A stretch of DNA of 64,000 nt from contig JAJPJV010000028.1 in the NCBI GenBank assembly GCA_021324045.1, positions 1-64,000 of the forward strand, read 5' to 3'. Of the stretch, positions 1 through 64,000 are shown piece after piece; positions within the stretch are counted from its first letter, which is position 1, and each line of letters begins with the position of its first letter. Both the position numbers and the translations under genes were made by a program. This stretch comes from Actinomycetota bacterium (GTDB taxonomy: Bacteria; Actinomycetota; Acidimicrobiia; Acidimicrobiales; RAAP-2). Below the pieces are notes generated by a model. The model saw nothing but the letters and a program-made list of their open reading frames with translations, had not been told where the DNA came from and ran no database searches.

Positions 1-130
1 AGCTCGCGCCGGTAGAGCTTGATCCCGGTCTGGGTGTCGGGGAGCTCGAGGTGCAACAACGCCTCGACCACCTTTTGGTAGCCCCAGGAGGAGAGCCGCC
101 GGAGGCGTTTCCACCCGTGGTGCCGCAGGT
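1..130 (-). pseudogene. Partial family 2 glycosyltransferase fragment (clipped by window edge)
   Basis: On the minus strand the frame reads a stretch ending in LPDTQTGIKLYRRE. This is the DTQTGxK signature seen in dolichol-phosphate mannosyltransferase/GtrB-like GT2 enzymes, preceded by a typical SxGYQxxVEALL segment. The C-terminal side lies beyond position 1. Upstream of about position 130 the same frame no longer resembles the family: no nucleotide-binding N-terminus or DxD motif is visible. The piece is therefore either a remnant or a frameshifted gene. Family assignment rests on one motif. Confidence 0.45.
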
Positions 131-766
131 GAGAAGAACACCAAGATGAGCCAGAAGCAGTCTTCGCCAGAGCCGAACGACCACTTGGGAGACGAACTCG
201 GTCCGTTCGAGGAGATTGGGAACCTGGCCGGCAGCATCGGTCACCGTGCCGCGGACCACATCCCCAAGTCCTCGGGAAGACCCGAGGGTCGCTTGGAAGG
301 TCCTGCAGAGGTCGATCGCCAGGTTCCCGCTCCGGTGACCGAGGAGGTCAGCCACCTCCTCGCGAGACCTCATCGGGGTGGCGCTGCCATCTTGTGGTCA
401 GTGGTATCCCGAGCTTTCGCTGTGCGAAGAGCGCGCGACGACTCTCCGCGCACCACCGGAGGGCAAGCCATGCTCATCGTGGTCAGGACCGCTTTCTTTC
501 GCTGCCTTGGGGCAGGTAGATCCTGGAAACCCGCCAAGCCCCGACGCGGAGCCATATCAAAGCCATATCGAGGTGGACCTTTGCGGTCCGTAACGACCTG
601 GACCTTGGGGGTGAAATCGGTGGCTGGGGGTTGGCTACCCTCATGAACAGGTTAAGCCCATACATGGGGCACTGAAGAGCTTCAGGGAGCCAAGGGGTAG
701 AGGAGCCCGGTTCGGGCGGAAAGGTGAGCGCATGAGAACCAGGCCCGAGGTGGCAAGGTAAGCACC
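131..766. other. Intergenic stretch without a convincing gene
   Basis: About 630 bases separate the glycosyltransferase fragment from the carboxylase gene. Open frames exist on both strands, but none has a recognisable domain, a ribosome binding site or protein-like composition. The promoter of the carboxylase gene must lie towards the right end. No confident -35/-10 pair was identified. Confidence 0.4.
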
Positions 767-2527
767 ATGTTCAGCAAAGTGCTCATCGCCAACCGCGGGG
801 AGATCGCGGTGCGGGTCATCCGCACCTGCCGTGAAATGGGCATCCGTACTGTCGCGGTGTACTCCGAGCTCGATCGCGAGGCGTACCACGTCCGCCTCGC
901 CGACGAGGCTTACGCTCTCGGTGGCAATACTGCCACTGAGAGCTATCTCAACGTTGAGGCGATCCTGGCGGCAGTCAAGAACAGCGGCGCCGAGGCAGTC
1001 CACCCTGGGTACGGCTTTTTCTCCGAAAATGCCGATTTCGCCCGCGCGGTCACTGCGGAGGGTGTGGTGTTCGTCGGCCCTCCGCCCGAGGCGATCGAGA
1101 TCATGGGGGACAAGATCAGCTCCCGCCACGCAGCTGAGAAAGCTGATGTCGCTGGCGTCCCAGGGCGATCGGAACCGTTGACCTCGGCGGAGGAAGTTAT
1201 CGAGTTCGGACGCGAGCACGGTTGGCCGGTTGCGATCAAGGCCGCATTCGGTGGGGGCGGCCGTGGCATGCGGGTCGTGGCCTCGGAGCAAGAGGCCGCG
1301 GCAGCGCTGGAGTCGGCGCAGCGCGAGGCTCAGGCCTCCTTCGGTCGCTCGGAGTGCTACCTCGAGCGCTACCTCTCCTGGCCTCGACACATCGAGATGC
1401 AGGTTCTCGGCGACACCCACGGCACGATGCTCTGGCTGGGAGAACGCGACTGCTCCTGTCAGCGGCGGCACCAGAAGCTCGTGGAGGAGAGCCCAGCGGT
1501 CAACCTGGCACCGCAGGTGCGACGCGCGATGGGCGAGGCCGCGGTCCGGGTCGCAAAGGCCTGCGGGTACACCAACGCCGGAACCGTCGAGTTCCTCTAC
1601 GAGGACGGCAACTTTTACTTCCTCGAGATGAACACCCGGTTGCAGGTCGAGCACCCGGTGACCGAGCTCGTGACCGGGCTCGACCTAGTGGCATGGCAGC
1701 TCCGGGTGGCAGCGGGAGAGCCCCTTCCCTTCGGGCAGGACGACATCCCTCACAACGGCCATGCCATCGAGCTCCGCATCAACGCCGAGAACCCCGCACG
1801 TGGGGCCTTCTTGCCGAGCCCGGGCACCATCACGCGCTTCGACGTGCCTGCGGGCCCCGGTGTGCGGCTAGACGCGGGGTACCAGGCCGGGGACACGGTC
1901 AGCCAGCATTTCGACAACCTGGTCGCCAAGCTCATCGTCTGGGCAGAGGACCGGGAGGCTGCCAGACGGCGGGGCCTTCGAGCCCTCGAGGAGACCAGGA
2001 TCGAAGGGATCGCCACGACGATCCCGGCGCACAAGGCCATCCTCAGCCATCCCGACTTCGCGAACGGCACGCATTCGACGAAGTGGGTCGAAGAGGTCCT
2101 CGACCTCTCCAACGTGGTGTCGGAGGAATCGCCCCTGCCGGATCCGGCGAGGAACGGGGGCACGGCAACCATGGAGGAGGTAACGGCCGAAGTCGACGGT
2201 CGTCGATATCGCGTCAAGCTCTGGCTCCCGATCGCCGACGGTCAAGTGCTCGGACCGGGGTCGCCGCGTCGGACCGCCCAGCGCCCTCGGGGACCTGTCG
2301 CCGTCACGGCAGGATCCGGCACGATCTCGGTCCCCATGCAGGGCACCATCGTCTCGGTCGCCGTCGCCGAGGGGGACCACGTCGAGATTGGGCAGACGAT
2401 CGCGGTCCTCGAAGCCATGAAGATGGAGAACGCCATCAACGCGGACAAGGCCGGCGTCGTCAAGGAGCTGCGGGTGGCGGCTGGAGACTCGGTCGGCACC
2501 GGCGACGTCGTCGCCGTGATCGAATAG
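767..2527 (+). CDS. accA3: Acetyl/propionyl-CoA carboxylase alpha subunit (biotin carboxylase plus BCCP)
   Basis: This biotin-dependent acyl-CoA carboxylase subunit carboxylates its own biotin with ATP and bicarbonate; a separate beta subunit, not in this window, transfers the carboxyl group to acetyl- or propionyl-CoA. The 586-residue protein has a biotin carboxylase N-domain starting [16 protein letters not shown]. An ATP-grasp domain follows with the glycine loop [10 protein letters not shown] near 161-170 and the catalytic [10 protein letters not shown] segment near 287-296. A C-terminal biotinyl domain carries EAMKMEN, with biotinylated Lys at about 552. Length and order match actinobacterial AccA3/PccA. 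With the nearby methylmalonyl-CoA mutase, propionyl-CoA is a plausible substrate, but specificity cannot be read from this subunit. Confidence 0.95.
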
Positions 2528-2531
2528 GCGC

Positions 2532-3821
2532 GTGCCCAGACAGGAAGCGCCTGACGGGGAAGCGCAGACCCTCGGGAAGGACCGGGATGCCTTCGAGCCG
2601 GACCCCGGCTCCGGGGTCCCACCGCACCGTGCGCCGGAGACGCAACGCCCAGCGGTCGACCGGTTGAAGGAGATCGCGCGCGCCTCGCTCGCTGCGCGCT
2701 TGGAGGACCTGATCGGCCTGAGTCACTGGATCCACGGCCACCCAGAGACTGCCTTCGAGGAGCACGCATGTGCCGCAGCAACCATGAGATTGCTCGAGGA
2801 CAGCGGATTTCGCGTCGAAGAAGGCATCTGCGACCTCCCGACGGCTTTTTCGGCCCGAGCAGGCCACGGCCCGCTCGTGATCGCCATGTGTGCCGAGTAC
2901 GACGCCCTTCCCGACATCGGTCATGCGTGCGGCCACAACGTCATCGCCGCCAGCGCGGTGGGCGCGGGAATCGCGCTCGCTTCGGTGGCAGAGGAGCTCG
3001 GGATCGGTGTCTCGGTCATCGGCACCCCGGCAGAAGAAGGTGGGGGTGGCAAGATCCTGCTCCTCGAACGTGGGGCCTTCGCCGGGGTGCACGCCGCGAT
3101 GATGGTCCATCCGTGGCCCGCCGATCGTCTGACTGCAACCTGCCTGGCGGTTTCCCATTTCGACGTCCACTACTCCGGGAAGGAGGCCCACGCGGCTGCC
3201 GCGCCATGGGAGGGCCTGAACGCCGGTGATGCCATGACCATCGCGCAGGTCGCGATCGGGCTGCTCCGTCAGCAGCTGGCGCCCAGCGACCAGGTCCACG
3301 GCGTCGTCTTGTCGGGTGGCCGTGCCGCCAATGTCATCCCCGGAGAAGCCACCGGGCGCTTCATGTGCCGATCCGGCTCGCTCGACGCCTTGGCGGTGCT
3401 CGAGCCCAGGGTCCGCCGCTGCTTCGAGGCCGGCGCGCTGGCGAGCGGCACAACGGTCTCCTACGAACAGCTCTGCCCGGTGTACTCGCACATGGAGCCG
3501 GACGTCGAGCTGCTCGCGCGCTATCGCGAGAACGCAGAGCGGCTCGGCCGGCGCTTCGAGCTCGACGACCGCGGGGTGCCGCCGCCGGTCATCTCAACAG
3601 ACATGGCCAATGTCTCCCTGCAGATCCCGGCCATCCACCCGATGATCGGCATCGAGGCTGATGGCACGGTCAATCACCAGCCGGGCTTCGCTGCCCGTTG
3701 CATCAGCGCTTCAGCCGACGCGGCACTGCACGACGGCGCCCTTGCCCTGGCCTGGACGGGCATCGATGCCGCCACGCTGCCGCCGCTTCGGGACCGCCTC
3801 CTGGGCCGTGCGGCCGCCTGA
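2532..3821 (+). CDS. M20 family metallo-amidohydrolase
   Basis: A predicted zinc amidohydrolase of the M20 (AbgB/HipO-like) group that cleaves an N-acyl or aminoacyl amide bond; the substrate is unknown. The metal-binding elements are all present: HACGHN (131-136), GTPAEEGGGG (164-173), the histidine in MVHPWP (near 193) and VNHQPGF (His382). The gene begins with GTG five bases after the carboxylase stop, so co-transcription is likely. The first 40 or so residues are polar and lack family similarity, so a later start such as the TTG near 2664 is possible. Its 429 residues fit the family. Confidence 0.85.
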   Translation: MPRQEAPDGEAQTLGKDRDAFEPDPGSGVPPHRAPETQRPAVDRLKEIARASLAARLEDLIGLSHWIHGHPETAFEEHACAAATMRLLEDSGFRVEEGICDLPTAFSARAGHGPLVIAMCAEYDALPDIGHACGHNVIAASAVGAGIALASVAEELGIGVSVIGTPAEEGGGGKILLLERGAFAGVHAAMMVHPWPADRLTATCLAVSHFDVHYSGKEAHAAAAPWEGLNAGDAMTIAQVAIGLLRQQLAPSDQVHGVVLSGGRAANVIPGEATGRFMCRSGSLDALAVLEPRVRRCFEAGALASGTTVSYEQLCPVYSHMEPDVELLARYRENAERLGRRFELDDRGVPPPVISTDMANVSLQIPAIHPMIGIEADGTVNHQPGFAARCISASADAALHDGALALAWTGIDAATLPPLRDRLLGRAAA

Positions 3822-3853
3822 CCGGCTGACGACGAAGCGCCGCGAGTTCGCGT

Positions 3854-5464
3854 CTACCCGGTGGGCTGGTAGGTCCCGAACTCTTCCCTCAGGACATCGG
3901 AGACCTCACCAAGCGTTGCCATGCGCCGCAGCGCCTCCTTCATCGGGTACAGCAAATTCGTGGTCCCCCGCGCTGCTCTGCGGAGGTCGTCGAGCGCGGC
4001 ATCCACGGCTGCTTGGTCGCGCTCGGCGCGAACTCGCCTCGTACGCTCGGCTTGCGCTCGCTGGAGCTCGACATCGATCGGGAAGACCTCGGCCGGCTCT
4101 TGCTCGGGCTCGACGAACCGATTGACCCCAACGACGACCTTCTCGCCATCTTCGATTGCCTTCGCATACGCGTAGGCGGCACTCTCGATCTCGTCCTGCA
4201 TAAAACGCGCCTCGATCGCCGAGACCGCGCCGCCGAGTTCGTCGATCCGATCGAGATACGCCTGCGCACCCCGCTCGACCTCGTCGGTCAGACGTTCGAC
4301 GAAGTAGGACCCTCCGAGCGGGTCGACGGTGTCCGTGACGCCGGACTCGTACCCGATGACCTGTTGGGTCCGTAGCGCCAACTTGGCCGCCTTCTCGGTC
4401 GGAAGGCCCAAGGCCTCGTCGAAGCCGTTCGTGTGCAGGCTCTGGGTGCCGCCGAGGACTGCCGCGAGCGCCTGGATCGTCGTTCGGACGATATTGTTCT
4501 CGGGCTGCTGAGCCGTGAGCGTTGACCCACCGGTCTGGGTGTGGAATCGGAGGATCTTCGAACGCTCGTCCTTGGCACCGAAGCGTTCGGTCATGATGCG
4601 TGCCCACATGCGGCGGGCCGCCCGGTACTTGGCAACCTCCTCGAACAAGTTGTTGTGCGCGTTCCAGAAGAACGAGAGCCGGGGCGCGAATGCATCGACG
4701 TCGAGGCCCGCGGCGATCGCTGCCTCGACGTAGGCGATCCCATTGGCGAGCGTGAAGGCCAGCTCCTGTACCGCGGTCGCTCCGGCTTCACGGATGTGGT
4801 AGCCGGAGATCGAGATCGTGTTCCACTTCGGCAACCGTTCTGCGCAGTAGGAGAACGTGTCGACGATCAGGCGCATCGACGGCCGCGGCGGGTAGATGTA
4901 AGTGCCGCGCGCAACGTACTCCTTCAAGATGTCGTTCTGGATGGTTCCCCGGAGCTCGGAACCGGGGACCCCCTGTTCCTCACCGACCAGCTCGTAGAGC
5001 AACAGCAAGATCGCAGCCGTCGCATTGATGGTCATCGACGTGGTCACGCTCTGGAGGGGAAGCCCTGCCAGCAGCAGGCGCATGTCGGCGAGCGAGTCGA
5101 TCGACACCCCGACCTTCCCGACCTCTCCTTCGGCCCGTGGATGGTCGGAGTCGTACCCCATCTGGGTGGGGAGGTCGAACGCGCACGAAAGCCCCGTCTG
5201 GCCGTGCTCGAGGAGGAACCGGAAGCGTTCGTTCGTCGCCTCGGCATTGCCAAAACCGGCGTACTGGCGCATGGTCCAGAGCCGCTGCCGGTACATGTCG
5301 GCGTGGATCCCCCTCGTGAAGGGATACTCGCCGGGATCGCCGAGCGCCGTCTTCGGATCCCATCCCTCCAGGTCGTTCGCGGTGTAGACCCGCTTGATGG
5401 CGATCCCCGAATCGGTGCGGTGAAGCGGCTCTTTCTCTCGGTTCGACCCTTCCTCAGCCATCAT
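3854..5464 (-). CDS. mutA: Methylmalonyl-CoA mutase large (catalytic) subunit
   Basis: An adenosylcobalamin-dependent acyl-CoA mutase catalytic subunit of 536 residues, covering only the substrate-binding TIM barrel. No C-terminal B12-binding domain with its DxHxxG motif is present, so a separate small subunit is needed and is not encoded here. The barrel motifs RQYAGFG (66-72), [25 protein letters not shown] and [11 protein letters not shown] are clear. The residue after RQ is Tyr68, as in methylmalonyl-CoA mutases; isobutyryl-CoA mutases have Phe and 2-hydroxyisobutyryl-CoA mutases have Ile there. It converges with the amidohydrolase. The cobalamin adenosyltransferase at 10.2-10.8 kb could supply cofactor. 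Confidence 0.9.
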
Positions 5465-5501
5465 TATCAGAGCTTGCCGGCTGGGAGCGCTCCATGGCCA
5501 G

Positions 5502-6383
5502 TCAGGCTGCTGGCTGGCGGGGGTGCGGCATGCAGAGCTCGTCGTACTCGGCGATCACGATCTCGCCCGCGTTCGGACCACAGGCCGGGCAGTTCGGGTC
5601 TCGACGCACCTTGAAGGTGCGGAAGGACTCCTCCAGGGCGTCGTAGGAGAGCAGACGGCCGACCAATGGGTCCCCGAGACCGAGCAACACCTTGATCGCC
5701 TCGAGGCCTTGGATCGAGCCGACGATCCCCGGGAGCACCCCAAGGACGCCGGCCTCGGCGCACGAGGGGGCGAGCTCGGGGGGCGGAGGCTCGGGGACCA
5801 GGCACCGGTAGCAAGGCCCGTGATACGGGTCAAAGACGGTCACCTGACCCTCGAAGCGAAAGATCGACCCGTGCACCACGGGGATCCGCTTGAGCAACGA
5901 GGCGTCGTTGACGAGATAGCGGGTTGGGAAGTTGTCGGTGCCGTCGACGATCACGTCGTAGCCATCGATGATGTCCAAGATGTTGTCCGCCCCGAGCCTC
6001 ACGTCGTAGGTCGCAACAGTGACATCGGGATTCAGCGCGGTGATGGTCTTCTTCGCCGAGTCCACCTTGCGCTCGCCGATCCGGTCGACGTTGTGCAGCA
6101 CCTGGCGTTGCAGGTTGGAGGCGTCGACCACGTCCATGTCGATGATCCCCAACGTCCCGACGCCAGCGGCGGCGAGGTACAGCGCAGCAGGGGAACCCAG
6201 ACCGCCGGCTCCCAGCAGCAACACCTTGGAGTCGAGCAGCTTCTGCTGCCCCCGCTCCCCGACCTCGGGTAAGAGGAGATGGCGGTGGTAACGGTTCCGC
6301 TGCTCGGCGCTCAAGGTCCGCGGCGCAGACCATGGCTTGCCGCCGTCCTTCCAACGATTGAAGCCGCCGTCCATCGACACCAC
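5502..6383 (-). CDS. moeB: ThiF/MoeB-family sulfur-carrier adenylyltransferase (downstream part of an interrupted rhodanese-MoeB gene)
   Basis: An E1-like enzyme that adenylates the C-terminal glycine of a ubiquitin-like sulfur carrier (MoaD/ThiS type). It has the ATP loop GAGGLGSP, the conserved [10 protein letters not shown] helix, [13 protein letters not shown], and a zinc site formed by CYRC and CPAC. The first 20 residues ([13 protein letters not shown]) are not ThiF sequence; they are the C-terminal end of a rhodanese domain. The frame continues upstream through a TAG at 6390-6392 into the rhodanese gene, so this looks like the distal part of one rhodanese-MoeB protein. If translated alone, it would start at GTG 6383 or ATG 6374. 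Confidence 0.85.
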
Positions 6384-6389
6384 GTCGGT

Positions 6390-6671
6390 CTACCCGAGGT
6401 CCCCCAGGGTCTTCGCCGCGAACGCCGACCGAACCCCGCCGGCGCAGTAGACGACGAGCGGGGTGCCCTTGTCCGGCACCAGGCCCTCGATCTGGAATTC
6501 GAGATGTCCTCGGGGCAGGTGGATCGCGCCAGGAATTGCTCCCTGCTCGTGCTCATCGGGCTCTCGAACGTCGAGGAAGACCGCACTGCCAAGGCGCGCC
6601 TCCGCCTCGTCCACCGTGACTTCGCGGATGGCGGCCTTCGCCTGGCTCAGGAGTTCTCGCACTGTGGGCAT
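6390..6671 (-). CDS. Rhodanese-like domain (upstream part of the interrupted rhodanese-MoeB gene)
   Basis: A rhodanese domain that would deliver persulfide sulfur to the carrier activated by the adjoining MoeB domain. It starts MPTVRELL, with a ribosome binding site GGAGGG seven bases before ATG 6671. The active-site loop is CAGGVRS and the domain carries LDVREPDEHEQGAIPGA. The frame ends LGDLG-TAG exactly where family members have [12 protein letters not shown]. The missing tail is encoded in the same frame immediately after the stop. A single base change (tac to tag) would explain the break. The longer open frame starting at 6845 has no family similarity before 6671. Confidence 0.8.
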   Translation of the reverse strand: MPTVRELLSQAKAAIREVTVDEAEARLGSAVFLDVREPDEHEQGAIPGAIHLPRGHLEFQIEGLVPDKGTPLVVYCAGGVRSAFAAKTLGDLG

Positions 6672-6928
6672 TTGGACCCTCCGAACAGCGGACAGCGTTC
6701 CACCGACTCTGCGTTGATAGTAAAACCCTACCAGAAGGGTCGACATTCCCGCCCGACCGCGTTCGCACAGACCAGCGCCGGCAGTCTTGGCTGGCTCACG
6801 ACGGATTCGGCGTACAGGCTCGGGCGACCAGCCCCGCGCAGGCACCGGCTGACCGAGGAGGTTCGAACAGGTCGTCGTTGGGCTTGCGACCCCAGGTCAA
6901 CGGCAGCGACGAGGAATAAGGAGGACCA

Positions 6929-7561
6929 GTGGAGCTCGATGCAGCGATTCGGCGACGGCGCATGGTCCGGAGCTTCAGCGAGACCCCGGTCCCCGATGAG
7001 CTGTTGGCACGCCTGCTGGCGGTGACCGCCAGGGCGCCGGCTGCGGGCAACACCAACGGCGTCGCCTGGATCGTCTTGTCGGGCCCCGAGCAGACATCGC
7101 TGTACTGGCAGCACACCACGACGGACGCGTGGCGCCGCCGCTCCCGCCGGTGGCCCGGCCTGTCGCGTGCCCCGGTCATCGCCTTGTCCCTCTGCTCACC
7201 GCCGGCGTACGTCCTGCGCTACAGCGAACCTGACAAGGCGTCCTCCGGTCTCGGGGTGACCGAGAACGGTGGTGGCGGGGAAGCGGCATGGTCGGTCCCC
7301 TATTGGTTCGGCGACGCCGCGTTCGCCACCATGCTGGTGCTCCTGACGGTCGTGGACGCCGGGCTCAGCGCGTGCTTTCTGGGCAACTTCAGAGGGGAGC
7401 GCCAGCTGCTCGAGGCCCTGAGCGTCCCCCGATCCTGGCGGCTCTTTGGCGCCGTGCTCATCGGGCATCCTGGCGGAGATGACCCACGATCCGCGTCCCT
7501 CGACCGCCTCGGCCCGCGAACCGCAACGATCCATTGGGGCAGATGGGGATCGACTCGATAA
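6929..7561 (+). CDS. Nitroreductase-family flavoprotein
   Basis: A predicted FMN-dependent oxidoreductase of the nitroreductase fold, 210 residues. The N-terminus MELDAAIRRRRMVRSFSETPVP carries the family's RRSxRxF-type FMN phosphate-binding arginines. It is followed by the ARAPAAGNTNG helix and a C-terminal ALSVPRSWRLFGAVLIGHP segment typical of the group. GTG 6929 is preceded by a strong AAGGAGG ribosome binding site. It stands alone, divergent from the rhodanese gene. The substrate is not predictable. Confidence 0.85.
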   Translation: MELDAAIRRRRMVRSFSETPVPDELLARLLAVTARAPAAGNTNGVAWIVLSGPEQTSLYWQHTTTDAWRRRSRRWPGLSRAPVIALSLCSPPAYVLRYSEPDKASSGLGVTENGGGGEAAWSVPYWFGDAAFATMLVLLTVVDAGLSACFLGNFRGERQLLEALSVPRSWRLFGAVLIGHPGGDDPRSASLDRLGPRTATIHWGRWGSTR

Positions 7562-7972
7562 CAGACGACGACCGAAACAGACGACGACCGAGAAGCCCTG
7601 GAGTGCCCACTTCACCTCTCCGAGCCTTCGCGGCGAAGGGCCCTGTGCCCTGGTCGAAGCCACGCGCCTCGCACGATGCCCGGCGCCGGCGTTTCAGCAA
7701 GGTTGTCTGCAAGATGCGACGAGCATCCTGCGCAGATGACCATTGGTTCTCCCCGTGACACCAGCGCCCGGTCTGGAGTAGATGACCCTTCGCAGCTCCA
7801 CGATCCAGCTCCCCACCATGGAGACGATCCCTCGTTGCAGAGCGCGCCCCGCGCGTTGCGTCGTGGCGGTCTTCGAGCGACCGAGCGCGTCCTTGCCCCG
7901 AGGCCAGGACGCGTTGGCGAGCCGGCCCTCTCGTTGATCTCGAGTACCCAGGTGGCACCGAAGCAGGGATCG
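7562..7972. other. Intergenic stretch with a short direct repeat
   Basis: Roughly 410 bases between the nitroreductase and the next gene. Immediately after the nitroreductase stop the sequence acagacgacgaccga occurs twice in tandem. Open frames here lack domain similarity, including the in-frame upstream extension of the next gene. No RNA gene was recognised. Confidence 0.35.
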
Positions 7973-8560
7973 ATGCGGATCGTTCCTTGGTCTGACCCCA
8001 TCATCGACAAGATGAAAATCGATGCTCGCTCGCTGTACGTCGAGAGCTTCTGGTTGGGCGTGCTCGGTCCATCGGCAACATGGGTCCTCCGCAGGTTCGC
8101 GGACCTCCTCGAGGAAGAACCCGGTGGCGTCGACGTCGACCTGCACGAGCTCGAGGGTTCCCTTGGGATCGGATCGGCAACCAGTAGGCATACCCCGGTC
8201 ACGCGTGCCATCGGACGGTGCGTACGCTTTGGCCTTGCGCGCCCACTCGGGATCAACGAGCTCGCCGTTCGGCGCTTCGTGGCCCCGGTTCCTCGCCGTC
8301 ACCTGTCGCGCCTGCCCTCTGCGCTCCAGGTCCGTCACGCCCAGTGGGAAAACGACTATGCCCGGGAACCCGGACCATGGCTGCTTCGTCGGCGTGCCCG
8401 CCTGATCGCGCTCGAGCTCCGCTCGCTCGGCGTCGACCGATCCGGGATCGAACGCCATCTGCTCCGGCGCTCTCTCCACCCCAGCATCGCATTCGATTCC
8501 GCTCGATGGGCATGGTCCAACGAGGACCCCGAAACGGTGGCCGGTCCCGAGAGTGATTGA
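7973..8560 (+). CDS. Conserved actinobacterial hypothetical protein
   Basis: A 195-residue protein beginning MRIVPWSDPIIDKMK. The YVESFWLGVLGPSATWVLRRFADLLE segment, a following SLGIG, the FGLARPLG segment and the RRHLSRLPSALQVRH segment match a conserved but uncharacterised protein I recognise from many actinobacteria. It is predicted soluble and mostly helical, possibly with a winged-helix-like fold, but no function is established. The frame is open from 7676, but similarity starts only at ATG 7973. It converges with leucyl aminopeptidase. Confidence 0.75.
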   Translation: MRIVPWSDPIIDKMKIDARSLYVESFWLGVLGPSATWVLRRFADLLEEEPGGVDVDLHELEGSLGIGSATSRHTPVTRAIGRCVRFGLARPLGINELAVRRFVAPVPRRHLSRLPSALQVRHAQWENDYAREPGPWLLRRRARLIALELRSLGVDRSGIERHLLRRSLHPSIAFDSARWAWSNEDPETVAGPESD

Positions 8561-8653
8561 TCGAAACCGATAAGCCGCCCTCGAGCGCCCGCCGTGGAAT
8601 CACCCATGCTGAGGACGCCCCAAGGGGGCCGAGGAACGACGCGAGGATGCGAC

Positions 8654-10231
8654 TCAGTGGCGGCTCGACAAGGTCGCGGTCGGTTGAAGGTCCAAGAGCA
8701 ACTCGATCAAGGTTCGTACGCCGAACCCAGTGCCCCCCTTGGTGAGGTAACCGCTCGTCTCGGTTGCGCGCGCGGGACCGGCGATGTCCAGATGTGCCCA
8801 CGGAATCTTGCCCGTGAACTTCGCCAGTAAGAGCGCAGCCACGATCGAACCGGCTTCGCCCTGTTTCCCCACGTTCTTCATGTCGGCGATCTCAGAGTCG
8901 ATGTGGTCCGCGTACTGCTCGGGGAGCGGCAGTTGCCACAGTGGCTCACCAGCACGCGTCGCTGCATCACGGAGACGGCGGATCAATACATCGTCGGTGC
9001 CGAACAACGCGCCGATCGAACGACCCAACGCGACCACGGCTGCACCGGTCAGCGTGGCCACGTCGATGATCGCATCAGGCTGAAGCTCGGTGGCAAGCGA
9101 AAGCGCGTCAGCCAGGATGAGGCGCCCCTCTGCGTCGGTGTTGAGCACCTCGATGGTGGACCCGTTCCTGGCGGTGAGCACGTCGCCGGGCTTGATCGCC
9201 CGCCCGCCCGGCATGTTCTCGGTCGCAGGAGCAATCGCGGTCACCCTCGCCGAGATGTCGAGCGCAGCGCACGCCTTGATCGTCGCCATCACCGCGGCCG
9301 CTCCGCTCATGTCCGTCTTCATCGTCGTCATACCGTCGGCGGTCTTCAGCGAGAGCCCACCCGAGTCGAACGTGATCCCCTTCCCCACCAAGGCCACGTG
9401 CGGCGTGACGAGCGAACCGCCCTGTGGTTCGTAACTGGCCCAGATGAGTCGAGGCGGTTCCGCTGACCCCCGGGCGACGCCCAGCAACGCCCCTAGGCGC
9501 TCCTTGGCAATTCGCGCCTCGTCCCAAACCTCGACCCTGGTCCTGGAACACTGGGAAAGCGCCTCCGCCACGGTCTCGGCGAGGCGGGCTGGCGTGAGGT
9601 CCCCCGGAGGGGTGTTCACCAGGTCCCGGGCAAAGCACACGGCAGCCGCAACCTCGCGCCCGTAGCGGATCCCTGCAGCGAGTTCTTCGCCCCCGTCACC
9701 GCCGGCGATCAGAAAGCGCTCGACTCCTGTTCGCTCGTCCGGCTTGCGATAGGGATCGAAGCGGTAGGCAGCAAGCGTCGCGCCCTCGACGACCGCCGAG
9801 GCCACTTCCGCTGCGCGCTCGAGCCGGCGCGCCGGGAGCACCATGACCGGGACACCGTTCCCAGACGAACGGACCAGTGCCGCCGCGCCCCGGCGCCATC
9901 GCTCTCGGTCCAGCTCCGCGGTTCCGCCGACCCCGACGCCGAGCCCCTCTCCTTTGCCCATCCCCAAGCCGATCAGCGTCGGACTACCTGGTGCGGCGGC
10001 GAGGACCACCGTCTCCCCGGGGCGGGCAGAGAACCCTCGGCCCTTCGCCCACTCAGGATCGAGGCGCTCGGGCACGGCGATCCCGCCGACGTGTCCCGGA
10101 AGCCCCGGGACCGCCTCGGGAGCGCCCGCGTCCGAAGCCTCCATCATCGGCACGCCCACCACCGTGAAGTCCGACAGAGCGAGATCTCGCGGTGCAGCAG
10201 CAACGGACAGCGTGCTCACAGTCACCGTCAC
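8654..10231 (-). CDS. pepA: Leucyl aminopeptidase (M17)
   Basis: A cytosolic two-metal aminopeptidase releasing N-terminal residues, 525 residues. Metal ligands lie in VGKGITFDSGGLSLK, KTDMSGAAAV and the hallmark NTDAEGRLILADAL. The N-terminal macro-like domain is present but variable. It starts with GTG 10231, which overlaps the stop of the upstream adenosyltransferase gene as GTGA, so the two are translationally coupled. Confidence 0.95.
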   Translation of the reverse strand: MTVTVSTLSVAAAPRDLALSDFTVVGVPMMEASDAGAPEAVPGLPGHVGGIAVPERLDPEWAKGRGFSARPGETVVLAAAPGSPTLIGLGMGKGEGLGVGVGGTAELDRERWRRGAAALVRSSGNGVPVMVLPARRLERAAEVASAVVEGATLAAYRFDPYRKPDERTGVERFLIAGGDGGEELAAGIRYGREVAAAVCFARDLVNTPPGDLTPARLAETVAEALSQCSRTRVEVWDEARIAKERLGALLGVARGSAEPPRLIWASYEPQGGSLVTPHVALVGKGITFDSGGLSLKTADGMTTMKTDMSGAAAVMATIKACAALDISARVTAIAPATENMPGGRAIKPGDVLTARNGSTIEVLNTDAEGRLILADALSLATELQPDAIIDVATLTGAAVVALGRSIGALFGTDDVLIRRLRDAATRAGEPLWQLPLPEQYADHIDSEIADMKNVGKQGEAGSIVAALLLAKFTGKIPWAHLDIAGPARATETSGYLTKGGTGFGVRTLIELLLDLQPTATLSSRH

Positions 10232-10791
10232 CTCGGGCGACCGCCACGGGTCGCCTGGCGGGCAGTCACGTGCGTGTGCCCCTCTTGCCAGCGGGCCATG
10301 GTCCAGAGCAGGTCGGACAGCCGATTCAGGTACTTGACCGCCAACGATTGGCTCGGGACATGCCCCACCGCCAATCGCTCGGCGCGTCGGACGACGGTCC
10401 GCGCGAAGTCGAGCGCCGCAGCGCGACGGTTCTGCCCGGGGACCACGAACTCGCTGGGCATCGCCGTGCGGGTCGTGAGGTCGTCGATCCGCCCCTCGAG
10501 CGCCGTCACCATGTCGTCGGTGACAGCAGTCTTGCCCGGCACCAACCGGTCACGATGCTCGGGAGCGGTGGCCACCTCGGCCATGAGGATCCACAGGTCT
10601 CGTTCGATCCCGACGAGGAGTTCGTCGAGCTCGGATCCTGGTTCGGCCTCGGCACGCGCGAGCCCGAGGACGGCCTGCGCTTCGTCGACGGCGCCATTGA
10701 CCTCGATCACGGGCGAGGCCTTGGAGACCCGCGCCCCATAGAGCAGGCCGGTCGTCCCGTCGTCGCCCTTCCTCGTGTAGATCCGCGCCAC
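10228..10791 (-). CDS. pduO: Cob(I)alamin adenosyltransferase, PduO type
   Basis: Transfers the adenosyl group of ATP to cob(I)alamin, giving the coenzyme of mutases such as the one at 3.9-5.5 kb. The 187-residue protein begins VARIYTRKGDDGTTGLLYGARVSK, containing the TRKGDDGTT ATP-binding loop. It continues through NGAVDEAQAVLG and ends with FARTVVRRAERL and YLNRLSDLLW, all PduO-type hallmarks. The frame is open further upstream to 11307, but that part is not family sequence and overlaps the divergent gene, so GTG 10791 is the likely start. Confidence 0.92.
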   Translation of the reverse strand: MARIYTRKGDDGTTGLLYGARVSKASPVIEVNGAVDEAQAVLGLARAEAEPGSELDELLVGIERDLWILMAEVATAPEHRDRLVPGKTAVTDDMVTALEGRIDDLTTRTAMPSEFVVPGQNRRAAALDFARTVVRRAERLAVGHVPSQSLAVKYLNRLSDLLWTMARWQEGHTHVTARQATRGGRPR

Positions 10792-10938
10792 CGACGTCGA
10801 GGATAACCGGCGGCTCGGCCCAGGTCGGTGGGAGCCCCCCGCCGGAGAGGATCCGCGAATTCCGGCCTTCGACGCACTACGGTTCGGTTCGTGGCTCTTG
10901 TTTCGGCTGTGCTCGCCGCCCTTTCGAGCTCGACCAAG

Positions 10939-11325
10939 ATGGCCGAGGTCGCGGTGCTCGTCATTGTCGTGGCGCTGCTCCTGGGGTTGCTCGTCCTCTA
11001 TCGGCGCCAGAACAAGGCGCCCACGAAGTCCCGGCACAGCGCGTCGCACAGCAACGATGCTTCCTCGTACTACGGGAACCTCAACACCTTGGTCGGTGCA
11101 TCGTCGGGGACGGGGATCGGGTCTTCGTCCCTCGGGCAACCTGATCCCTTTGCGATGTTCGGCCCGCCTGCCGCCCCTCCGCAGCAGCCGCCTTCGCCAC
11201 CGGTAGCTCCGACCCCACCGCCTGGACCCCCCCCGGGATGGTTGCCCGATCCCAGTGGTGCGCCGGACACGCTCCGCTACTGGGATGGCACTCGTTGGAC
11301 TGAGCACGTCGCCCAGCGGAGCTGA
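10939..11325 (+). CDS. Membrane-anchored DUF2510 protein
   Basis: A short protein with one N-terminal membrane helix (AVLVIVVALLLGLLVLY), a Ser-rich then strongly Pro-rich middle, and a C-terminal GWLPDPSGAPDTLRYWDGTRWTEH segment. The last is the DUF2510 signature common in actinobacterial membrane proteins, of unknown role. ATG 10939 is chosen because it sits just before the helix; GTG 10891 is an in-frame alternative and no strong ribosome binding site distinguishes them. Its 3' end overlaps the 3' end of the lipoyl synthase frame by about 49 bases, tail to tail. Confidence 0.65.
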   Translation: MAEVAVLVIVVALLLGLLVLYRRQNKAPTKSRHSASHSNDASSYYGNLNTLVGASSGTGIGSSSLGQPDPFAMFGPPAAPPQQPPSPPVAPTPPPGPPPGWLPDPSGAPDTLRYWDGTRWTEHVAQRS

Positions 11326-13076
11326 CCACTCGCCTCTGCTGCCTCTCGCGCGTGGTAGCTCGAGCGCGTGAGCGGCGAGGCTTGGACGTGGGTGAACCCA
11401 AGTCGCAGGCCTTCCTCACGGAGGTCCGTGAACTCCTCTGGGCTCCACCACCGGGCAACGGGGATGTGGTCTCGGCTGGGGCGGATGTACTGACCGATCG
11501 TCGCAATGCTCACGCCGACCCCGCGCAGGTCCGCGAGCGTCCCGAGCACCTCGTCGCGCTCCTCGCCGAGCCCAACCATCAGGCCGGACTTGACGACGAG
11601 CCCGGCGTCAGCGGCGCGCGCAAGCACGGCAAGGCTTCTCGAGTACCCAGCTGAGGGACGAACCGCTCGCTGAAGGCGCGCCACCGTCTCGATGTTGTGG
11701 TTCAAGACGTCAGGACGGGCTTCGAAGATCGTTGCCAGCGTCTCGGGATCCCCTTTGCAATCAGAAACGAGGGTCTCGACGGTGGTCGAGGGGCATCGCT
11801 CGCGAATCGCCCGGATGGTCGCGGCAATCGCGCCGGCACCCCCGTCTGGGAGATCGTCTCGCGCGACGCAAGTGACCACTGCATGCGCAAGGCCCATCTG
11901 TTCGACTGCTCGGGCGACGCGTTCGGGCTCGGTGGGATCGAGGGGAAAGGGCCGTCGTGTGTCCACCTTGCAGAATCCACACGCACGAGTGCAGCGTGAG
12001 CCATTGACCATGAAGGTTGCCGTCCCGTCGTTCCAGCACTCGAAGATGTTCGGGCAACCTGCCTCCTCGCAGACCGTGACGAGGTTCAGTGCGTGCAGGG
12101 TTCCTCCGAGGTGCAGAAATTCGCCACCCATCCGTGCCGGCACCCTGAGCCAGGGGGGCTTGCGATCAGCCATCGACAGTCCCTGATCGGGATCCACCCC
12201 AGCCTGTCGCAGGCGACGCGTCAGTGGCCGGTCGTAGACAGGGCCCGGCGAACCCGGCTGACGTCCGTCTCCGCACGCGCCGCGGTCAGGGCTCGCACCG
12301 GCAGGCCCTGGATCTCGCAGTGGCTGGAGACCGGGTCCTTGGTCGTCCGATCGCGCTTCGCCTCGCACGCGCACCCCTAAGCGGAGCCGAGCGCTCGCGA
12401 CGCCTTGGCGATCGATTGGCGCATTGGCAGCTCCCCACTCCCGTGACGCTCGCTCCACGATCGCGTCCATCGCATCGCGAAGGCCGATGCCGAGCCCTTC
12501 GTTGGCCAAGGAGGTCACGGGATACTCGGTGATCCCGCAGGGCACGATGTGCCGGAACATCGACAGGTCGCAATCGATGTTCAGTGCCGCACCATGAAGC
12601 GTGCGACGTCGACGATCCGCAGTGCGGATCGTGCGCACGCCGATGGAGGCGAGCTTCCTCGGTCGCCCGTCCGAGAGGCCGACCCAGACGCCGGGGAATC
12701 CCTCGAGTCGGCCGAGGCCTCCGGCACTGCGGTCCACCCCGAGCCCCGTCAATGCATCGATCAGGACCTGCTCGAGGCGCGCCACGTGCTCGCGGCCCGA
12801 GGACGGATCGGCCGTGACCGTGACGATCGGGTAGATCACGAGCTGCCCTGGACCGTGGTAGGTGACGTCACCTCCCCGGTTCGAGCGGATCAGGGCGGCA
12901 CCAACGCGTTCGGGGTCCACCAGCACGTGAGAGGGCCGCGCTCTCACCCCGAGGGTGTAGACGTGCGGGTGCTCGAGCAGGAGCAGGTAGTCCTCCCGAC
13001 TACGGGTGGCGAGGGCGCGTTGCAGATCGAAGGCCTCTTCGTAGGGAACTCGCCCCAGCCACCGAACGCGAAGCAT
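11277..13076 (-). CDS. lipB/lipA: Octanoyltransferase (LipB) and lipoyl synthase (LipA) in one open frame
   Basis: One uninterrupted 599-codon frame encodes both lipoate-assembly enzymes. Residues 1 to about 225 are LipB: RGGDVTYHGPGQLVIYP, catalytic Lys141 in KLASIGV and Cys180 in HIVPCGITEYPVTSL; it moves octanoate from ACP to lipoyl domains. Residues 302-599 are LipA: Cys336/341/347 for the auxiliary cluster, CTRACGFC (362-369) for the radical-SAM cluster, and C-terminal RSSY. The 76-residue linker is Gly/Pro/Arg-rich with no known domain. LipA could instead start internally at ATG 12173, which has only a weak upstream CAGGGA. Whether one fused or two proteins are made is undecided. The product serves the adjacent E2. 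Confidence 0.85.
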   Translation of the reverse strand: MLRVRWLGRVPYEEAFDLQRALATRSREDYLLLLEHPHVYTLGVRARPSHVLVDPERVGAALIRSNRGGDVTYHGPGQLVIYPIVTVTADPSSGREHVARLEQVLIDALTGLGVDRSAGGLGRLEGFPGVWVGLSDGRPRKLASIGVRTIRTADRRRRTLHGAALNIDCDLSMFRHIVPCGITEYPVTSLANEGLGIGLRDAMDAIVERASREWGAANAPIDRQGVASARLRLGVRVRGEARSDDQGPGLQPLRDPGPAGASPDRGACGDGRQPGSPGPVYDRPLTRRLRQAGVDPDQGLSMADRKPPWLRVPARMGGEFLHLGGTLHALNLVTVCEEAGCPNIFECWNDGTATFMVNGSRCTRACGFCKVDTRRPFPLDPTEPERVARAVEQMGLAHAVVTCVARDDLPDGGAGAIAATIRAIRERCPSTTVETLVSDCKGDPETLATIFEARPDVLNHNIETVARLQRAVRPSAGYSRSLAVLARAADAGLVVKSGLMVGLGEERDEVLGTLADLRGVGVSIATIGQYIRPSRDHIPVARWWSPEEFTDLREEGLRLGFTHVQASPLTRSSYHAREAAEASGQLRWATCSVQRVPSQ

Positions 13077-13084
13077 TGGCGCCG

Positions 13085-14713
13085 TTAGAGCTCCGACGCC
13101 CAGTCCCTGGTCATGAGCACGTCCTTCACCCGGCGGAGGAACGAGGAGGCGTAGGCGCCATCGACCGCCCGGTGATCCCAGGCCAGGCCGATCAGCCCGA
13201 CGGAATGGATGGCGATCGATTCCGATCCGTCCGGCAGCTCGACGACCACGGGCCTTCGCTTCACGCCGTCCGTCGAGAGGATCCCCACCTGAGGTTGATT
13301 GATGATCGGCACCGTGAAGTAGGTCCCGAAAGGCCCGTCGTTGGTGATGGAGAAGGTGCCCCCGAGAACGTCGTCAGGCCGGAGCTGCTTCGTGCGAGCT
13401 CGATCGGCGAGATCACGAATTCTCCTCGCGATCCCTCGGAGCGTGATCTCTTCCGCACGATGCACGACGGGAACGATCAGCCCCTCGTGGTCCAGGTCGA
13501 CGGCGATCCCCAGGTTGATGTCCTGGTACACCACCAACGAGTCCTCGGTGACTGAGGCATTGAGGTGTGGATACTCGCGGAGGGCCTCCACCGTGGCCCT
13601 GGCGACGAAGGGCAGGTACGTGAGCGAGAAGCCCTCTTCAGCCCGAAAACGCGGTCCCCATTCTCTCCGTACGCGCTCGACGGCCTCGAAATCCGTCTCC
13701 ACCGTGACGTACGCATGTGGCGAGGTCGCCTTCGAGCGAACCATGTGCTCGGCCGTTCGCCGCCTGATGTTGGAGAGCGGGACGACCTGTGTCCTCGAAG
13801 GGTGCATCGACACGAGCGCCGCTTCGCGCCCAGCACTCGAAGCGGGTGGCGTGGCGGTCGCCGACGGCGCCGCGGCGGTGGCGGGCGCAGTCGAGGACTC
13901 GGCTTTCGACGGAACGCTCGCTGGCGCGGCGGGGGATGCAGTCGACGGTGCGGTCCTCGACGCCGCCCGTTGTGCGTCGATGAACCGGAGCACGTCTTCG
14001 CGCGTCAGGCGGCCCCCGACGCCGGTCGCTGGCACGTCGCTTGGATCGATTCCGTGCTCGTCCAGGAGTCGACGGACCACCGGGGAGAGCAGGAGATGGC
14101 CTCCCTCCGCCCCTCCACCCGGAGGGGCGGAGGGAGGGGACGCCTGGACTGAGCCCTCCGCCGAGGGGGTCGCAGCACCCCCTGCCCCAGGACTCGGACC
14201 TGAGGCCACCGATGCTGTGGGTTCGGAAGGAGCTGCGGGTTCGGACGTCGGTGTCGGCCGAGGGACCGTCGTCGGCGCAGGCGGCGCACTGATGGAGAAC
14301 CCCGGTGTCGGTGGTGGTGTCGGTGGGGATGAAGGAGCCTCGGGAGCTGCCGAGGTCCCCCCGGTCGGCGATGCCGATGGCGTCGCTGCCGCTGTCGGAG
14401 GCTGGGCCTGAGGGGGCGCAGTCGAGGGTGGAACCGTGGCTGCCGGCCCCCTGGCTGCCGGACTTTCCCCGTCAGCCACGCTCTCGGCGATCACCGCAAG
14501 GCGCGCGCCAACTTCGACCGTATCCCCTTCTTGAACGATGATCTCCTGGAGGATGCCCGAGGACGGCGAGGGGACCTCGGTGTCGACTTTGTCCGTGGAC
14601 ACCTCGAAGAGCGGTTCGTCCCGGCTCACGCGATCCCCCACTGACTTCAGCCAACGGGTGATCGTCCCTTCGACGACGGTTTCGCCAAGCTGTGGCATCG
14701 TCACGTCAGGCAA
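13085..14713 (-). CDS. sucB: 2-oxo acid dehydrogenase E2 (dihydrolipoamide acyltransferase)
   Basis: Core acyltransferase of the pyruvate (and probably 2-oxoglutarate) dehydrogenase complex, 542 residues. It has one lipoyl domain with lipoylated Lys42 in STDKVDTE. A long Ala/Pro/Ser linker follows, then a peripheral subunit-binding domain (SPVVRRLLDEHGIDPSDV), a second Ala/Pro linker, and the trimeric catalytic domain ending DHRAVDGAYASSF, with catalytic His514 and Asp518. The single lipoyl domain contrasts with the two or three of many actinobacterial E2s. The first linker's DNA contains a 17-bp perfect hairpin. It overlaps the upstream lpd gene by 8 bases and follows it in the same operon. 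Confidence 0.93.
   Translation of the reverse strand: MPDVTMPQLGETVVEGTITRWLKSVGDRVSRDEPLFEVSTDKVDTEVPSPSSGILQEIIVQEGDTVEVGARLAVIAESVADGESPAARGPAATVPPSTAPPQAQPPTAAATPSASPTGGTSAAPEAPSSPPTPPPTPGFSISAPPAPTTVPRPTPTSEPAAPSEPTASVASGPSPGAGGAATPSAEGSVQASPPSAPPGGGAEGGHLLLSPVVRRLLDEHGIDPSDVPATGVGGRLTREDVLRFIDAQRAASRTAPSTASPAAPASVPSKAESSTAPATAAAPSATATPPASSAGREAALVSMHPSRTQVVPLSNIRRRTAEHMVRSKATSPHAYVTVETDFEAVERVRREWGPRFRAEEGFSLTYLPFVARATVEALREYPHLNASVTEDSLVVYQDINLGIAVDLDHEGLIVPVVHRAEEITLRGIARRIRDLADRARTKQLRPDDVLGGTFSITNDGPFGTYFTVPIINQPQVGILSTDGVKRRPVVVELPDGSESIAIHSVGLIGLAWDHRAVDGAYASSFLRRVKDVLMTRDWASEL
14099..14138. repeat. Perfect 17-bp inverted repeat inside the E2 gene
   Basis: Positions 14100-14116 and 14121-14137 are perfect reverse complements (arm CTCCCTCCGCCCCTCC plus one flanking C-G pair) around a 4-base ACCC loop. 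On the coding strand it encodes part of the Pro/Gly-rich inter-domain linker. It is nearly all G and C and lacks a U-tract, so it is not a standard terminator. Confidence 0.85.
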
Positions 14714-16127
14714 GGTGCAGCCCCCTTCCGGTCAGAGCGAGGACTGTCTCCCCGAAGGTCTCGGACAGCGATGGATGCGGCAGGAGGAACTGTGCGGTCT
14801 CCTCCGGAGTCGCTTCCCAGTTGACAGCGAGGTAGCCCGCGCCGAGCTGCTCGGTCACCCAGGGACCCACGAGATGAACACCGAGGATCCGGCCAGGTCG
14901 ACCATCCGATGTTCGCTCCGCGACCACCTTCACCATCCCATCGATGTCGCCGAGGATCCTTGCCCGGCTGTTGCCGGCGAAGGGATCCGTCTTCGTCACG
15001 ACGTCCAGTCGGCGCTCACGCGCCTGCTGCTCGGTGAGCCCCGCGGACGCGACCTCAGGATGACAGTAGATCGCCCACGGCACCCGCTCGTAGTCGACGG
15101 GGGCGACCTGCTCGCCAAGCATCGAGCGGACCGCGACGATCGCCTCGGCGAAACCGACATGGGCGAGCTGCGGAGCTCCGGCAACGAGATCACCGACTGC
15201 CCATACGCCCTCGGCGTCCGTGCGCTGGTACTGGTCGGTCACCACGAACCCGGCGCGGTCGAGGACCACGCCAGTCCCTTCCGCGAGAAGCCCCTCGGTT
15301 CGCGGTCGTCGACCGATCGAGACCACCACGAGCTCGACATCGATCTCTTGACCACCCGCCAAACGGACCGTCGTCCCGGTCCCGTCGGGCCGCGGAACGT
15401 GATCGACGAGCGTGGCGCCGGCGATGACCTCGATGCCGCGCTTACGGAACGACCGCTCGACGACAGCAACGACATCAGCGTCGCAGTTGGCCAGGATCGA
15501 AGGAAGCGCCTCGACGAGGGTGACCCTGCAGCCGAGGTCGCAGAGCAACGAGGCGAACTCGCAACCAATGGCCCCGCCACCGATCACCGCAGCAGATGAC
15601 GGAACGTGGTCGAGATCCAAGAACTCGTCGGAGGTGACCACGAGCCTCCCGTCCACCTCGAAGCCGGGGAGCGTCCGTGGCACCGAACCGGCCGCAAGCA
15701 CGACATTGCGACCGATCAGCTCGGTTCCGGCCTCGGCCCCGTCGATGACCCGAACCCGGTGGCCAACCTCGAGAGCCCCCGTTCCGGAGACAACCCGTAC
15801 CTTTCGGCCCCGGAGGAGCCCTGAGAGACCGCGGAACAACCCGTCGACCACGCGGTTCTTCCTCGCCTGATTGATCGCGAAGTCAATCGGCGCAGCGGTG
15901 ACCGAGAGCCCGAACTCGCCTGCCCCGTGCACGGTACGGACCACGGCTGCGGCTTCGAGGAACTCCTTGGCTGGCACACAGCCACGGTGCAGGCACGTCC
16001 CACCGACCTTGTCTCGTTCGACGATCGCGACCGACAGGCCAGCGGCTGCGCCGTAGAGGGCGGTCGCGTACCCTCCAGGGCCTCCGCCGATGACGACAAC
16101 GTCGAACTCCTCCGCATCAGCCGTCAC
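14706..16127 (-). CDS. lpdA: Dihydrolipoyl dehydrogenase (E3)
   Basis: FAD-dependent E3 that reoxidises dihydrolipoamide on E2 and reduces NAD, 473 residues. It has the N-terminal FAD motif VVIGGGPGGY, the redox disulfide GGTCLHRGC (Cys45 and Cys50), the second nucleotide-binding motif AVIGGGAIGCEFASL, and the C-terminal HPSLSE carrying the catalytic His-Glu pair. It is the first gene of the lpd-E2-lipB/lipA run, coupled to E2 by an 8-base overlap. Confidence 0.95.
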   Translation of the reverse strand: MTADAEEFDVVVIGGGPGGYATALYGAAAGLSVAIVERDKVGGTCLHRGCVPAKEFLEAAAVVRTVHGAGEFGLSVTAAPIDFAINQARKNRVVDGLFRGLSGLLRGRKVRVVSGTGALEVGHRVRVIDGAEAGTELIGRNVVLAAGSVPRTLPGFEVDGRLVVTSDEFLDLDHVPSSAAVIGGGAIGCEFASLLCDLGCRVTLVEALPSILANCDADVVAVVERSFRKRGIEVIAGATLVDHVPRPDGTGTTVRLAGGQEIDVELVVVSIGRRPRTEGLLAEGTGVVLDRAGFVVTDQYQRTDAEGVWAVGDLVAGAPQLAHVGFAEAIVAVRSMLGEQVAPVDYERVPWAIYCHPEVASAGLTEQQARERRLDVVTKTDPFAGNSRARILGDIDGMVKVVAERTSDGRPGRILGVHLVGPWVTEQLGAGYLAVNWEATPEETAQFLLPHPSLSETFGETVLALTGRGLHLA

Positions 16128-16247
16128 GACGGTCGCTCCTCCTGATCGCCTTCCGCTCTCTTGTGGTGCTGGTCCACCCCCGAGCCATCCAACCGGGTTC
16201 CAACCCTACCGGGAGCCGCTGAGGACAAGGGTGACGACATCCTCCCG

Positions 16248-16817
16248 CTACGACAACAGTCCTGAAGTCCCCTGTCCGCTGGACGCGGCCTCGACGGCAA
16301 GCCGGTCCGCGAAATCGTTCCACTTGTCAACTCCGTGGCTCTGGACCCACCGAAAGGTGAGTGGCCGGGGCGGTTCCAGGGCCAGCGCGAAGAGCTGCTC
16401 CCACAGGTCGCGGTTGGCGACTGGCTTTCCTTGTGCGTTCCGCCAGTTCCGCCGGAACCAGCCCTCCCACCACCGCTGCCGGATGCAGTTCACGACGTAT
16501 GCCGAATCGCTGACCACCTCGAGCCCGCTCACTGGCCACCACCGGGCACCGGCAGGTTCACTGAATGCCTGCAGTGCGCGGAGCACCGCCGTGATCTCCA
16601 TTCGCTGGTTCGTCGAGTGCGGATCGGCGCCGCTGGCGTAGGGCCCATGGGGAACAACCCAGGCCCATCCCCCAGGACCTGGATTCCCAAGCGACGACCC
16701 GTCGGTGTAGACGACCCCGCGAGACGGTGCTGCGTCGCCAGGCGACACCGTGCTCACGGCGCGGTCCTGCAAGCGAGACCCCCCGTCGCTGATCGCCGGG
16801 CTGCTCGTAGGGCACAA
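16248..16817 (-). CDS. rnhA: Ribonuclease HI
   Basis: Degrades RNA in RNA-DNA hybrids. The four acidic catalytic residues are visible in order: VVYTDGSS, MEITAVLRAL, VVSDSAYVVN and WNDFADRLA. QSHGVDKWND corresponds to the HxG-N-D handle region. The frame opens at 16817, but the N-terminal 20 residues are not family sequence, and GTG 16757 is a plausible shorter start. It lies upstream of lpd on the same strand, with a 120-base gap, and is divergent from aceE. Confidence 0.9.
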   Translation of the reverse strand: MCPTSSPAISDGGSRLQDRAVSTVSPGDAAPSRGVVYTDGSSLGNPGPGGWAWVVPHGPYASGADPHSTNQRMEITAVLRALQAFSEPAGARWWPVSGLEVVSDSAYVVNCIRQRWWEGWFRRNWRNAQGKPVANRDLWEQLFALALEPPRPLTFRWVQSHGVDKWNDFADRLAVEAASSGQGTSGLLS

Positions 16818-17082
16818 CGAGCAGGTCCGGAAGCGACGGAGCGAGTCGAATCACTGGGTGGCCCCAAGGACAACGGCCGCGCTCGCAGGCGGGGCGAATC
16901 CGCCCTCGACGCTCGATGCCACGTTGGTTCGCAATTGGAGGGCGGCGTCATCGCAGGCGACCCTATCCGGCCAGTGTGCCGTGACGAGCCAACAACGGCG
17001 CATGAGGCATTTGCCAACCGCGGTGCGCGCCAAATCCTCCCGCCGCCCTTAGGGTGTACGAGGAGGCCGAGGGCTTCCCGCC

Positions 17083-19827
17083 ATGTGGTTGCGACAACGA
17101 GATGCGAGCGTAAAGACCGTGCTCTTCGACGGCATATCCCACAGCGTTCCCGATGTCGACCCCGCCGAGACGGCTGAGTGGTTAGATTCCTTCGACTCGG
17201 TCGTTGAAACGCGCGGCCGCAGCCGAGCGCGCTTCCTCCTGATGAAGCTCCTCGAACGGGCGCGTACCCGCCAAGTCGACTTCCCGGCGACCGTGTCGAC
17301 GCCCTACGTCAACACGATCCCCGCGGACGCAGAACCATGGTTCCCCGGGGACGAGCACCTTGAGCGGCGAATCCGGGCCTACATTCGCTGGAACGCCGCG
17401 GTCATGGTCACGAGGGCCAACATGCGCACCGAGGGCATCGGCGGACACCTGTCGACCTATGCCAGCTCAGCGTCGCTCTACGAAGTCGGGTTCAACCATT
17501 TCTTCCGAGGCAAGTCCAACGGCGGTCCCGGCGATCAGGTGTTCATCCAGGGTCACGCGTCTCCCGGCATCTACGCGCGTGCCTACGTCGAGGGACGCCT
17601 GACAGAGGAACAGCTCGACAATTTCCGTCACGAGGTCGGCGGGGGCGGGCTCCCCAGCTACCCCCATCCACGCCTGCTCCCGGACTTCTGGGAGTTTCCG
17701 ACCGTCTCGATGGGGCTCGGTCCGATCTTTGCGATCTACCAGGCCCACATCAACCGCTACCTGCGTCACCGCCAACTCGTCGATACGAGCGAGAGTCGCG
17801 TCTGGTGCTTCGTCGGGGACGGCGAGATGGACGAGCCAGAGTCCATCGGAGCACTCGGTGTCGCTGGGCGCGAGCACCTCGACAACCTCATCTTCGTCGT
17901 CAACTGCAACCTCCAGCGGCTCGACGGACCCGTGCGAGGGAATGGCAAGATCATCCAGGAACTGGAAGCCTTGTTCCGCGGTGCCGGTTGGAACGTCATC
18001 AAGGTCATCTGGGGATCTCGATGGGACGAACTGCTTGCCCGCGACGTCGACGGCGTCCTGTTGGATCGCATGAACACCACGGTCGACGGCGAGTTCCAGA
18101 AGTACGCGACCGAGTCAGGGGCCTACATTCGGGAGCACTTCTTCGGCCCCGATCCAAGACTCCGCAAGCTCGTCGAACACTTGAGCGACGACGAGCTCCG
18201 AGCGCTCCCTCGGGGTGGCCACGACTACCGCAAGCTCTATGCCGCCTACAAGCTCGCGACGGAACAACGCGATGCTCCGACGGCGATCCTCGCCAAGACG
18301 ATCAAGGGCTGGACCCTCGGCCCTGAGATCGAAGCCCGCAATGCGACCCACCAGATCAAGAAGATGACAACCGCGCAGCTGCGTGCCTTGCGCGATCGTC
18401 TCTACCTCAGCGAGGAGATCCCGGACTCGGCCCTCGAAGGAGAGCGCCCCCCCTACTATCGCCCCCCGGAGGGGTCCGAAGCGCACGAGTACCTGATGGC
18501 CCGGAGGAAGATGCTGGCCGGTCCGGTGCCCAAGAGGGTCGTCCGGCGTGTGGCCCCGGCGCTTCCGGCCTCGAAGGTCTTCGCCGATCTGTTGGCAGGG
18601 TCCGGCGGTCAGGCCGTCTCGACGACGATGGCGTTCGCTCGCCTCCTGCGCAACCTCGTTCGCGACCCGACGGTCGGCCCGCTGGTTGCGCCGATCGTCC
18701 CGGATGAAGCCAGGACGTTCGGCTTGGAAGCGATCATTTCCGAGGCGAAGATCTACGCCCCCCAAGGCCAGCTCTACACACCCGTCGACGCCGACCTGCC
18801 GCTGCGCTACGCCGAGAGCCCGTCCGGCCAACTGCTCGAGGAAGGGATCACCGAAGCCGGCGCGCTCGCATCCTTCGCGGCCCTCGCGACGTCGTACGCC
18901 ACTTGGGGACGCCCAATGCTTCCGGTGTACCTCTTCTACTCGATGTTCGGCTTCCAGCGGGTCGGAGATCTGCTGTGGGCCCTCGGAGACATGCGCGGCC
19001 GCGGCATCCTGGCCGGCTGTACGGCTGGACGAACCACGCTCCAGGGGGAAGGGCTCCAGCACGACGACGGGCATTCACCGCTTCTAGCATCGGCCAACCC
19101 TGCGGCGACGATCTACGACCCATCGTTCGCCTACGAGCTCGCGATCATCGTCGAGGATGCCATCCGGCGGATCCTCGGTCCGCGTCCGGAGGATCGCTTC
19201 TACTACCTCACGCTCTACAACGAGACGTATCCGATGCCCCCGTTCCCCGAGGGCCCGCAGAGCGAGACCATCCGTGCCGGGATCATCGACGGGATGTACC
19301 GGTTCGCCGGCCCGCCCGAAGGGGGCAAACGACAAGCGACGGTCTGCTTTTCCGGACCCATGTGGCAGGCGGCAATGGAGGCGCGGCGCATCCTGGCAGC
19401 CCAGTGGAACGTCGGCATCGAAACCTGGTCGGTCACCTCGTGGTCGAACCTTCGGAACGAGGCGCTCGCGGTGGAGCGCTGGAATCGCCTTCACCCCGGC
19501 GAACCGCATCGAATCCCCTTCGTCACCTCTGCGCTGAGCTCCTTCGAGGGCCCCGTCGTTGCCGTCACCGACTACCTACGGGCGGTGCCCGACCAAATCG
19601 CACGGTGGGTCCCGCGGCCGTTCACGTCCCTCGGAACGGACGGGTTCGGCCTGTCCGACGCCCGTGACGCCCTTCGCCGGCATTTCGAAGTCGACACAGG
19701 CCACGTGGTCGTCGCCGTCCTGTCCGGACTGGCTCGAATGGATCAGGCCAAATGGTCCGAGGTTGCCGAGGCAATCGAGCAGTTCGGTATCGACCCGGAA
19801 GCGGCTCCGCCGTTTCGTCCGACTTGA
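17083..19827 (+). CDS. aceE: Pyruvate dehydrogenase E1 component, homodimeric type
   Basis: Thiamine-diphosphate-dependent E1 that decarboxylates pyruvate and acetylates the lipoyl group of E2; 914 residues, as in actinobacterial and enterobacterial AceE. The TPP/Mg motif is GDGEMDEPES through NLIFVVNCN (about 245-276). Other family blocks include NMRTEGIGGHLSTYASSASLYEVG and GRTTLQGEGLQHDDGHS. The start may be the first ATG or a GTG shortly downstream; the first ten residues are atypical. It faces away from the rnhA/lpd/E2 group, so the complex is encoded from two divergent units in one neighbourhood. Confidence 0.95.
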   Translation: MWLRQRDASVKTVLFDGISHSVPDVDPAETAEWLDSFDSVVETRGRSRARFLLMKLLERARTRQVDFPATVSTPYVNTIPADAEPWFPGDEHLERRIRAYIRWNAAVMVTRANMRTEGIGGHLSTYASSASLYEVGFNHFFRGKSNGGPGDQVFIQGHASPGIYARAYVEGRLTEEQLDNFRHEVGGGGLPSYPHPRLLPDFWEFPTVSMGLGPIFAIYQAHINRYLRHRQLVDTSESRVWCFVGDGEMDEPESIGALGVAGREHLDNLIFVVNCNLQRLDGPVRGNGKIIQELEALFRGAGWNVIKVIWGSRWDELLARDVDGVLLDRMNTTVDGEFQKYATESGAYIREHFFGPDPRLRKLVEHLSDDELRALPRGGHDYRKLYAAYKLATEQRDAPTAILAKTIKGWTLGPEIEARNATHQIKKMTTAQLRALRDRLYLSEEIPDSALEGERPPYYRPPEGSEAHEYLMARRKMLAGPVPKRVVRRVAPALPASKVFADLLAGSGGQAVSTTMAFARLLRNLVRDPTVGPLVAPIVPDEARTFGLEAIISEAKIYAPQGQLYTPVDADLPLRYAESPSGQLLEEGITEAGALASFAALATSYATWGRPMLPVYLFYSMFGFQRVGDLLWALGDMRGRGILAGCTAGRTTLQGEGLQHDDGHSPLLASANPAATIYDPSFAYELAIIVEDAIRRILGPRPEDRFYYLTLYNETYPMPPFPEGPQSETIRAGIIDGMYRFAGPPEGGKRQATVCFSGPMWQAAMEARRILAAQWNVGIETWSVTSWSNLRNEALAVERWNRLHPGEPHRIPFVTSALSSFEGPVVAVTDYLRAVPDQIARWVPRPFTSLGTDGFGLSDARDALRRHFEVDTGHVVVAVLSGLARMDQAKWSEVAEAIEQFGIDPEAAPPFRPT

Positions 19828-20555
19828 CGACGAAGGGGAGCACCATCGAATCGGACCACCGAGCTACGAGTCGAGTTTCCAGTTGCTCGTCGTCTCCCTC
19901 GTCGCCCCGAGCTGGGCCTGTGCACCTGCCAGGCGGCGGTGACCTCGTCACGCAATGGAGAGGATCTTCGGACTACAGATCCTCGCAATCGCTGGTTGGC
20001 AACGTAGTCGGTCGTCATGGTCGGTGACATCGGTGCCGAAGCATGCGGCTCCAGCGGTGGTGCTTTTGCCTGAGAGCTTGCGCGAGCACACGTTGAGGAG
20101 CCCGACGCTTGCGAACCCCTGACGCTGGCCCGATGACAAGGGTGCCCCTCTGATGGCCGTCACGCTCAGGCAAGCCGGCACCCCATCGGACTGGATAACA
20201 CGTTCGAGATGTCGCGACCACTCCTTCGCCTTGAACGGCGCCGGCGCGACCAGCTCCTCGAACCCCAGGCGACGCAACGTCTCGAACGCGACCTCACGGG
20301 CCGTGCGGGAGGCCTCGGGCACGAGCTCGCCGTCGCACGCGGGCTGAGGAAGGCAGCCAGCGCCGCGCTGGACGAGGTGCTCTGGCCACGTCCGCGAAGG
20401 CGTGAAACCCACGCCACTGCCGCGGAGGTGGCCAGAGCAGATCCGCAGATGGTTCGAGCAGGTTCCACAACAAAGAAATCGTCGTGCGGATCGGACGCAG
20501 CCACCGCAGCGTGCACCAAGTCCGTGCACTGCACGTGGGTTTCGTGGGCAGACCC
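19828..20555. other. Gene-poor stretch before the TetR gene
   Basis: About 730 bases with overlapping open frames on both strands, the longest a 193-codon minus-strand frame. None shows a domain, a ribosome binding site or conserved motifs. It may hold decayed sequence. The right end carries the TetR promoter. Confidence 0.4.
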
Positions 20556-20603
20556 TTGACGGCGTTCTCCTATCGTCCTATGAATTTCCTAGTGACATTA
20601 GGA
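20556..20603 (+). promoter_or_regulatory. Candidate promoter and operator of the TetR gene
   Basis: TTGACG (20556-20561) and TATGAA (20579-20584) are separated by exactly 17 bases, a good sigma-70-type pair. The inverted repeat TCCTA-N7-TAGGA (20587-20591 and 20599-20603) sits at the expected transcription start, where an autoregulating TetR would bind. GTG 20592 lies eight bases after the -10 element, so a leaderless transcript is possible. Confidence 0.5.
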
Positions 20604-21218
20604 CAACCGATCCAGGATCGGAGAGCCCGGCGCCACGAGGAGACCAAAGCAGCGATCGTCGACGCGGCCTGGGAGGTGGCGAGAGAGAAGGGCGTCGCCG
20701 GTCTTTCCCTCTCGGACGTGGCGACCCGAGTCGGCATGCGGGTGCCGTCGCTGTACTCGTACTTCGCGTCGAAGAATGCGATCTACGACGCCATGTTCGC
20801 CCAGGGCAACGACGAGTTCATCAAGTTCATCAAGGATCGTCAGGCGAGCCTGCCGAAGAATCCCCGAGAGCGGCTCCGAGGAGCGTTTCACATCTACTTC
20901 GATTTCTGCACACAAGATCCGGTTCGCTACCAGCTGCTGTTCCAGCGGACGATCCCCGACTTCGAACCCTCGGAGGCCTCTTACGCAAAGGCGATCGAAG
21001 TACTGAGGCTCTTCCGGGAGGACCTCGCCAGCATCGGACTGGCCGGCGACCAACAGGACGAGGACCTTCTCACCGCGCTGAGCTCAGGCTTGGTCGACCA
21101 GCAAGTCGCCAACGACCCAGGCGGCGACCGCTGGGCAAGGCTGGTCGACACCGTGGCTGACATGGCCTACGACCACGTGATGAAGAAGAAGCGACGGAGG
21201 GGGCGCCATGCCACCTAA
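20580..21218 (+). CDS. TetR/AcrR-family transcriptional regulator
   Basis: A 212-residue regulator. The N-terminal helix-turn-helix domain reads KAAIVDAAWEVAREKGVAGLSLSDVATRVGMRVPSLYSYFASKNAIYD when joined across codons; GMRVPSLYSYFASK is the recognition helix. A helical ligand-binding domain follows. ATG 20580 overlaps the predicted -10 hexamer, so in-frame GTG 20592 may be the true, leaderless start. The 3' end abuts the SRPBCC gene and the interrupted glycosyltransferase, forming a likely three-gene unit. The ligand is unknown. Confidence 0.88.
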   Translation: MNFLVTLGQPIQDRRARRHEETKAAIVDAAWEVAREKGVAGLSLSDVATRVGMRVPSLYSYFASKNAIYDAMFAQGNDEFIKFIKDRQASLPKNPRERLRGAFHIYFDFCTQDPVRYQLLFQRTIPDFEPSEASYAKAIEVLRLFREDLASIGLAGDQQDEDLLTALSSGLVDQQVANDPGGDRWARLVDTVADMAYDHVMKKKRRRGRHAT

Positions 21219-21240
21219 GCCGATCGGAAGGAGGTCAAGC

Positions 21241-21717
21241 ATGAGAACGGCGAGGACCGGAAGCGTCCAGGTTCACATCGACGCCCCTCCTGGGCGAGTG
21301 TGGGCCCTGCTCTCGCACCTCGACCGCATGGGGGAGTGGAGCCCTGAGTGCTACCGGGTCGAATGGGAGGACGGCGCATCATCGCCGGCCGTGCCCGGGG
21401 CGCGCTTTCGAGGCTGGAACCGCTACGGACTCCTGAAGTGGTCGGTCGCCTGCGTGGTGAAGACCGCCGTTCCCGAGAAGGAGCTCAGCTGGTCCACCCT
21501 GGTGCGGGGGAAGGAGATGGTCACCTGGACCTACCGCCTCGAACCATCGGGGGGCGGGGTGGACCTGGTCGAGTCTTTCGAGGTCCACTGGCTGCCGATC
21601 TCAGCCCGCATTGCCGAGGACTACCTCATGGCCGACCGGGACCGGCGCCGGGAACAGGCCATGCGCCAGACGCTCGGACGCATCAAGGTCCTCGCCGAAG
21701 CCGAATCAGGCTCCTGA
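21241..21717 (+). CDS. SRPBCC-fold (START/Bet v1-like) lipid or polyketide binding protein
   Basis: A 158-residue protein with the helix-grip fold pattern: VQVHIDAPPGRVWALLSHLDRMGEWSPE at the start, a central beta sheet (GARFRGWNRYG, WTYRLEP) and the C-terminal long helix. Such proteins bind hydrophobic ligands or act as cyclases; no function is assigned. ATG 21241 is preceded by a strong GGAAGGAGG ribosome binding site, which decides against an upstream in-frame start at 21208. Its TGA overlaps the ATG of the next gene (TGATG), indicating translational coupling. Confidence 0.82.
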   Translation: MRTARTGSVQVHIDAPPGRVWALLSHLDRMGEWSPECYRVEWEDGASSPAVPGARFRGWNRYGLLKWSVACVVKTAVPEKELSWSTLVRGKEMVTWTYRLEPSGGGVDLVESFEVHWLPISARIAEDYLMADRDRRREQAMRQTLGRIKVLAEAESGS

Positions 21718-22808
21718 TGGGGCGCGTGCTCATCGTGAGCTGAAGCGGGGGAGGCAACTTCCCGCCCGCCCGAGACCTTTCGGATCGTCTCGTCCAGTGC
21801 GGCCACGAAGTGGGGGTCATGGCCGGTGCCGCCCCGACCGATCGCTCAGTCGTCGAAAGCCTGACCGGCTGCGGAGCCCAGCTCTTCGAGTACCGCTCCG
21901 TGGAGCCCTGGCCGGCCGGCCTCAGCCTGGAGGAGGACCCCGTGCGCTTCGACGAGATGCGAAACGGCGTCCCCACCGCGGGCTTGGTCGCCGCCGAAAA
22001 GCTGAACCTTCCCACCGCCGTGCTGGTCCACGTGCTCTACCAGCCCTTCGTCTCGTACTGGGCGGACATCTCCGTGGACGTGCGTCGCTGCCGAAAGGTC
22101 TTCGGTATGCCCGAGCTGGACGCGCCAGTCGTCTTCGAACAACTGAAACGCTGTGCCAAGGTGCTCGTCCTCGTACCCGAGGCCTTCGACTATCCCGATG
22201 CCCCGAGAACCGAGGAGACCCACTACGTCGGTCCCATCTTCAGCCAGCGCGCTGGTGGTCCGCTGAGCGATCTGGGCTTGCATGCCTCCGATGATCGCCC
22301 GCTGGTGCTGGTCTCCTTGAGGACCACGCCCATGCGCCAGCACGAGGCGCTTCCCCCGATCCTGGCAGCGCTCGGCGCACTTCCCGTCCGTGGCTTGGTC
22401 ACGCTCGGAGGGATCGCCGTCGACCTCCCATACGACTCGGTACCTGACAATGTCGTCGTGCACGACTACCTCCCGCCCACCGCCATCCTCCCGCAGGTCT
22501 CATTGGTAGTGACCCATGGCGGCCTCAGCACAGTGATGGCCACGCTCACCCACGGGATTCCCCTCGTGTGCATCCCCCAGGGGCGAGAGCAGCCTCTCAA
22601 CGCCGAACGCGTCCAAGCCTGCGGAGCAGGAATCAGCCTGGAGATGGACGCCCAACCCGAGGCCATCGCTTCTGCGATCACGACGGTGCGAGGGGATTCC
22701 TCCTACACGGCTGCCGCCCGGGAACTGGCGGCGGCGATCGACCTGCTCGGTCGCGGGCAAGCGGCTGTAGACCACGTCAATGCGTTGCTGGCGAAGGTGC
22801 CGCGATGA
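21717..22808 (+). pseudogene. GT1-family (UGT-like) glycosyltransferase interrupted by a TGA at codon 9
   Basis: The frame starts at ATG 21717, coupled to the SRPBCC stop, and reads MGRVLIVS, then TGA (21741-21743), then SGGGNFPPARDLSDRLVQCGHEVGVMAGAAP. Family members have a tryptophan there (VxWxGGGNxPP), so TGG to TGA is the simplest explanation. The rest is open for 355 codons and looks intact. It includes the C-terminal donor-binding block VTHGGLSTVMATLTHGIPL, then IPQGREQPLNAERV. An ATG at 21810 could give a 332-residue protein missing the first strand and glycine loop. Sugar and acceptor are unknown. Confidence 0.8.
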
Positions 22809-23665
22809 GTTGGCGAGTGATGCGATGCTCGATGACAACGAAGGCTCGATGGAGTGCGCCATTTGTCGGCGACCGACCCAAATCTCGCTGATCATGGCAC
22901 CTCCCGCTCATCGCTTCACGTATTGGCTCCTGCGGTGCACGCGTGCCTTCGTTGCCATACCGCGAGGAACGAGTGCCGGTAGCGGCCCTATCCGAACCTG
23001 TCGGCGGTCTGCGCTTTGAGCAGCGCCATCACTTGCCCATGTTCTGTGGTGCCTCTACTTCCGTCGCTCACGAACCCACCGCCGACGGCTGTGACGAAGG
23101 AGCGCCTCGCCACACCCGCGTCACGAAACTTCCGAAGTGCACCCAGGATCAGGCCCCGGCGAGGTGGACGCAAGGCTACGACGGTGCGCACGTCGCAGAA
23201 CGACGGAGTCGATTCCCCCGGCCTGGAGGTCCGAGTCGGAGAGGACCTGGGGTTGTCAAACCACTCACTCCACAGCGAAGGAGCTTCTCCCAAAGCTTGT
23301 GGGTATTGAGGTGGCAGTGCCCCGCCGGTCAGTAGGCACGGTGTTCAGGCGTCCCGTGAAAACACCAAACCAGCAAGGGGACCACCACCGATACAGAGCA
23401 AGCTACCTGCTGTGGCCGTCTCGTGGCAGAGTCCATTGGCAAAGAACTCGAAGCGACCATCAGCGGTAACTCCGAGTCGGCGATCTCGAGGCACTTCGTT
23501 TGCTGGATTCGCACCCACCGGCGGTCGGGAACCTCCTCAGGCGCCTCCGCCCTTCCGGAGCCGACGTGCTCTTCTCTGTCGCGCACCGCTGAGGCACGCG
23601 TCGTGAGGGCCGTGCCGGAAGTCCCCATCAAGCGCTTGCGACCACCACCTCAGAAAACCGACGGG
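22809..23665. other. Gene-poor stretch after the glycosyltransferase
   Basis: About 860 bases in which no frame on either strand shows a recognisable domain or a good ribosome binding site with protein-like composition. Several short overlapping frames are present. It could contain decayed mobile or accessory DNA, but no transposase motif was clear. Confidence 0.35.
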
Positions 23666-23815
23666 CTAGGGCGGAGGGGCGGCGACCGGAACTTCCCGCG
23701 GCGGTTCGCAAGGAACGAGCGTGCTCTCCGAGTGGTACCAAAGCCCATGCGTTCCCCCCACCTTGCGAATGGGTCGGCCACAGTGACGGCAAATGTCCTC
23801 GACCACGCGACTCAT
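23666..23815 (-). CDS. Small zinc-ribbon-like protein (49 residues)
   Basis: A short gene with a strong ribosome binding site, GGAGGAG, six bases before ATG 23815. The product starts MSRVVEDICRHCGRPIRK and carries CRHC, a histidine in GLWYHSES and a later cysteine in VPCEPP. This layout suggests a single zinc knuckle, C-x2-C ... H ... C. Similar mini zinc-ribbon proteins occur in actinobacteria without known function. It is the only supportable gene between 22.8 and 24.1 kb. Confidence 0.6.
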   Translation of the reverse strand: MSRVVEDICRHCGRPIRKVGGTHGLWYHSESTLVPCEPPREVPVAAPPP

Positions 23816-24028
23816 GCGTCGCTCCTCCACTCCGTTGCCCGCGGCCAGCATGACAGATCCGTGGCGGCAACGCACAGCGGCTGCACGAACCGCTGCACAT
23901 GCCCGCTACCCCGCACTCACCGCGGGATTCTCCTGGCATCCCCGACTGCGTCAACCACCGTGTCGACCCGCCATCGTCGTGTGGCTTCCGTCGCCGAATC
24001 GCCAGACGAGCATCGGATGATAATACTG

Positions 24029-24049
24029 ATATTGCGATTGCAATATGAT
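24029..24049 (+). promoter_or_regulatory. Operator/promoter of the zinc alcohol dehydrogenase gene (IclR-type inverted repeat)
   Basis: ATATTGC-GATT-GCAATAT (24029-24046) is a perfect 7-bp inverted repeat. It overlaps a good -10 hexamer, TATGAT (24044-24049), as expected for a repressor site. The core ATTGC-NATT-GCAAT recurs at 31207-31220 next to the IclR gene. Confidence 0.6.
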
Positions 24050-24117
24050 CGTTCCTTTTGAACCCCGCTCAGCGCGGCTTGATCGATGGCTGAGCAGTGC
24101 CCGAAGGAAGGTTCGCT

Positions 24118-25152
24118 GTGAGCCGTGCGGTGGTCTTCAACGGTGACGAGACGTGGGAGCTGCGCGATCTTCCTGTCCCGGACCCCCAGCCCGGTGGTGC
24201 GGTGCTGCGGGTCGAGGCGACCGGCCTGTGTCACAGCGACGTCGATCACTTCCGCGGCCACGTCCACACGTCGTGGGGTGGGAGGTTCCCCTCGATCCCC
24301 GGCCACGAAATCGTCGGACGGATCGAGCGGATCGATCCGGCAGCCCAGAGGGCGTGGGGGGTCGGCGAGGGCGATCGCGTGGCGGTTCGGGACTTCGTGG
24401 TCACCCCCGAGGGCTACCGCATCTACGGGCACGACTTCTCTGTCGAGGAGGGTTCCGGGCTCTACGGCGGTTTCGCCGAGCATCTCGAGCTTCTGCCCGG
24501 CTCGATGGTCTATCGCCTCCGCGAGGACCGTCCTGCGACGGAGCTCACCGTCTTCGAACCTCTGAGCTGCGCGGTGACCTGGGTCGAACCGATCCACACG
24601 GGTGATGTCGTCGTCATCGAGGGACCCGGCCACATGGGTATGGCGACAATCGTCGCTGCGCGTGCTGCCGGGGCGAAGACGATCATCGTAACCGGCGTCG
24701 CACGAGATCTCCTCCGCCTCGAGCGTGCACGCCATATCGGCGCTGACCACTCGATCGATGTCGAGTCCGAGGACGTCGTCGCGCGAGTCAGGACCATCAC
24801 TGACGGCCACATGGCAGACGTGGTGATCGATGCCGCATCAGGTAGCCCTGTCACCGTGAATGTCGCCATGAACCTCGTGCGCAGAGGCGGACACGTCGTG
24901 ATCGCGGGCATGAAGGACGGCCCCCTCGAAGGCTTTCACAGTGACTGGATCCCGACCAGGCAGATCACCATCCACCCTGGCGCGGGTCTCGACACGCAGC
25001 GTGCGGTCAGGCTCATCAACGAAGGAAGGGTTCCCACTGCTGACCTTCTCGGGGACACCTTTTCCCTCGACCACTTCGAGGACGCGTTTGCACTCCTCAC
25101 TCGCAGCACCCCAGGACGAGATTCGATACGCGTGGCGTTACAACTCGATTGA
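24118..25152 (+). CDS. Zinc-dependent alcohol dehydrogenase (MDR family)
   Basis: A 344-residue medium-chain dehydrogenase. Catalytic-zinc ligands lie in ATGLCHSDVDHFRGH and IPGHEIVGRIE. The usual four-cysteine structural-zinc lobe is absent (VRDFVVTPEGYRIYG region). The nucleotide-binding fold has GPGHMGMATIVAARAAGA, a GxGxxG variant. GTG 24118 has GAAGGAAGG upstream and is preferred over GTG 24097. It lies just downstream of the inverted-repeat operator and is oriented away from the small zinc-ribbon gene. It probably oxidises an alcohol in the catabolic cluster at 24-32 kb; the substrate is unknown. Confidence 0.87.
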   Translation: MSRAVVFNGDETWELRDLPVPDPQPGGAVLRVEATGLCHSDVDHFRGHVHTSWGGRFPSIPGHEIVGRIERIDPAAQRAWGVGEGDRVAVRDFVVTPEGYRIYGHDFSVEEGSGLYGGFAEHLELLPGSMVYRLREDRPATELTVFEPLSCAVTWVEPIHTGDVVVIEGPGHMGMATIVAARAAGAKTIIVTGVARDLLRLERARHIGADHSIDVESEDVVARVRTITDGHMADVVIDAASGSPVTVNVAMNLVRRGGHVVIAGMKDGPLEGFHSDWIPTRQITIHPGAGLDTQRAVRLINEGRVPTADLLGDTFSLDHFEDAFALLTRSTPGRDSIRVALQLD

Positions 25153-25348
25153 GCACCTTCCATTGCCCTGCAAGCACAGATCTTCGATCCGTGCGGTCCG
25201 TCCCTGGCAACGGTGTGATGAGCACGTCGTTGCTGCTGATCACCTGGAAGCGCCACCGCCTCGTTTGCAGCGACCCTCGCTCGGAAACGATCGCCTCTGT
25301 ACGATCCCTAAGAGAAAAGCTCGGGCGATCTCATGAGGACGGACGACG

Positions 25349-26101
25349 ATGAGCGAATATGAGGGCCGGGTTGCGGTGATCACCGGTGCAGGACGTGGGT
25401 TCGGCAAAGCGTTCGCCATTGCCCTCGCCGACCGAGGCGCGCATGCGGTCATCGCCGACATCGACGATGCTGCGGGCGAAGAGGCAGCATCTCGGATCCG
25501 TGCCGCAGGGGGTCGGGCCACGGCGATTGCGTGCGACGTGGCCGACGAGAACCAAGTCGAGGCAATGGTGGCCGAGGTGGTACGCGACCTGGGCGGTATC
25601 GACATCTTGATCAACAACGCAGGACTGCATTCGGCCGCTTACAGCGAGCCGATGATGAAGCTTGGGCTCCCCAAGCTCCGTCGGCTCTTCGACGTGAACG
25701 TGATGGGGATCATCATCTGCACGATGGCGGCTCGATCGGCGATGCTCGGGCGACCAGGGGCATGCATCTTGAACATCTCCTCCTCGGCCGCCTACTCGTC
25801 AGGAGGTGCCTACGGCGTTTCCAAGCTCGCAGTGCGTGGCCTCACCATGGCCTGGGCACGTGAGCTCGGCCCTGACGGCATCCGGGTCAATGCAGTCGCC
25901 CCAGGGTTGCACCTGACCGACACGATCCGTGCCGAGCTCTCCCCTCAGACACTCGCCGCCGTGAAGGCACAGCAGATCCTCCCGCTGGACGGGACCGAGG
26001 ACGACATCGTGGATGCGATGTTGTATCTCTGCTCGGATTCCGCCCGGTTCATCACGGGCGAAACGTTGCGCGTGAGCGCCGGGTTCGCCCTCTCGATCTA
26101 G
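25349..26101 (+). CDS. Short-chain dehydrogenase/reductase (SDR)
   Basis: A 250-residue classical SDR. It has the cofactor motif TGAGRGFG, an acidic residue in ADIDDAAG favouring NAD, the NNAG motif, NISSSAAYSSGGAYGVSK with the Ser-Tyr-Lys catalytic set, and APGLHLTDT. It lies 196 bases downstream of the alcohol dehydrogenase on the same strand and has a GAGGACG-type ribosome binding site. It is probably part of the same pathway; the substrate is unknown. Confidence 0.88.
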   Translation: MSEYEGRVAVITGAGRGFGKAFAIALADRGAHAVIADIDDAAGEEAASRIRAAGGRATAIACDVADENQVEAMVAEVVRDLGGIDILINNAGLHSAAYSEPMMKLGLPKLRRLFDVNVMGIIICTMAARSAMLGRPGACILNISSSAAYSSGGAYGVSKLAVRGLTMAWARELGPDGIRVNAVAPGLHLTDTIRAELSPQTLAAVKAQQILPLDGTEDDIVDAMLYLCSDSARFITGETLRVSAGFALSI

Positions 26102-26152
26102 GCAGCAATCTCAAGAGGTGGCGCGGCCCTCGCTCCGACAGCTTCGTTGCGC

Positions 26153-27007
26153 TCATGGGCTTGGGGTCGGGGAGATGCCGTAGCGGATGCCAGCAGCGGT
26201 TCCCCCGTCGACGAGAATGTCGGTGCCGGTGATGTAAGAGGCTCGATCGGAGATGAGGAAGTCCACCGCATCTGCGATCTCGATCATGGTGCCCTCCCGT
26301 CGCAACGGCGTCAGCTCCAAAAGGCGGTACTTGGCAGGCTGGGCCGCGAACTCCCGCGCACCCATGGGAGTCGCGATCAATCCCGGGGAAACGGTGAGGA
26401 TCCGCGCTCCGCGCTCCCCCCATGTCGGTGCCCGTCGCTGGCACATCTGGATCAGGGCGGCCTTCGAGAGCTGGTAGGCAAGACCAGGCGTGATCTCAGC
26501 AGCGACGGCGTCTCTCACTCGCTCGAAGAGATCGGGTGCCAACGGATCTGCGAGCGCGCCAAGGACCTCGGAAGCGATCTCACCCAGATGTGCGGCAAGC
26601 GAGGAAACGAACACCGCCGCGGTTGCGCGCCGGGCCAGTGCGAAGAACGCGTCGGCAACGAGAGCAGGACCGACGAGGTTCACCCTCAGGATCCTCTCCG
26701 CGTCGGCCATGCTCGGCGACAGCCCGACCACGTGCGCGAGGGCCCGCACCGGCCCTGCTGCATGGGCGGCCGCTGCAAGACCCTCCACGGCCGACCGATC
26801 GGTGACGTCGCACACGACGCCGAGCGCATCGTAGCCCTCGGCCCTCAGTGTCCCAACCTGGCGTTCGAGATGCCCGGCGTCGTAGTCCGCCAGCAGGACC
26901 CGATACGAGGCGCCGAGTCGGCGCGCCACCGCCATGCCCATGGCCCCTGCGCCCACGACGACAGCGAGCTCCTGGTCCGGGCGCGCATTGGTTCCCGGCT
27001 CGATCAC
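26153..27007 (-). CDS. SDR-family oxidoreductase with variant nucleotide motif
   Basis: A 284-residue SDR whose cofactor loop reads VVGAGAMGMAVARRLG rather than TGxxxGxG. It has a short insertion before the catalytic YQLSK. The active-site serine lies in FVSSLAAH. SPGLIATPMG and a C-terminal TGTDILVDGG are typical. It is the last gene of the minus-strand operon that begins at 31187, 70 bases after the TIM-barrel gene. The variant loop resembles 3-alpha-hydroxysteroid dehydrogenase-like SDRs, but no substrate is claimed. Confidence 0.82.
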   Translation of the reverse strand: MIEPGTNARPDQELAVVVGAGAMGMAVARRLGASYRVLLADYDAGHLERQVGTLRAEGYDALGVVCDVTDRSAVEGLAAAAHAAGPVRALAHVVGLSPSMADAERILRVNLVGPALVADAFFALARRATAAVFVSSLAAHLGEIASEVLGALADPLAPDLFERVRDAVAAEITPGLAYQLSKAALIQMCQRRAPTWGERGARILTVSPGLIATPMGAREFAAQPAKYRLLELTPLRREGTMIEIADAVDFLISDRASYITGTDILVDGGTAAGIRYGISPTPSP

Positions 27008-27077
27008 GTCCGCTGCTCCTCCTGCGCGAGTCCACGTCCGTCATGATCGCCACTCGAGGTCGCCGAGGAGGCCCGCC

Positions 27078-27881
27078 TCACCCCAACACCTCGGTCAAAA
27101 GGGCGTTCGCGCGCTCGACCGCTCGACGCAGCGCTGGCCCATGGCCCTCGGCCTCGATCCTTGGTCCCACCTGCTCGAGCTCGAACGCCCCGCGGTAGCC
27201 GGCATCAACAGCAGCTTCGATGAACTTGTCGATGCGGAGATCGCCGTCACCAGGTACGGCGCGTCCACCTCGAGGCGGCTCCGCTGGAGTGCCAAAGACT
27301 GCATCGGCGAACTGCACCACGGCGATGCGTTCACCCGCGCGCCTCACAGTGGCTTCGTAGTCACGCTCCATCCAGCAGTTCCCGAGATCCACAACGACGC
27401 CGATCCCACACTGCTCCGCGACATCGAGACCGTCACGAAGAGTATGGACGAAAGAGACATCGGTGCGCAGGGAGGGCTCGATTGCCAGGCGTACGCCGCG
27501 TGCCTCTGCGTACGCGATGCACGGCGCGACCGCGTCAGCTAGCGATGCGGTGAGCTCGTCGAAGGAGCGACCGTCCCGTCGGCCCGGTGTGAAATAAGTG
27601 CATCCCCCCAGCGTCGCCGCGAGGTCGACGGAACGGTTGATCGCATTTCGTGTCATGTCCCAGGTGCCCGGCGCCGACAAGTCGAAGTGCGCGGTGATCA
27701 CGGTGGTTGCAACCATCGCTCGCGCCTTCATCGTGGTGATCGCTGCTTCCCGGCCGAACGCGTCGACCTTGTTCGAGAGCAACCCCACCTGGCGAATGCC
27801 GAGCTCGTCCCAGAGCGCGAGCTCCTCGAACAAAGGCCAGGGAAAGGTGCACATCTCGCTCACCGACAGACGTGCGTGCAT
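27078..27881 (-). CDS. TIM-barrel sugar phosphate isomerase/epimerase family protein
   Basis: A 267-residue AP-endonuclease-2/xylose-isomerase-like TIM barrel. Metal-site segments are visible: RLAIEPSLR, VVVDLGNCWME, and FELEQVGP near the C-terminus. ATG 27881 overlaps the upstream hydrolase stop as TGATG. This favours it over the longer frame opening at 27926, which is not family sequence. In this operon it may isomerise or cleave a hydroxy-acid or sugar-like intermediate; that is inference only. Confidence 0.8.
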   Translation of the reverse strand: MHARLSVSEMCTFPWPLFEELALWDELGIRQVGLLSNKVDAFGREAAITTMKARAMVATTVITAHFDLSAPGTWDMTRNAINRSVDLAATLGGCTYFTPGRRDGRSFDELTASLADAVAPCIAYAEARGVRLAIEPSLRTDVSFVHTLRDGLDVAEQCGIGVVVDLGNCWMERDYEATVRRAGERIAVVQFADAVFGTPAEPPRGGRAVPGDGDLRIDKFIEAAVDAGYRGAFELEQVGPRIEAEGHGPALRRAVERANALLTEVLG

Positions 27882-29128
27882 CACGAAAGCGCGGTGTTCG
27901 TCTCGGCGATCTCTGCCTCGAGCCATCGGACTTCGCTGAAGTTCTCCCGGCCGCTGCGCTCCAGGAGCAGCTCGAGGGCATCGAGCTTCACGTGGAGGGC
28001 ATCACGGTCCGCGGGGTTCTTCGCGAGAACCACATCGAGGTAGTGGAGGGCCTCCAGGGGTCGCCCCGCACTGAGATGCCGTCGAGCGCGCTGGACGAGC
28101 GGCGCTGGCCCACCGGCGAGCTCGATGAGTTCGCCCCAGATTGCCGACGGTGGCACGTCGTAGAGCTCGGTGGTGGACTCGTAGCGAAACCAGCCGGCGT
28201 GCTCCTCCCAGATCGCCCGGACGATCCAGGGAACCTTGCCATGACCCTGGGGGATGTCGAGCGCTGGCGGCAAGCTGATCTGCCCCATCAGCATCCACAG
28301 GTCGGCGCCAGCATTCATCCCCTCGATCGTCCGATCCCGTAGGTACTCGGTGGCATCTCGGACCCGGGTGATCCGGCGGCGGATCTCGGCCGAGCCGCTG
28401 ATCGGTTCACCATGCCCGGTGATCAGAAGCTCCGGCTCGAGGGCGATGACCCGGTCCAGGGAGTGGATGAACCCGATGGCGCTTCGGATCTTGTCGCCGC
28501 GCACCGTGTAGAGATTGGGCACGTGGCCGAACAGTGGCCCCATCAGGTTGCCCGTGAACAGCGTTCGTTCCTCGGGGAGCCACACGATGAGTGAATCGGT
28601 CGTCTCCCCTCCGGGGGTCCCATACAGCTCGAAGTGGCGGCCGCCCACGCTGAAGGCGTGACGATCGAGGAACGTCGTCGTCACCACTGGCTCGGGTGGT
28701 TGGAACGAGCGGTCAACGTTGGTGATGTCGCGACCCCAAAGCTTCTCGGTCCGGCGCGAGAAGAACGGTTGGAGGCGACGCCAGTACTCGCGTACAACGG
28801 CATGATTGGCTTGCGCGATGGTCTCGACCCCCGGCGCATCGAATAGCGACCAGCCACCCACATGGTCGCTATGCCCCTGGGTGAACACGATGACTCGCAG
28901 CGGACCGGCACTCACGCGTTCGAATCGACGCTTGATCTCCGCTGCCTCCCAATGGATCCCGGTATTGACCTGCACATCACCGTCGGGTGTCGTCACGAGG
29001 TAGCAGTTCGAGATCCCCCGCGACATGAAGATGTGATCGTTGATGGGCACTGCATCCTGGGCACCTTCACCCTCGTGGACAATCAGGGCGTTGAGGGGTT
29101 GCCCGAGGGACTGGCCGGGACTCATCAC
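27881..29128 (-). CDS. Alkylsulfatase-like MBL-fold hydrolase
   Basis: A 415-residue metallo-beta-lactamase-fold enzyme of the SdsA1/BDS1-like alkylsulfatase group. The MBL domain contains TQGHSDHVGG, GTPGGETTDSLIVWLPEERTLF when joined across segments, VPNLYTVRGDKIR and ITGHGEP. The C-terminal part (YLRDRTIEGMNAG, HAGWFRYESTTEL, ELAGGPAPLVQRAR, GRPLEALHYLD) matches the alkylsulfatase dimerisation domain. The first histidine of THxHxDH is replaced by Gln, so metal binding may differ. It is coupled by overlaps to the sulfotransferase upstream and the TIM barrel downstream. Cleavage of a sulfate ester is plausible but unproven. Confidence 0.82.
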   Translation of the reverse strand: MMSPGQSLGQPLNALIVHEGEGAQDAVPINDHIFMSRGISNCYLVTTPDGDVQVNTGIHWEAAEIKRRFERVSAGPLRVIVFTQGHSDHVGGWSLFDAPGVETIAQANHAVVREYWRRLQPFFSRRTEKLWGRDITNVDRSFQPPEPVVTTTFLDRHAFSVGGRHFELYGTPGGETTDSLIVWLPEERTLFTGNLMGPLFGHVPNLYTVRGDKIRSAIGFIHSLDRVIALEPELLITGHGEPISGSAEIRRRITRVRDATEYLRDRTIEGMNAGADLWMLMGQISLPPALDIPQGHGKVPWIVRAIWEEHAGWFRYESTTELYDVPPSAIWGELIELAGGPAPLVQRARRHLSAGRPLEALHYLDVVLAKNPADRDALHVKLDALELLLERSGRENFSEVRWLEAEIAETNTALS

Positions 29129-30390
29129 GATTCCCTTCTGCGTTCGGGAGCGATCCCGAAGGCGTCGATGTAGAACGCGAACCGCTCGCGCAGCTCGTCA
29201 GCACTGAGACCGAAATCACCCTCGAGGTCGTAGATCACGCGCCCGTCCCTGCCGCGGGGGTGCGATGCCATGTACGCCTCGAGGTCCGCGAGGCACTCCT
29301 CGGTCACGGGCAGGCCGGCCTGCTCGAGCACCCGGGATGCCGCTCGGACGTCGTCGCTCACGATCTCCTCGAACATGAGCTCCACCAGCTGGGACTGAGG
29401 CACCTGGAGGCGGTCCCGCAGATAGCTTCGGAGCATCCGCTCGATCCGGTCGACCCAATAGTCGACGTGCGCATCGATGTCCAGCGCCTTCTGGCTGCTC
29501 TTGAGCGCCAGCGCGCGCATCATCAGCAATGATTGCAGCGTCGCCACCGGGTCCCGGTGGATCATGACGACGGTCGCGTCTGGATACACGTCGAGCAACG
29601 GGCCCAGCTGCTCGCTGTGTTGGTTCGACTTGAGCATCCAGCGCTGATCGCCAGGAAACTGGTGGGCGATCAGTTTCAAGACGTCGCGCATGTAGCGATA
29701 GTGCGGCGTCTGGTCGTGGCACAGGTAGTAGTCCCGGAACCCTGGGACTTGTGCCATCCACTCCCACTGATAGCTCGAGAAGTCCGGCATCTGCAGCTCG
29801 TTCTCACCGCAGGCATGGCCCGGTGAGTGCTCGTGCATCGCAGCCATGACCTCGTTGCGGCGCTGGAGCTCCCAGCGGGCTTCGGCCCTGGTCCAGCGCG
29901 GGTCAACCCCGCCAGGACCGAGGGGCTCCCCGGGCTGGGGAGCCGGCTGTGCGGCCAGGTAGACGGGAAGGTGCCGCAGCCGTCGGTCGGCTGCCAGGAG
30001 GTTCTCCAGGTGCGTGCTCCCCGATCGCGGCAGGGCGATCACGTTGATCGGACGTTCGATCGCGACCTCCAAGGAGTCGGGGTGCTCCACCCAGTAGTGC
30101 TGGATCCGGAGCCGGTTCGCCGCCGCCGAGACGCAGAACCCGACGAAGGCCTCCTTGTGGGCCTTCCACACGTTGTCGTCGGCTTCGACCTCAGCGAGGA
30201 GCATCCCGAGGCGCTCGGTGAACTCCATCGGGCCGAAGTCATCGAGCCCGGTCTGGCGGCATGCCTCCTCCAGTACACGCCCGACGCTCAGGTCAACCGG
30301 CCTGGCCTCGGCCGCTTCGAGTGCCGCGCGCTCCTCAGGACTTCGCGTGTCCCGGCGCATCCCTTCGATGCGCAGGACCCTCACGGCCAC
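29125..30390 (-). CDS. Sulfotransferase family protein
   Basis: A 421-residue predicted PAPS-dependent sulfotransferase. The 5'-phosphosulfate loop is ALPRSGSTHLENLLA and the 3'-phosphate motif is VVMIHRDPVATLQS, with KSNQHSEQL between. This bacterial group (Sulfotransfer_3) often occurs in actinobacterial lipid or steroid clusters and many members lack a proven substrate. It overlaps the SDR upstream by 10 bases and the alkylsulfatase-like gene downstream by 4 bases. Having sulfotransferase and sulfatase-like genes side by side is notable. Confidence 0.85.
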   Translation of the reverse strand: MAVRVLRIEGMRRDTRSPEERAALEAAEARPVDLSVGRVLEEACRQTGLDDFGPMEFTERLGMLLAEVEADDNVWKAHKEAFVGFCVSAAANRLRIQHYWVEHPDSLEVAIERPINVIALPRSGSTHLENLLAADRRLRHLPVYLAAQPAPQPGEPLGPGGVDPRWTRAEARWELQRRNEVMAAMHEHSPGHACGENELQMPDFSSYQWEWMAQVPGFRDYYLCHDQTPHYRYMRDVLKLIAHQFPGDQRWMLKSNQHSEQLGPLLDVYPDATVVMIHRDPVATLQSLLMMRALALKSSQKALDIDAHVDYWVDRIERMLRSYLRDRLQVPQSQLVELMFEEIVSDDVRAASRVLEQAGLPVTEECLADLEAYMASHPRGRDGRVIYDLEGDFGLSADELRERFAFYIDAFGIAPERRRES

Positions 30391-31187
30391 GGCGGGAGCC
30401 CCGAGATGTCCGTCTTGCCGGCGTTGGCCATCCAGCCGCCCTCGATGATCACGACGTCCCCGGTGTGGTACCGGGACCAGTCGCTCATGAAGTACACCCC
30501 GATCCCCTCGAAGTCCTCCGGCGTCCCCATGCGGCCCATCGGGTTGAAGCGCCGGACATGATCCACGAGCGGATGGTCCTCAGGGAGCCGCACCGACTCG
30601 CTCACCGTGTGCCCCGGGCATACTACGTTGCAGCGGATGCCGTAGCGCCCCGCCTCCACGGCAATGCCTCTCGCCATGGCCACGATGGCGCCCTTTGCCG
30701 CGTTGTAGTGCTGCATTCCAGGGCTGCCGGTCAGCGCGGAAAGGCTGGCACAGAACAAAAGCGACCCGCCGGGGTCCCCGGCGTCGTAGCGACGCTTCAT
30801 GTGCCGGGCACCCTCGCGGACGGTGAAGTAAGCGCCGTGCTGATCGATCGCGAGCAGGCTGTGCCAGGCCTCGGTGGTCATGTCGAGGAAGCTCCCGTCG
30901 TTGCGCATGACGCCCGCATTCGCGATCACTCCGTCGATGCGCCCCAGCTCCTCGACGACCTCAGCCATGCCCCGAACGACCTGGGCCTCGTCGCTGACGT
31001 CGATGCACTGTGCCAACACCCGGTGACCAAAGACCCGGAGTGCTTCAACCGCCTCGGTGTTCTTGTCGGACCGGCGTCCCCAGATCACGACATCACCGCC
31101 AGCCCGTGCGATCCCCCGAGCGAATCCCAGGCCGATGCCGGCATTGCCCCCGCTCACCACGATCACCCGGCCCGTCAAGTCAAACAC
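30381..31187 (-). CDS. SDR-family oxidoreductase, first gene of the catabolic operon
   Basis: A 268-residue classical SDR. It has VVSGGNAGIGLGFARG, VIANAGVM, the serine in FCASLSAL, YNAAKGA with the Tyr-Lys pair, VCPGHTVSESV and a C-terminal EGGWMANAG. The start is GTG 31187, with no ribosome binding site but a short distance from an AT-rich promoter region, so leaderless translation is possible. It heads the minus-strand operon 31187-26153 and faces the IclR gene across the shared inverted-repeat operator. Confidence 0.87.
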   Translation of the reverse strand: MFDLTGRVIVVSGGNAGIGLGFARGIARAGGDVVIWGRRSDKNTEAVEALRVFGHRVLAQCIDVSDEAQVVRGMAEVVEELGRIDGVIANAGVMRNDGSFLDMTTEAWHSLLAIDQHGAYFTVREGARHMKRRYDAGDPGGSLLFCASLSALTGSPGMQHYNAAKGAIVAMARGIAVEAGRYGIRCNVVCPGHTVSESVRLPEDHPLVDHVRRFNPMGRMGTPEDFEGIGVYFMSDWSRYHTGDVVIIEGGWMANAGKTDISGLPPWP

Positions 31188-31191
31188 CAGA

Positions 31192-31220
31192 TATTGCTAT
31201 CACAAAATTGCTATTGCAAT
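31192..31220. promoter_or_regulatory. Divergent SDR/IclR control region with inverted-repeat operator
   Basis: ATTGC-TATT-GCAAT (31207-31220) is an inverted repeat matching the core of the site at 24029-24046. ATTGCTAT occurs twice (31192-31199 and 31207-31214), fifteen bases apart. The 70-base region lies between the divergent SDR operon and the IclR gene, the standard position for an IclR site. Confidence 0.6.
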
Positions 31221-31258
31221 CATGCCCGGTCAGCGAGAATCCCCGGTACGGTGCAGCC

Positions 31259-32173
31259 ATGGCCCGAGCCGCCCCCGCTGCCGCGCGAGCGGCGAGCATC
31301 ATCTCCTTTTTGACCGCGCACCGAACCCGTGCGTTCACGATCAGCGAGCTCGTGCGCCACCTGGGCATGAACATCGCCTCGGCGCACGCGACCCTGGCCG
31401 TCCTCTGCGACTTCGGCTTCGTCGTGCGCGACCCGGTCCATCGCACCTACGTGCTGGGGCCGGCCCTGGCCGCGACCGGTTTCGCCACCCTCGAGCAGCA
31501 CCCGGCGATCGAAGCGGCCCTCGAGCAGGCCGAGCTGCTCGCCGACGAACTCGGCGCTGAGGTCGGAGTCACTGCCATCGCCGGGCGCGACATGGTCTTT
31601 CTCGGCCGACGCGGTCCGGAGCCGCTCGCCAACGCGATCGGTTACGCCGGTGACCGATCGCCGCTGCTTGCACCTTTCGGGGCGGTCTTCATGGCGTGGG
31701 CGGACGAGGACGCCGTGAGGGCATGGCTTCAGCGTGGAGCCGTCACCGGTCGGGCTGCAGCGCTGTACCGGCGCGTGCTCGAAGAAGTCCGCGTCCGCGG
31801 GTTCAGTGTGCCGATGCCCGCCATCGTGTCTCCGGCGGTCACCAAGGCCATCGAGCACCTGCGCGACGAACCCGGTGACGCCGGGGCGGAGCACGAGCTC
31901 ACCTCGGCACTCCAGCAGACCGACGAGATGCTGCTCCTCCTCGACCCTTTGTCCGCCACCGACGAGATCATGTTCAAGACCGTCGCCGCACCGATCTTCG
32001 ATGCGATCGGCCGGGTCTTGCTCTCGATGAGCATCACCGGACCGAACCACCCTGTCCGGGTCCAGGACGTCTTCGATCTCGGTCAGCGCCTCATGCAGTC
32101 GACCGCGATCGCCACGCGCCAGGCTCGAGGCCGCTTGCCGGGATGGGAACACGCCGACGCGGCGATGCGATGA
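31259..32173 (+). CDS. IclR-family transcriptional regulator
   Basis: A 304-residue regulator. The N-terminal winged helix contains SIISFLTAHRTRAFTISELVRHLGMNIASAHATLAVLCDFGFVVRD when joined across segments. The C-terminal IclR effector domain follows (EVGVTAIAGRDMVFLGRRG, RSPLLAPFGAVFMAW, VRVRGFSVPMPAIVSP). ATG 31259 is chosen because similarity begins there; the frame is open from 31010. It is divergent from the SDR-sulfotransferase operon and probably controls that operon and the alcohol dehydrogenase through the shared ATTGC-N4-GCAAT site. Confidence 0.87.
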   Translation: MARAAPAAARAASIISFLTAHRTRAFTISELVRHLGMNIASAHATLAVLCDFGFVVRDPVHRTYVLGPALAATGFATLEQHPAIEAALEQAELLADELGAEVGVTAIAGRDMVFLGRRGPEPLANAIGYAGDRSPLLAPFGAVFMAWADEDAVRAWLQRGAVTGRAAALYRRVLEEVRVRGFSVPMPAIVSPAVTKAIEHLRDEPGDAGAEHELTSALQQTDEMLLLLDPLSATDEIMFKTVAAPIFDAIGRVLLSMSITGPNHPVRVQDVFDLGQRLMQSTAIATRQARGRLPGWEHADAAMR

Positions 32174-32367
32174 CGAGCGCCGGCACCCGCCGGCCGCGCC
32201 GATGCGGGTCGACATCGCTGGCCCAGTCTCTGGGGTCACGCATTCGAACCGCCCGAACTGCATGGCTCCCCATCCGCTTCCGATGCGCTCGCGGTGGGCA
32301 GGACACCGAGATCGTGAGCAAATCGGTCGTGTTACGCTCGGGAGCGCGCGAGAGATGAGGAGGAGAC

Positions 32368-33849
32368 ATGACGACGGAAACCACCCTCCACCACGAGACT
32401 CGGATGCTCATCGACGGACAGCTGACCGAGGCTGCGTCGGGCAAGACCTTCGAGAACATCAACCCGGCAACCGAAGAAGTCCTGGGCGTGGTCGCCGACG
32501 GGTCCGCGGTCGACATGCAGCGCGCGATCGATGCTGCGCGCCGAGCCTTCGACGAGACTGACTGGTCGACCAACCGCGCCCTCCGGAAGCGCTGTCTCGA
32601 ACAGTTCCAAGAGGCCCTGGAGTCCGAGCGGGAGGCACTCCGGGAAGAGCTCATCTTGGAGGTCGGGTGCCCACGCATGACGACCCACGGCCCTCAGCTC
32701 GATGGACCCCTCGACTGGGCGCTGCGGTACCCGACGAAGCTCATCGACGAGTTCGCCTGGGAGGTCGACCTTCCCGACGCGCCAGGCCAGATGGGCGAGC
32801 TCAACTCACGCCAGATCTGGAAGGAGCCGGTGGGGGTGGTCGGTGCCATCGTGCCGTGGAACTTCCCCATCGAGGTGACGCTCAACAAGCTCGGCCAAGC
32901 TCTGGCCACCGGCAACACCGTCGTCCTCAAACCAGCACCCGACACACCGTTCAACGCCACTCGCCTCGGTCGCCTGGCGGTCGAGAAGACCGACATGCCG
33001 CCAGGAGTGTTCAACGTCGTCACCGCGTCGGACCACCTCGTCGGTGAGGAGCTCACCCTCTCGCCAAAGGTCGACCTCATCTCCTTCACGGGGTCCACCG
33101 CGGTCGGCAAGCGCATCTACGAGAAGGGGGCGGCCACGATGAAGCGGCTGTTCCTCGAACTGGGGGGCAAGTCCGCGACCATCGTCCTTGAGGACGCCGA
33201 CTTCTCCACGGCGCTGCTCGCCGGAATGGGGGTCTGCTTCCACGCAGGCCAGGGCTGCGCCATCCAGACGCGCATGCTGCTCCCACGCTCGCGCTACGAC
33301 GAGGGAGTCGAGATCCTCAAGGCCAACCTTTCCGCCGCCCCCTATGGAGACCCCCAGCGCCCCGACGTCATGATGGGACCGCTGATCTCTGCCAAGCAGC
33401 GGGATCGGGTCATGGGCTACATCGAGGCTGGCGTGTCCGAAGGAGCTACCCTGGCCCTCGGTGGAGGTCGCCCCAAGCACCTCCCGAAGGGCTTCTACGT
33501 CGAGCCCACCCTGTTCACGAACGTCGACAACTCCATGAAGATCGCCCAAGAGGAGATCTTCGGCCCCGTGCTCGTCGTCATCCCCTTCGAGGACGACGAC
33601 GACGCCGTCCGGATCGCCAACGACAGCATCTATGGCCTTGCTGGAGGCGTCTACTCGGGATCGCTCGAGCGTGCGAAAGCGATCGCTCGACGGATCCGCA
33701 CCGGCGTGATGAGCATCAACGGCGGCGCCCCCCATGGGCCTGACATCCCCTTCGGTGGGTACAAGTACAGCGGCATCGGCCGGCAGAACGGACTGGCTGG
33801 TTTTGAGCAGTACCTCGAGGTGAAGTCCGTCGCCTGGCCAAAGCCTTGA
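32368..33849 (+). CDS. NAD(P)-dependent aldehyde dehydrogenase
   Basis: A 493-residue ALDH-superfamily enzyme. It has IVPWNFPIEVTLNKLGQALATGN, KPAPDTPFNA, FTGSTAVGKRIYE, the catalytic Glu in LELGGKSA and the catalytic Cys in HAGQGCAIQTR. A strong GAGGAGGAG ribosome binding site precedes ATG 32368. It follows the IclR gene on the same strand, so it could oxidise the aldehyde made by the cluster's alcohol dehydrogenase. No copy of the ATTGC operator was seen upstream. Confidence 0.93.
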   Translation: MTTETTLHHETRMLIDGQLTEAASGKTFENINPATEEVLGVVADGSAVDMQRAIDAARRAFDETDWSTNRALRKRCLEQFQEALESEREALREELILEVGCPRMTTHGPQLDGPLDWALRYPTKLIDEFAWEVDLPDAPGQMGELNSRQIWKEPVGVVGAIVPWNFPIEVTLNKLGQALATGNTVVLKPAPDTPFNATRLGRLAVEKTDMPPGVFNVVTASDHLVGEELTLSPKVDLISFTGSTAVGKRIYEKGAATMKRLFLELGGKSATIVLEDADFSTALLAGMGVCFHAGQGCAIQTRMLLPRSRYDEGVEILKANLSAAPYGDPQRPDVMMGPLISAKQRDRVMGYIEAGVSEGATLALGGGRPKHLPKGFYVEPTLFTNVDNSMKIAQEEIFGPVLVVIPFEDDDDAVRIANDSIYGLAGGVYSGSLERAKAIARRIRTGVMSINGGAPHGPDIPFGGYKYSGIGRQNGLAGFEQYLEVKSVAWPKP

Positions 33850-34149
33850 GGCCACCGAGGGCGTCATCACTCCGGACGGCAGCGACCAAAACCTGAACCG
33901 CAGTGCCCGTGAGGAAGCGCCTGCAGGCAGGTTCAGGAGCATCAGGTCGAGGGCCATCGTGGCTCCTGGCACCTGGAGCTCCTCAGGCACGCCGTGGTGC
34001 TTGGTCTCGTGTCGTGCGCTCGGGTCATCGTGCCCGCGCGCCGCAGTCAGGACCAGGGCAACGATGAAGCCCCGGTGAGCCCGCTCTGCATCGGGGAGCG
34101 GTCAGCGCGCGTGCGGACCCCTCAACGTCTTCACGACTGGGATTGATCG
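33850..34149. other. Intergenic region before glutamate decarboxylase
   Basis: Three hundred bases with no recognisable gene or RNA. CCTGAAC and GTTCAGG flank a short GC-rich segment near 33893-33937, a possible weak hairpin. No clear promoter pair. Confidence 0.3.
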
Positions 34150-35556
34150 ATGCCCCTGCATCGAGCGACGCCGACACGCGGTCGGGTCAACCACAGGGCG
34201 AACCCGATCCACACCCTCGCGGACCCCTCGCTCGGTGCCTCGCTGGAGCTCCCCACTCACCGACTCCTCGACAAGCCGATCCCCGCAGAGGTTGCCTACC
34301 GACTCGTCCACGACGAGCTCATGCTGGATGGGAACGCCCGGTTGAACCTCGCCACCTTCGTCACCACGTGGATGGAGGAGCCCGCAGCGCGCCTCATGGC
34401 GGAATGCGCTGAGAAGAACATGATCGACAAGGACGAGTACCCCCAGACCGCCGAGCTCGAGCGGCGCTGCGTGAGCATCCTGGCGCACCTGTGGAACGCG
34501 CCCCACCCAGACCGGGCGGTTGGCTGCTCGACCACCGGCTCCTCGGAGGCGTGCATGCTCGGTGGCCTCGCCATGAAGAAGCGTTGGGCCAATGCGCGAC
34601 GCGCGACCGGGAAGTCCGAGATCGCCCCCAACCTCGTGATGGGGGCGAATGTCCAGGTGTGCTGGGAAAAGTTCTGCCGCTACTTCGACGTCGAGCCCCG
34701 CATGGTCCCCATGGAGGCCGGTCGCTACCACCTGCGCGGAGAACAAGCGGCGGCGCACTGCGACGAGGGGACGATCGGAGTCATAGCGGTCCTCGGGTCC
34801 ACCTTCGACGGGAGCTACGAACCGGTCGCCGAGATCGCCAGTGCTCTCGACGAGCTCGAAGCCCGGTCAGGACTCGACATCTCGATCCACGTCGACGGCG
34901 CCTCGGGTGCGATGATCGCCCCCTTCTTGGATGGTGACCTGCTCTGGGACTTTCGCCTGCCCCGGGTGAGCTCCATCAACACCTCGGGCCACAAGTACGG
35001 CCTTGTCTATCCCGGCGTTGGTTGGGTGGTGTGGCGCGACGCCGAGCGGCTCCCTGAGGAGTTGATCTTCGACGTCGACTACCTGGGCGGCAACATGCCG
35101 ACGTTCGCCCTCAACTTCTCCCGTCCCGGTGCGCAAGTCGCCGCGCAGTACTACAACTTCCTCCGGTTGGGCTTCGAAGGCTTCCGCTCCGTCCATCAGG
35201 CCGCACGTGACGTCGCCACGGAGCTCGCCACGCGTATTGAAGCCCTGGAACCCTTCGAGCTCATCACCCGAGGCGACCAGCTCCCGGTGTTCGCAGCCAC
35301 GACTCGCCCGGACGTGAAGGCCTTCAACGTCTTCGACGTCTCCCGGCGGTTGCGAGAGCGAGGGTGGCTCGTCCCCGCGTACCGCTTCCCAGAGCACTGC
35401 ACAAACCTGAGTGTGCTGCGGGTCGTGGTTCGCAACGGTTTCTCCCACGATATGGCGGAACTGTTCATGGAAGACCTCGCGCGCGTGGTCCCCGAGCTCG
35501 CCCGCCAGAGCGGACCGCTCCAAACAGCCGATCAGGGATCCGGTTTCCATCACTGA
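34150..35556 (+). CDS. gadB: Glutamate decarboxylase
   Basis: PLP-dependent decarboxylation of glutamate to GABA, 468 residues. Family blocks include FVTTWMEEPAARLM, NMIDKDEYPQTAELE, CSTTGSSEACMLGG, HVDGASGAMIAPF and SINTSGHKYGLVYPG with PLP-lysine 282. The C-terminus lacks an extended calmodulin-like tail. No glutamate/GABA antiporter gene is adjacent, so an acid-resistance module is not evident; a GABA-shunt or metabolic role is equally possible. Confidence 0.93.
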   Translation: MPLHRATPTRGRVNHRANPIHTLADPSLGASLELPTHRLLDKPIPAEVAYRLVHDELMLDGNARLNLATFVTTWMEEPAARLMAECAEKNMIDKDEYPQTAELERRCVSILAHLWNAPHPDRAVGCSTTGSSEACMLGGLAMKKRWANARRATGKSEIAPNLVMGANVQVCWEKFCRYFDVEPRMVPMEAGRYHLRGEQAAAHCDEGTIGVIAVLGSTFDGSYEPVAEIASALDELEARSGLDISIHVDGASGAMIAPFLDGDLLWDFRLPRVSSINTSGHKYGLVYPGVGWVVWRDAERLPEELIFDVDYLGGNMPTFALNFSRPGAQVAAQYYNFLRLGFEGFRSVHQAARDVATELATRIEALEPFELITRGDQLPVFAATTRPDVKAFNVFDVSRRLRERGWLVPAYRFPEHCTNLSVLRVVVRNGFSHDMAELFMEDLARVVPELARQSGPLQTADQGSGFHH

Positions 35557-35712
35557 CCTCGCGCGGCTCGGGGGGTCATTCCTGGGTACGGCCGGGCGTC
35601 GCTGACGCAGCAGAGACCAGGACCCCACTTCGACCATTCATTGCCCCCGGCGGAGCACCCCGCCTACCTTGGGGCCATTGCCCATGACGCTCGAGATGCG
35701 AAGGAGGCCACA

Positions 35713-36600
35713 GTGGGTTCCGTGGAGCGCAAGGTCCGCACGGTCGTCAAGCGAGCAATCAGATGGCACAAGGGCCTCGCGCTCGTCATCGCGCTCTCGT
35801 TGGCGCTGGCCGGTGGTGCCGTGGTGTGGACCCAGAGTCGGGCACAGGCGCAGAGCTCTTCTGACGTACCGCTGTACCCCTTCGTCTCCGTCGGAGTCAA
35901 CAGCGGCCCGGACACCTTCTTGTATGTCAGCGTGCTGAACTTGTCCGGTACCACCGTGACCCCGGCCATCAACCTGTTCACCCCGAACCAGAGCGACATA
36001 CCGACGACGTTCGCACCGGGCATGAACGACGACGTCATGGTCATCATGGTTGAACCGACCCCGTGTGGCGCCTCCCTGCCCCCCGGGGTGCAGGCCTGCG
36101 CGCAATCCCCCGGCGCGATCAGTTGGATCCTCGGGCAGACGCAGAACCTCATGTCCGTCAGCTGCAGCGGATACCCACTGACCTGTACGGACAACGGCGC
36201 TTCCATCCCGATCGTCTCGGCCCAAGGTCCCCCCGGACCCCAAGGTCCCCCCGGACCCCAAGGTCCCCCCGGACCCCAAGGTCCCCCAGGTGGCACCGCG
36301 ACCTTCACTCAGGTCGCTCGGACCGTGACGGTACAACCGGGCCTCAGGGAGCTAGCGCACGATCCTCGCGGGCAAGACGAAAACGGTCACAGGATGCCCG
36401 TCGTCACCGAGAGCCTGAGCTGCCCCAGTGGCGACACTGTGATCAGCGGAGGCTACGCACTGACCAACCAGGGCGAAGATCGACCGGGCACCGTGCTGGG
36501 AAGTTACCCGAGCGACAGTGCTACCTGGACCATCGTCATCGAACCGTCGTTCCGCTCGTCAGCCACCTATGAGATCTACGCCAACTGTGCGACGAGTTAG
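35713..36600 (+). CDS. Membrane-anchored or secreted protein with a collagen-like segment
   Basis: A 295-residue protein. GTG 35713 follows a good GAAGGAGG site, favouring it over the upstream in-frame start. An N-terminal basic region and hydrophobic helix (GLALVIALSLALAGGAVVW) act as signal or anchor. A Thr/Val-rich domain with four cysteines follows, then about four GPPGPQ triplet pairs, then a C-terminal domain with SCPSGDTVISGGYAL and a final YANCATS. The tail pattern resembles other short bacterial exported domains of unknown role. The collagen-like part is very short, so a trimeric stalk is inference. Confidence 0.78.
   Translation: MGSVERKVRTVVKRAIRWHKGLALVIALSLALAGGAVVWTQSRAQAQSSSDVPLYPFVSVGVNSGPDTFLYVSVLNLSGTTVTPAINLFTPNQSDIPTTFAPGMNDDVMVIMVEPTPCGASLPPGVQACAQSPGAISWILGQTQNLMSVSCSGYPLTCTDNGASIPIVSAQGPPGPQGPPGPQGPPGPQGPPGGTATFTQVARTVTVQPGLRELAHDPRGQDENGHRMPVVTESLSCPSGDTVISGGYALTNQGEDRPGTVLGSYPSDSATWTIVIEPSFRSSATYEIYANCATS
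36223..36290 (+). repeat. 18-base tandem repeat encoding GPPGPQ units
   Basis: The unit caaggtccccccggaccc occurs three times exactly (36223-36276), followed by a partial fourth. Each unit contains GGTCC/GGACC arms, so the array can also form small hairpins. Perfect unit identity suggests recent slippage or expansion. Confidence 0.9.
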
Positions 36601-37100
36601 ACCCCCCAGGGTCGCAGCTGGTCAAGCGGCATGTCGGTGTCGACGGGATAGCGGTGCGCCCAGGCGGTGATCTCCTCGTCGCTGCTCCGACCCTGGAGGC
36701 GCCCGTGGCGGATGCCGACTCAGCGGTTGCCGATTGCCCGTGGGGCCTGGTGGCATCGGTCTCCGGCCGCTCGTCGCTGGTCGTGGTAGGCCCGACAGCC
36801 CGGACTCGCCGAGATCGACCAGAGCGCCCACTGGTCGATGGCGTCATAGCGGCGCCGGTTGCGGAGGTGTCGGGCGAGCACCGCCCGTTTCTTGCCCGAG
36901 GCGACGTGCGTGGTGACGTGCCGGCGTCGTTGTTGTGAGCCTTGGCGCTGGCGTAACGACGGGGGTTCGTGAATCGCATTGCAGTCGGCGTTGCGGCGCA
37001 GCTGACCAAGTGGGACAGCACGAGTCGGTCCGGTCGACAGCCAACGCGGACCACCGGCTGGTTGTTCTTCTTCCCACCGGTCGTGCCGCGGCTCCGCTTC
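36601..37100 (-). pseudogene. Decayed IS110-family transposase fragment
   Basis: Reading the minus strand gives, in shifting frames, RFTNPRRYASAKAHNNDAGTSP, then ASGKKRAVLARHLRNRRRYD, AIDQWALWSISASPGCRAY, then AIGNR-TGA-VGIRHGRLQGRSSDEEITAWAHR. These are the C-terminal blocks of IS110-type transposases (AGTSPVTRASGK, RAYYDQ, LGNRLVGILHGCL, YDExxAWAHR). At least one frameshift and an internal TGA are present. No DEDD catalytic N-terminus or element ends were found, so this is a non-functional remnant. Confidence 0.75.
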
Positions 37101-37107
37101 TTGGCGA

Positions 37108-37430
37108 TCACCGTTCGCTGCTGTCGCGCTCGTTGAGCCGCTCACGCATGGCCCCGAGTCGAGTCATAGCCTGCGATCCACTCGTCGCGCCGGCTTCGCA
37201 CCGTCGTGTCGGTAACCACGTCGCCGCACAGGCGTTCGGCGTCCCCCCAAGGGCATCCCGTGCCAGCCGCACGACCATCACCTCCCGGCACGCCCGGTCG
37301 GACTTGCACCGGCGCTGCCCGCCGAGGGGGTTTCTCTTTTGGGCGACGATGGGCGGTTCGAGCGACCTCCAGACGGTGTCCTTCACTTCGGGATCCAGCA
37401 CGCAAAGACCACCTCGGCTGCAACGGTGCC
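37108..37430 (-). pseudogene. Decayed IS5-type transposase N-terminal fragment
   Basis: The minus strand encodes VWRSLEPPIVAQKRNPLGGQ and RRCKSDRACREVMVVRLA, then, after a frame change, AGTGCPWGDAERLCG. This matches the DxxWxxLEPLIPPxxxxPxGG, DDRAVLxAIVYVLxTGCxWR start of IS5-group transposases. The catalytic core is missing and the frame is broken. It adjoins the IS110 remnant directly, so the two insertions decayed side by side or one interrupted the other. Confidence 0.6.
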
Positions 37431-37525
37431 CAGGGGCCGTCGAAGTCGGGACGCCGTGATCGATCCTTGCTGGGACCCCGCGAGCGCCGCGGGCCAAGAT
37501 CAGCGCCAAGGCGCCCGGCCAGCGC

Positions 37526-37933
37526 TCACCGACTGGAGATGATCGCTGGCGTCAGCACCTTCTTGGGGGTGACGCGCAGGATGACCCGACCCTGAGGGCC
37601 GATCGGCAGCTGATAGTCCGCGCCGGTGTATTTCGTCGACAAGGTGTCGATGTGCGCCCTGGCCTCGCCTCCACCCACCGTCTCGGTCACCGTCCCCCGC
37701 ACTTCCGCCCAGTCGTAGACGTTCTCACAAGAGTGGATGAGGATCGTGATCCGGGGGTCCCGAGCAACGTTCTTCGCCGCTTGACGCTGGGGCTCGGTGT
37801 TCACGAGAAGGTGCTCCTCGTCGCAATCGATCCAACGGAGCTGCGCTTGGGGTTGTCCGTCGGGCATCAAGGTGACGATGGTGGCGAGATTGGCTCCTTT
37901 GGCCAAGCGAACGACGTCCGCGTCGAGTGCCAT
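37526..37933 (-). CDS. PPOX-class (split-barrel) F420- or flavin-dependent oxidoreductase
   Basis: A 135-residue split-barrel protein. LAKGANLATIVTLMPDGQPQAQLRWIDCDEEHLLVNTE, RQAAKNVARDPRITILIHS and VRGTVTET are the family blocks when read in order. GGGAGG seven bases upstream supports ATG 37933 rather than the longer frame. Actinobacterial members often use F420 and reduce small substrates, or act as FDOR-type redox proteins. The specific substrate is unknown. Confidence 0.82.
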   Translation of the reverse strand: MALDADVVRLAKGANLATIVTLMPDGQPQAQLRWIDCDEEHLLVNTEPQRQAAKNVARDPRITILIHSCENVYDWAEVRGTVTETVGGGEARAHIDTLSTKYTGADYQLPIGPQGRVILRVTPKKVLTPAIISSR

Positions 37934-38190
37934 GATCGATCCTCCCGTGGGTCGTGGTGATTGCCTTGCGGTTGGCATCCATCACACCACACTCCGATGC
38001 CACCACCCTGCAACACGGGCGAAAGAACCGGCCACGCAAGCCGCCTGTGCAGGCCGGCGCGCCCGAGCCAGTACCCGTGGCATCGCACGTCGAGGGTGCT
38101 GCCCATGACCCGCAGGGTTCCCTTGTGCAGCGGTACCGGGGGCGACGCCTCCGACGACGTTGGGCACCGCCGACGTCTAGGCTGCCGGCG

Positions 38191-38784
38191 ATGGGAAAGC
38201 CCGGCACCGTAGCGCTTCACTTGGCACAGGACCCCGAGGCAGACGCACTGTTGTCCGAGAACCCTCTCGCGCTCTTGATCGGCATGGTGCTCGACCAGCA
38301 GGTCCCTCTCGAGTGGGCGTTTCGTGGTCCGCTCGAGCTCGCCCGCCGCTCCGGGCTCCCCATCCGTGCCGACGCCCTCGTGGCGGTCGACGAAGAGACC
38401 TTCACCGGTTGGTTCGCTGCGCGACCATCGCTCCACCGGTACCCGACCTCCATGGCCCAGCGGGTCCGCGCCCTGTGCAGCGTCGTCCTCGACCGCTACG
38501 GCGGTGACGCCGCGAACATCTGGCAGAGCGCGTCGAGCGGTGCAGAGCTGGTCTCCAGGCTCCGGTCTCTGCCGGGATTCGGCGAGCAGAAGGCGAAGAT
38601 CTTCGTGGCCCTGCTGGGAAAGCAGCTGGGCGTTCGGCCTCCGGGCTGGGAAGCGGCCTCAGCACCCTTCAGTGAGCCCGGGGCACGGCGCTCGGTCGCC
38701 GACATCGTGGACGAGGCCTCGCTGGCAGCGGTGCGCAACTTCAAACGTGACCTGAAGGCCTCTGCCAGAAAGACGGGCACGTAG
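38191..38784 (+). CDS. HhH-GPD-type base-excision repair protein
   Basis: A 197-residue protein. It contains ENPLALLIGMVLDQQVPLEWAFRGP, the start of the endonuclease III-like HhH-GPD fold, and the hairpin LPGFGEQKAKIFVALLGKQ. There is no C-terminal iron-sulfur cysteine set. Similarity starts at ATG 38191; the frame is open from 37954. Members of this group are annotated as base-excision DNA repair proteins, with lesion specificity mostly unknown. Confidence 0.82.
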   Translation: MGKPGTVALHLAQDPEADALLSENPLALLIGMVLDQQVPLEWAFRGPLELARRSGLPIRADALVAVDEETFTGWFAARPSLHRYPTSMAQRVRALCSVVLDRYGGDAANIWQSASSGAELVSRLRSLPGFGEQKAKIFVALLGKQLGVRPPGWEAASAPFSEPGARRSVADIVDEASLAAVRNFKRDLKASARKTGT

Positions 38785-38833
38785 GGCCGCTCACCGAGAT
38801 GCTCCCAGCCAGGGAACCCCTGTCTCTGAACCG

Positions 38834-39505
38834 ATGCCTTCGCGATCCGACCTGAGGGAGCGGCGCCTCTACCTCTGCACGCCTGACCGCCCGGACCTCG
38901 CCGCGTTCGTCGCTGCGTGCATCCGCGGCGGCGTCGACCTCGTACAGCTGCGCGAAAAGGAGCTCGAGGCTCGGCCACTGCTCCGCCGGGCAGCGCTCAC
39001 GCGCGCCGTCTGCCACGACCTGGGCGTCCCGTTCATCTTGAACGATCGCCCGGATTTGGCGCTCGAGGTGCGGGCCGACGGCGTCCACGTCGGACAGGAC
39101 GACGCCCCTGTCCGCCTTGCTCGGCGCATCCTCGGTCATCACGCCATCGTGGGGTTGTCCACCCACCGCGATGACGAGCTCGAGGAGGCCCTCAGCGAGC
39201 CCGTCGACTACCTCTCGGCGGGCCCGGTGCATCCGACCCCGACGAAGCCCGGTCGGCCGGGGACCGGTGAAGGCTACGTCGCCACGGCAACGCACCGATC
39301 GACAGTGCCCGTCTTCGTCACCGGTGGCGTCGAGCCGAGCTGCGTCGAGCGCCTGGTGGCGGTCGGCGCCCGGCACTTCGTGGCGGTCCGATGGCTGACG
39401 CAGGCATCCGACCCCGAGGAAGCAGCCCGGTTGCTTCGCCGCGCCATCGACCGAGCGATCGCGCGAGCCGACGAGCACAACGAAGCGCAACGCGACCGCA
39501 ACTGA
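38834..39505 (+). CDS. thiE: Thiamine phosphate synthase
   Basis: Couples the thiazole phosphate carboxylate and HMP pyrophosphate to thiamine phosphate, 223 residues. ThiE motifs in order: VDLVQLREKELEARPLL, FILNDRPDLALEVRADGVHVGQDD when joined, STHRDDELEEAL, DYLSAGPVHPTPTKPGRPGTGE and PVFVTGGVE. No other thi genes and no TPP riboswitch sequence were seen nearby. The gene is single and follows the HhH-GPD gene on the same strand. Confidence 0.92.
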   Translation: MPSRSDLRERRLYLCTPDRPDLAAFVAACIRGGVDLVQLREKELEARPLLRRAALTRAVCHDLGVPFILNDRPDLALEVRADGVHVGQDDAPVRLARRILGHHAIVGLSTHRDDELEEALSEPVDYLSAGPVHPTPTKPGRPGTGEGYVATATHRSTVPVFVTGGVEPSCVERLVAVGARHFVAVRWLTQASDPEEAARLLRRAIDRAIARADEHNEAQRDRN

Positions 39506-39523
39506 CGCGGGCCGCTCCCTCGG

Positions 39524-40639
39524 TCAGAGGCCGATACGAGCAGCGAGCAGCTCTCGGTGGTACGCGGGGTCGCCGAAGAGCAGCTCGGAGGACTTCGCCC
39601 GCTTGAAGTACAGGTGGGCGTCGTGCTCCCAGGTGAAGCCGATCCCACCGTGGATCTGGATGTTCTCGGCGGCAGCATGGAAGTAGGCCTCCGAGCAGTA
39701 GGACTTGGCGAGGCTGGCAACCACCGGAACCTCATCGGAGTCCTCGGCAACCGCCCAGCCCGCGTAGTAGGCCGCGGACCTCGCGGACTCGACCTCCAAG
39801 AGCATGTCGGCGCACTTGTGCTTGATCGCCTGGAAGCTCCCGATGGGACGGCCGAACTGGATGCGGTGCTTCGCGTACTCCACCGAGCTGTCGAGACAGT
39901 GCTGCGCCCCCCCGACCTGCTCCGCCGCGAGCGCGATGACGGCTCGGTCCAGCGCCTTGGCGAGGCCGGCTTCTGCGCCGCCCTCGACTCCGATCAACCG
40001 TGCCGGCGTCTGCGCGAACTCGAGCCGTGCCTGCTTGCGGGTCTGGTCCATCGTGGTGAGCGACTGCCGAGTGAGGCCCGGCGCATCGCCGTTCACGGCG
40101 AACAGCGAGAGCCCCGAGGGCGTCCGGCCGACGACGAGGATCAGGTTCGCGATGAGCCCGTCGACGACGAAGGACTTGTGCCCATCGAGGACCCACCCGT
40201 CCGCGACATGGCGTCCGACGAGCTCGACCCCGCCGGCATCCCAGCGTCCGTTGTCCTCGGTGACCGCAAGCGTCCCGATCGTCTCGCCAGAGGCGAGGCC
40301 CGGGAGCAGATCCTTCTTCGCCGATTCGTCGTCGGAGGCGAGCAGGGTGTTCACGGCGAGCGCCACCGTCGAGAAGAAGGGCGCGCACAGCAATGCCGCG
40401 CCCATTTCCTCGAAGGCGATCATGAGCTCGACGTAACTGAACCCGGATCCGCCGTAGGCCTCGGGGACGATGAGCGACTGGAGACCCAGTTGGTCAGCCA
40501 TCTGAGCCCACACCGCGGGGTCGTAACCCTCCTCGGTCTCCATGAGGCGGCGCACCTCGGACTCCGGCGACTTGTCCTCGAGGAAGCGGCGAATCGAACG
40601 TCGCAGCTCCTCCTGTTCCTCGGTGAAAGCGAAGATCAC
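39524..40639 (-). CDS. Acyl-CoA dehydrogenase
   Basis: An FAD-dependent acyl-CoA dehydrogenase, 371 residues. It starts VIFAFTEEQEELRRSIRRFLE and has the flavin-binding LAVTEDNGRW region. The C-terminal helices carry YAKHRIQFGRPIGSFQAIKHKCADM when joined, and QIHGGIGFTWEHDAHLYFKRAK. GTG 40639 is taken as start; the open frame extends to 41437, but that part is not family sequence and overlaps the opposite-strand hydrolase. The usual catalytic glutamate position is not certain from the sequence alone. Converges with thiE. Confidence 0.9.
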   Translation of the reverse strand: MIFAFTEEQEELRRSIRRFLEDKSPESEVRRLMETEEGYDPAVWAQMADQLGLQSLIVPEAYGGSGFSYVELMIAFEEMGAALLCAPFFSTVALAVNTLLASDDESAKKDLLPGLASGETIGTLAVTEDNGRWDAGGVELVGRHVADGWVLDGHKSFVVDGLIANLILVVGRTPSGLSLFAVNGDAPGLTRQSLTTMDQTRKQARLEFAQTPARLIGVEGGAEAGLAKALDRAVIALAAEQVGGAQHCLDSSVEYAKHRIQFGRPIGSFQAIKHKCADMLLEVESARSAAYYAGWAVAEDSDEVPVVASLAKSYCSEAYFHAAAENIQIHGGIGFTWEHDAHLYFKRAKSSELLFGDPAYHRELLAARIGL

Positions 40640-40780
40640 ACTGCCCGTATAGCAGACGCGACCGGGAACCGGCCACCCACCGAGTCGCCGCGGCCAGGCC
40701 CACAGAACCCTGCGACCCGGGCCGGCCGATAGGCTGGAGCTCGACGGGTCGAACGAGCTCGTCGCCGACCTCTTGGAGGG

Positions 40781-41398
40781 ATGACGCCGCTGGAACGGAT
40801 CTGGGAAGACGCCACCTGCGAGGTGCACCGCACCGTCGTCGGCCCGATCGACAACAACGTCTACATCGTCCGATGCCGGCGCACCGGTGAGGCGCTGCTG
40901 ATCGACGCGGCAAACGAGCACGAGCTGTTGCTCGAGGCGTGCCAGCGGCTCGGCGTGAGGAACGTCGTCGAAACCCACGGGCACTGGGACCATATCCAGG
41001 CGATCCCAGCCGTGCGTGACGCTGGGATCAGCGTCGCCGTCACCCCGGAGGACGCCTCGATGCTCCCCTCCTATGACTTGCTGCTCGAAGACGACAGCAT
41101 CGTGACCGTCGGCCGCCTGAGGGTCCGCACGATCGCCACCCCTGGTCACACAGCGGGGTCGATGTGCTTCGCCGTCGAAGGAACCCCGCTTTTGCTGACC
41201 GGGGACACGCTCTTCCCGGGCGGACCGGGGAACACCTCGCTCCCCGGGGGCGACTTCTCGCGGATCATCCGCTCCATCGAGGATCGGCTGTTCGCGCGCT
41301 TTGGATCCGAGACCCTGGTCCTGCCGGGGCACGGCGCCTCGACGACGATCGGCGCAGAGTCGCCGCACCTGCAGGAATGGATCGATCGGGGGTGGTAG
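40781..41398 (+). CDS. MBL-fold hydrolase (glyoxalase II-like)
   Basis: A 205-residue metallo-hydrolase with the metal motif ETHGHWDHIQAIP, TPGHTAGSMCF, LTGDTLFPGGPG and LPGHGASTT, which supply the usual His/Asp ligands. It is divergent from the acyl-CoA dehydrogenase and upstream of sufC. Candidate reactions are thioester or persulfide hydrolysis, not distinguishable here. Confidence 0.87.
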   Translation: MTPLERIWEDATCEVHRTVVGPIDNNVYIVRCRRTGEALLIDAANEHELLLEACQRLGVRNVVETHGHWDHIQAIPAVRDAGISVAVTPEDASMLPSYDLLLEDDSIVTVGRLRVRTIATPGHTAGSMCFAVEGTPLLLTGDTLFPGGPGNTSLPGGDFSRIIRSIEDRLFARFGSETLVLPGHGASTTIGAESPHLQEWIDRGW

Positions 41399-41472
41399 TC
41401 GCTGTCCTCGCCGACGCGCTCGTCGCCGGTCCGGCACGCGCCGCCAGCGGAGGGAATTGTTGACTCGACCCG

Positions 41473-41484
41473 TAGGATTTTGAC

Positions 41485-41487
<3 letters not shown>
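41473..41487 (+). promoter_or_regulatory. Candidate -10 element and leaderless start of sufC1
   Basis: TAGGAT (41473-41478) is followed after six bases by the GTG start of sufC1 at 41485, spacing that would place transcription start at or next to the start codon. No ribosome binding site is present and no convincing -35 was found. Confidence 0.4.
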
Positions 41488-42236
<749 letters not shown>

Positions 42237-42252
<16 letters not shown>

Positions 42253-43577
42253 GCACCGAAGAGCACCAGCCCCCGGGCATCTCGGATCGCGCCGCAGTGG
42301 CGAGGACGGCCACGAAGAACACGCTCGCCGAGCCGCCAGAGTGTCGGCCGCTCGACGTCGAGGTGCTGCGCAAGGACTTCCCTCTGCTGTCCCAGGTCGT
42401 CAACGGGCATCCCGTCGTCTACCTCGATTCGGCGGCCTCCGGGTTGCAGCCACGGGCCGTCCTTGCCGCGATGGACCGCTACTACGAGACCACCCACGCC
42501 AATGTCCATCGAGGGGTCTACGCCACCGCCGAGGAGGCGACCCACCTCTACGAAGGGGCGCGTGCCCGCGTCGGCCGCTTCATCGGGGCTCGGGACCCCG
42601 GGCGGGAGATCGTCTTCACGAAGAACGCGACGGAAGCACTCAACCTGGTCGCCCAGAGCTGGGGCCGCAGGAACCTCGCTCGTGGCGACGTCGTGGTGCT
42701 GACCGAGATGGAGCATCACTCCAACCTCGTGCCGTGGCTCGCCCTCGCCGAGGAGCGGGACCTCGAGTTGCGCTACATCCCCGTCGACGGCCAGGGTCGC
42801 CTCGACCTCTCCACCCTCGACCGTCTGCTCGACGGGGCACGGGTGCTCGCCGTCTCCGCGATGTCCAACGTGCTCGGGACCATCAATCCGGTGCAGGAGC
42901 TGGCCGCTGCCGCTCACGACAACGGTGCGATCGTCATCGCCGACGGCGCCCAATCGGTGCCCCATACGCCCGTGGACGTCGGCCTGCTCGGTGCAGACTT
43001 CCTGGCGTTCTCTGCGCACAAGCTCTACGGCCCGACGGGAATCGGTGTGCTGTGGGGACGGGCGGAGCTCCTCGAGGACATGCCACCGTTTCTGTGCGGG
43101 GGTGGGATGATCCTCGACGTCCGCCTCGACCGCTTCGTGCCTGCCGAGCCCCCGGCGCGTTTCGAGGCCGGCACGCCGCCGATCGCCGAGGCAGTGGGCT
43201 TCGCGGCGGCCATCGACTACCTGTCGGGGATCGGCATGGAGCGCGTTCGTGCGCACGAGCGAGCCCTCACCGCCGACGCGCTGGAGGCGATCGAAGAATC
43301 GCTGGGTGCGGACTGCCGGATCTTCGGCCCCCCTGCGGGCAACGACCGCGGCGGGGTGATCTCCCTCGCCTACAGAGACGTGCACCCCCACGACGTGGCA
43401 CAGGTCCTCGACCAGTTCGGGATCTGCGTCCGGCCCGGCCACCACTGTGCGAAGCCGCTGATGCGCAAGCTCGGCGTCCCTGCGACCGCACGGGCATCGA
43501 TCGGTGTGTACAACGACCTTGGGGACATCGAGGCGCTGATCGGCGCCCTGAAGGAAGTCGGTAGGTTGTTCGGCTGA
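42237..43577 (+). CDS. sufS: Cysteine desulfurase SufS
   Basis: PLP-dependent group II desulfurase giving persulfide sulfur to SufU, 446 residues. It has NATEALNLVAQSWG, EMEHHSNLVPW, ADGAQSVPHTPVDV, the PLP lysine in AFSAHKLYGPTGIGVL and the active cysteine in RPGHHCAKPLM. An N-terminal extension of about 40 residues precedes the usual start (VEVLRKDFPLLSQ). An ATG 12 bases downstream is an alternative start. Confidence 0.95.
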
Positions 43578-43637
43578 TGCAGGCGCGTGTGGACCGCTCC
43601 GGCGAACCCGGTGACCGCCGTCTCGTGGGGGTCAGCG

Positions 43638-44210
43638 GTGGCTGACCTCGAAGAGCTCTACCGGGAGATCATCCTCGATCACTATCGTTCGCCCCGGAAC
43701 CGCGGCGAGCTCCCCGTGCCTCCCGCCCACCGGGTCGAGGGGTTCAACCCGCTCTGCGGCGATGAGGTCGTGGTCACCATGCTCGTCGACGACGGCGTGC
43801 TCACCGACATCAAGATCGCCGGGTCCGGGTGCTCGATCAGCCAGTCCTCGGCATCGTTGATGTCGGCTGCGGTCAAGGGCAAGCCGGTCGAAGAGGTCGA
43901 GGCGCTGGTCCGCACCTTCAAAGGGATGATGTCGATCCACGAGGCGACCCTCGGCGAGCCCCCCGGCACGGATGACGAGCGTTCCCGCGCGGCGGCGAGC
44001 GCGCCGGAAGCAGCAGCCTCTGGTCCCGACGGTGCAGAAGCAGAAGAAGGTGCAGAAGCACCTGACCCCGCGCTCGGCGATCTCTCCACGCTCGGTGAGC
44101 TGGCAGCACTACAGGGGGTCGTCAAGTTCCCGGTCCGGATCAAGTGTGCCACCTTGAGCTGGAACGCCCTTGCCCAGGGCCTGCGCGAGCTCGAAGCGGC
44201 CCACGGCTGA
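43638..44210 (+). CDS. sufU: SufU sulfur-transfer protein with an acidic insertion
   Basis: Zinc-dependent sulfurtransferase partner of SufS. The three zinc/sulfur cysteines are Cys40 (NPLCGD), Cys65 (GSGCSISQSS) and Cys170 (RIKCATLSW), counting from GTG 43638. The expected segment between IHEATLG and LGDLSTLGELAAL contains an extra 40 or so residues rich in Ala, Glu, Gly and Pro (about 108-146). GTG 43638 fits the family N-terminus (LEELYREIILDHYRSPRNRG); the frame opens at 43587. It is the last gene of the plus-strand SUF unit. Confidence 0.92.
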   Translation: MADLEELYREIILDHYRSPRNRGELPVPPAHRVEGFNPLCGDEVVVTMLVDDGVLTDIKIAGSGCSISQSSASLMSAAVKGKPVEEVEALVRTFKGMMSIHEATLGEPPGTDDERSRAAASAPEAAASGPDGAEAEEGAEAPDPALGDLSTLGELAALQGVVKFPVRIKCATLSWNALAQGLRELEAAHG

Positions 44211-44247
44211 AGTCCGCACCGTGTGATCGTCGGGGTCCGGCGCTCCC

Positions 44248-45021
44248 CTACTGCTCCGAGCCCGGCACGCCGTCACTGAAGGTGCCGTAGCCGGTGGCCT
44301 CGAGCTGGTCGGCGAGCTCGGGCCCCCCGGTTGCGACGATGCGCCCGCCGATCATCACGTGGACGACGTCGGGATGGAGCACCGACAGGAGCCTCGTGAA
44401 ATGCGTCACGGCGACCACCCCGAGGCCCCACTCGGTGGTGGCGCGCTCGAGCCTGGCGGCAACGGCGCCGAGCGCGTCGACGTCGAGGCCGGAATCGATC
44501 TCGTCGAGCACGCAGAACGGCGGCCGCAGCACGCCGAGTTGCACCATCTCGTTGCGCTTCTTCTCCCCGCCCGAGAGATCCACGTTCAAGGAGCGCTCGA
44601 GCATCCGCACGTCGAAGCCGATCGCTGCCGCCTCCGCGCGCAGGCGCGCCTCGACCGGCTCGCCGAGGGCCTCTTCGAGCATTGGGCCCAGGCGGACGCC
44701 GGGCACCTCGATGGGGTCCTGCAGCGCGAGGAACAGGCCGGCACGTGCGCGCTCCCAGCTCGGAAGGCCGACGAGCTCGTGCCCGCCGATCGTGATGCTC
44801 CCGGCGGTGACCCTCGTCCCCGGCCGACCCATGAGCGCATGGGCGAACGTGCTCTTGCCCGACCCGTTCGGGCCCATCAGGACCTGGACCTCCCCGCGAC
44901 GGACCTCGAGGTCGACCCCCTGGACCACCACCTTCCCGCGAACCTCCGCACGGAGCCCCCTGACCGAGAGGCTCGCCCCGTCGTCGTGGAGGCTCCGTTC
45001 GGGCGTTTCGAGGGCGGTCAC
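44248..45021 (-). CDS. sufC: SufC ATPase (second copy)
   Basis: A second complete SufC, 257 residues. Walker A GPNGSGKST, signature LSGGEKKRNEMVQLGVLRP, Walker B CVLDEIDSGLDVD and H-loop VVAVTHFTRLL are present. GTG 45021 overlaps the stop of the Rieske gene as GTGA. It closes the minus-strand operon sufB-X-sufD-Rieske-sufC2 and converges with sufU. Identity to the first copy appears only moderate, so this is not a recent duplication. Confidence 0.95.
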   Translation of the reverse strand: MTALETPERSLHDDGASLSVRGLRAEVRGKVVVQGVDLEVRRGEVQVLMGPNGSGKSTFAHALMGRPGTRVTAGSITIGGHELVGLPSWERARAGLFLALQDPIEVPGVRLGPMLEEALGEPVEARLRAEAAAIGFDVRMLERSLNVDLSGGEKKRNEMVQLGVLRPPFCVLDEIDSGLDVDALGAVAARLERATTEWGLGVVAVTHFTRLLSVLHPDVVHVMIGGRIVATGGPELADQLEATGYGTFSDGVPGSEQ

Positions 45022-45335
45022 GGGAGCACCACGGAGACGTTGCCGTCCTCGATGACGACGTCGTAGACGGGCACCGGCTGGGTCGCCGGCAACGAGGAGG
45101 GGGCTCCGGTGCGCAGGTCGAAGGTGCTCCCGTGGCGCGGGCACTCGATCTCGCAGGTATCGGTCCACACCTCACCCTCTGACAACGGGTAGTCCTCGTG
45201 GCTGCAACGATCGCCGATGGCAAAGAACTCGTCGCCGATCCGCACGAGGGCGATCCGAGCCCCCGCGACGTCGAAACGGCGCGCCTCGCCTGGTGACAGG
45301 TCGTCGATCGCGCACAACACCACCCGCTCACCCAT
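45018..45335 (-). CDS. Rieske-type [2Fe-2S] protein of the SUF operon
   Basis: A 105-residue Rieske ferredoxin with both ligand pairs, CSHEDYPL and CPRHGSTFD. ATG 45335 has AAGGAGG at ideal spacing; the GTG six bases upstream would touch the ribosome binding site. Similar Rieske genes sit between sufD and sufC in other actinobacteria. The role there is not proven, possibly electron supply during cluster assembly. Confidence 0.9.
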   Translation of the reverse strand: MGERVVLCAIDDLSPGEARRFDVAGARIALVRIGDEFFAIGDRCSHEDYPLSEGEVWTDTCEIECPRHGSTFDLRTGAPSSLPATQPVPVYDVVIEDGNVSVVLP

Positions 45336-45400
45336 GGGCACCTCCTTGCTGATCCGGCTGGCTGAGACCGACGACGGCCAACGCCCACCGGTTCACCGGC

Positions 45401-46726
45401 TCAGTCACAGACGTCCCCTGGCGGAGCGCTCCGTGAGGCGAGCGCTCGCACGACGCGCTCACCGATCTGCCGGCGCACCGCGGTCATCGCCTCGGGCATC
45501 GGTGAGCGATCGATGAGGTCGTCGAAGAACCCGAGCACGATGAGCCGCTCGGCTCGCTCCGGGGGAACCCCTCGCGATTCGATGTAGTAGCGCTGGTCTT
45601 CGTCGATGGGTCCGACGCTGGAAGCGTGACTGCAACGAACGTCGTTCTCCTCGATGTCGAGGTTCGGCACCGAGTCGGCGTGGGAGCGCTGGTCGAGCAC
45701 GAGGTTGTGGTTCGTCTGCATGGCATTGGACTTCGTGGCGCCATGGCGGATGCGGATCAGGCCGCTGTAGATCGATCGCGACTCCTGGGCGACCGCCCCT
45801 TTGCACAGCAGATCGCTCGTGGTCCTGGGGGCCGCGTGCTCCTGGATCGTCCGCACGTCGTGGACCTGGGTATCCGACCCGAAGTACGCGGAACGGAGCT
45901 CGGTTGCCGCGCCCTCGCCCTTGGCGGTCACGTCGCTTCGTGAGCGGTCGTAGGTGGCGCCGAGCCCGACGGTCAGGGTCCGGAGCCGACCCTCGCGCTC
46001 GACCTCCCCGCACAGCCGTGCGATGTGCCAGGTCCGGGTCCCGAGCTGCTGGACGGCGACGTAGGAGAGATCGCCCTTTTCGCCCACGCGCAGTTCGGTC
46101 ACCGGGACCACGAGGGCAACTCCGGGGTCGGAGCGTGCAACGAGCAGCTCGACGAGCCGGGCCCGAGCACCTTCGCCCACCTCCACGGTCATCCGAGGGA
46201 AGATCGCCGGGGCGCCGTCGAGGCCTTCGGGCTCGACGAGGTGCACGACCACGATCGGGGCATCCATCTGGACGCCAGCGGGAACCTCGAGCACGACGCT
46301 GCCCGGATGGAACGCGTCGTTCATGCAGACGAAGGCGTCGACGTCGGAGAGCACCGCGCCGAACGCAGGAGGGGAAGCATCGAGATCGAGGGCCGAACGG
46401 ACCACGACCGAACCGGGTGCCTCGACCCGGTCAACCCTCTGGAGCCACCCGTTGGCGGTGACCGCCACGATGCCAGGAGCAAGTTCTTCCGGCGCGATCC
46501 AGCTGGCCGAGCTTCGGCCTGATTGGATCGGCCGGTCTCGCTGCTCCTCGCCGACCGGCACGTAGCGATCCAGATCGAAGGCGTCGATGGGCGAATACCG
46601 CCAGATCTCTTCCTTCTCGCTCGGTAGTGGCATGGCCGCCAGGGCCTCCGCGGCCTCGCGATGGCGCCGGCGGAGCCAGTCGGGCCCGCCGAGACGGGCG
46701 GCGGCGTCAACGGTGAAGCGGTGCAG
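45401..46726 (-). CDS. sufD: SufD scaffold subunit
   Basis: Partner of SufB in the SufBC2D scaffold, about 441 residues from the proposed start. It has SEKEEIWRYSPIDAFDLDRY, the beta-helix core (MTVEVGEGARARLVE) and the C-terminal SDLLCKGAV, IYSGLIRIRHGATKSNAMQTNHNLVLD when joined, DDVRCSHASSVG analogue NDVRCSHASSVGPID, and YYIESRGV. The frame opens at ATG 46867, but that start would overlap the upstream gene by about 95 bases. The only in-frame candidate with a ribosome binding site (GAGGAG, seven-base spacing) is a CTG at 46726, so a CTG start is proposed. Confidence 0.9.
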   Translation of the reverse strand: MHRFTVDAAARLGGPDWLRRRHREAAEALAAMPLPSEKEEIWRYSPIDAFDLDRYVPVGEEQRDRPIQSGRSSASWIAPEELAPGIVAVTANGWLQRVDRVEAPGSVVVRSALDLDASPPAFGAVLSDVDAFVCMNDAFHPGSVVLEVPAGVQMDAPIVVVHLVEPEGLDGAPAIFPRMTVEVGEGARARLVELLVARSDPGVALVVPVTELRVGEKGDLSYVAVQQLGTRTWHIARLCGEVEREGRLRTLTVGLGATYDRSRSDVTAKGEGAATELRSAYFGSDTQVHDVRTIQEHAAPRTTSDLLCKGAVAQESRSIYSGLIRIRHGATKSNAMQTNHNLVLDQRSHADSVPNLDIEENDVRCSHASSVGPIDEDQRYYIESRGVPPERAERLIVLGFFDDLIDRSPMPEAMTAVRRQIGERVVRALASRSAPPGDVCD

Positions 46727-46772
46727 TTGGGGTCTCCTCGGTTGGCAATTCGGAAGAGGGCAGGGATGCGGC

Positions 46773-47132
46773 TCAGCGACGCCAGCGCCACCAACGACGC
46801 CCGCGATTTCCCGGCGGGCCGAGCTCTTGGCGCTGGGCCTTGCGGTCCTCGGCGCGCACTTCGGCAAGGACCTCTGGGGCCACCTCGTTGACGATCAGCT
46901 CCGCCTGGCCGAGCACCGTGGCGATCCCGCCGGCGACGTCGGGGACGTCCTCGAGGGGAGGTTCGACAAGACTGCCTCGAACCCAGCCGGCGTCGGCGAG
47001 GCGTCGCTCGTATGCCGGGCAGTTCTCGGGGCAGCGCCACGGGGCTTCGGGCGCGAGATCCAAGACGCAGAACCGCGCCACCTCACCGGAGGCGTAGGTG
47101 CGGCTCTGGAAGTGCTTGCACTCCTCCCGCAT
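46773..47132 (-). CDS. Cysteine-containing conserved protein between sufB and sufD
   Basis: A 119-residue protein starting MREECKHFQSRTYASGEVARF, with GGAG seven bases before ATG 47132. Four cysteines form C-x16-C-x11-C-x3-C in the N-terminal half (CKHF, FCVLDLAPEAPWRCPENC), a possible metal or cluster site. An acidic helix and a basic Trp/Arg-rich tail follow. Similar uncharacterised proteins occur in SUF operons of related actinobacteria, to my recollection. The operon position suggests a helper in cluster assembly; no function is established. Confidence 0.75.
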   Translation of the reverse strand: MREECKHFQSRTYASGEVARFCVLDLAPEAPWRCPENCPAYERRLADAGWVRGSLVEPPLEDVPDVAGGIATVLGQAELIVNEVAPEVLAEVRAEDRKAQRQELGPPGNRGRRWWRWRR

Positions 47133-47204
47133 CGGCACTACTCCATCGTGTCACCCGTGAACCGGCCGGTTCACCGTTTTTTCGTCCCGGTTCGTCGTCC
47201 CGGC

Positions 47205-50200
47205 TCAGCCGACTGACCCCTCCATCTGGAGCTCGATCAGCCGGCTCCATTCGACCGCGTACTCCATGGGCAACGTGCGCGTCACCGGCTCGATGAAGCC
47301 GTTCACGATCATGCCCATGGCCTGGCTCTCCGAGAGGCCTCGGCTCATCAGGTAGAAGAGCTGATCCTCCCCGATCTTCGAGACCGTCGCCTCGTGGCCG
47401 ATGCTGGCGTCTCGCTCCCCGACCTCCATGTAGGGCTTGGTCTCCGAGATGGACACATCGTCGAGGAGCAGGGCATCGCAACGCACGAACGCCTTGGCGT
47501 TCTTGGCGCCTTCGTCCACGTGCACCTTCCCGCGATAGGTCGTCCGGCCTCCGTCCTTGGAGATCGACTTGGACACGATCGTCGAGGTGGTCTCGGGTGC
47601 GACGTGGAACATCTTCGCCCCTGCGTCTTGGTGTTGGCCCACGCCGGCGTACGCGACCGAGAGGACCTCGCCGGAAGCCTTCGGCCCGACGAGGTAGACC
47701 GACGGGTACTTCATGGTCAGACGGCTGTTGTGGACGATGAAGCCCTCGCTCACGAAGTTCCCGGTCCCCTCCACCTCGATGTCCCAGGTCGGCGCATGGA
47801 CGAGCGGGCGTTCGATCTCCACGTCGTGGACCTCGACCAAGCTCCCCGGCGCGGCCGTCGAACCGCTGTCCTGGGACGCCGGTGCCTGCAGCGCCTGGCG
47901 CAGCGCTTCGCTCACCTCGGCAACGAGCCGCCAGTCGGCGCGAACCTCGAGCCGATGAGGCTCTCCGCACGCCCGCGGCTCGATGCGCTCGGCCGGGTCC
48001 GTGGAAACCGGCCCCGTGGTGAGGCGCGCCGGGATCCCCAGCGAGGTGAGCACCCGAGCGAGGTCTTCCAGCAGTGGCCGATGCGCTGAAGCGATCGAGA
48101 AGCCCGACCCGCCGCTCGACACGGCGCCCGCGGCGTCCAAGAACCCAGCGACGAACCCGATGCGTTGGTCCTCGGGGACGTCGAGCACCCATGCCGGCAA
48201 GCCCTTGTCGGCTGCAGGGCCGCTGAAGCCGTTCGCTTCGAGCGCTTCGGCGAGCTCGACGTCCGACCAGCGCAGCGAATTGGGGCCTTCCGCTGGCTCG
48301 ACCTCGGGCACGAGCCGTCCCATGACACTGACCAGACGCGCCGTCGCCGGGCTGTCCGGCGAGACCGAGAACGTCACCCCTTGGGCTCCGGAACCCACCC
48401 GGGCCGGGCGGCGGTCGATGGAGCCGGCACTGGCGAAGACCCCGAAGAGCCACATGAGCTCCTTGGTGGTCTCTCCGATCGAGGCGAGCGATCCCTGGGA
48501 CCCGGCTGTGTCCATCCGCGCGGTCCCGCGCTCCAGCTTGTGGGGATGACCATAGTCGAGGGAGGAAACCGGGATGACCGCCCTTTGCAGCTGGTCCGCT
48601 CGGACGTAGGCGAGCTCCGGACCGCCGCGCTCCCCCGATCGCTGCGAGCGCTGGGACAAGGAGAGGAAGGGATGGTGGTCGGTGACGCGAAGGCGCCGCT
48701 CCCCGCAGCGCACGACGCGGACCGCTTGGTAGCCGGAGAAGCGCTTCGCCGTCACGGTCCGAAAGACCAGCTGCCCCGCGCGCTCGTCGTAGGAGAGCAC
48801 CTGGTCTCCAGGCGACACCAGTTCGATCGGCTTCGTCCCTCCCGGAGTCGTCACCACCGAACCCTGCGCGAGGCAGCCGATGTTCCCGTCGATCCACTCG
48901 ACGTGCGCCTCGGCCTCGGCACGGGCACGCTTGGTGACCAGGTTGTAGACGTTGGTGGACCAGTTCTGGATGGTCGTGTAGGTGATCCGGCTCCCCGGCA
49001 ACGCGACGAGCTCGACCACGGCGGAATGCAGCGAGTCCGTCGAGTACACCGGTGCCGAGCACCCCTCGACGTAGTGCACCTGCGCGCCCTCGTCGGCGAT
49101 GATGAGCGTCCGCTCGAACTGGCCCATGTTCTCGGCGTTGATCCGGAAGTAGGCCTGCAACGGCATGTCCACCTTGACCCCTGGTGGCACGTAGATGAAC
49201 GACCCGCCGGACCACACGGCGGAGTTGAGTGCCGCGAACTTGTTGTCCCCGGGCGGGATCACGGTCCCGAACCACCGACGAACGATGTCGGGGTACTCCC
49301 GCACCGCGGTGTCCATGTCGCAGAAGAGCACCCCTTGGGCCTCGAGGTCCAGGCGGTTGCGATGGAAGACGACCTCGGAGTTGTGCACGACGAAGCCCTC
49401 GGCAACGAAGTTGTGATGACCCGCGACCGAGAGGTCGTAGACGGGCTCCGTGCCCACCGGCTCGATGGCGTCGACCCGGACGAAGCCCACCATGGCGTTG
49501 CGCGGCGCTCGGGGATCGCTCGAACCGCCGAGCTCGCGACGACGGTCCGTGGCCGCACGGCGACGGGCAGAACGAGCCGGGATCCGGCCGGAGGCGCCCA
49601 GGAGCTCATCGAGCGTGGCCCAGCTGGTCCGGGATCGCGGAGGGCCGCCTGCAAGGGATGGCCGAGCGTCGATCCCGCAAAGGGCGAGCAACTCCTCCAG
49701 GTCGTCGACGAGCAGCTCGCTCGGGCGCCGAGGGCACGGACCGAGGGCACCGGGGTTGCTCGCGTCGAGCACGCCGGCGAGGAACGCGAGCCGCTGCGAA
49801 CGAGGAAGCGCGTACAGCCACGCCGGCACTCGGCGCGCCTCGGCCGGGGCGCCGAAGCCGTTGAGCTCCAGAAGCGCTGACAGCGCGCTGGCCCCTCGGG
49901 CAACCAGGCCCAGACCATCGGCAGCGGCCACGAACTCAACCCCGAGCTGCTCACGCCCGACCCTGCACACCTCCGCTGCCAACGCGGCGTCGCTGCGATC
50001 GAGCCGAAGGTGCACGGCGAGCGACCCGCCCAGGCCTTCGACGTGCCCACTGGCGGTGTAGAGGCCCAGCCACCAGCAGAGGTCGTCGTTCGTCGTGCGC
50101 ACCCCGCCGTCGGGTGTCACCAGCGCGAACGGTTCGCCGAAATCCGGCACGTCGGTAGCGACCGCAACCAGGTCCCCCACCCGAAGCTCCTCGAGGGGGA

Positions 50201-50831
50201 CCCAACGCGGGACGGCGCAGCGACCCGGTTCCCTCCTGCGGACCAGGAAGGGATGGTTCGCCGAGGCGGCGATGCTCCGGCCTCCGGCACGGACCTCGTA
50301 GACCTCCTTCTCCCCCGATTGGCCGCTGGCGAGCACCCTGGCCTCGACAAGGCGCTCAGTGGCGAAGTCGAGGGCGAACACGACGTCGCCGGGGACGAGC
50401 TCTTTGATCGCGCGCATCCCCCGGGTCGTCCACACCTGGGTCGAGCCACGCAGGCACTCGTACTGCGCGGTGACGCCGGCCAGGTACTTGCGCTCGGCCT
50501 CGGGGATGCCCAACCGTTCATAGGTGTTCTTGATGGCTTCGGGCAGGTCTGCCCAATCCTTGACCTGGCTCTCCGTCGGCTTGACGTAGTAGTAGATGTC
50601 GTCGAAGTCCAGGTCGGGCATGTTGACGGCGAACCACTCGGCCATGGGCTTGCGCTCGAAGCGCTTGAGCGATTTCAGCCGGAAGTCCCGCATCCACTCG
50701 GGCTCCCCCTTGATGGACGACATCTCCCGGACGATGTCCTCGCTCAACCCCTTCTTGGGCTTGAACACGTAATCCTCGGCGTCGCTCCATCCCAGCTGGT
50801 AACGGCCGAGATCGAGGTCAACGTTGGCCAT
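47205..50831 (-). CDS. sufB: SufB scaffold subunit precursor containing two inteins
   Basis: Central subunit of the SufBC2D scaffold, encoded as a 1208-residue precursor. Removing residues 126-484 and 653-1035 leaves a 466-residue SufB, the normal length. Extein joints read TAQYE|SEVVFHRN and DGNIG|SRLTMKYP, both conserved SufB segments. Exteins carry YVPPGVKVDMPLQAYFRIN, IADEGAQVHYVEGCSAP, RGKVHVDEGAKNAKAFVRCD when joined, and ERDASIGHEATVSKIGEDQ. ATG 50831 follows a CAGGAGG site. First gene of the minus-strand SUF operon; activity needs both splicing events. Confidence 0.95.
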   Translation of the reverse strand: MANVDLDLGRYQLGWSDAEDYVFKPKKGLSEDIVREMSSIKGEPEWMRDFRLKSLKRFERKPMAEWFAVNMPDLDFDDIYYYVKPTESQVKDWADLPEAIKNTYERLGIPEAERKYLAGVTAQYECLRGSTQVWTTRGMRAIKELVPGDVVFALDFATERLVEARVLASGQSGEKEVYEVRAGGRSIAASANHPFLVRRREPGRCAVPRWVPLEELRVGDLVAVATDVPDFGEPFALVTPDGGVRTTNDDLCWWLGLYTASGHVEGLGGSLAVHLRLDRSDAALAAEVCRVGREQLGVEFVAAADGLGLVARGASALSALLELNGFGAPAEARRVPAWLYALPRSQRLAFLAGVLDASNPGALGPCPRRPSELLVDDLEELLALCGIDARPSLAGGPPRSRTSWATLDELLGASGRIPARSARRRAATDRRRELGGSSDPRAPRNAMVGFVRVDAIEPVGTEPVYDLSVAGHHNFVAEGFVVHNSEVVFHRNRLDLEAQGVLFCDMDTAVREYPDIVRRWFGTVIPPGDNKFAALNSAVWSGGSFIYVPPGVKVDMPLQAYFRINAENMGQFERTLIIADEGAQVHYVEGCSAPVYSTDSLHSAVVELVALPGSRITYTTIQNWSTNVYNLVTKRARAEAEAHVEWIDGNIGCLAQGSVVTTPGGTKPIELVSPGDQVLSYDERAGQLVFRTVTAKRFSGYQAVRVVRCGERRLRVTDHHPFLSLSQRSQRSGERGGPELAYVRADQLQRAVIPVSSLDYGHPHKLERGTARMDTAGSQGSLASIGETTKELMWLFGVFASAGSIDRRPARVGSGAQGVTFSVSPDSPATARLVSVMGRLVPEVEPAEGPNSLRWSDVELAEALEANGFSGPAADKGLPAWVLDVPEDQRIGFVAGFLDAAGAVSSGGSGFSIASAHRPLLEDLARVLTSLGIPARLTTGPVSTDPAERIEPRACGEPHRLEVRADWRLVAEVSEALRQALQAPASQDSGSTAAPGSLVEVHDVEIERPLVHAPTWDIEVEGTGNFVSEGFIVHNSRLTMKYPSVYLVGPKASGEVLSVAYAGVGQHQDAGAKMFHVAPETTSTIVSKSISKDGGRTTYRGKVHVDEGAKNAKAFVRCDALLLDDVSISETKPYMEVGERDASIGHEATVSKIGEDQLFYLMSRGLSESQAMGMIVNGFIEPVTRTLPMEYAVEWSRLIELQMEGSVG
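47727..48875 (-). mobile_element. SufB intein 2 (383 residues, DGNIG/S insertion site)
   Basis: The intein runs from Cys1 (CLAQGSVVTT) to His382-Asn383 (FVSEGFIVHN), followed by Ser. The site, after DGNIG, is the one used by the mycobacterial SufB intein. Block B is TDHHPF (65-70) and block F is PTWDIEVEGTGNF. The endonuclease motifs are WLFGVFASAG (142-151), with Ala150, and VAGFLDAAG (242-250), with Ala249, in place of the catalytic aspartates. This predicts a splicing-competent but endonuclease-dead intein. Confidence 0.9.
49380..50456 (-). mobile_element. SufB intein 1 (359 residues, GAQYE/S insertion site)
   Basis: The intein runs from Cys1 (CLRGSTQVWTT) to His358-Asn359 (FVAEGFVVHN) and is followed by Ser of the extein. 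Block A is present, as are block B with N67-H68 in AASANHPF and blocks F/G (VYDLSVAGHHNF). A LAGLIDADG-type endonuclease domain remains between them, but both catalytic positions are changed: WLGLYTASG (129-137) has Ser136, and LAGVLDASN (226-234) has Ser233, where Asp is expected. Splicing residues look intact, so splicing is predicted and homing is not. Confidence 0.9.
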
Positions 50832-50841
50832 CAGGCCTCCT

Positions 50842-50896
50842 GGCTGGAATTCAGGGGGCGGGTGCCCCTCGGCTGGAATTCTCCCTATCTCGATAG
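50842..50896 (-). promoter_or_regulatory. Repeat-containing region upstream of sufB
   Basis: GGCTGGAATTC occurs twice in direct orientation (50842-50852 and 50871-50881), 29 bases apart, with a small GGGC/GCCC hairpin between. Next to it is the inverted repeat CTATC-TC-GATAG (50885-50896). The region sits just upstream of the sufB ribosome binding site and could bind a regulator such as a SufR-like protein, which is not encoded nearby. Confidence 0.4.
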
Positions 50897-51016
50897 TAAC
50901 AACTCGCCGAGCACCTGGGATCGGTCCATCGACGTCGGATCAGCGCGCCAGAGGGCGAGGACCAACGAATTCCGAGCCGAGCCCGAGGTCTCGATCGGCG
51001 CCACGTCCGAGGACGC

Positions 51017-52168
51017 TCAGGTCCCCGACGGCGTCGTCGTCGACGTGGACCCGGCGCCGGCCGAACCTGGAGCGGAGAAGGTGAGCGTCAAGACGCTGGA
51101 GCCGTTCGAGGGCAGCGACACCGGCCGGCTGTCGACCTGGATCGACACGTGGGTCGGGGCCCCGAGCACGACCTGGGCGCTGCCGGTGATGGTCGACGTC
51201 GACAAGGTCTGACCCGCCTTGACGGTCTGGGCGAAGGGGACCTGGCCGTTGGACTCCTCGGTCACCTGAACCCAGCAGTTCCCGTTCGTGGCGGTGAAGC
51301 TGAGGCTGTACGACGAGCTCGGAAGGTCGTAGACCGCCCCTGATGCCGTCGAGGACACCGGGGAGATCGTCGAGGGCAACGTGGTCGTCGTCGACGACGG
51401 GCTCGACCCAGCACCCGAAGCATGGTGGGTGCCCTGCCGTCGACTGGGCGCGCTCGCCGTCGTCCCGGCCCGGTGCTTCGTCCCGGTGCTCCCCGTCGTC
51501 CCGGCCGTCTGCCTCGCCGTGGACTTGGAGCTGCTGTGGAGGTGGGACCCGGCGATCGCCAGCACCACGACGACCACGATCACGATGACCGCGGCGAGCG
51601 CCGGCCCGCCGAGCCGCCTCGGCGGACGGTTCATCGCCGACATCGCCGAATCCCTGCGGTGCCGCTGCCGGCCTCCCCGGTGGTGCTGGCGCTCCTGGCG
51701 GGTGCCCAAGTCCCGGCGATCGTCCTCGAAGACCAAGCGGCGGGGCCCTCCAGCCGCTGGAGGACCACCGATCCGCAGCGTTTGACGGTCGTCGCCCTCG
51801 GGACCGAGCGGGTCGTGCGCTTCCTCGTCGGAAGCCGACCGGGTCGAGCTGGCACCGATCACCCGCACCGAGGACGACCGGGAGCGAACCTCTTGGAGCG
51901 TGTGGAGGGCCTGGCGGTAGCCGTCGACCGAGTGCAGCTCGTCGCTCCCCTGCCGTCGGAAGAGCCAGAGGCCTCCGAGCACGACGGCCGCGATCAGGAG
52001 GACGATGATGACGACGACCATCGCACCATTCAACCAAACCGCCGCCTGGACGCGACCTCGGGAAGCACCGGGGTCGCTCCGAGAGGAGGCGTCGGGCCGG
52101 GTCCCGGTGCCGGGGAGGTCGCCGGAGCGCTCCGGTCCCGGGGACGGACCTCGGTCGAGGAGGGCCAT
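51017..52168 (-). CDS. Two-helix membrane protein with RodZ-like C-terminal domain (DUF4115)
   Basis: A 383-residue protein. The first membrane helix is at 49-70 (VVVIIVLLIAAVVLGGLWLF), followed by a conserved actinobacterial SVDGYRQALHTLQEVR segment. A second helix (ALAAVIVIVVVVVLAIAG) follows MNRPPRRLGGP. A Ser/Thr-rich stalk leads to a DUF4115-like domain (NCWVQVTEESNG, VVLGAPTHVSIQVD) similar to the RodZ tail. The start is uncertain; ATG 52021, immediately at the first helix, is equally plausible. Role perhaps in cell envelope or shape, by analogy only. Confidence 0.65.
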   Translation of the reverse strand: MALLDRGPSPGPERSGDLPGTGTRPDASSRSDPGASRGRVQAAVWLNGAMVVVIIVLLIAAVVLGGLWLFRRQGSDELHSVDGYRQALHTLQEVRSRSSSVRVIGASSTRSASDEEAHDPLGPEGDDRQTLRIGGPPAAGGPRRLVFEDDRRDLGTRQERQHHRGGRQRHRRDSAMSAMNRPPRRLGGPALAAVIVIVVVVVLAIAGSHLHSSSKSTARQTAGTTGSTGTKHRAGTTASAPSRRQGTHHASGAGSSPSSTTTTLPSTISPVSSTASGAVYDLPSSSYSLSFTATNGNCWVQVTEESNGQVPFAQTVKAGQTLSTSTITGSAQVVLGAPTHVSIQVDSRPVSLPSNGSSVLTLTFSAPGSAGAGSTSTTTPSGT

Positions 52169-52228
52169 GAACCCGCCGTCAGGGAAGATGGCAGCGAGCG
52201 AGACGCGACGTCAGGCAGCGGGGACATC

Positions 52229-52768
52229 TCAGGCCAAGGGGAGGAGCTCGGGCGCGATCGCCGCCAAGGGGGGGTTGGCCCGGTCGCGCGCGGAAACGAT
52301 CGGGTCCGCGACGCCCCAGTCGATCCCCAGGGTCGGGTCGTCCCAGGCGACGCCCAGCTCGTCCTGGGGGTCGTAGTACCGATCGACCAGGTACCACAGC
52401 AAGAGATCCGATCGCGCGGCGAAGCCGTGGGCGACACCGGGAGGGATGTACAGGCCACGGTCCTGATCCCCGGTCAGCTCCAGCACCAACGTGGCGCCAG
52501 CCGTCGGGGCGCCACGGCGGAGGTCGTGGAGCACGACCCGCGCTGTTCCTCGGAGCACGTACCAGTAGTCGGCCTGGTGCAGGTGATAGTGGAGGCCGAC
52601 GACCGAGCCGGCGACCTTCTCCGAGCGGTTCGCCTGGAGCATCTCACGGCTCCCGGGGATCCACTCCCGTCGATAGGCCTCGACGAAGCGCCCACGGCTG
52701 TCGCCGTGGGGATCTGGGTCCACGATCACCACGCCTTCGATCTCCTTGGACGGACGAATGGAGGCCAT
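52229..52768 (-). CDS. dTDP-4-dehydrorhamnose 3,5-epimerase-like cupin
   Basis: A 179-residue RmlC-family protein. It has FVEAYRREW, VVGLHYHLHQADYWYVLRG, LRRGAPTAG, IPPGVAHGFAARSD and YYDPQDELGVAWDDPTLGIDWG. The catalytic histidine in GLHYH and the later tyrosine are present. The lysine of the usual QxKLVxVxxG is replaced (ADYWYVLRG), so it may act on another sugar nucleotide or be non-epimerising. No other rhamnose genes are in the window. Confidence 0.82.
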   Translation of the reverse strand: MASIRPSKEIEGVVIVDPDPHGDSRGRFVEAYRREWIPGSREMLQANRSEKVAGSVVGLHYHLHQADYWYVLRGTARVVLHDLRRGAPTAGATLVLELTGDQDRGLYIPPGVAHGFAARSDLLLWYLVDRYYDPQDELGVAWDDPTLGIDWGVADPIVSARDRANPPLAAIAPELLPLA

Positions 52769-52792
52769 GGCCAGCGGGGACGGCGTCGGGAA

Positions 52793-53317
52793 TCAGGACG
52801 ACAGTGTCCGGAAGGTGCTCTTGAAGTACACGAGCGGCTCGCCCTCGCCGACCTCGAGCGCGAGCACACGACCGACCACGAGCTCGTGGTCGCCGGCGTC
52901 ATAGATCGCCTCGAGGGCGCACTCGAGCCAGGCCAGTGTCCCGTGGAGCAACGGCGCGCCGGTCACCGGCCCCTTGCGCCAGGCACACCCGCCGAACTTG
53001 TCGCCGCCGGAAACCGCGAAGGCGCGGGCAAGTTCCTCTTGGCCGATCGACAAGATGTTGACCCCGAATGCCCCGGTCTGCGCGATCCGCGGCCAACTGG
53101 TCGAAGACTTGCCCGGTGCGAGCGCGATCAACGGCGGTTCGAGCGACAGGGAGAAGAACGACTGGCACGTGAAGCCGACTGGTTCCCCCCCCTCCATTGC
53201 CGTGACCACCGTGATGCCGGTGGCGAAATGCCCGAGCGCCCGGCGAAAGGCACCGGGATCGACCTCGGTGGCGCCCGACGAGAGGAGCTCGGTCGACTCG
53301 TCCGCCACCATCACCAC
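52793..53317 (-). CDS. Flavin reductase-like FMN-binding protein
   Basis: A 174-residue flavin reductase-domain protein. FRRALGHFATGITVVTAM, GFTCQSFFSLSLEPPLIALAPGKSS when joined, FGVNILSIGQEELARAFA and DHELVVGRVLALE match the short-chain flavin reductases that supply reduced flavin to two-component monooxygenases. The partner oxygenase is not nearby. It overlaps the upstream MBL gene by 7 bases. Confidence 0.88.
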   Translation of the reverse strand: MVMVADESTELLSSGATEVDPGAFRRALGHFATGITVVTAMEGGEPVGFTCQSFFSLSLEPPLIALAPGKSSTSWPRIAQTGAFGVNILSIGQEELARAFAVSGGDKFGGCAWRKGPVTGAPLLHGTLAWLECALEAIYDAGDHELVVGRVLALEVGEGEPLVYFKSTFRTLSS

Positions 53318-54177
53318 GAGCGCTGCGCCTGCAGCGGACGATCGACGCGGACGTGGTCCCCTTGCCGTGCGGCCGCGATCGTGAGCGGCGAACCCTGCGC
53401 CAGCTTCCTGGCATGGAGCAGGAGGCGGTGGATGTCGGCGTCGCTGTGGGTGGGATCGTGATGGAACAGCACGAGATGGCGAACCCGGGACTCGGTTGCC
53501 ACCCGCACCGCGTAGTCGATGGAGGAGTGCCCCCAGTCCGCCCGTCGCGCGAGCTCCTCCACGGAGTACTGCGCGTCGTGGAGCAACACGTCCACGCCCT
53601 CACAGAGCTCGAGCACGGCGTCGGGCACCCCGTCCCCGTTGGGCGGTGCCTGGTGGTCCGGCACGTAGGCCAGGGCCTGACCGTCCACCTCCAGCCGGTA
53701 GCCCAACGTGGGCCCGAGATGCGGGACCCAGCGAGCACGAACCTTGGCACCGCCATCGAGCGCGAAGTCCTCGGCACCGACGTCCAGTGCGTGCACGGTG
53801 GCCGGGAAATCCTGGAGCCCGATGGGGAAGAACGGGGGCCGGACCATGGTGGAGAGCGCGTCTGCGAGGGACCCGCGCTGCTGTGCCGGACCGAAGACCT
53901 CCAAGACGGTGTCCATCTGCAACAGCGGCTCGAAGAAGGGCAGCCCGAGCACGTGATCGAAGTGCAGGTGGCTGAGCAGGAGTGGCAGCCGCGTCGGCTT
54001 CCCCCCACCCCCCGCGAGCAGGGTGCGGCCGAACGCTCGCAGACCGGTCCCTGCGTCGAGCACGATCCGACCACTGTCTTGTGTCTCGACCACGACACAG
54101 GAGGTGTTCCCGCCGTAGCCGCAATGGTCGCCGTCGCAGGGACAGGACCCCCGGGTTCCGAAGAGGACCAGGTTCAC
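53311..54177 (-). CDS. MBL-fold metal-dependent hydrolase (phosphodiesterase-like)
   Basis: A 288-residue MBL-fold protein. It has a characteristic N-terminus with FGTRGSCPC, LLSHLHFDHVLGLPFF for metal binding, LLHDAQYSVEELAR and HLVLFHHDPTHSD. This layout resembles RNase Z/PhnP-type phosphodiesterases, with cyclic nucleotides or phosphate esters as possible substrates. Coupled to the flavin reductase downstream. Confidence 0.82.
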   Translation of the reverse strand: MNLVLFGTRGSCPCDGDHCGYGGNTSCVVVETQDSGRIVLDAGTGLRAFGRTLLAGGGGKPTRLPLLLSHLHFDHVLGLPFFEPLLQMDTVLEVFGPAQQRGSLADALSTMVRPPFFPIGLQDFPATVHALDVGAEDFALDGGAKVRARWVPHLGPTLGYRLEVDGQALAYVPDHQAPPNGDGVPDAVLELCEGVDVLLHDAQYSVEELARRADWGHSSIDYAVRVATESRVRHLVLFHHDPTHSDADIHRLLLHARKLAQGSPLTIAAARQGDHVRVDRPLQAQRSW

Positions 54178-54186
54178 CGACTCATC

Positions 54187-55134
54187 CTACCGCTGCCCCT
54201 CGCCACGCCCATTGGCGAGCGCCAACGTTGCCTCCCCGACCCACATCGCCAGGCCTTCAGCGACGAGCGCCTCCGCGTTGCGCATCGCCCGGTTGGGGTC
54301 GTCAGGCCAGCCAGCGACTTGGCCGAGCTCCCAAGCATCGACCGTGCGCTGGCACAGCGTCGCGATCAGCCGTCCGCGGCCCTGGCGGTCGGAGCCCTCG
54401 AAGCGTTGGGCTGCGCGCGGGCGCATCGGACGCGCCGGGTCGGGGTGGGCCGGCGACGGCCTCCCCTGGCCCGGGGTCGGCGGCCCAGGGTTCCTGCCGC
54501 CCGCCCACACGCAGTGCGGTCGGAGCGGGCACCCCGAGCACCTCGGCATGCGAGCCCGGCAATAGAGCGAACCGATGTAGAACATCGCCTGGTTGTGCTC
54601 CCACGAACGGCCTCTGGGGACGAGCCGGTCTGCGAGCGCCTGCGCCTCCGATGGTCGGAGGGGACGCCCGGCGACCGCACGACACAGGATCCGTCGCACG
54701 TTGGAGTCGACGGCTCCTGTGTCAGTGCCGAACGCGAACGACATGACCGCCCGGGCGGTGTAGTCCCCGACACCGGGCAACGCACGCAGGGCCGCCAGGT
54801 CCGCGGGGACACGACCTCCGTGGCGTTCGACGATGATCGACGCAGCCCGGTAGAGATCCCTCGCCCGCCGGTTGTACCCGAGGCCGGTCCAGCTCCGCAG
54901 CACCTCGGCGAGCCCGGCATCGACGCACGCCTGCGGGGTCTCAAAGCGCGCCGCCCAGTCGCGGTAACGGTCGACGACGCGCGAGGTCTGGGTCTGCTGG
55001 AGCATGACCTCGCTCACCAGGATCAGCCACGGATCGCGCGTCGTCCGCCAAGGAAACGCGCGGCGGTTCGCGTCGCCCCATTCGAGCACCGCATGCGCGA
55101 GCTCGCGCACGCGCGCCGCGCAGGATCCGCTCAA
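54187..55134 (-). CDS. mutY: A/G-specific adenine glycosylase MutY
   Basis: Removes adenine mispaired with 8-oxoguanine. The 315-residue protein has FPWRTTRDPWLILVSEVMLQQTQ, LPGVGDYTARAVMSFAFG (the hairpin and catalytic Asp region follow) and the [4Fe-4S] set C-x6-C-x2-C-x5-C (CRARMPRCSGCPLRPHC). The C-terminal NUDIX-like 8-oxoG recognition domain seems missing, replaced by about 80 unrelated residues ending LALANGRGEGQR. TTG 55134 with GAGG upstream is taken as start; GTG 55110 is an alternative. The frame is open to 55560, overlapping the next gene. Confidence 0.9.
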   Translation of the reverse strand: MSGSCAARVRELAHAVLEWGDANRRAFPWRTTRDPWLILVSEVMLQQTQTSRVVDRYRDWAARFETPQACVDAGLAEVLRSWTGLGYNRRARDLYRAASIIVERHGGRVPADLAALRALPGVGDYTARAVMSFAFGTDTGAVDSNVRRILCRAVAGRPLRPSEAQALADRLVPRGRSWEHNQAMFYIGSLYCRARMPRCSGCPLRPHCVWAGGRNPGPPTPGQGRPSPAHPDPARPMRPRAAQRFEGSDRQGRGRLIATLCQRTVDAWELGQVAGWPDDPNRAMRNAEALVAEGLAMWVGEATLALANGRGEGQR

Positions 55135-55157
55135 CGGCGACCTCGAATCGCCATGCC

Positions 55158-55589
55158 TCAGGCGCGCGGACGAGTCGTGAAGCTCAGCGTCGCGCCAGGC
55201 AGCGGGTCGCCGTCGACCGTGAGGCGCCAGAGGAACCTCGTGGCGGGAGCGAGCGGGATCGGGCCGAGATTGACCGCGAGCGCGACGTCGATCGGTGAAC
55301 CCTCGGGGATCCCGGGAGGGTGCGCGACGGTGAACTCGCCGCGCACCTCCACAGGCTGCAGTCCCTCGGGCGTCTCGACCATGACCGGCTTGCCGTCGGC
55401 ATCTTCGAGGAACAGCTCCCAATGGTGCGGCACGCCAGCCTCGTTCCAGTCGACCTCGATCTTGAGGGCGATGGCGGAGGGCACCGGATCCGGACCGGTG
55501 ATGCTCCAGCCGCCCCCGAGGATGTAGAGCTTGCCGTCTGCAACCTGCGCCGCATCGCACAGCAGCATCGTCACCTTCATGTAGGCCAA
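55158..55589 (-). CDS. DUF6941-family protein
   Basis: A 143-residue protein beginning MKVTMLLCDAAQVADGKLYILGGGWS, the characteristic start of the uncharacterised DUF6941 family, followed by a beta-rich domain. No catalytic motif is visible. It lies upstream of mutY, 23 bases from the proposed mutY start, on the same strand. Confidence 0.75.
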   Translation of the reverse strand: MAYMKVTMLLCDAAQVADGKLYILGGGWSITGPDPVPSAIALKIEVDWNEAGVPHHWELFLEDADGKPVMVETPEGLQPVEVRGEFTVAHPPGIPEGSPIDVALAVNLGPIPLAPATRFLWRLTVDGDPLPGATLSFTTRPRA

Positions 55590-55620
55590 GAGGTTATCGG
55601 GCGGCTGCCCGCCGGGACGG

Positions 55621-56352
55621 TTGACGACTGGCGTCTCGTCGAGGAACGACCGCCGAGGTGAGGAAGCGGGAACGAAGAGGGAGCGCCTGCATGGGAGACT
55701 GGCGACCGTGGTCTCCTTCAGAGGGTTGCGTGACGACGTCTACCGGCGACCGTTGGCGACCGCACTGGAGCGCCTCGGCATCGGAGCCGGATGGCGCTGC
55801 GTCGACGTCGGCGCCGGTGGCGGCGACGTCTCCGTCGCGCTGGCCGAGGTCGTCGGCCAGACCGGCCGGGTCTACGCGGTCGACAGCGATCCTTTTGCCC
55901 GTGACGAGGTCGCGCGGGCCGCGGCAGCACACAGCCAGGTGCTCGCGATCACCCAGGCCGCAGAGGACCTCATCCTCCCCGAGCTCGTGGACCTCGCGTT
56001 CTGTCGCTTCCTGCTGCTCCACGTGAAGGACCCCGCGCTGGTCGTCGCTCGGATGGCCGGCGCCGTGCGGCCCGGCGGGTGGGTCGTTGCGCAAGAACCC
56101 ATCACCTCCGCCGGACGTCTCGGCGGCCGACCACTGTCCATGGCGGACGCCCCGCACCCCGATGTCGGCGCGCTGCTGCCTGCCCTCGTTCGGGACGCAG
56201 GCCTCCGACTGGTCGACGCGTGGGCCGAGGCACCCGCTGGGATCGGCCCCGGCCCGGTCAGCACGTACCTCGCGACACTGACTGGCGTCGACCCCGGCGA
56301 CGAACCGATCGTCCTCCCGCCGCTGGTGACCGCGATCGGAAGAGCCCGCTGA
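55621..56352 (+). CDS. Class I SAM-dependent methyltransferase
   Basis: A 243-residue Rossmann-fold methyltransferase. It has motif I CVDVGAGGGDVSVALAE, the acidic end of strand 2 (YAVDSDP), and FCRFLLLHVKDPALVVARMAGAVRPGGWVVAQEP when joined. The C-terminal part is short. GTG 55708 is an alternative start nearer to the family N-terminus. The acceptor is unknown. Confidence 0.85.
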   Translation: MTTGVSSRNDRRGEEAGTKRERLHGRLATVVSFRGLRDDVYRRPLATALERLGIGAGWRCVDVGAGGGDVSVALAEVVGQTGRVYAVDSDPFARDEVARAAAAHSQVLAITQAAEDLILPELVDLAFCRFLLLHVKDPALVVARMAGAVRPGGWVVAQEPITSAGRLGGRPLSMADAPHPDVGALLPALVRDAGLRLVDAWAEAPAGIGPGPVSTYLATLTGVDPGDEPIVLPPLVTAIGRAR

Positions 56353-56407
56353 ACGCACGTGCAGCACCGAGCGATCCGGTACTGCACGCAGCATCGCGAC
56401 GCGAATC

Positions 56408-57376
56408 TCACGAGCCGGAGCGCCGGAGTCCTGCTCGTTCCCCGCGTGCGACGAGGCGGAGGGCCATCTTCCTGCTCGCCTCGTCGATCATCTCGTCCCC
56501 GAACACGATGGCGCCCCTGCGCTCTTGATCACTGGCGCGCCGGTAAGCCTCGAGGATGTCGAACGCGCGGTCGAACTGGTCCTGACTTGGCGAGTACACC
56601 TCGTTGAGGATGCCGACGTGATCGGGCGTGAGCGCCCATTTCCCGTCGTAACCGAGCGCGCGTGTTCGCGTCGCGAGCTCGCGCAGGCCATCGAGATCAC
56701 GAACGTAGAGGTAGGGTCCGTCGATCACCTGGAGCCCGTGGGCACGGCCAGCGACGAGGATCTTGGTCAAGGCGTAGTGGAAGTGGTCGCCGGGGTACTC
56801 CGGGACGGCGACCCCCCCGGTGAGCATCGGCATCTGCATCGATGCTGCGAAGTCAGCGGGACCGAAGACGACCGCTTCTAAGCGCGGGGATGCTCCACAG
56901 ATCTCCTCGACGTTGATCAATCCGGTGGCGCTCTCGATCTGCACCTCGATCCCCACATGGCCTCGCGGGAGCCCGGCATTCTCCTCCACCTGGGTCAAGA
57001 GCAGGTCGAGTGCCACCACCTGCGCCGCACTCTGCACCTTGGGGAGCATCACCTCGTCGAGACGCTCGCCAGCGTTCCCCACGACCTCGATGACGTCGCC
57101 ATAGGTCCACTTCGAGTCCCACGCATTGACGCGCACGCACAGGATCCGCTCGTCCCAGGAGAGGTCCCTGATCGCGTCGATCGCCTTGCGGCGTGCGGCC
57201 ACTTTCTCCGCTGGTGCGACCGAGTCCTCCAGATCAAAGAACGTCATGTCGGCCGACACGCTCGGAGCCTTCGCAAGGAATCGTTCGCTCGATGCCGGTG
57301 TCGACAAACACGATCGACGCGGAAGCTCACGCGTTCGCGCGGACACGCGCTTAGCGTACCCAAGGCCGTCGGCCAC
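56408..57376 (-). CDS. HpcH/HpaI aldolase or CitE-like lyase
   Basis: A 322-residue CitE/malyl-CoA lyase-type enzyme. It has RRSCLSTPASSERFLAKA, FFDLEDSVAPAEKVAAR, RVNAWDSKWTYGDV, VMLPKVQSAAQV, VQIESATGLINVEEIC and FGPADFAASM, which hold the Mg- and substrate-binding Arg, Asp and Glu residues. Candidate substrates are malyl-, citramalyl- or methylmalyl-CoA. Residues 1-10 are atypical; GTG 57346, preceded by TACGCT six bases upstream, may be a leaderless start. Confidence 0.87.
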   Translation of the reverse strand: MADGLGYAKRVSARTRELPRRSCLSTPASSERFLAKAPSVSADMTFFDLEDSVAPAEKVAARRKAIDAIRDLSWDERILCVRVNAWDSKWTYGDVIEVVGNAGERLDEVMLPKVQSAAQVVALDLLLTQVEENAGLPRGHVGIEVQIESATGLINVEEICGASPRLEAVVFGPADFAASMQMPMLTGGVAVPEYPGDHFHYALTKILVAGRAHGLQVIDGPYLYVRDLDGLRELATRTRALGYDGKWALTPDHVGILNEVYSPSQDQFDRAFDILEAYRRASDQERRGAIVFGDEMIDEASRKMALRLVARGERAGLRRSGS

Positions 57377-57754
57377 TCAGATGTCTCGCATGCCGCGTGG
57401 AAATGCTCGAGCAACGTCGCGGCTGTGGACAACTTCTGCGGCACTCATGTCACCTGTGGACGATCCGTGGATCATCTCGACGAGCGAATGGCGTGCGTAC
57501 GTGTTCAACCTGGTCATGAGCGCGTTCGGTCCTGTGGATCGTTCATCGCCCGCGCGTTGCACGACGCGCTGATCGTGAGGTCTTGCCGCGACGAGTGACG
57601 ACACGAGATGAACGATCCAACACGTTCGTCCCGCGCCGTTGCGTCGGTTGCGAAATTGTCACATGTTCGCCACGCAAGTCTTCTCACCAGGAAATTCTCT
57701 GCTGATGTGTTGCGTTTTGAGCCTGGCTCGCCGGGTGCGTGGCGGCAACGGTAA
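57377..57754. other. Intergenic region between divergent genes
   Basis: About 380 bases, including a locally AT-richer part near 57640-57760. It must hold the promoters of the CitE-like and the NlpC/P60 genes. No c-di-AMP riboswitch core or other RNA motif was recognised, though such switches precede some NlpC/P60 genes. Confidence 0.4.
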
Positions 57755-58921
57755 TTGACCGTCGTCCATCGATCGTTCAAGATGTTGGCCATTGTGACTG
57801 ACGTCGAGCGGCCTGCGTCGCAGGTCGCGCCCGTTTCAGCCAGATGCCCACGCCCTCGGCGATTGCTGAGGCCACTCGCTTTCGTCGCTGTCGTCTCGTC
57901 GTGCGTGGCGGCCATGACCATGGCCTCCGTGACGACCAGCACAGCGAGCCAGATCAGCGATCTCCAAGCGAAGGCGTCGCAACTCGAAGCTCAGATCCAG
58001 ACCCTCGGCGAGCAGATCTCTGCGCTCGGCCAGCAATACGACGAGGCGATGAACCAGGTCCATGCGACCCAGTCACAGATCGCCGCGACACAAGCGAAGA
58101 TCGCGCAAGACGAGCAACTGGTCGCCCACGATCAGGTGACGCTGCGCAGGACGGCAGTCAACACGTACATGGAAGCGGGTTCGATCACCAGCGCCAATCC
58201 GTTGTTCGTCTCCAACGAGAGCGCGTTCGGCGCTGAGCAGGAGTACAGCCAGGTCGTCGAGGGAAACCTCAACACCGACGTCGCCAAGCTCCATAGCGCG
58301 CAGGCGCTGTTGAACATCGACAAGGCGAACCTGCAGAACCAGCTCAACCAAGAGCAACAAGCCGCCAACGCGGCCGCCAACGCCCAAGCGCAAGCAAACA
58401 GAGAGCAAGCACAGCTCGAGGCCGATCTCAGCCAGGCAAAGGGACAGCTCGGGACGTTGATCAGTCAACAGACGGCAGCACAGAACGCGGCCATCACCAC
58501 GCAGCGCCTTCAGACCCAGCGACTGCAAACAACGAACACCAATGTTCCTCCGCCGCCATCGTCAGGCGGGGCTGGTGCGATCGCCGTGCGTGCGGCCGAG
58601 AGCCAGCTCGGCGTCCCCTATGTCTGGGGTGGGGAGACCCCGGGCGTGGGCTTCGACTGCTCCGGGCTCACCGCTTGGGCCTGGGGGCAGGCCGGTGTCC
58701 CGCTTCCCCATTACTCCGGTGCGCAGTATGCCGACAGCACTCCGGTCCCCCTCTCGGACCTCCAACCCGGTGACCTCCTCTTCTACGGTCCCGGGGGGAG
58801 CCAGCACGTCGCGATGTACGTCGGAGGCGGCCAGATGATCGAGGCCCCCTACACCGGTGCCGTCGTCTGGATCACGCCCCTGCGCCTCGGCGACGGCTTC
58901 GTCGGAGCCGGAAGGCCCTGA
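57755..58921 (+). CDS. NlpC/P60-family peptidoglycan endopeptidase with coiled-coil N-terminus
   Basis: A secreted cell-wall DL-endopeptidase of 388 residues. A signal peptide (LLRPLAFVAVVSSCVAAMTMAS) is followed by a long Gln/Ala-rich coiled coil (about 60-260), a Pro-rich hinge and a C-terminal NlpC/P60 domain. The catalytic Cys lies in VGFDCSGLTAWAWGQ, the His in GSQHVAMYVGG, and the YVWGGETPG segment precedes them. This is the CwlO/RipA-like arrangement in which the coiled coil regulates activity. ATG 57782 is a nearer alternative to the TTG start. Confidence 0.92.
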   Translation: MTVVHRSFKMLAIVTDVERPASQVAPVSARCPRPRRLLRPLAFVAVVSSCVAAMTMASVTTSTASQISDLQAKASQLEAQIQTLGEQISALGQQYDEAMNQVHATQSQIAATQAKIAQDEQLVAHDQVTLRRTAVNTYMEAGSITSANPLFVSNESAFGAEQEYSQVVEGNLNTDVAKLHSAQALLNIDKANLQNQLNQEQQAANAAANAQAQANREQAQLEADLSQAKGQLGTLISQQTAAQNAAITTQRLQTQRLQTTNTNVPPPPSSGGAGAIAVRAAESQLGVPYVWGGETPGVGFDCSGLTAWAWGQAGVPLPHYSGAQYADSTPVPLSDLQPGDLLFYGPGGSQHVAMYVGGGQMIEAPYTGAVVWITPLRLGDGFVGAGRP

Positions 58922-59014
58922 CCACCCTTCCGCCGGCTTCCTCCGGTTGAGGCCTGCGCCGTTCGAAGAGACGGCATACTGGGCCCCAAGACCTTCTCGT
59001 GAGGACGTGCGCCG

Positions 59015-59983
59015 ATGAAGCCCATCCCCGTCTCCTTCCATCTCGGCCCCCTCGTCGTCCACACCTACGGCATCGGCCTCGCGATCACCTTCTGGTTCGG
59101 CTACCGATACCTCGCCCGCAGGCTGCGATCGAGGGGCTACCCCGACGACTGGCTCGGCGGCGTCTTCCTCTGGGTCATCGTCATGGCCGTCATCGGCGCG
59201 CGAGCGCTCCACGTGCTGGCCAACCTCGGCTATTACACCGCCCAACCTGGCCAGGTGCTCGCGATCTGGCACGGAGGGCTCTCCTCCTTCGGTGGGATCC
59301 TCTTCGCCCTCCCGACCGGCTTGGTGCTCGCCCGCCGACGCTGTCCCCAGCTCTCGATCGGCGCCTTGACCGACCTGGTGACCCCGGTCCTCATGGCCGC
59401 CTGGGCGATGGGGAGGCTCCTCGGGCCTCAGCTCATGGTCGCAGGCGGCGGCCACCCGACCCACCAGTGGTTCGGCATGTACTACGCCGGACAAGCCGGC
59501 AAACGCCTTCCCGTCCCGATCTTCCAGGCCGCAGAGGACTTCACGATCTTCGTGCTGTTGATCGGGCTGGAGCGTCGGCTCGCTCGAACTCCTGACGGTC
59601 GGCCGCGTCGTGGCTCCCCCGCCGGAGCGATCGTCGGCACGGGCATGGTGCTGTGGGGCGTCGAACGCTACTTCGACGAGCACCTCTGGCTCGCCCGCAA
59701 CGGGCACCTGGGTTCAGTGCTCGTTCAGGCAGCCGGGATCGCCCTGGCGGTGGCAGGACTGGTGGTGCTCGCCTTCACCTGGTCACGCTGGAAGGCGTGG
59801 CAAGCGGCGGGGTGCCCGCAGCCCGCCGCCCCGGGCGCGGAGGCGACGGAGACGACGGCCCCCGTGCCGGCAGGCGAGGAGCTCCGAGCACGCTCGGTGG
59901 CCGAGGGACCCCTGCCGGACACCCTCAGATCGCCAGCAGCGACCGCCAGTCCCCGAGCCGTGCACGCACCTCGTCCAGGCTGA
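59015..59983 (+). CDS. Lgt-like prolipoprotein diacylglyceryl transferase family membrane protein
   Basis: A 322-residue polytopic membrane protein of the Lgt family. It has GPLVVHTYGIGLAITFWFG, VIGARALHVLANLGYY, IWHGGLSSFGGILFA and MGRLLGP. The key blocks are divergent. The usual GRxGNxxNxExxG reads GRLLGPQLMVAGGG, so the conserved Asn is missing, and the GHSMGQxLS-like end reads NGHLGSVLVQAAG. The function may therefore differ from lipoprotein lipidation. The C-terminal 60 residues are Ala/Pro/Glu-rich and cytosolic. Confidence 0.75.
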   Translation: MKPIPVSFHLGPLVVHTYGIGLAITFWFGYRYLARRLRSRGYPDDWLGGVFLWVIVMAVIGARALHVLANLGYYTAQPGQVLAIWHGGLSSFGGILFALPTGLVLARRRCPQLSIGALTDLVTPVLMAAWAMGRLLGPQLMVAGGGHPTHQWFGMYYAGQAGKRLPVPIFQAAEDFTIFVLLIGLERRLARTPDGRPRRGSPAGAIVGTGMVLWGVERYFDEHLWLARNGHLGSVLVQAAGIALAVAGLVVLAFTWSRWKAWQAAGCPQPAAPGAEATETTAPVPAGEELRARSVAEGPLPDTLRSPAATASPRAVHAPRPG

Positions 59984-60437
59984 GTCGCAACGTCTCTTCG
60001 GGAACCGAATCGACGAGCGCTCGCTGCTCCGCGTAGCCGTGACTGACCGAGCGGAACGCCTTCCGGCGGGCGGCGACGAGGTCTCCGGGGGGGTCCGCCA
60101 CGAGGAACCCGAACACCGCGAAGGCGACCTCGACGTCGGTGATGCTCGGGGCCCTTCCGAAGAGACCGGCACGCCGTGCCGCCAGCAAAGCGCACCCTGT
60201 CACCACGTCGTCGACGTCCTCGCCTTTCGTCAAGTGCAGGCGCGGGACGAAGCGACGAGCGAGGCGGAGCGCGAAGCCCTGGTCCGGTCCAGGCGTACCG
60301 AATCGTGCTCCTCGTGGCTGGCCCGGCGCCCGCAGGTCCCCGGGGCGCCGGGGCGCCCAATGCCGGGGCACCGCCAGGGCACGGCCGTTGCGGACCTGGT
60401 CCGCGTCCGTGATGGGGACGAAGCTCGGCTGGGTCAT
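59925..60437 (-). CDS. Conserved hypothetical protein
   Basis: A 170-residue protein starting MTQPSFVPITDADQVRNGRAL. It has a conserved PGPDQGFALRLARRF, DDVVTGCALLAARRAGLFGRAP and RKAFRSVSHGYAEQRALVDSVPEE. I recognise this pattern from uncharacterised proteins of Acidimicrobiia-like genomes. Predicted soluble and helical; no catalytic motif. It overlaps the 3' end of the Lgt-like gene tail to tail and follows cimA on the same strand. Confidence 0.72.
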   Translation of the reverse strand: MTQPSFVPITDADQVRNGRALAVPRHWAPRRPGDLRAPGQPRGARFGTPGPDQGFALRLARRFVPRLHLTKGEDVDDVVTGCALLAARRAGLFGRAPSITDVEVAFAVFGFLVADPPGDLVAARRKAFRSVSHGYAEQRALVDSVPEETLRLSLDEVRARLGDWRSLLAI

Positions 60438-60474
60438 GGCGCCTAGACCATAGCCGGGTCGGATCGACGGACCC

Positions 60475-62214
60475 TCAGGCCCCGAGATCGCGGCTCGTCG
60501 CCCGGAGCAGGCCGAGGACGATCGAATCGAAGAGCGCCTGCCAACTGGCTTCGATGATGTTCTCCGAGACCCCGATCGTCGTCCAGGTCTGCTCGCCGTC
60601 CGTGGTGTCCACCAGGACCCGCGTGACCGCTCCGGTGCCCCGCCCCGTGTCGAGCACCCGGACGCGGTAGTCGGTGAGGTGGATCCCCGACAGCGCCGGG
60701 AACTGTGTCCCGATCGCCTGGCGCAGGGCGGCATCCAGGGCGTTGACGGGGCCATTGCCCTCGGCGGTCGCCACGACCCGCTGGCCGGCGATGTGGACCT
60801 TGACCGTGGCTTCGGTGGTCAGATGGAGCGGAGGAATCCCCACCCCCCTCCGACCGTCGCTTTGGTGTCCTCGGTGGTCCGTGATCACCCGGAAGGACTC
60901 GACGGTGAAGAAGTCGGGCACCCAACCCGACGCTCGCCGGAGCAGCAGCTCGAGCGAGCCGTCGGCGACCTCGAAGTGATACCCCTCGTGCTCGAGACGC
61001 TTGAGCTCGTCGAGGACGCTCCCGAGCACCTCGGCATCGAGGTCGAGCCCGAGCTCGCGAGCCTTGAGAGCGAGCGTCGAACGCCCGGCCATCTCCGAGA
61101 CCACGACGCGCGTCCCGTTGCCGACGACCGCAGGGTCGACGTGCTCGTAGAGGTCACGGCGCCTGGCGACCGCGCTGGCGTGCAGCCCGCCTTTGTGTGC
61201 GAAGACCGAAGCACCGACGTAGGGCTGTTGAGGATTGGGGGCGAGGTTGACCAGCTCGGCGATGTGGTGCGCGACCGGTGTGAGCTGCGCAAGCCGATCC
61301 GGTGGGATCGTCCGGATGTTGAGCTTGAGGGACAGGTCGGGGATGGCGGCGCACAGATCGGCGTTCCCTGCCCGTTCGCCATACCCGTTGATGCACCCCT
61401 GGACATGGGTCGCCCCCGCCGTCACGGCGGCGATCGTGTTCGCGACCGCACACCCGGCATCGTTGTGACAGTGGATCCCCACCTGCACGTCGAGCTCGGA
61501 GACGACCTGTTCGACCGTGCGGGCGACCTGATCCGGCAGCGAGCCGCCGTTGGTGTCGCAGAGGACGAGCGTTTCTGCTCCAGCGCTCGCCGCCGCGCGA
61601 AGGATCTCGAGGGCGAACTCCGGGTTGTGACGGAAGCCGTCGAAGAAGTGCTCGGCGTCCAAGAAGACCCGCTTGCCGCACTCCCTCAGGAACGCCACGG
61701 AGTCGGTCACCATGGCGACCGCCTCGTCGAGGGTCGTCCGCAGTGCGTCGGTGACGTGGCGGTCCCAGGACTTGGCGACGATGCAGACGATCGGCGTGCC
61801 CGCCACCACCAGCTTTCCCAGCGTCTCGTCGTCCTCCGCACGGACGTGCGCGCGTCGCGTCGACCCGAAGGCCACGAGCGTCGACGAGGAGAGTCGGAGC
61901 TCCTTGGCCGCGCGTGCGAAGAACTCGTCGTCCTTGGGGTTCGCCCCAGGCCATCCCCCCTCGATGAAGGTGACGCCGAGCCGGTCGAGCTGCTCGGCGA
62001 CGCGGAGCTTGTCCTCGACCGAGAGGGACAGGCCCTCCTGTTGGCTGCCGTCCCGCAGCGTCGTGTCGAAGATGTCGACCGCATCGGGAAGCTTCGGCAG
62101 CTCGTAGCGGTGCGAGCGTTCCGAGTGCCGATGGGTCACCCGCGGCGAACCGTTCGCTCGCGTCGAGCGGTTGGCGCTCCCGTGCCCGCCGCCGGCTCGG
62201 TGCTCACTCGACAT
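60475..62214 (-). CDS. cimA: Citramalate synthase
   Basis: Condenses pyruvate and acetyl-CoA to (R)-citramalate, the threonine-independent route to 2-oxobutyrate for isoleucine. The 579-residue DRE-TIM enzyme has FDTTLRDGSQQEGLSLSVEDKLR when joined, FIEGGWPGANPKD, the metal motif GIHCHNDAGCAVANT and the C-terminal allosteric LeuA-type domain. FIEGGWPGxNPKD is typical of CimA rather than 2-isopropylmalate synthase. It overlaps ilvE by 11 bases; the first 35 residues are an extension without homology. Confidence 0.93.
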   Translation of the reverse strand: MSSEHRAGGGHGSANRSTRANGSPRVTHRHSERSHRYELPKLPDAVDIFDTTLRDGSQQEGLSLSVEDKLRVAEQLDRLGVTFIEGGWPGANPKDDEFFARAAKELRLSSSTLVAFGSTRRAHVRAEDDETLGKLVVAGTPIVCIVAKSWDRHVTDALRTTLDEAVAMVTDSVAFLRECGKRVFLDAEHFFDGFRHNPEFALEILRAAASAGAETLVLCDTNGGSLPDQVARTVEQVVSELDVQVGIHCHNDAGCAVANTIAAVTAGATHVQGCINGYGERAGNADLCAAIPDLSLKLNIRTIPPDRLAQLTPVAHHIAELVNLAPNPQQPYVGASVFAHKGGLHASAVARRRDLYEHVDPAVVGNGTRVVVSEMAGRSTLALKARELGLDLDAEVLGSVLDELKRLEHEGYHFEVADGSLELLLRRASGWVPDFFTVESFRVITDHRGHQSDGRRGVGIPPLHLTTEATVKVHIAGQRVVATAEGNGPVNALDAALRQAIGTQFPALSGIHLTDYRVRVLDTGRGTGAVTRVLVDTTDGEQTWTTIGVSENIIEASWQALFDSIVLGLLRATSRDLGA

Positions 62215-63136
62215 AGTCGAGCCAGTCCTTGTATCGGTCGACCTCCCCGCGCACGGTGGCGAAGTACGTCTCTTGGATCGTCCGCGTCAGTGGCCCCGGC
62301 GTGCCGTCGCCCACCAGGCGGTCGTCGACGGCGCGGATCGGCACCACCTCGGCTGCGGTGCCGGTCAGGAACGCTTCTTCGGCAAGGTAGAAGTCGGTGC
62401 GCAGCAACGGCGCGCGCACCACCTCGACCCCGAGATCGGCGGCGATCGTCTCCACCGAGCGCATCGTCACGCCCGCAAGCGCCCCCCAGGCGGTCGGCGG
62501 CGTCACGATCCGTCCCTCCATCACCACGTAGACGTTCTCGCCGGTGCACTCCGAGACGCGGCCGTCCGGGGCCAGCAGGATCGCCTCGTCGTACCCCGCC
62601 TTGAGCGCCTCCGCCTTGGCAAGCGAGGAGTTGACGTACATGCCGATCCCCTTGGCGGCGGTCGGGACGGCGTTGGGGTCGTGGCGTCGCCACGAGCTCA
62701 CCTTCACCGAGACCCCGTTGCGCACCCCTTCGTCCCCGAGGTAGGGACCCCATGACCAAGCGGCGATGGCGACGTTCACCGGGCACGGGAGCGGGTTCAG
62801 ACCCATCTCGCCGTAGCCGAGGTAGACGATCGGGCGCAGGTAGCAGCCGTCGGTGAACCCATTGACCGCCACCACCGCCCGGCACGCGTCGATGAGCTGC
62901 TCCGGGGTGTAGGGGATCTCCACCAGCAGGACCTTGGCGGAAGCGAAGAGCCGCTGGATGTGGTCGCGCAGCCGGAAGATCGCGATCCCGCGCTCGGTCG
63001 GGTACGCGCGGATCCCTTCGAAGACGCCCGATCCGTAGTGCATGGTGTGGTTGAGCACATGGACCTTGGCATCGGCCCACTCCACCAGCTCCCCGTCCAT
63101 CCAGATCTTCTCGCTCGGCGTGATGGGCACGTTCAA
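62204..63136 (-). CDS. ilvE: Branched-chain amino-acid aminotransferase
   Basis: PLP-dependent fold-IV aminotransferase for the last step of Val, Leu and Ile synthesis, 310 residues. It starts with [32 protein letters not shown] when joined. [22 protein letters not shown] includes the PLP lysine, and [19 protein letters not shown] and [12 protein letters not shown] are present. It sits between leuB and cimA; overlaps of 4 and 11 bases couple all three. Confidence 0.95.
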
Positions 63137-64000
63137 AGCCTTTCTGCGATCGCGTCGCCGATGGCGACAGTGGTCATGGTCTTGCCTTCTCCGTCACCGA
63201 GGCGCAGGCTCCTGGCAACGAAATCGTCGACGGACTTGCGCACCCGTTCGGCGGCATCGACCTCGCCGAGGTGCTCGAGCAGGAGCGAGACACAGCGGAT
63301 GGCCGCCAGCGGATTCGCCCTTCCGGTGCCGGCGATGTCGTGAGCCGCGCCGTGGACGGGCTCGAACAGCGAGGGCCCGGTGCGTGCCGGGTTCAGGTTG
63401 GCAGACGCCGCATAGCCGATCCCTCCGGTCACCGCCCCTGCCAGGTCGGTCAGGATGTCGCCGAAGAGGTTGTCGGTGACGATCACGTCGTAGCGACCGG
63501 GTTGCTCGACGAGGTAGATGCAGGCAGCGTCCACGTGGTGGTAGTCCCAGCTCACGTCGGGGAAGTCGCGTGCGACCTCGTCGACCGTTCGTTGCCACAG
63601 GTCGCCGGCGAAGGTGAGCACGTTGGTCTTGTGCACGAGCGTCAAATGCCGTGCCGGGCGACGCTCGGCGAGCTCGAACGCGAACCGCACGCAGCGCTCG
63701 ACCCCGAAGCGCGTGTTGACCGAACCTTGCGTCGCGATCTCCTGAGGCGTCCCCTTGCGCAGGAAGCCCCCCTCGCCGGCATAGGTCCCCTCGGTGTTCT
63801 CCCGCACGACGGCGAAGTCGGCGCCGGCGGCAATCGACCCCGGGACGCCGACGAAGGGGCGCAGGTTGACGAAGAGATCGAGCTCGAAGCGGAGGCGCAG
63901 GAGGAGGCCACGCTCGAGCGTGCCTGCGGGGATGCTCGTGTCCCCGACCGGCGGCCCCACCGCTCCGAGCAAGATGGCCTCGAAGCCGCGCAGCGCCTCG
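63133..64000 (-). CDS. leuB: 3-isopropylmalate dehydrogenase (N-terminus beyond window)
   Basis: Oxidative decarboxylation step of leucine synthesis. The visible part has the conserved ILLGAVGPP segment, [18 protein letters not shown], the substrate-binding [28 protein letters not shown], the metal-binding [21 protein letters not shown], and the NAD-binding [25 protein letters not shown] when joined. The N-terminal 70 or so residues lie beyond position 64000. It is the first visible gene of the leuB-ilvE-cimA operon and ends 4 bases inside ilvE. Confidence 0.93.

Follow-up and report, generated by a model that had tools for sequence, protein, structure and literature searches.

Predicted octanoyltransferase and lipoyl synthase domains joined in one reading frame across the class Acidimicrobiia

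Introduction

As a rule, one protein transfers the octanoyl group and another inserts sulfur, and to our knowledge it is not settled whether the first enzyme passes the modified domain straight to the second. The first enzyme, octanoyltransferase or LipB, is covered by the curated NCBIfam models TIGR00214 and NF010925 and by the M. tuberculosis structure 1w66; its catalytic pair in that species is given as Cys176/Lys142 in an excerpt of PMC9307952. The second, lipoyl synthase or LipA (TIGR00510; M. tuberculosis structures 5exi and 5exk), has a CX4CX5C motif that an excerpt of PMC12246082 assigns to the auxiliary cluster, the same excerpt covering the serine of the RSS motif and the roles of both motifs. 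Joining of LipA to another enzyme is already represented in NCBIfam by LplA_LipA_fuse (NF053790; bifunctional lipoate-protein ligase/lipoyl synthase, 606 positions), while separate lipB and lipA genes lie in tandem in other Actinomycetota.

We have analyzed a stretch of 64,000 nucleotides, hereafter called the window, from an actinobacterial contig (JAJPJV010000028.1, assembly GCA_021324045.1) in which an earlier note, made from the sequence, had recognized LipB and LipA in a single frame of 599 codons.

Results

The frame is present as that note described it, on the minus strand at window positions 11277-13076, running from an ATG start through 599 codons to a stop. The N-terminal LipB domain (12429-13076; residues 1-216) is delimited by NCBIfam and by Pfam LplA-B_cat, the C-terminal LipA domain (11322-12167; residues 304-585) by NCBIfam, Pfam and alignment, and between them lies a linker of residues about 217-303 (12168-12428), the ends of which are kept in relatives and the middle is not. 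A gene for a DUF2510 protein (10828-11325, plus strand) is convergent with the fusion gene and overlaps its last 49 bases.

Both halves of the protein pass curated cut-offs. The LipB half scores 166.4 bits with NF010925 (cut-off 155; residues 2-212) and 125 bits with TIGR00214 (cut-off 83.55), the models NF010921, NF010922 and NF010923 also matching, each below its own cut-off; the LipA half scores 337.6 bits with TIGR00510 (cut-off 310.25; residues 300-583). Pfam supports the LplA-B catalytic and radical-SAM domains, with LIAS_N slightly under its cut-off (25.7 vs 27). In alignment A2, Lys141 (codon at 12654-12656, minus strand) and Cys180 (12537-12539, minus strand) of the LipB domain are invariant in all 26 fusions, and so are the LipA residues of the CX4CX5C motif (C336, C341, C347), of the radical-SAM CX3CX2C motif (C362, C366, C369) and of the RSS motif (R571-S573). 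C180 and K141 are equated with the known Cys/Lys pair by the surrounding motif rather than by structural overlay, and the roles of the LipA motifs are likewise carried over by motif match. In a fold search of the PDB the best matches were the two known folds, 5exk being at the top for the LipA part. By family score and catalytic pair, the LipB half is a predicted octanoyltransferase; family score, cluster motifs and RSS identify the LipA half as a predicted lipoyl synthase.

AlphaFold gives a pTM of 0.87 for the window protein and of 0.89 for a sister-clade protein, values that suggest a definite mutual placement of the LipB and LipA domains. In the window protein pLDDT is mostly above 90 over LipB and mostly above 83 over about residues 381-570 of LipA, being lower on both sides of this region (68-86 in the N-terminal part of LipA, about residues 311-380). 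Residues 232-278 of the linker (12243-12383, minus strand) fall below 50 and are predicted to be disordered, while the conserved linker of the sister-clade protein L063 is predicted to be partly ordered.

Directly upstream, at a distance of 8 bases and on the same strand, lies a gene for an E2 dihydrolipoamide acyltransferase with one lipoyl domain (13085-14713), preceded by one for a lipoamide dehydrogenase-like flavoprotein, Lpd (14706-16127, minus strand), both recognized by Pfam. The same order recurs across the class: E2 directly precedes the fusion at all 29 loci, 27 of which also have an Lpd-like gene ahead of E2 in the same orientation; contig ends cut the remaining two. At two loci (L165 and L178) the Lpd-like gene is more distant, only 45% and 35% identical. 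Since E2 adjoins the fusion gene, the probable acceptor would be made beside the enzyme, and the neighboring E2 is likely the substrate of the fusion protein. The genome of the window contains one further LplA-B_cat protein, of 331 aa (L045, C44:87530-88126), which is LplA-like and scores above the Pfam cut-off and far below the NCBIfam cut-offs for lipoate ligases. No second LipA was found in this genome, the other weak match being a biotin synthase.

To place the fusion among relatives, LipB was searched in 41 genomes, that of the window included, and was matched in 37; the remaining four (G002, G006, G019, G034) also lack a match to a profile of the fusion. The relatives recovered by this search include no congener of the window species. 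A scan of contigs with exact peptide patterns, which reaches close relatives only, retrieved 11 loci, all with the LipB-LipA fusion architecture. Together with 29 loci from the LipB search they form a set of 40 from other genomes, 39 of them distinct (L022 and L037 share the same ORF), and in all 40 the two domains lie in one frame with no intervening stop, which bears out the suggestion of a true fusion.

The profile was then run on 247 genomes of the class, each at least 85% complete, class membership being inferred from named loci (Acidimicrobiaceae, Acidimicrobiales, Candidatus Microthrix). It matched in 236 and was unmatched in 11. Both domains share one frame in 232 of the 236 matching genomes, nine of these (G016, G080, G269, G136, G115, G191, G173, G184, G202) only with parts of both domains, their loci being cut by contig ends; in G202 a frameshift also interrupts the fusion. 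A full-length profile row was obtained for 210 genomes, namely 150 (by subtraction), all 59 of 59 single-match genomes and G044. In another 13 (G212, G118, G137, G162, G177, G183, G140, G272, G232, G090, G130, G167, G228) two profile rows fell within one open frame, and each of the 13 was read as one ORF. Fused genes occur in eight genomes assembled as a single contig (G026, G030, G042, G053, G061, G066, G169, G189).

Two families (f36 and f41) were considered as candidates for split genes on account of '1 TGA' flags in their profile rows, and on reading showed no stop between the domains. Of 16 flagged genomes in a first listing, 15 were read and none had a stop between the domains; nine of 15 in a second listing were fused as read loci, and the last seven (G254, G141, G165, G144, G213, G168, G201) were also single-frame. 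Any other flagged row belongs to the cut loci named above. The flag is therefore taken to be a stop beyond the end of LipA.

A one-frame fusion was not demonstrated in four of the 236 matching genomes. The earlier note had held that relatives with separate lipB and lipA genes and a stop between them would speak against fusion; such relatives are found outside the class (see below), and inside it there is one clear unfused LipB, in G124 (contig C15; L107, L203), where a mid-contig LipB closes in a stop and no LipA was found in the genome, a pattern for which loss, rearrangement or missing sequence are possible explanations. A second case, G164 (L202, L084), is doubtful: it has a mid-contig LipB with a stop, a second contig bears a LipA that follows, in frame, a stretch resembling a LipB tail and linker, and the genome is recorded with 6% contamination. 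The locus of G133 opens within the linker, where its contig starts. In G220 (L100, contig C113) the frame ahead of the linker resembles what we take to be the N-terminus of PurD, perhaps by a chimeric contig or a rearrangement.

Two further observations concern the records themselves. One contig of G090 (C83, L108) carries a separate lipB and lipA pair in addition to the fusion; in the tree this pair falls among the non-fused ones, and the contig may therefore be a contaminant. The other is a record under the title Acidobacteria bacterium (L043, QEUP01000030.1), which has the acidimicrobial Lpd-E2-lipBA order with the fusion and is probably a mislabelled metagenome bin.

The linker is where chance, frame and constraint have to be weighed. 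In dinucleotide shuffles the 87-codon linker of the window stays open in 21% of cases (0.21, to be multiplied by one third for frame), so the window alone would not prove the fusion; the relatives do. Averaged over 122 distinct fused ORFs, a linker has a 0.49 chance of being open, and the weight against chance is in the number of open linkers taken together, the ORFs being related to one another. In 29 of 30 pairs of relatives (domain dS 0.1-2.3; 21 from one genus and so non-independent, the window in none) linker omega is 0.04-0.34, with domain omega at 0.04-0.19; the remaining pair (L114/L119) gives a linker value of 1.16, which rests on one synonymous change, and no gap column occurs in the linker of any of the 30 pairs. 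By these comparisons the linker behaves as coding sequence in relatives.

In the sister families its length is near constant and a common pattern can be recognized, EVQLAAFxRGxGR...FDVDRLVAxGTFSPExR...PITVRGRLPGEP, with D235, G241, F243, E262 and P263 invariant in 29 of 29 rows of alignment A3 (about residues 214-263 of L063). The linker is more variable in the order of the window, where it has an ERQDV-like start and a RRLRxAGVDP-like end (alignment A2); the latter, we assume, may be the old N-terminus of LipA (cf. mycobacterial LipA). The earlier note had thought of a frameshift or a vestigial spacer. With the relatives in one frame, low linker omega and no conserved LipA start (see below), neither a vestigial spacer nor a plain frameshift is tenable, the latter also because frame 0 aligns with relatives at both ends of the window linker.

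What is left of the frameshift proposal is a compensating pair of shifts within the linker of the window, by which residues about 236-284 would have left the ancestral frame while both ends remained in it, an event compatible with the fusion that we consider rather improbable. The second, protein-like frame noticed earlier does exist, frame +1 running for 51 codons (12376-12224) from one stop to the next. Codon usage over residues 236-277 favors this frame (0.25 to 0.27 bits per codon vs -0.18 to 0.05 for frame 0), synonymous choice by itself also leans to +1, and the window linker is longer than at all but one of the 40 other loci. Against this, the composition of residues 237-282, judged from the linkers of 21 related loci, favors frame 0 by 16.5 bits (+6.3 vs -10.2); the codon-usage and composition scores are on different scales and conflict, so that they give a lean only. 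The odd composition remarked on before is real in comparison with LipB (codon-position GC over residues 225-300 of 0.90/0.65/0.65 vs 0.73/0.50/0.80), yet high GC1 is usual in the linkers of relatives, with lower GC3 in several, which also speaks against a shift.

A quite different possibility is that one frame yields two proteins, LipA being made also or mainly by internal initiation, for instance at Met302 (codon at 12171-12173, minus strand), the MADRK start put forward in the earlier note. This ATG has a Shine-Dalgarno-like AGGGA 6 bases upstream, which makes an additional short LipA possible in the window species, and an ATG lies no more than 30 codons ahead of the LipA core in 37 of 114 distinct ORFs (8 of the 122 distinct ORFs, without the anchor motif, were set aside from this survey). 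Yet no internal LipA start is conserved among the 114: the commonest start-codon position near LipA is shared by 23, and the slot of Met302 holds any start codon in 15 and ATG in two. Separate initiation, moreover, would not preserve the frame and a stop-free linker in 232 of 236 genomes, nor would it hold linker omega low. We regard this explanation as improbable, more so than compensated shifts, and the MADRK proposal loses its ground among the relatives. Loss of a stop between neighboring genes through an assembly or sequencing artefact, conceivable for a draft of 52 contigs, is negligible given that 232 of 236 matching genomes, eight single-contig ones among them, have this architecture; presence in nearly all class genomes analyzed and in none of those analyzed from neighboring classes points to a real and old fusion.

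The earlier note had expected such a fusion to be unusual, and outside the class this holds. In a sample of 296 genomes of the phylum, 34 of the matching ones belonging to the class, no row from another class spans both domains without a stop among the matches listed, and none of 37 genomes of other classes read at sequence level has the fusion. Fourteen loci of other classes (L141-L154) all carry LipB and LipA in two ORFs; among 20 further ones, LipB lies in another ORF in 10, and the other 10 show only LipA. In at least 12 genomes of other classes, among the matches listed, lipB and lipA follow each other in the same frame and are separated by a stop in 12 of 12, which makes a tandem arrangement the probable precursor of the fusion. 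In phylogenetic trees (seven repeats dropped) 114 fused and 15 separate pairs divide exactly, with support of 0.994 for concatenated sequences, 0.975 for LipA and 0.943 for LipB; this split fits a single origin, yet it also mirrors the class boundary. A search of plasmids gave, among the 25 of 214 records listed, two in which a single place spans 80% or more of the query, and in both the match is in two pieces annotated as separate lipA and lipB.

Discussion

Our preferred reading, to which we give a probability of about 0.88 on sequence evidence, is that the gene encodes a genuine bifunctional LipB-LipA enzyme in one polypeptide, with a single early origin in Acidimicrobiia from a tandem pair and retention thereafter. 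A tandem lipB-lipA pair would have lost the intervening stop, most likely once and early in the class, and the joined gene would have been kept. The N-terminal LipB domain would transfer octanoyl onto the lipoyl domain of the neighboring E2, after which the LipA domain of the same chain would add sulfur at C6 and C8. We infer that the single polypeptide is the main product and that both domains are active; the fusion would serve equal dosage and short-range hand-over of the substrate.

Because the fusion is class-wide, the conserved part of the linker is a candidate docking element. A more speculative extension of our reading, which we put forward tentatively and consider less likely than its opposite, is a fixed two-site lipoylation machine, in which the sister-family linker (AAFxRGxGR...F(D/E)VDRLV..GTFSP....GRLPGEP, conserved in sequence and length) would hold the lipoyl domain of the co-encoded E2, once octanoylated, nearby as it moves on from LipB to LipA; in the order of the window the mid-linker would have relaxed later. 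An old, near-universal fusion offers a single protein for testing hand-over to the LipA half, fused vs split, with its cognate E2 domain, and the fusion may also act as a marker of the class.

With regard to described systems, three fusions were compared with NCBIfam and no model that they matched describes a LipB-LipA protein, and no such fusion is named in the titles and abstract openings of the literature searched, most subscription papers lying outside that search. In the PDB eight sequences were matched, each spanning only one of the two domains. Known LipB proteins share with the window protein the fold, the Cys/Lys pair and the curated score, but the LipB of the window continues in frame into the linker and LipA. 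Known LipA proteins likewise share both cluster motifs and RSS, whereas here the LipA N-terminus is joined to LipB. The nearest fused model, NF053790, similarly has an acyl-attaching enzyme N-terminal to LipA, its partner being by name the ligase LplA instead of LipB; the window protein scores 334.5 bits with it where 800 are required, over residues 304-578 only, that is the LipA part. The tandem genes of other Actinomycetota have the same order as the fusion, and the same frame in the genomes mentioned above, but retain the stop that the fusion lacks. Thus both enzymes and an LplA-LipA fusion model were already known, and what may be new, database labels aside, is the joining of LipB to LipA.
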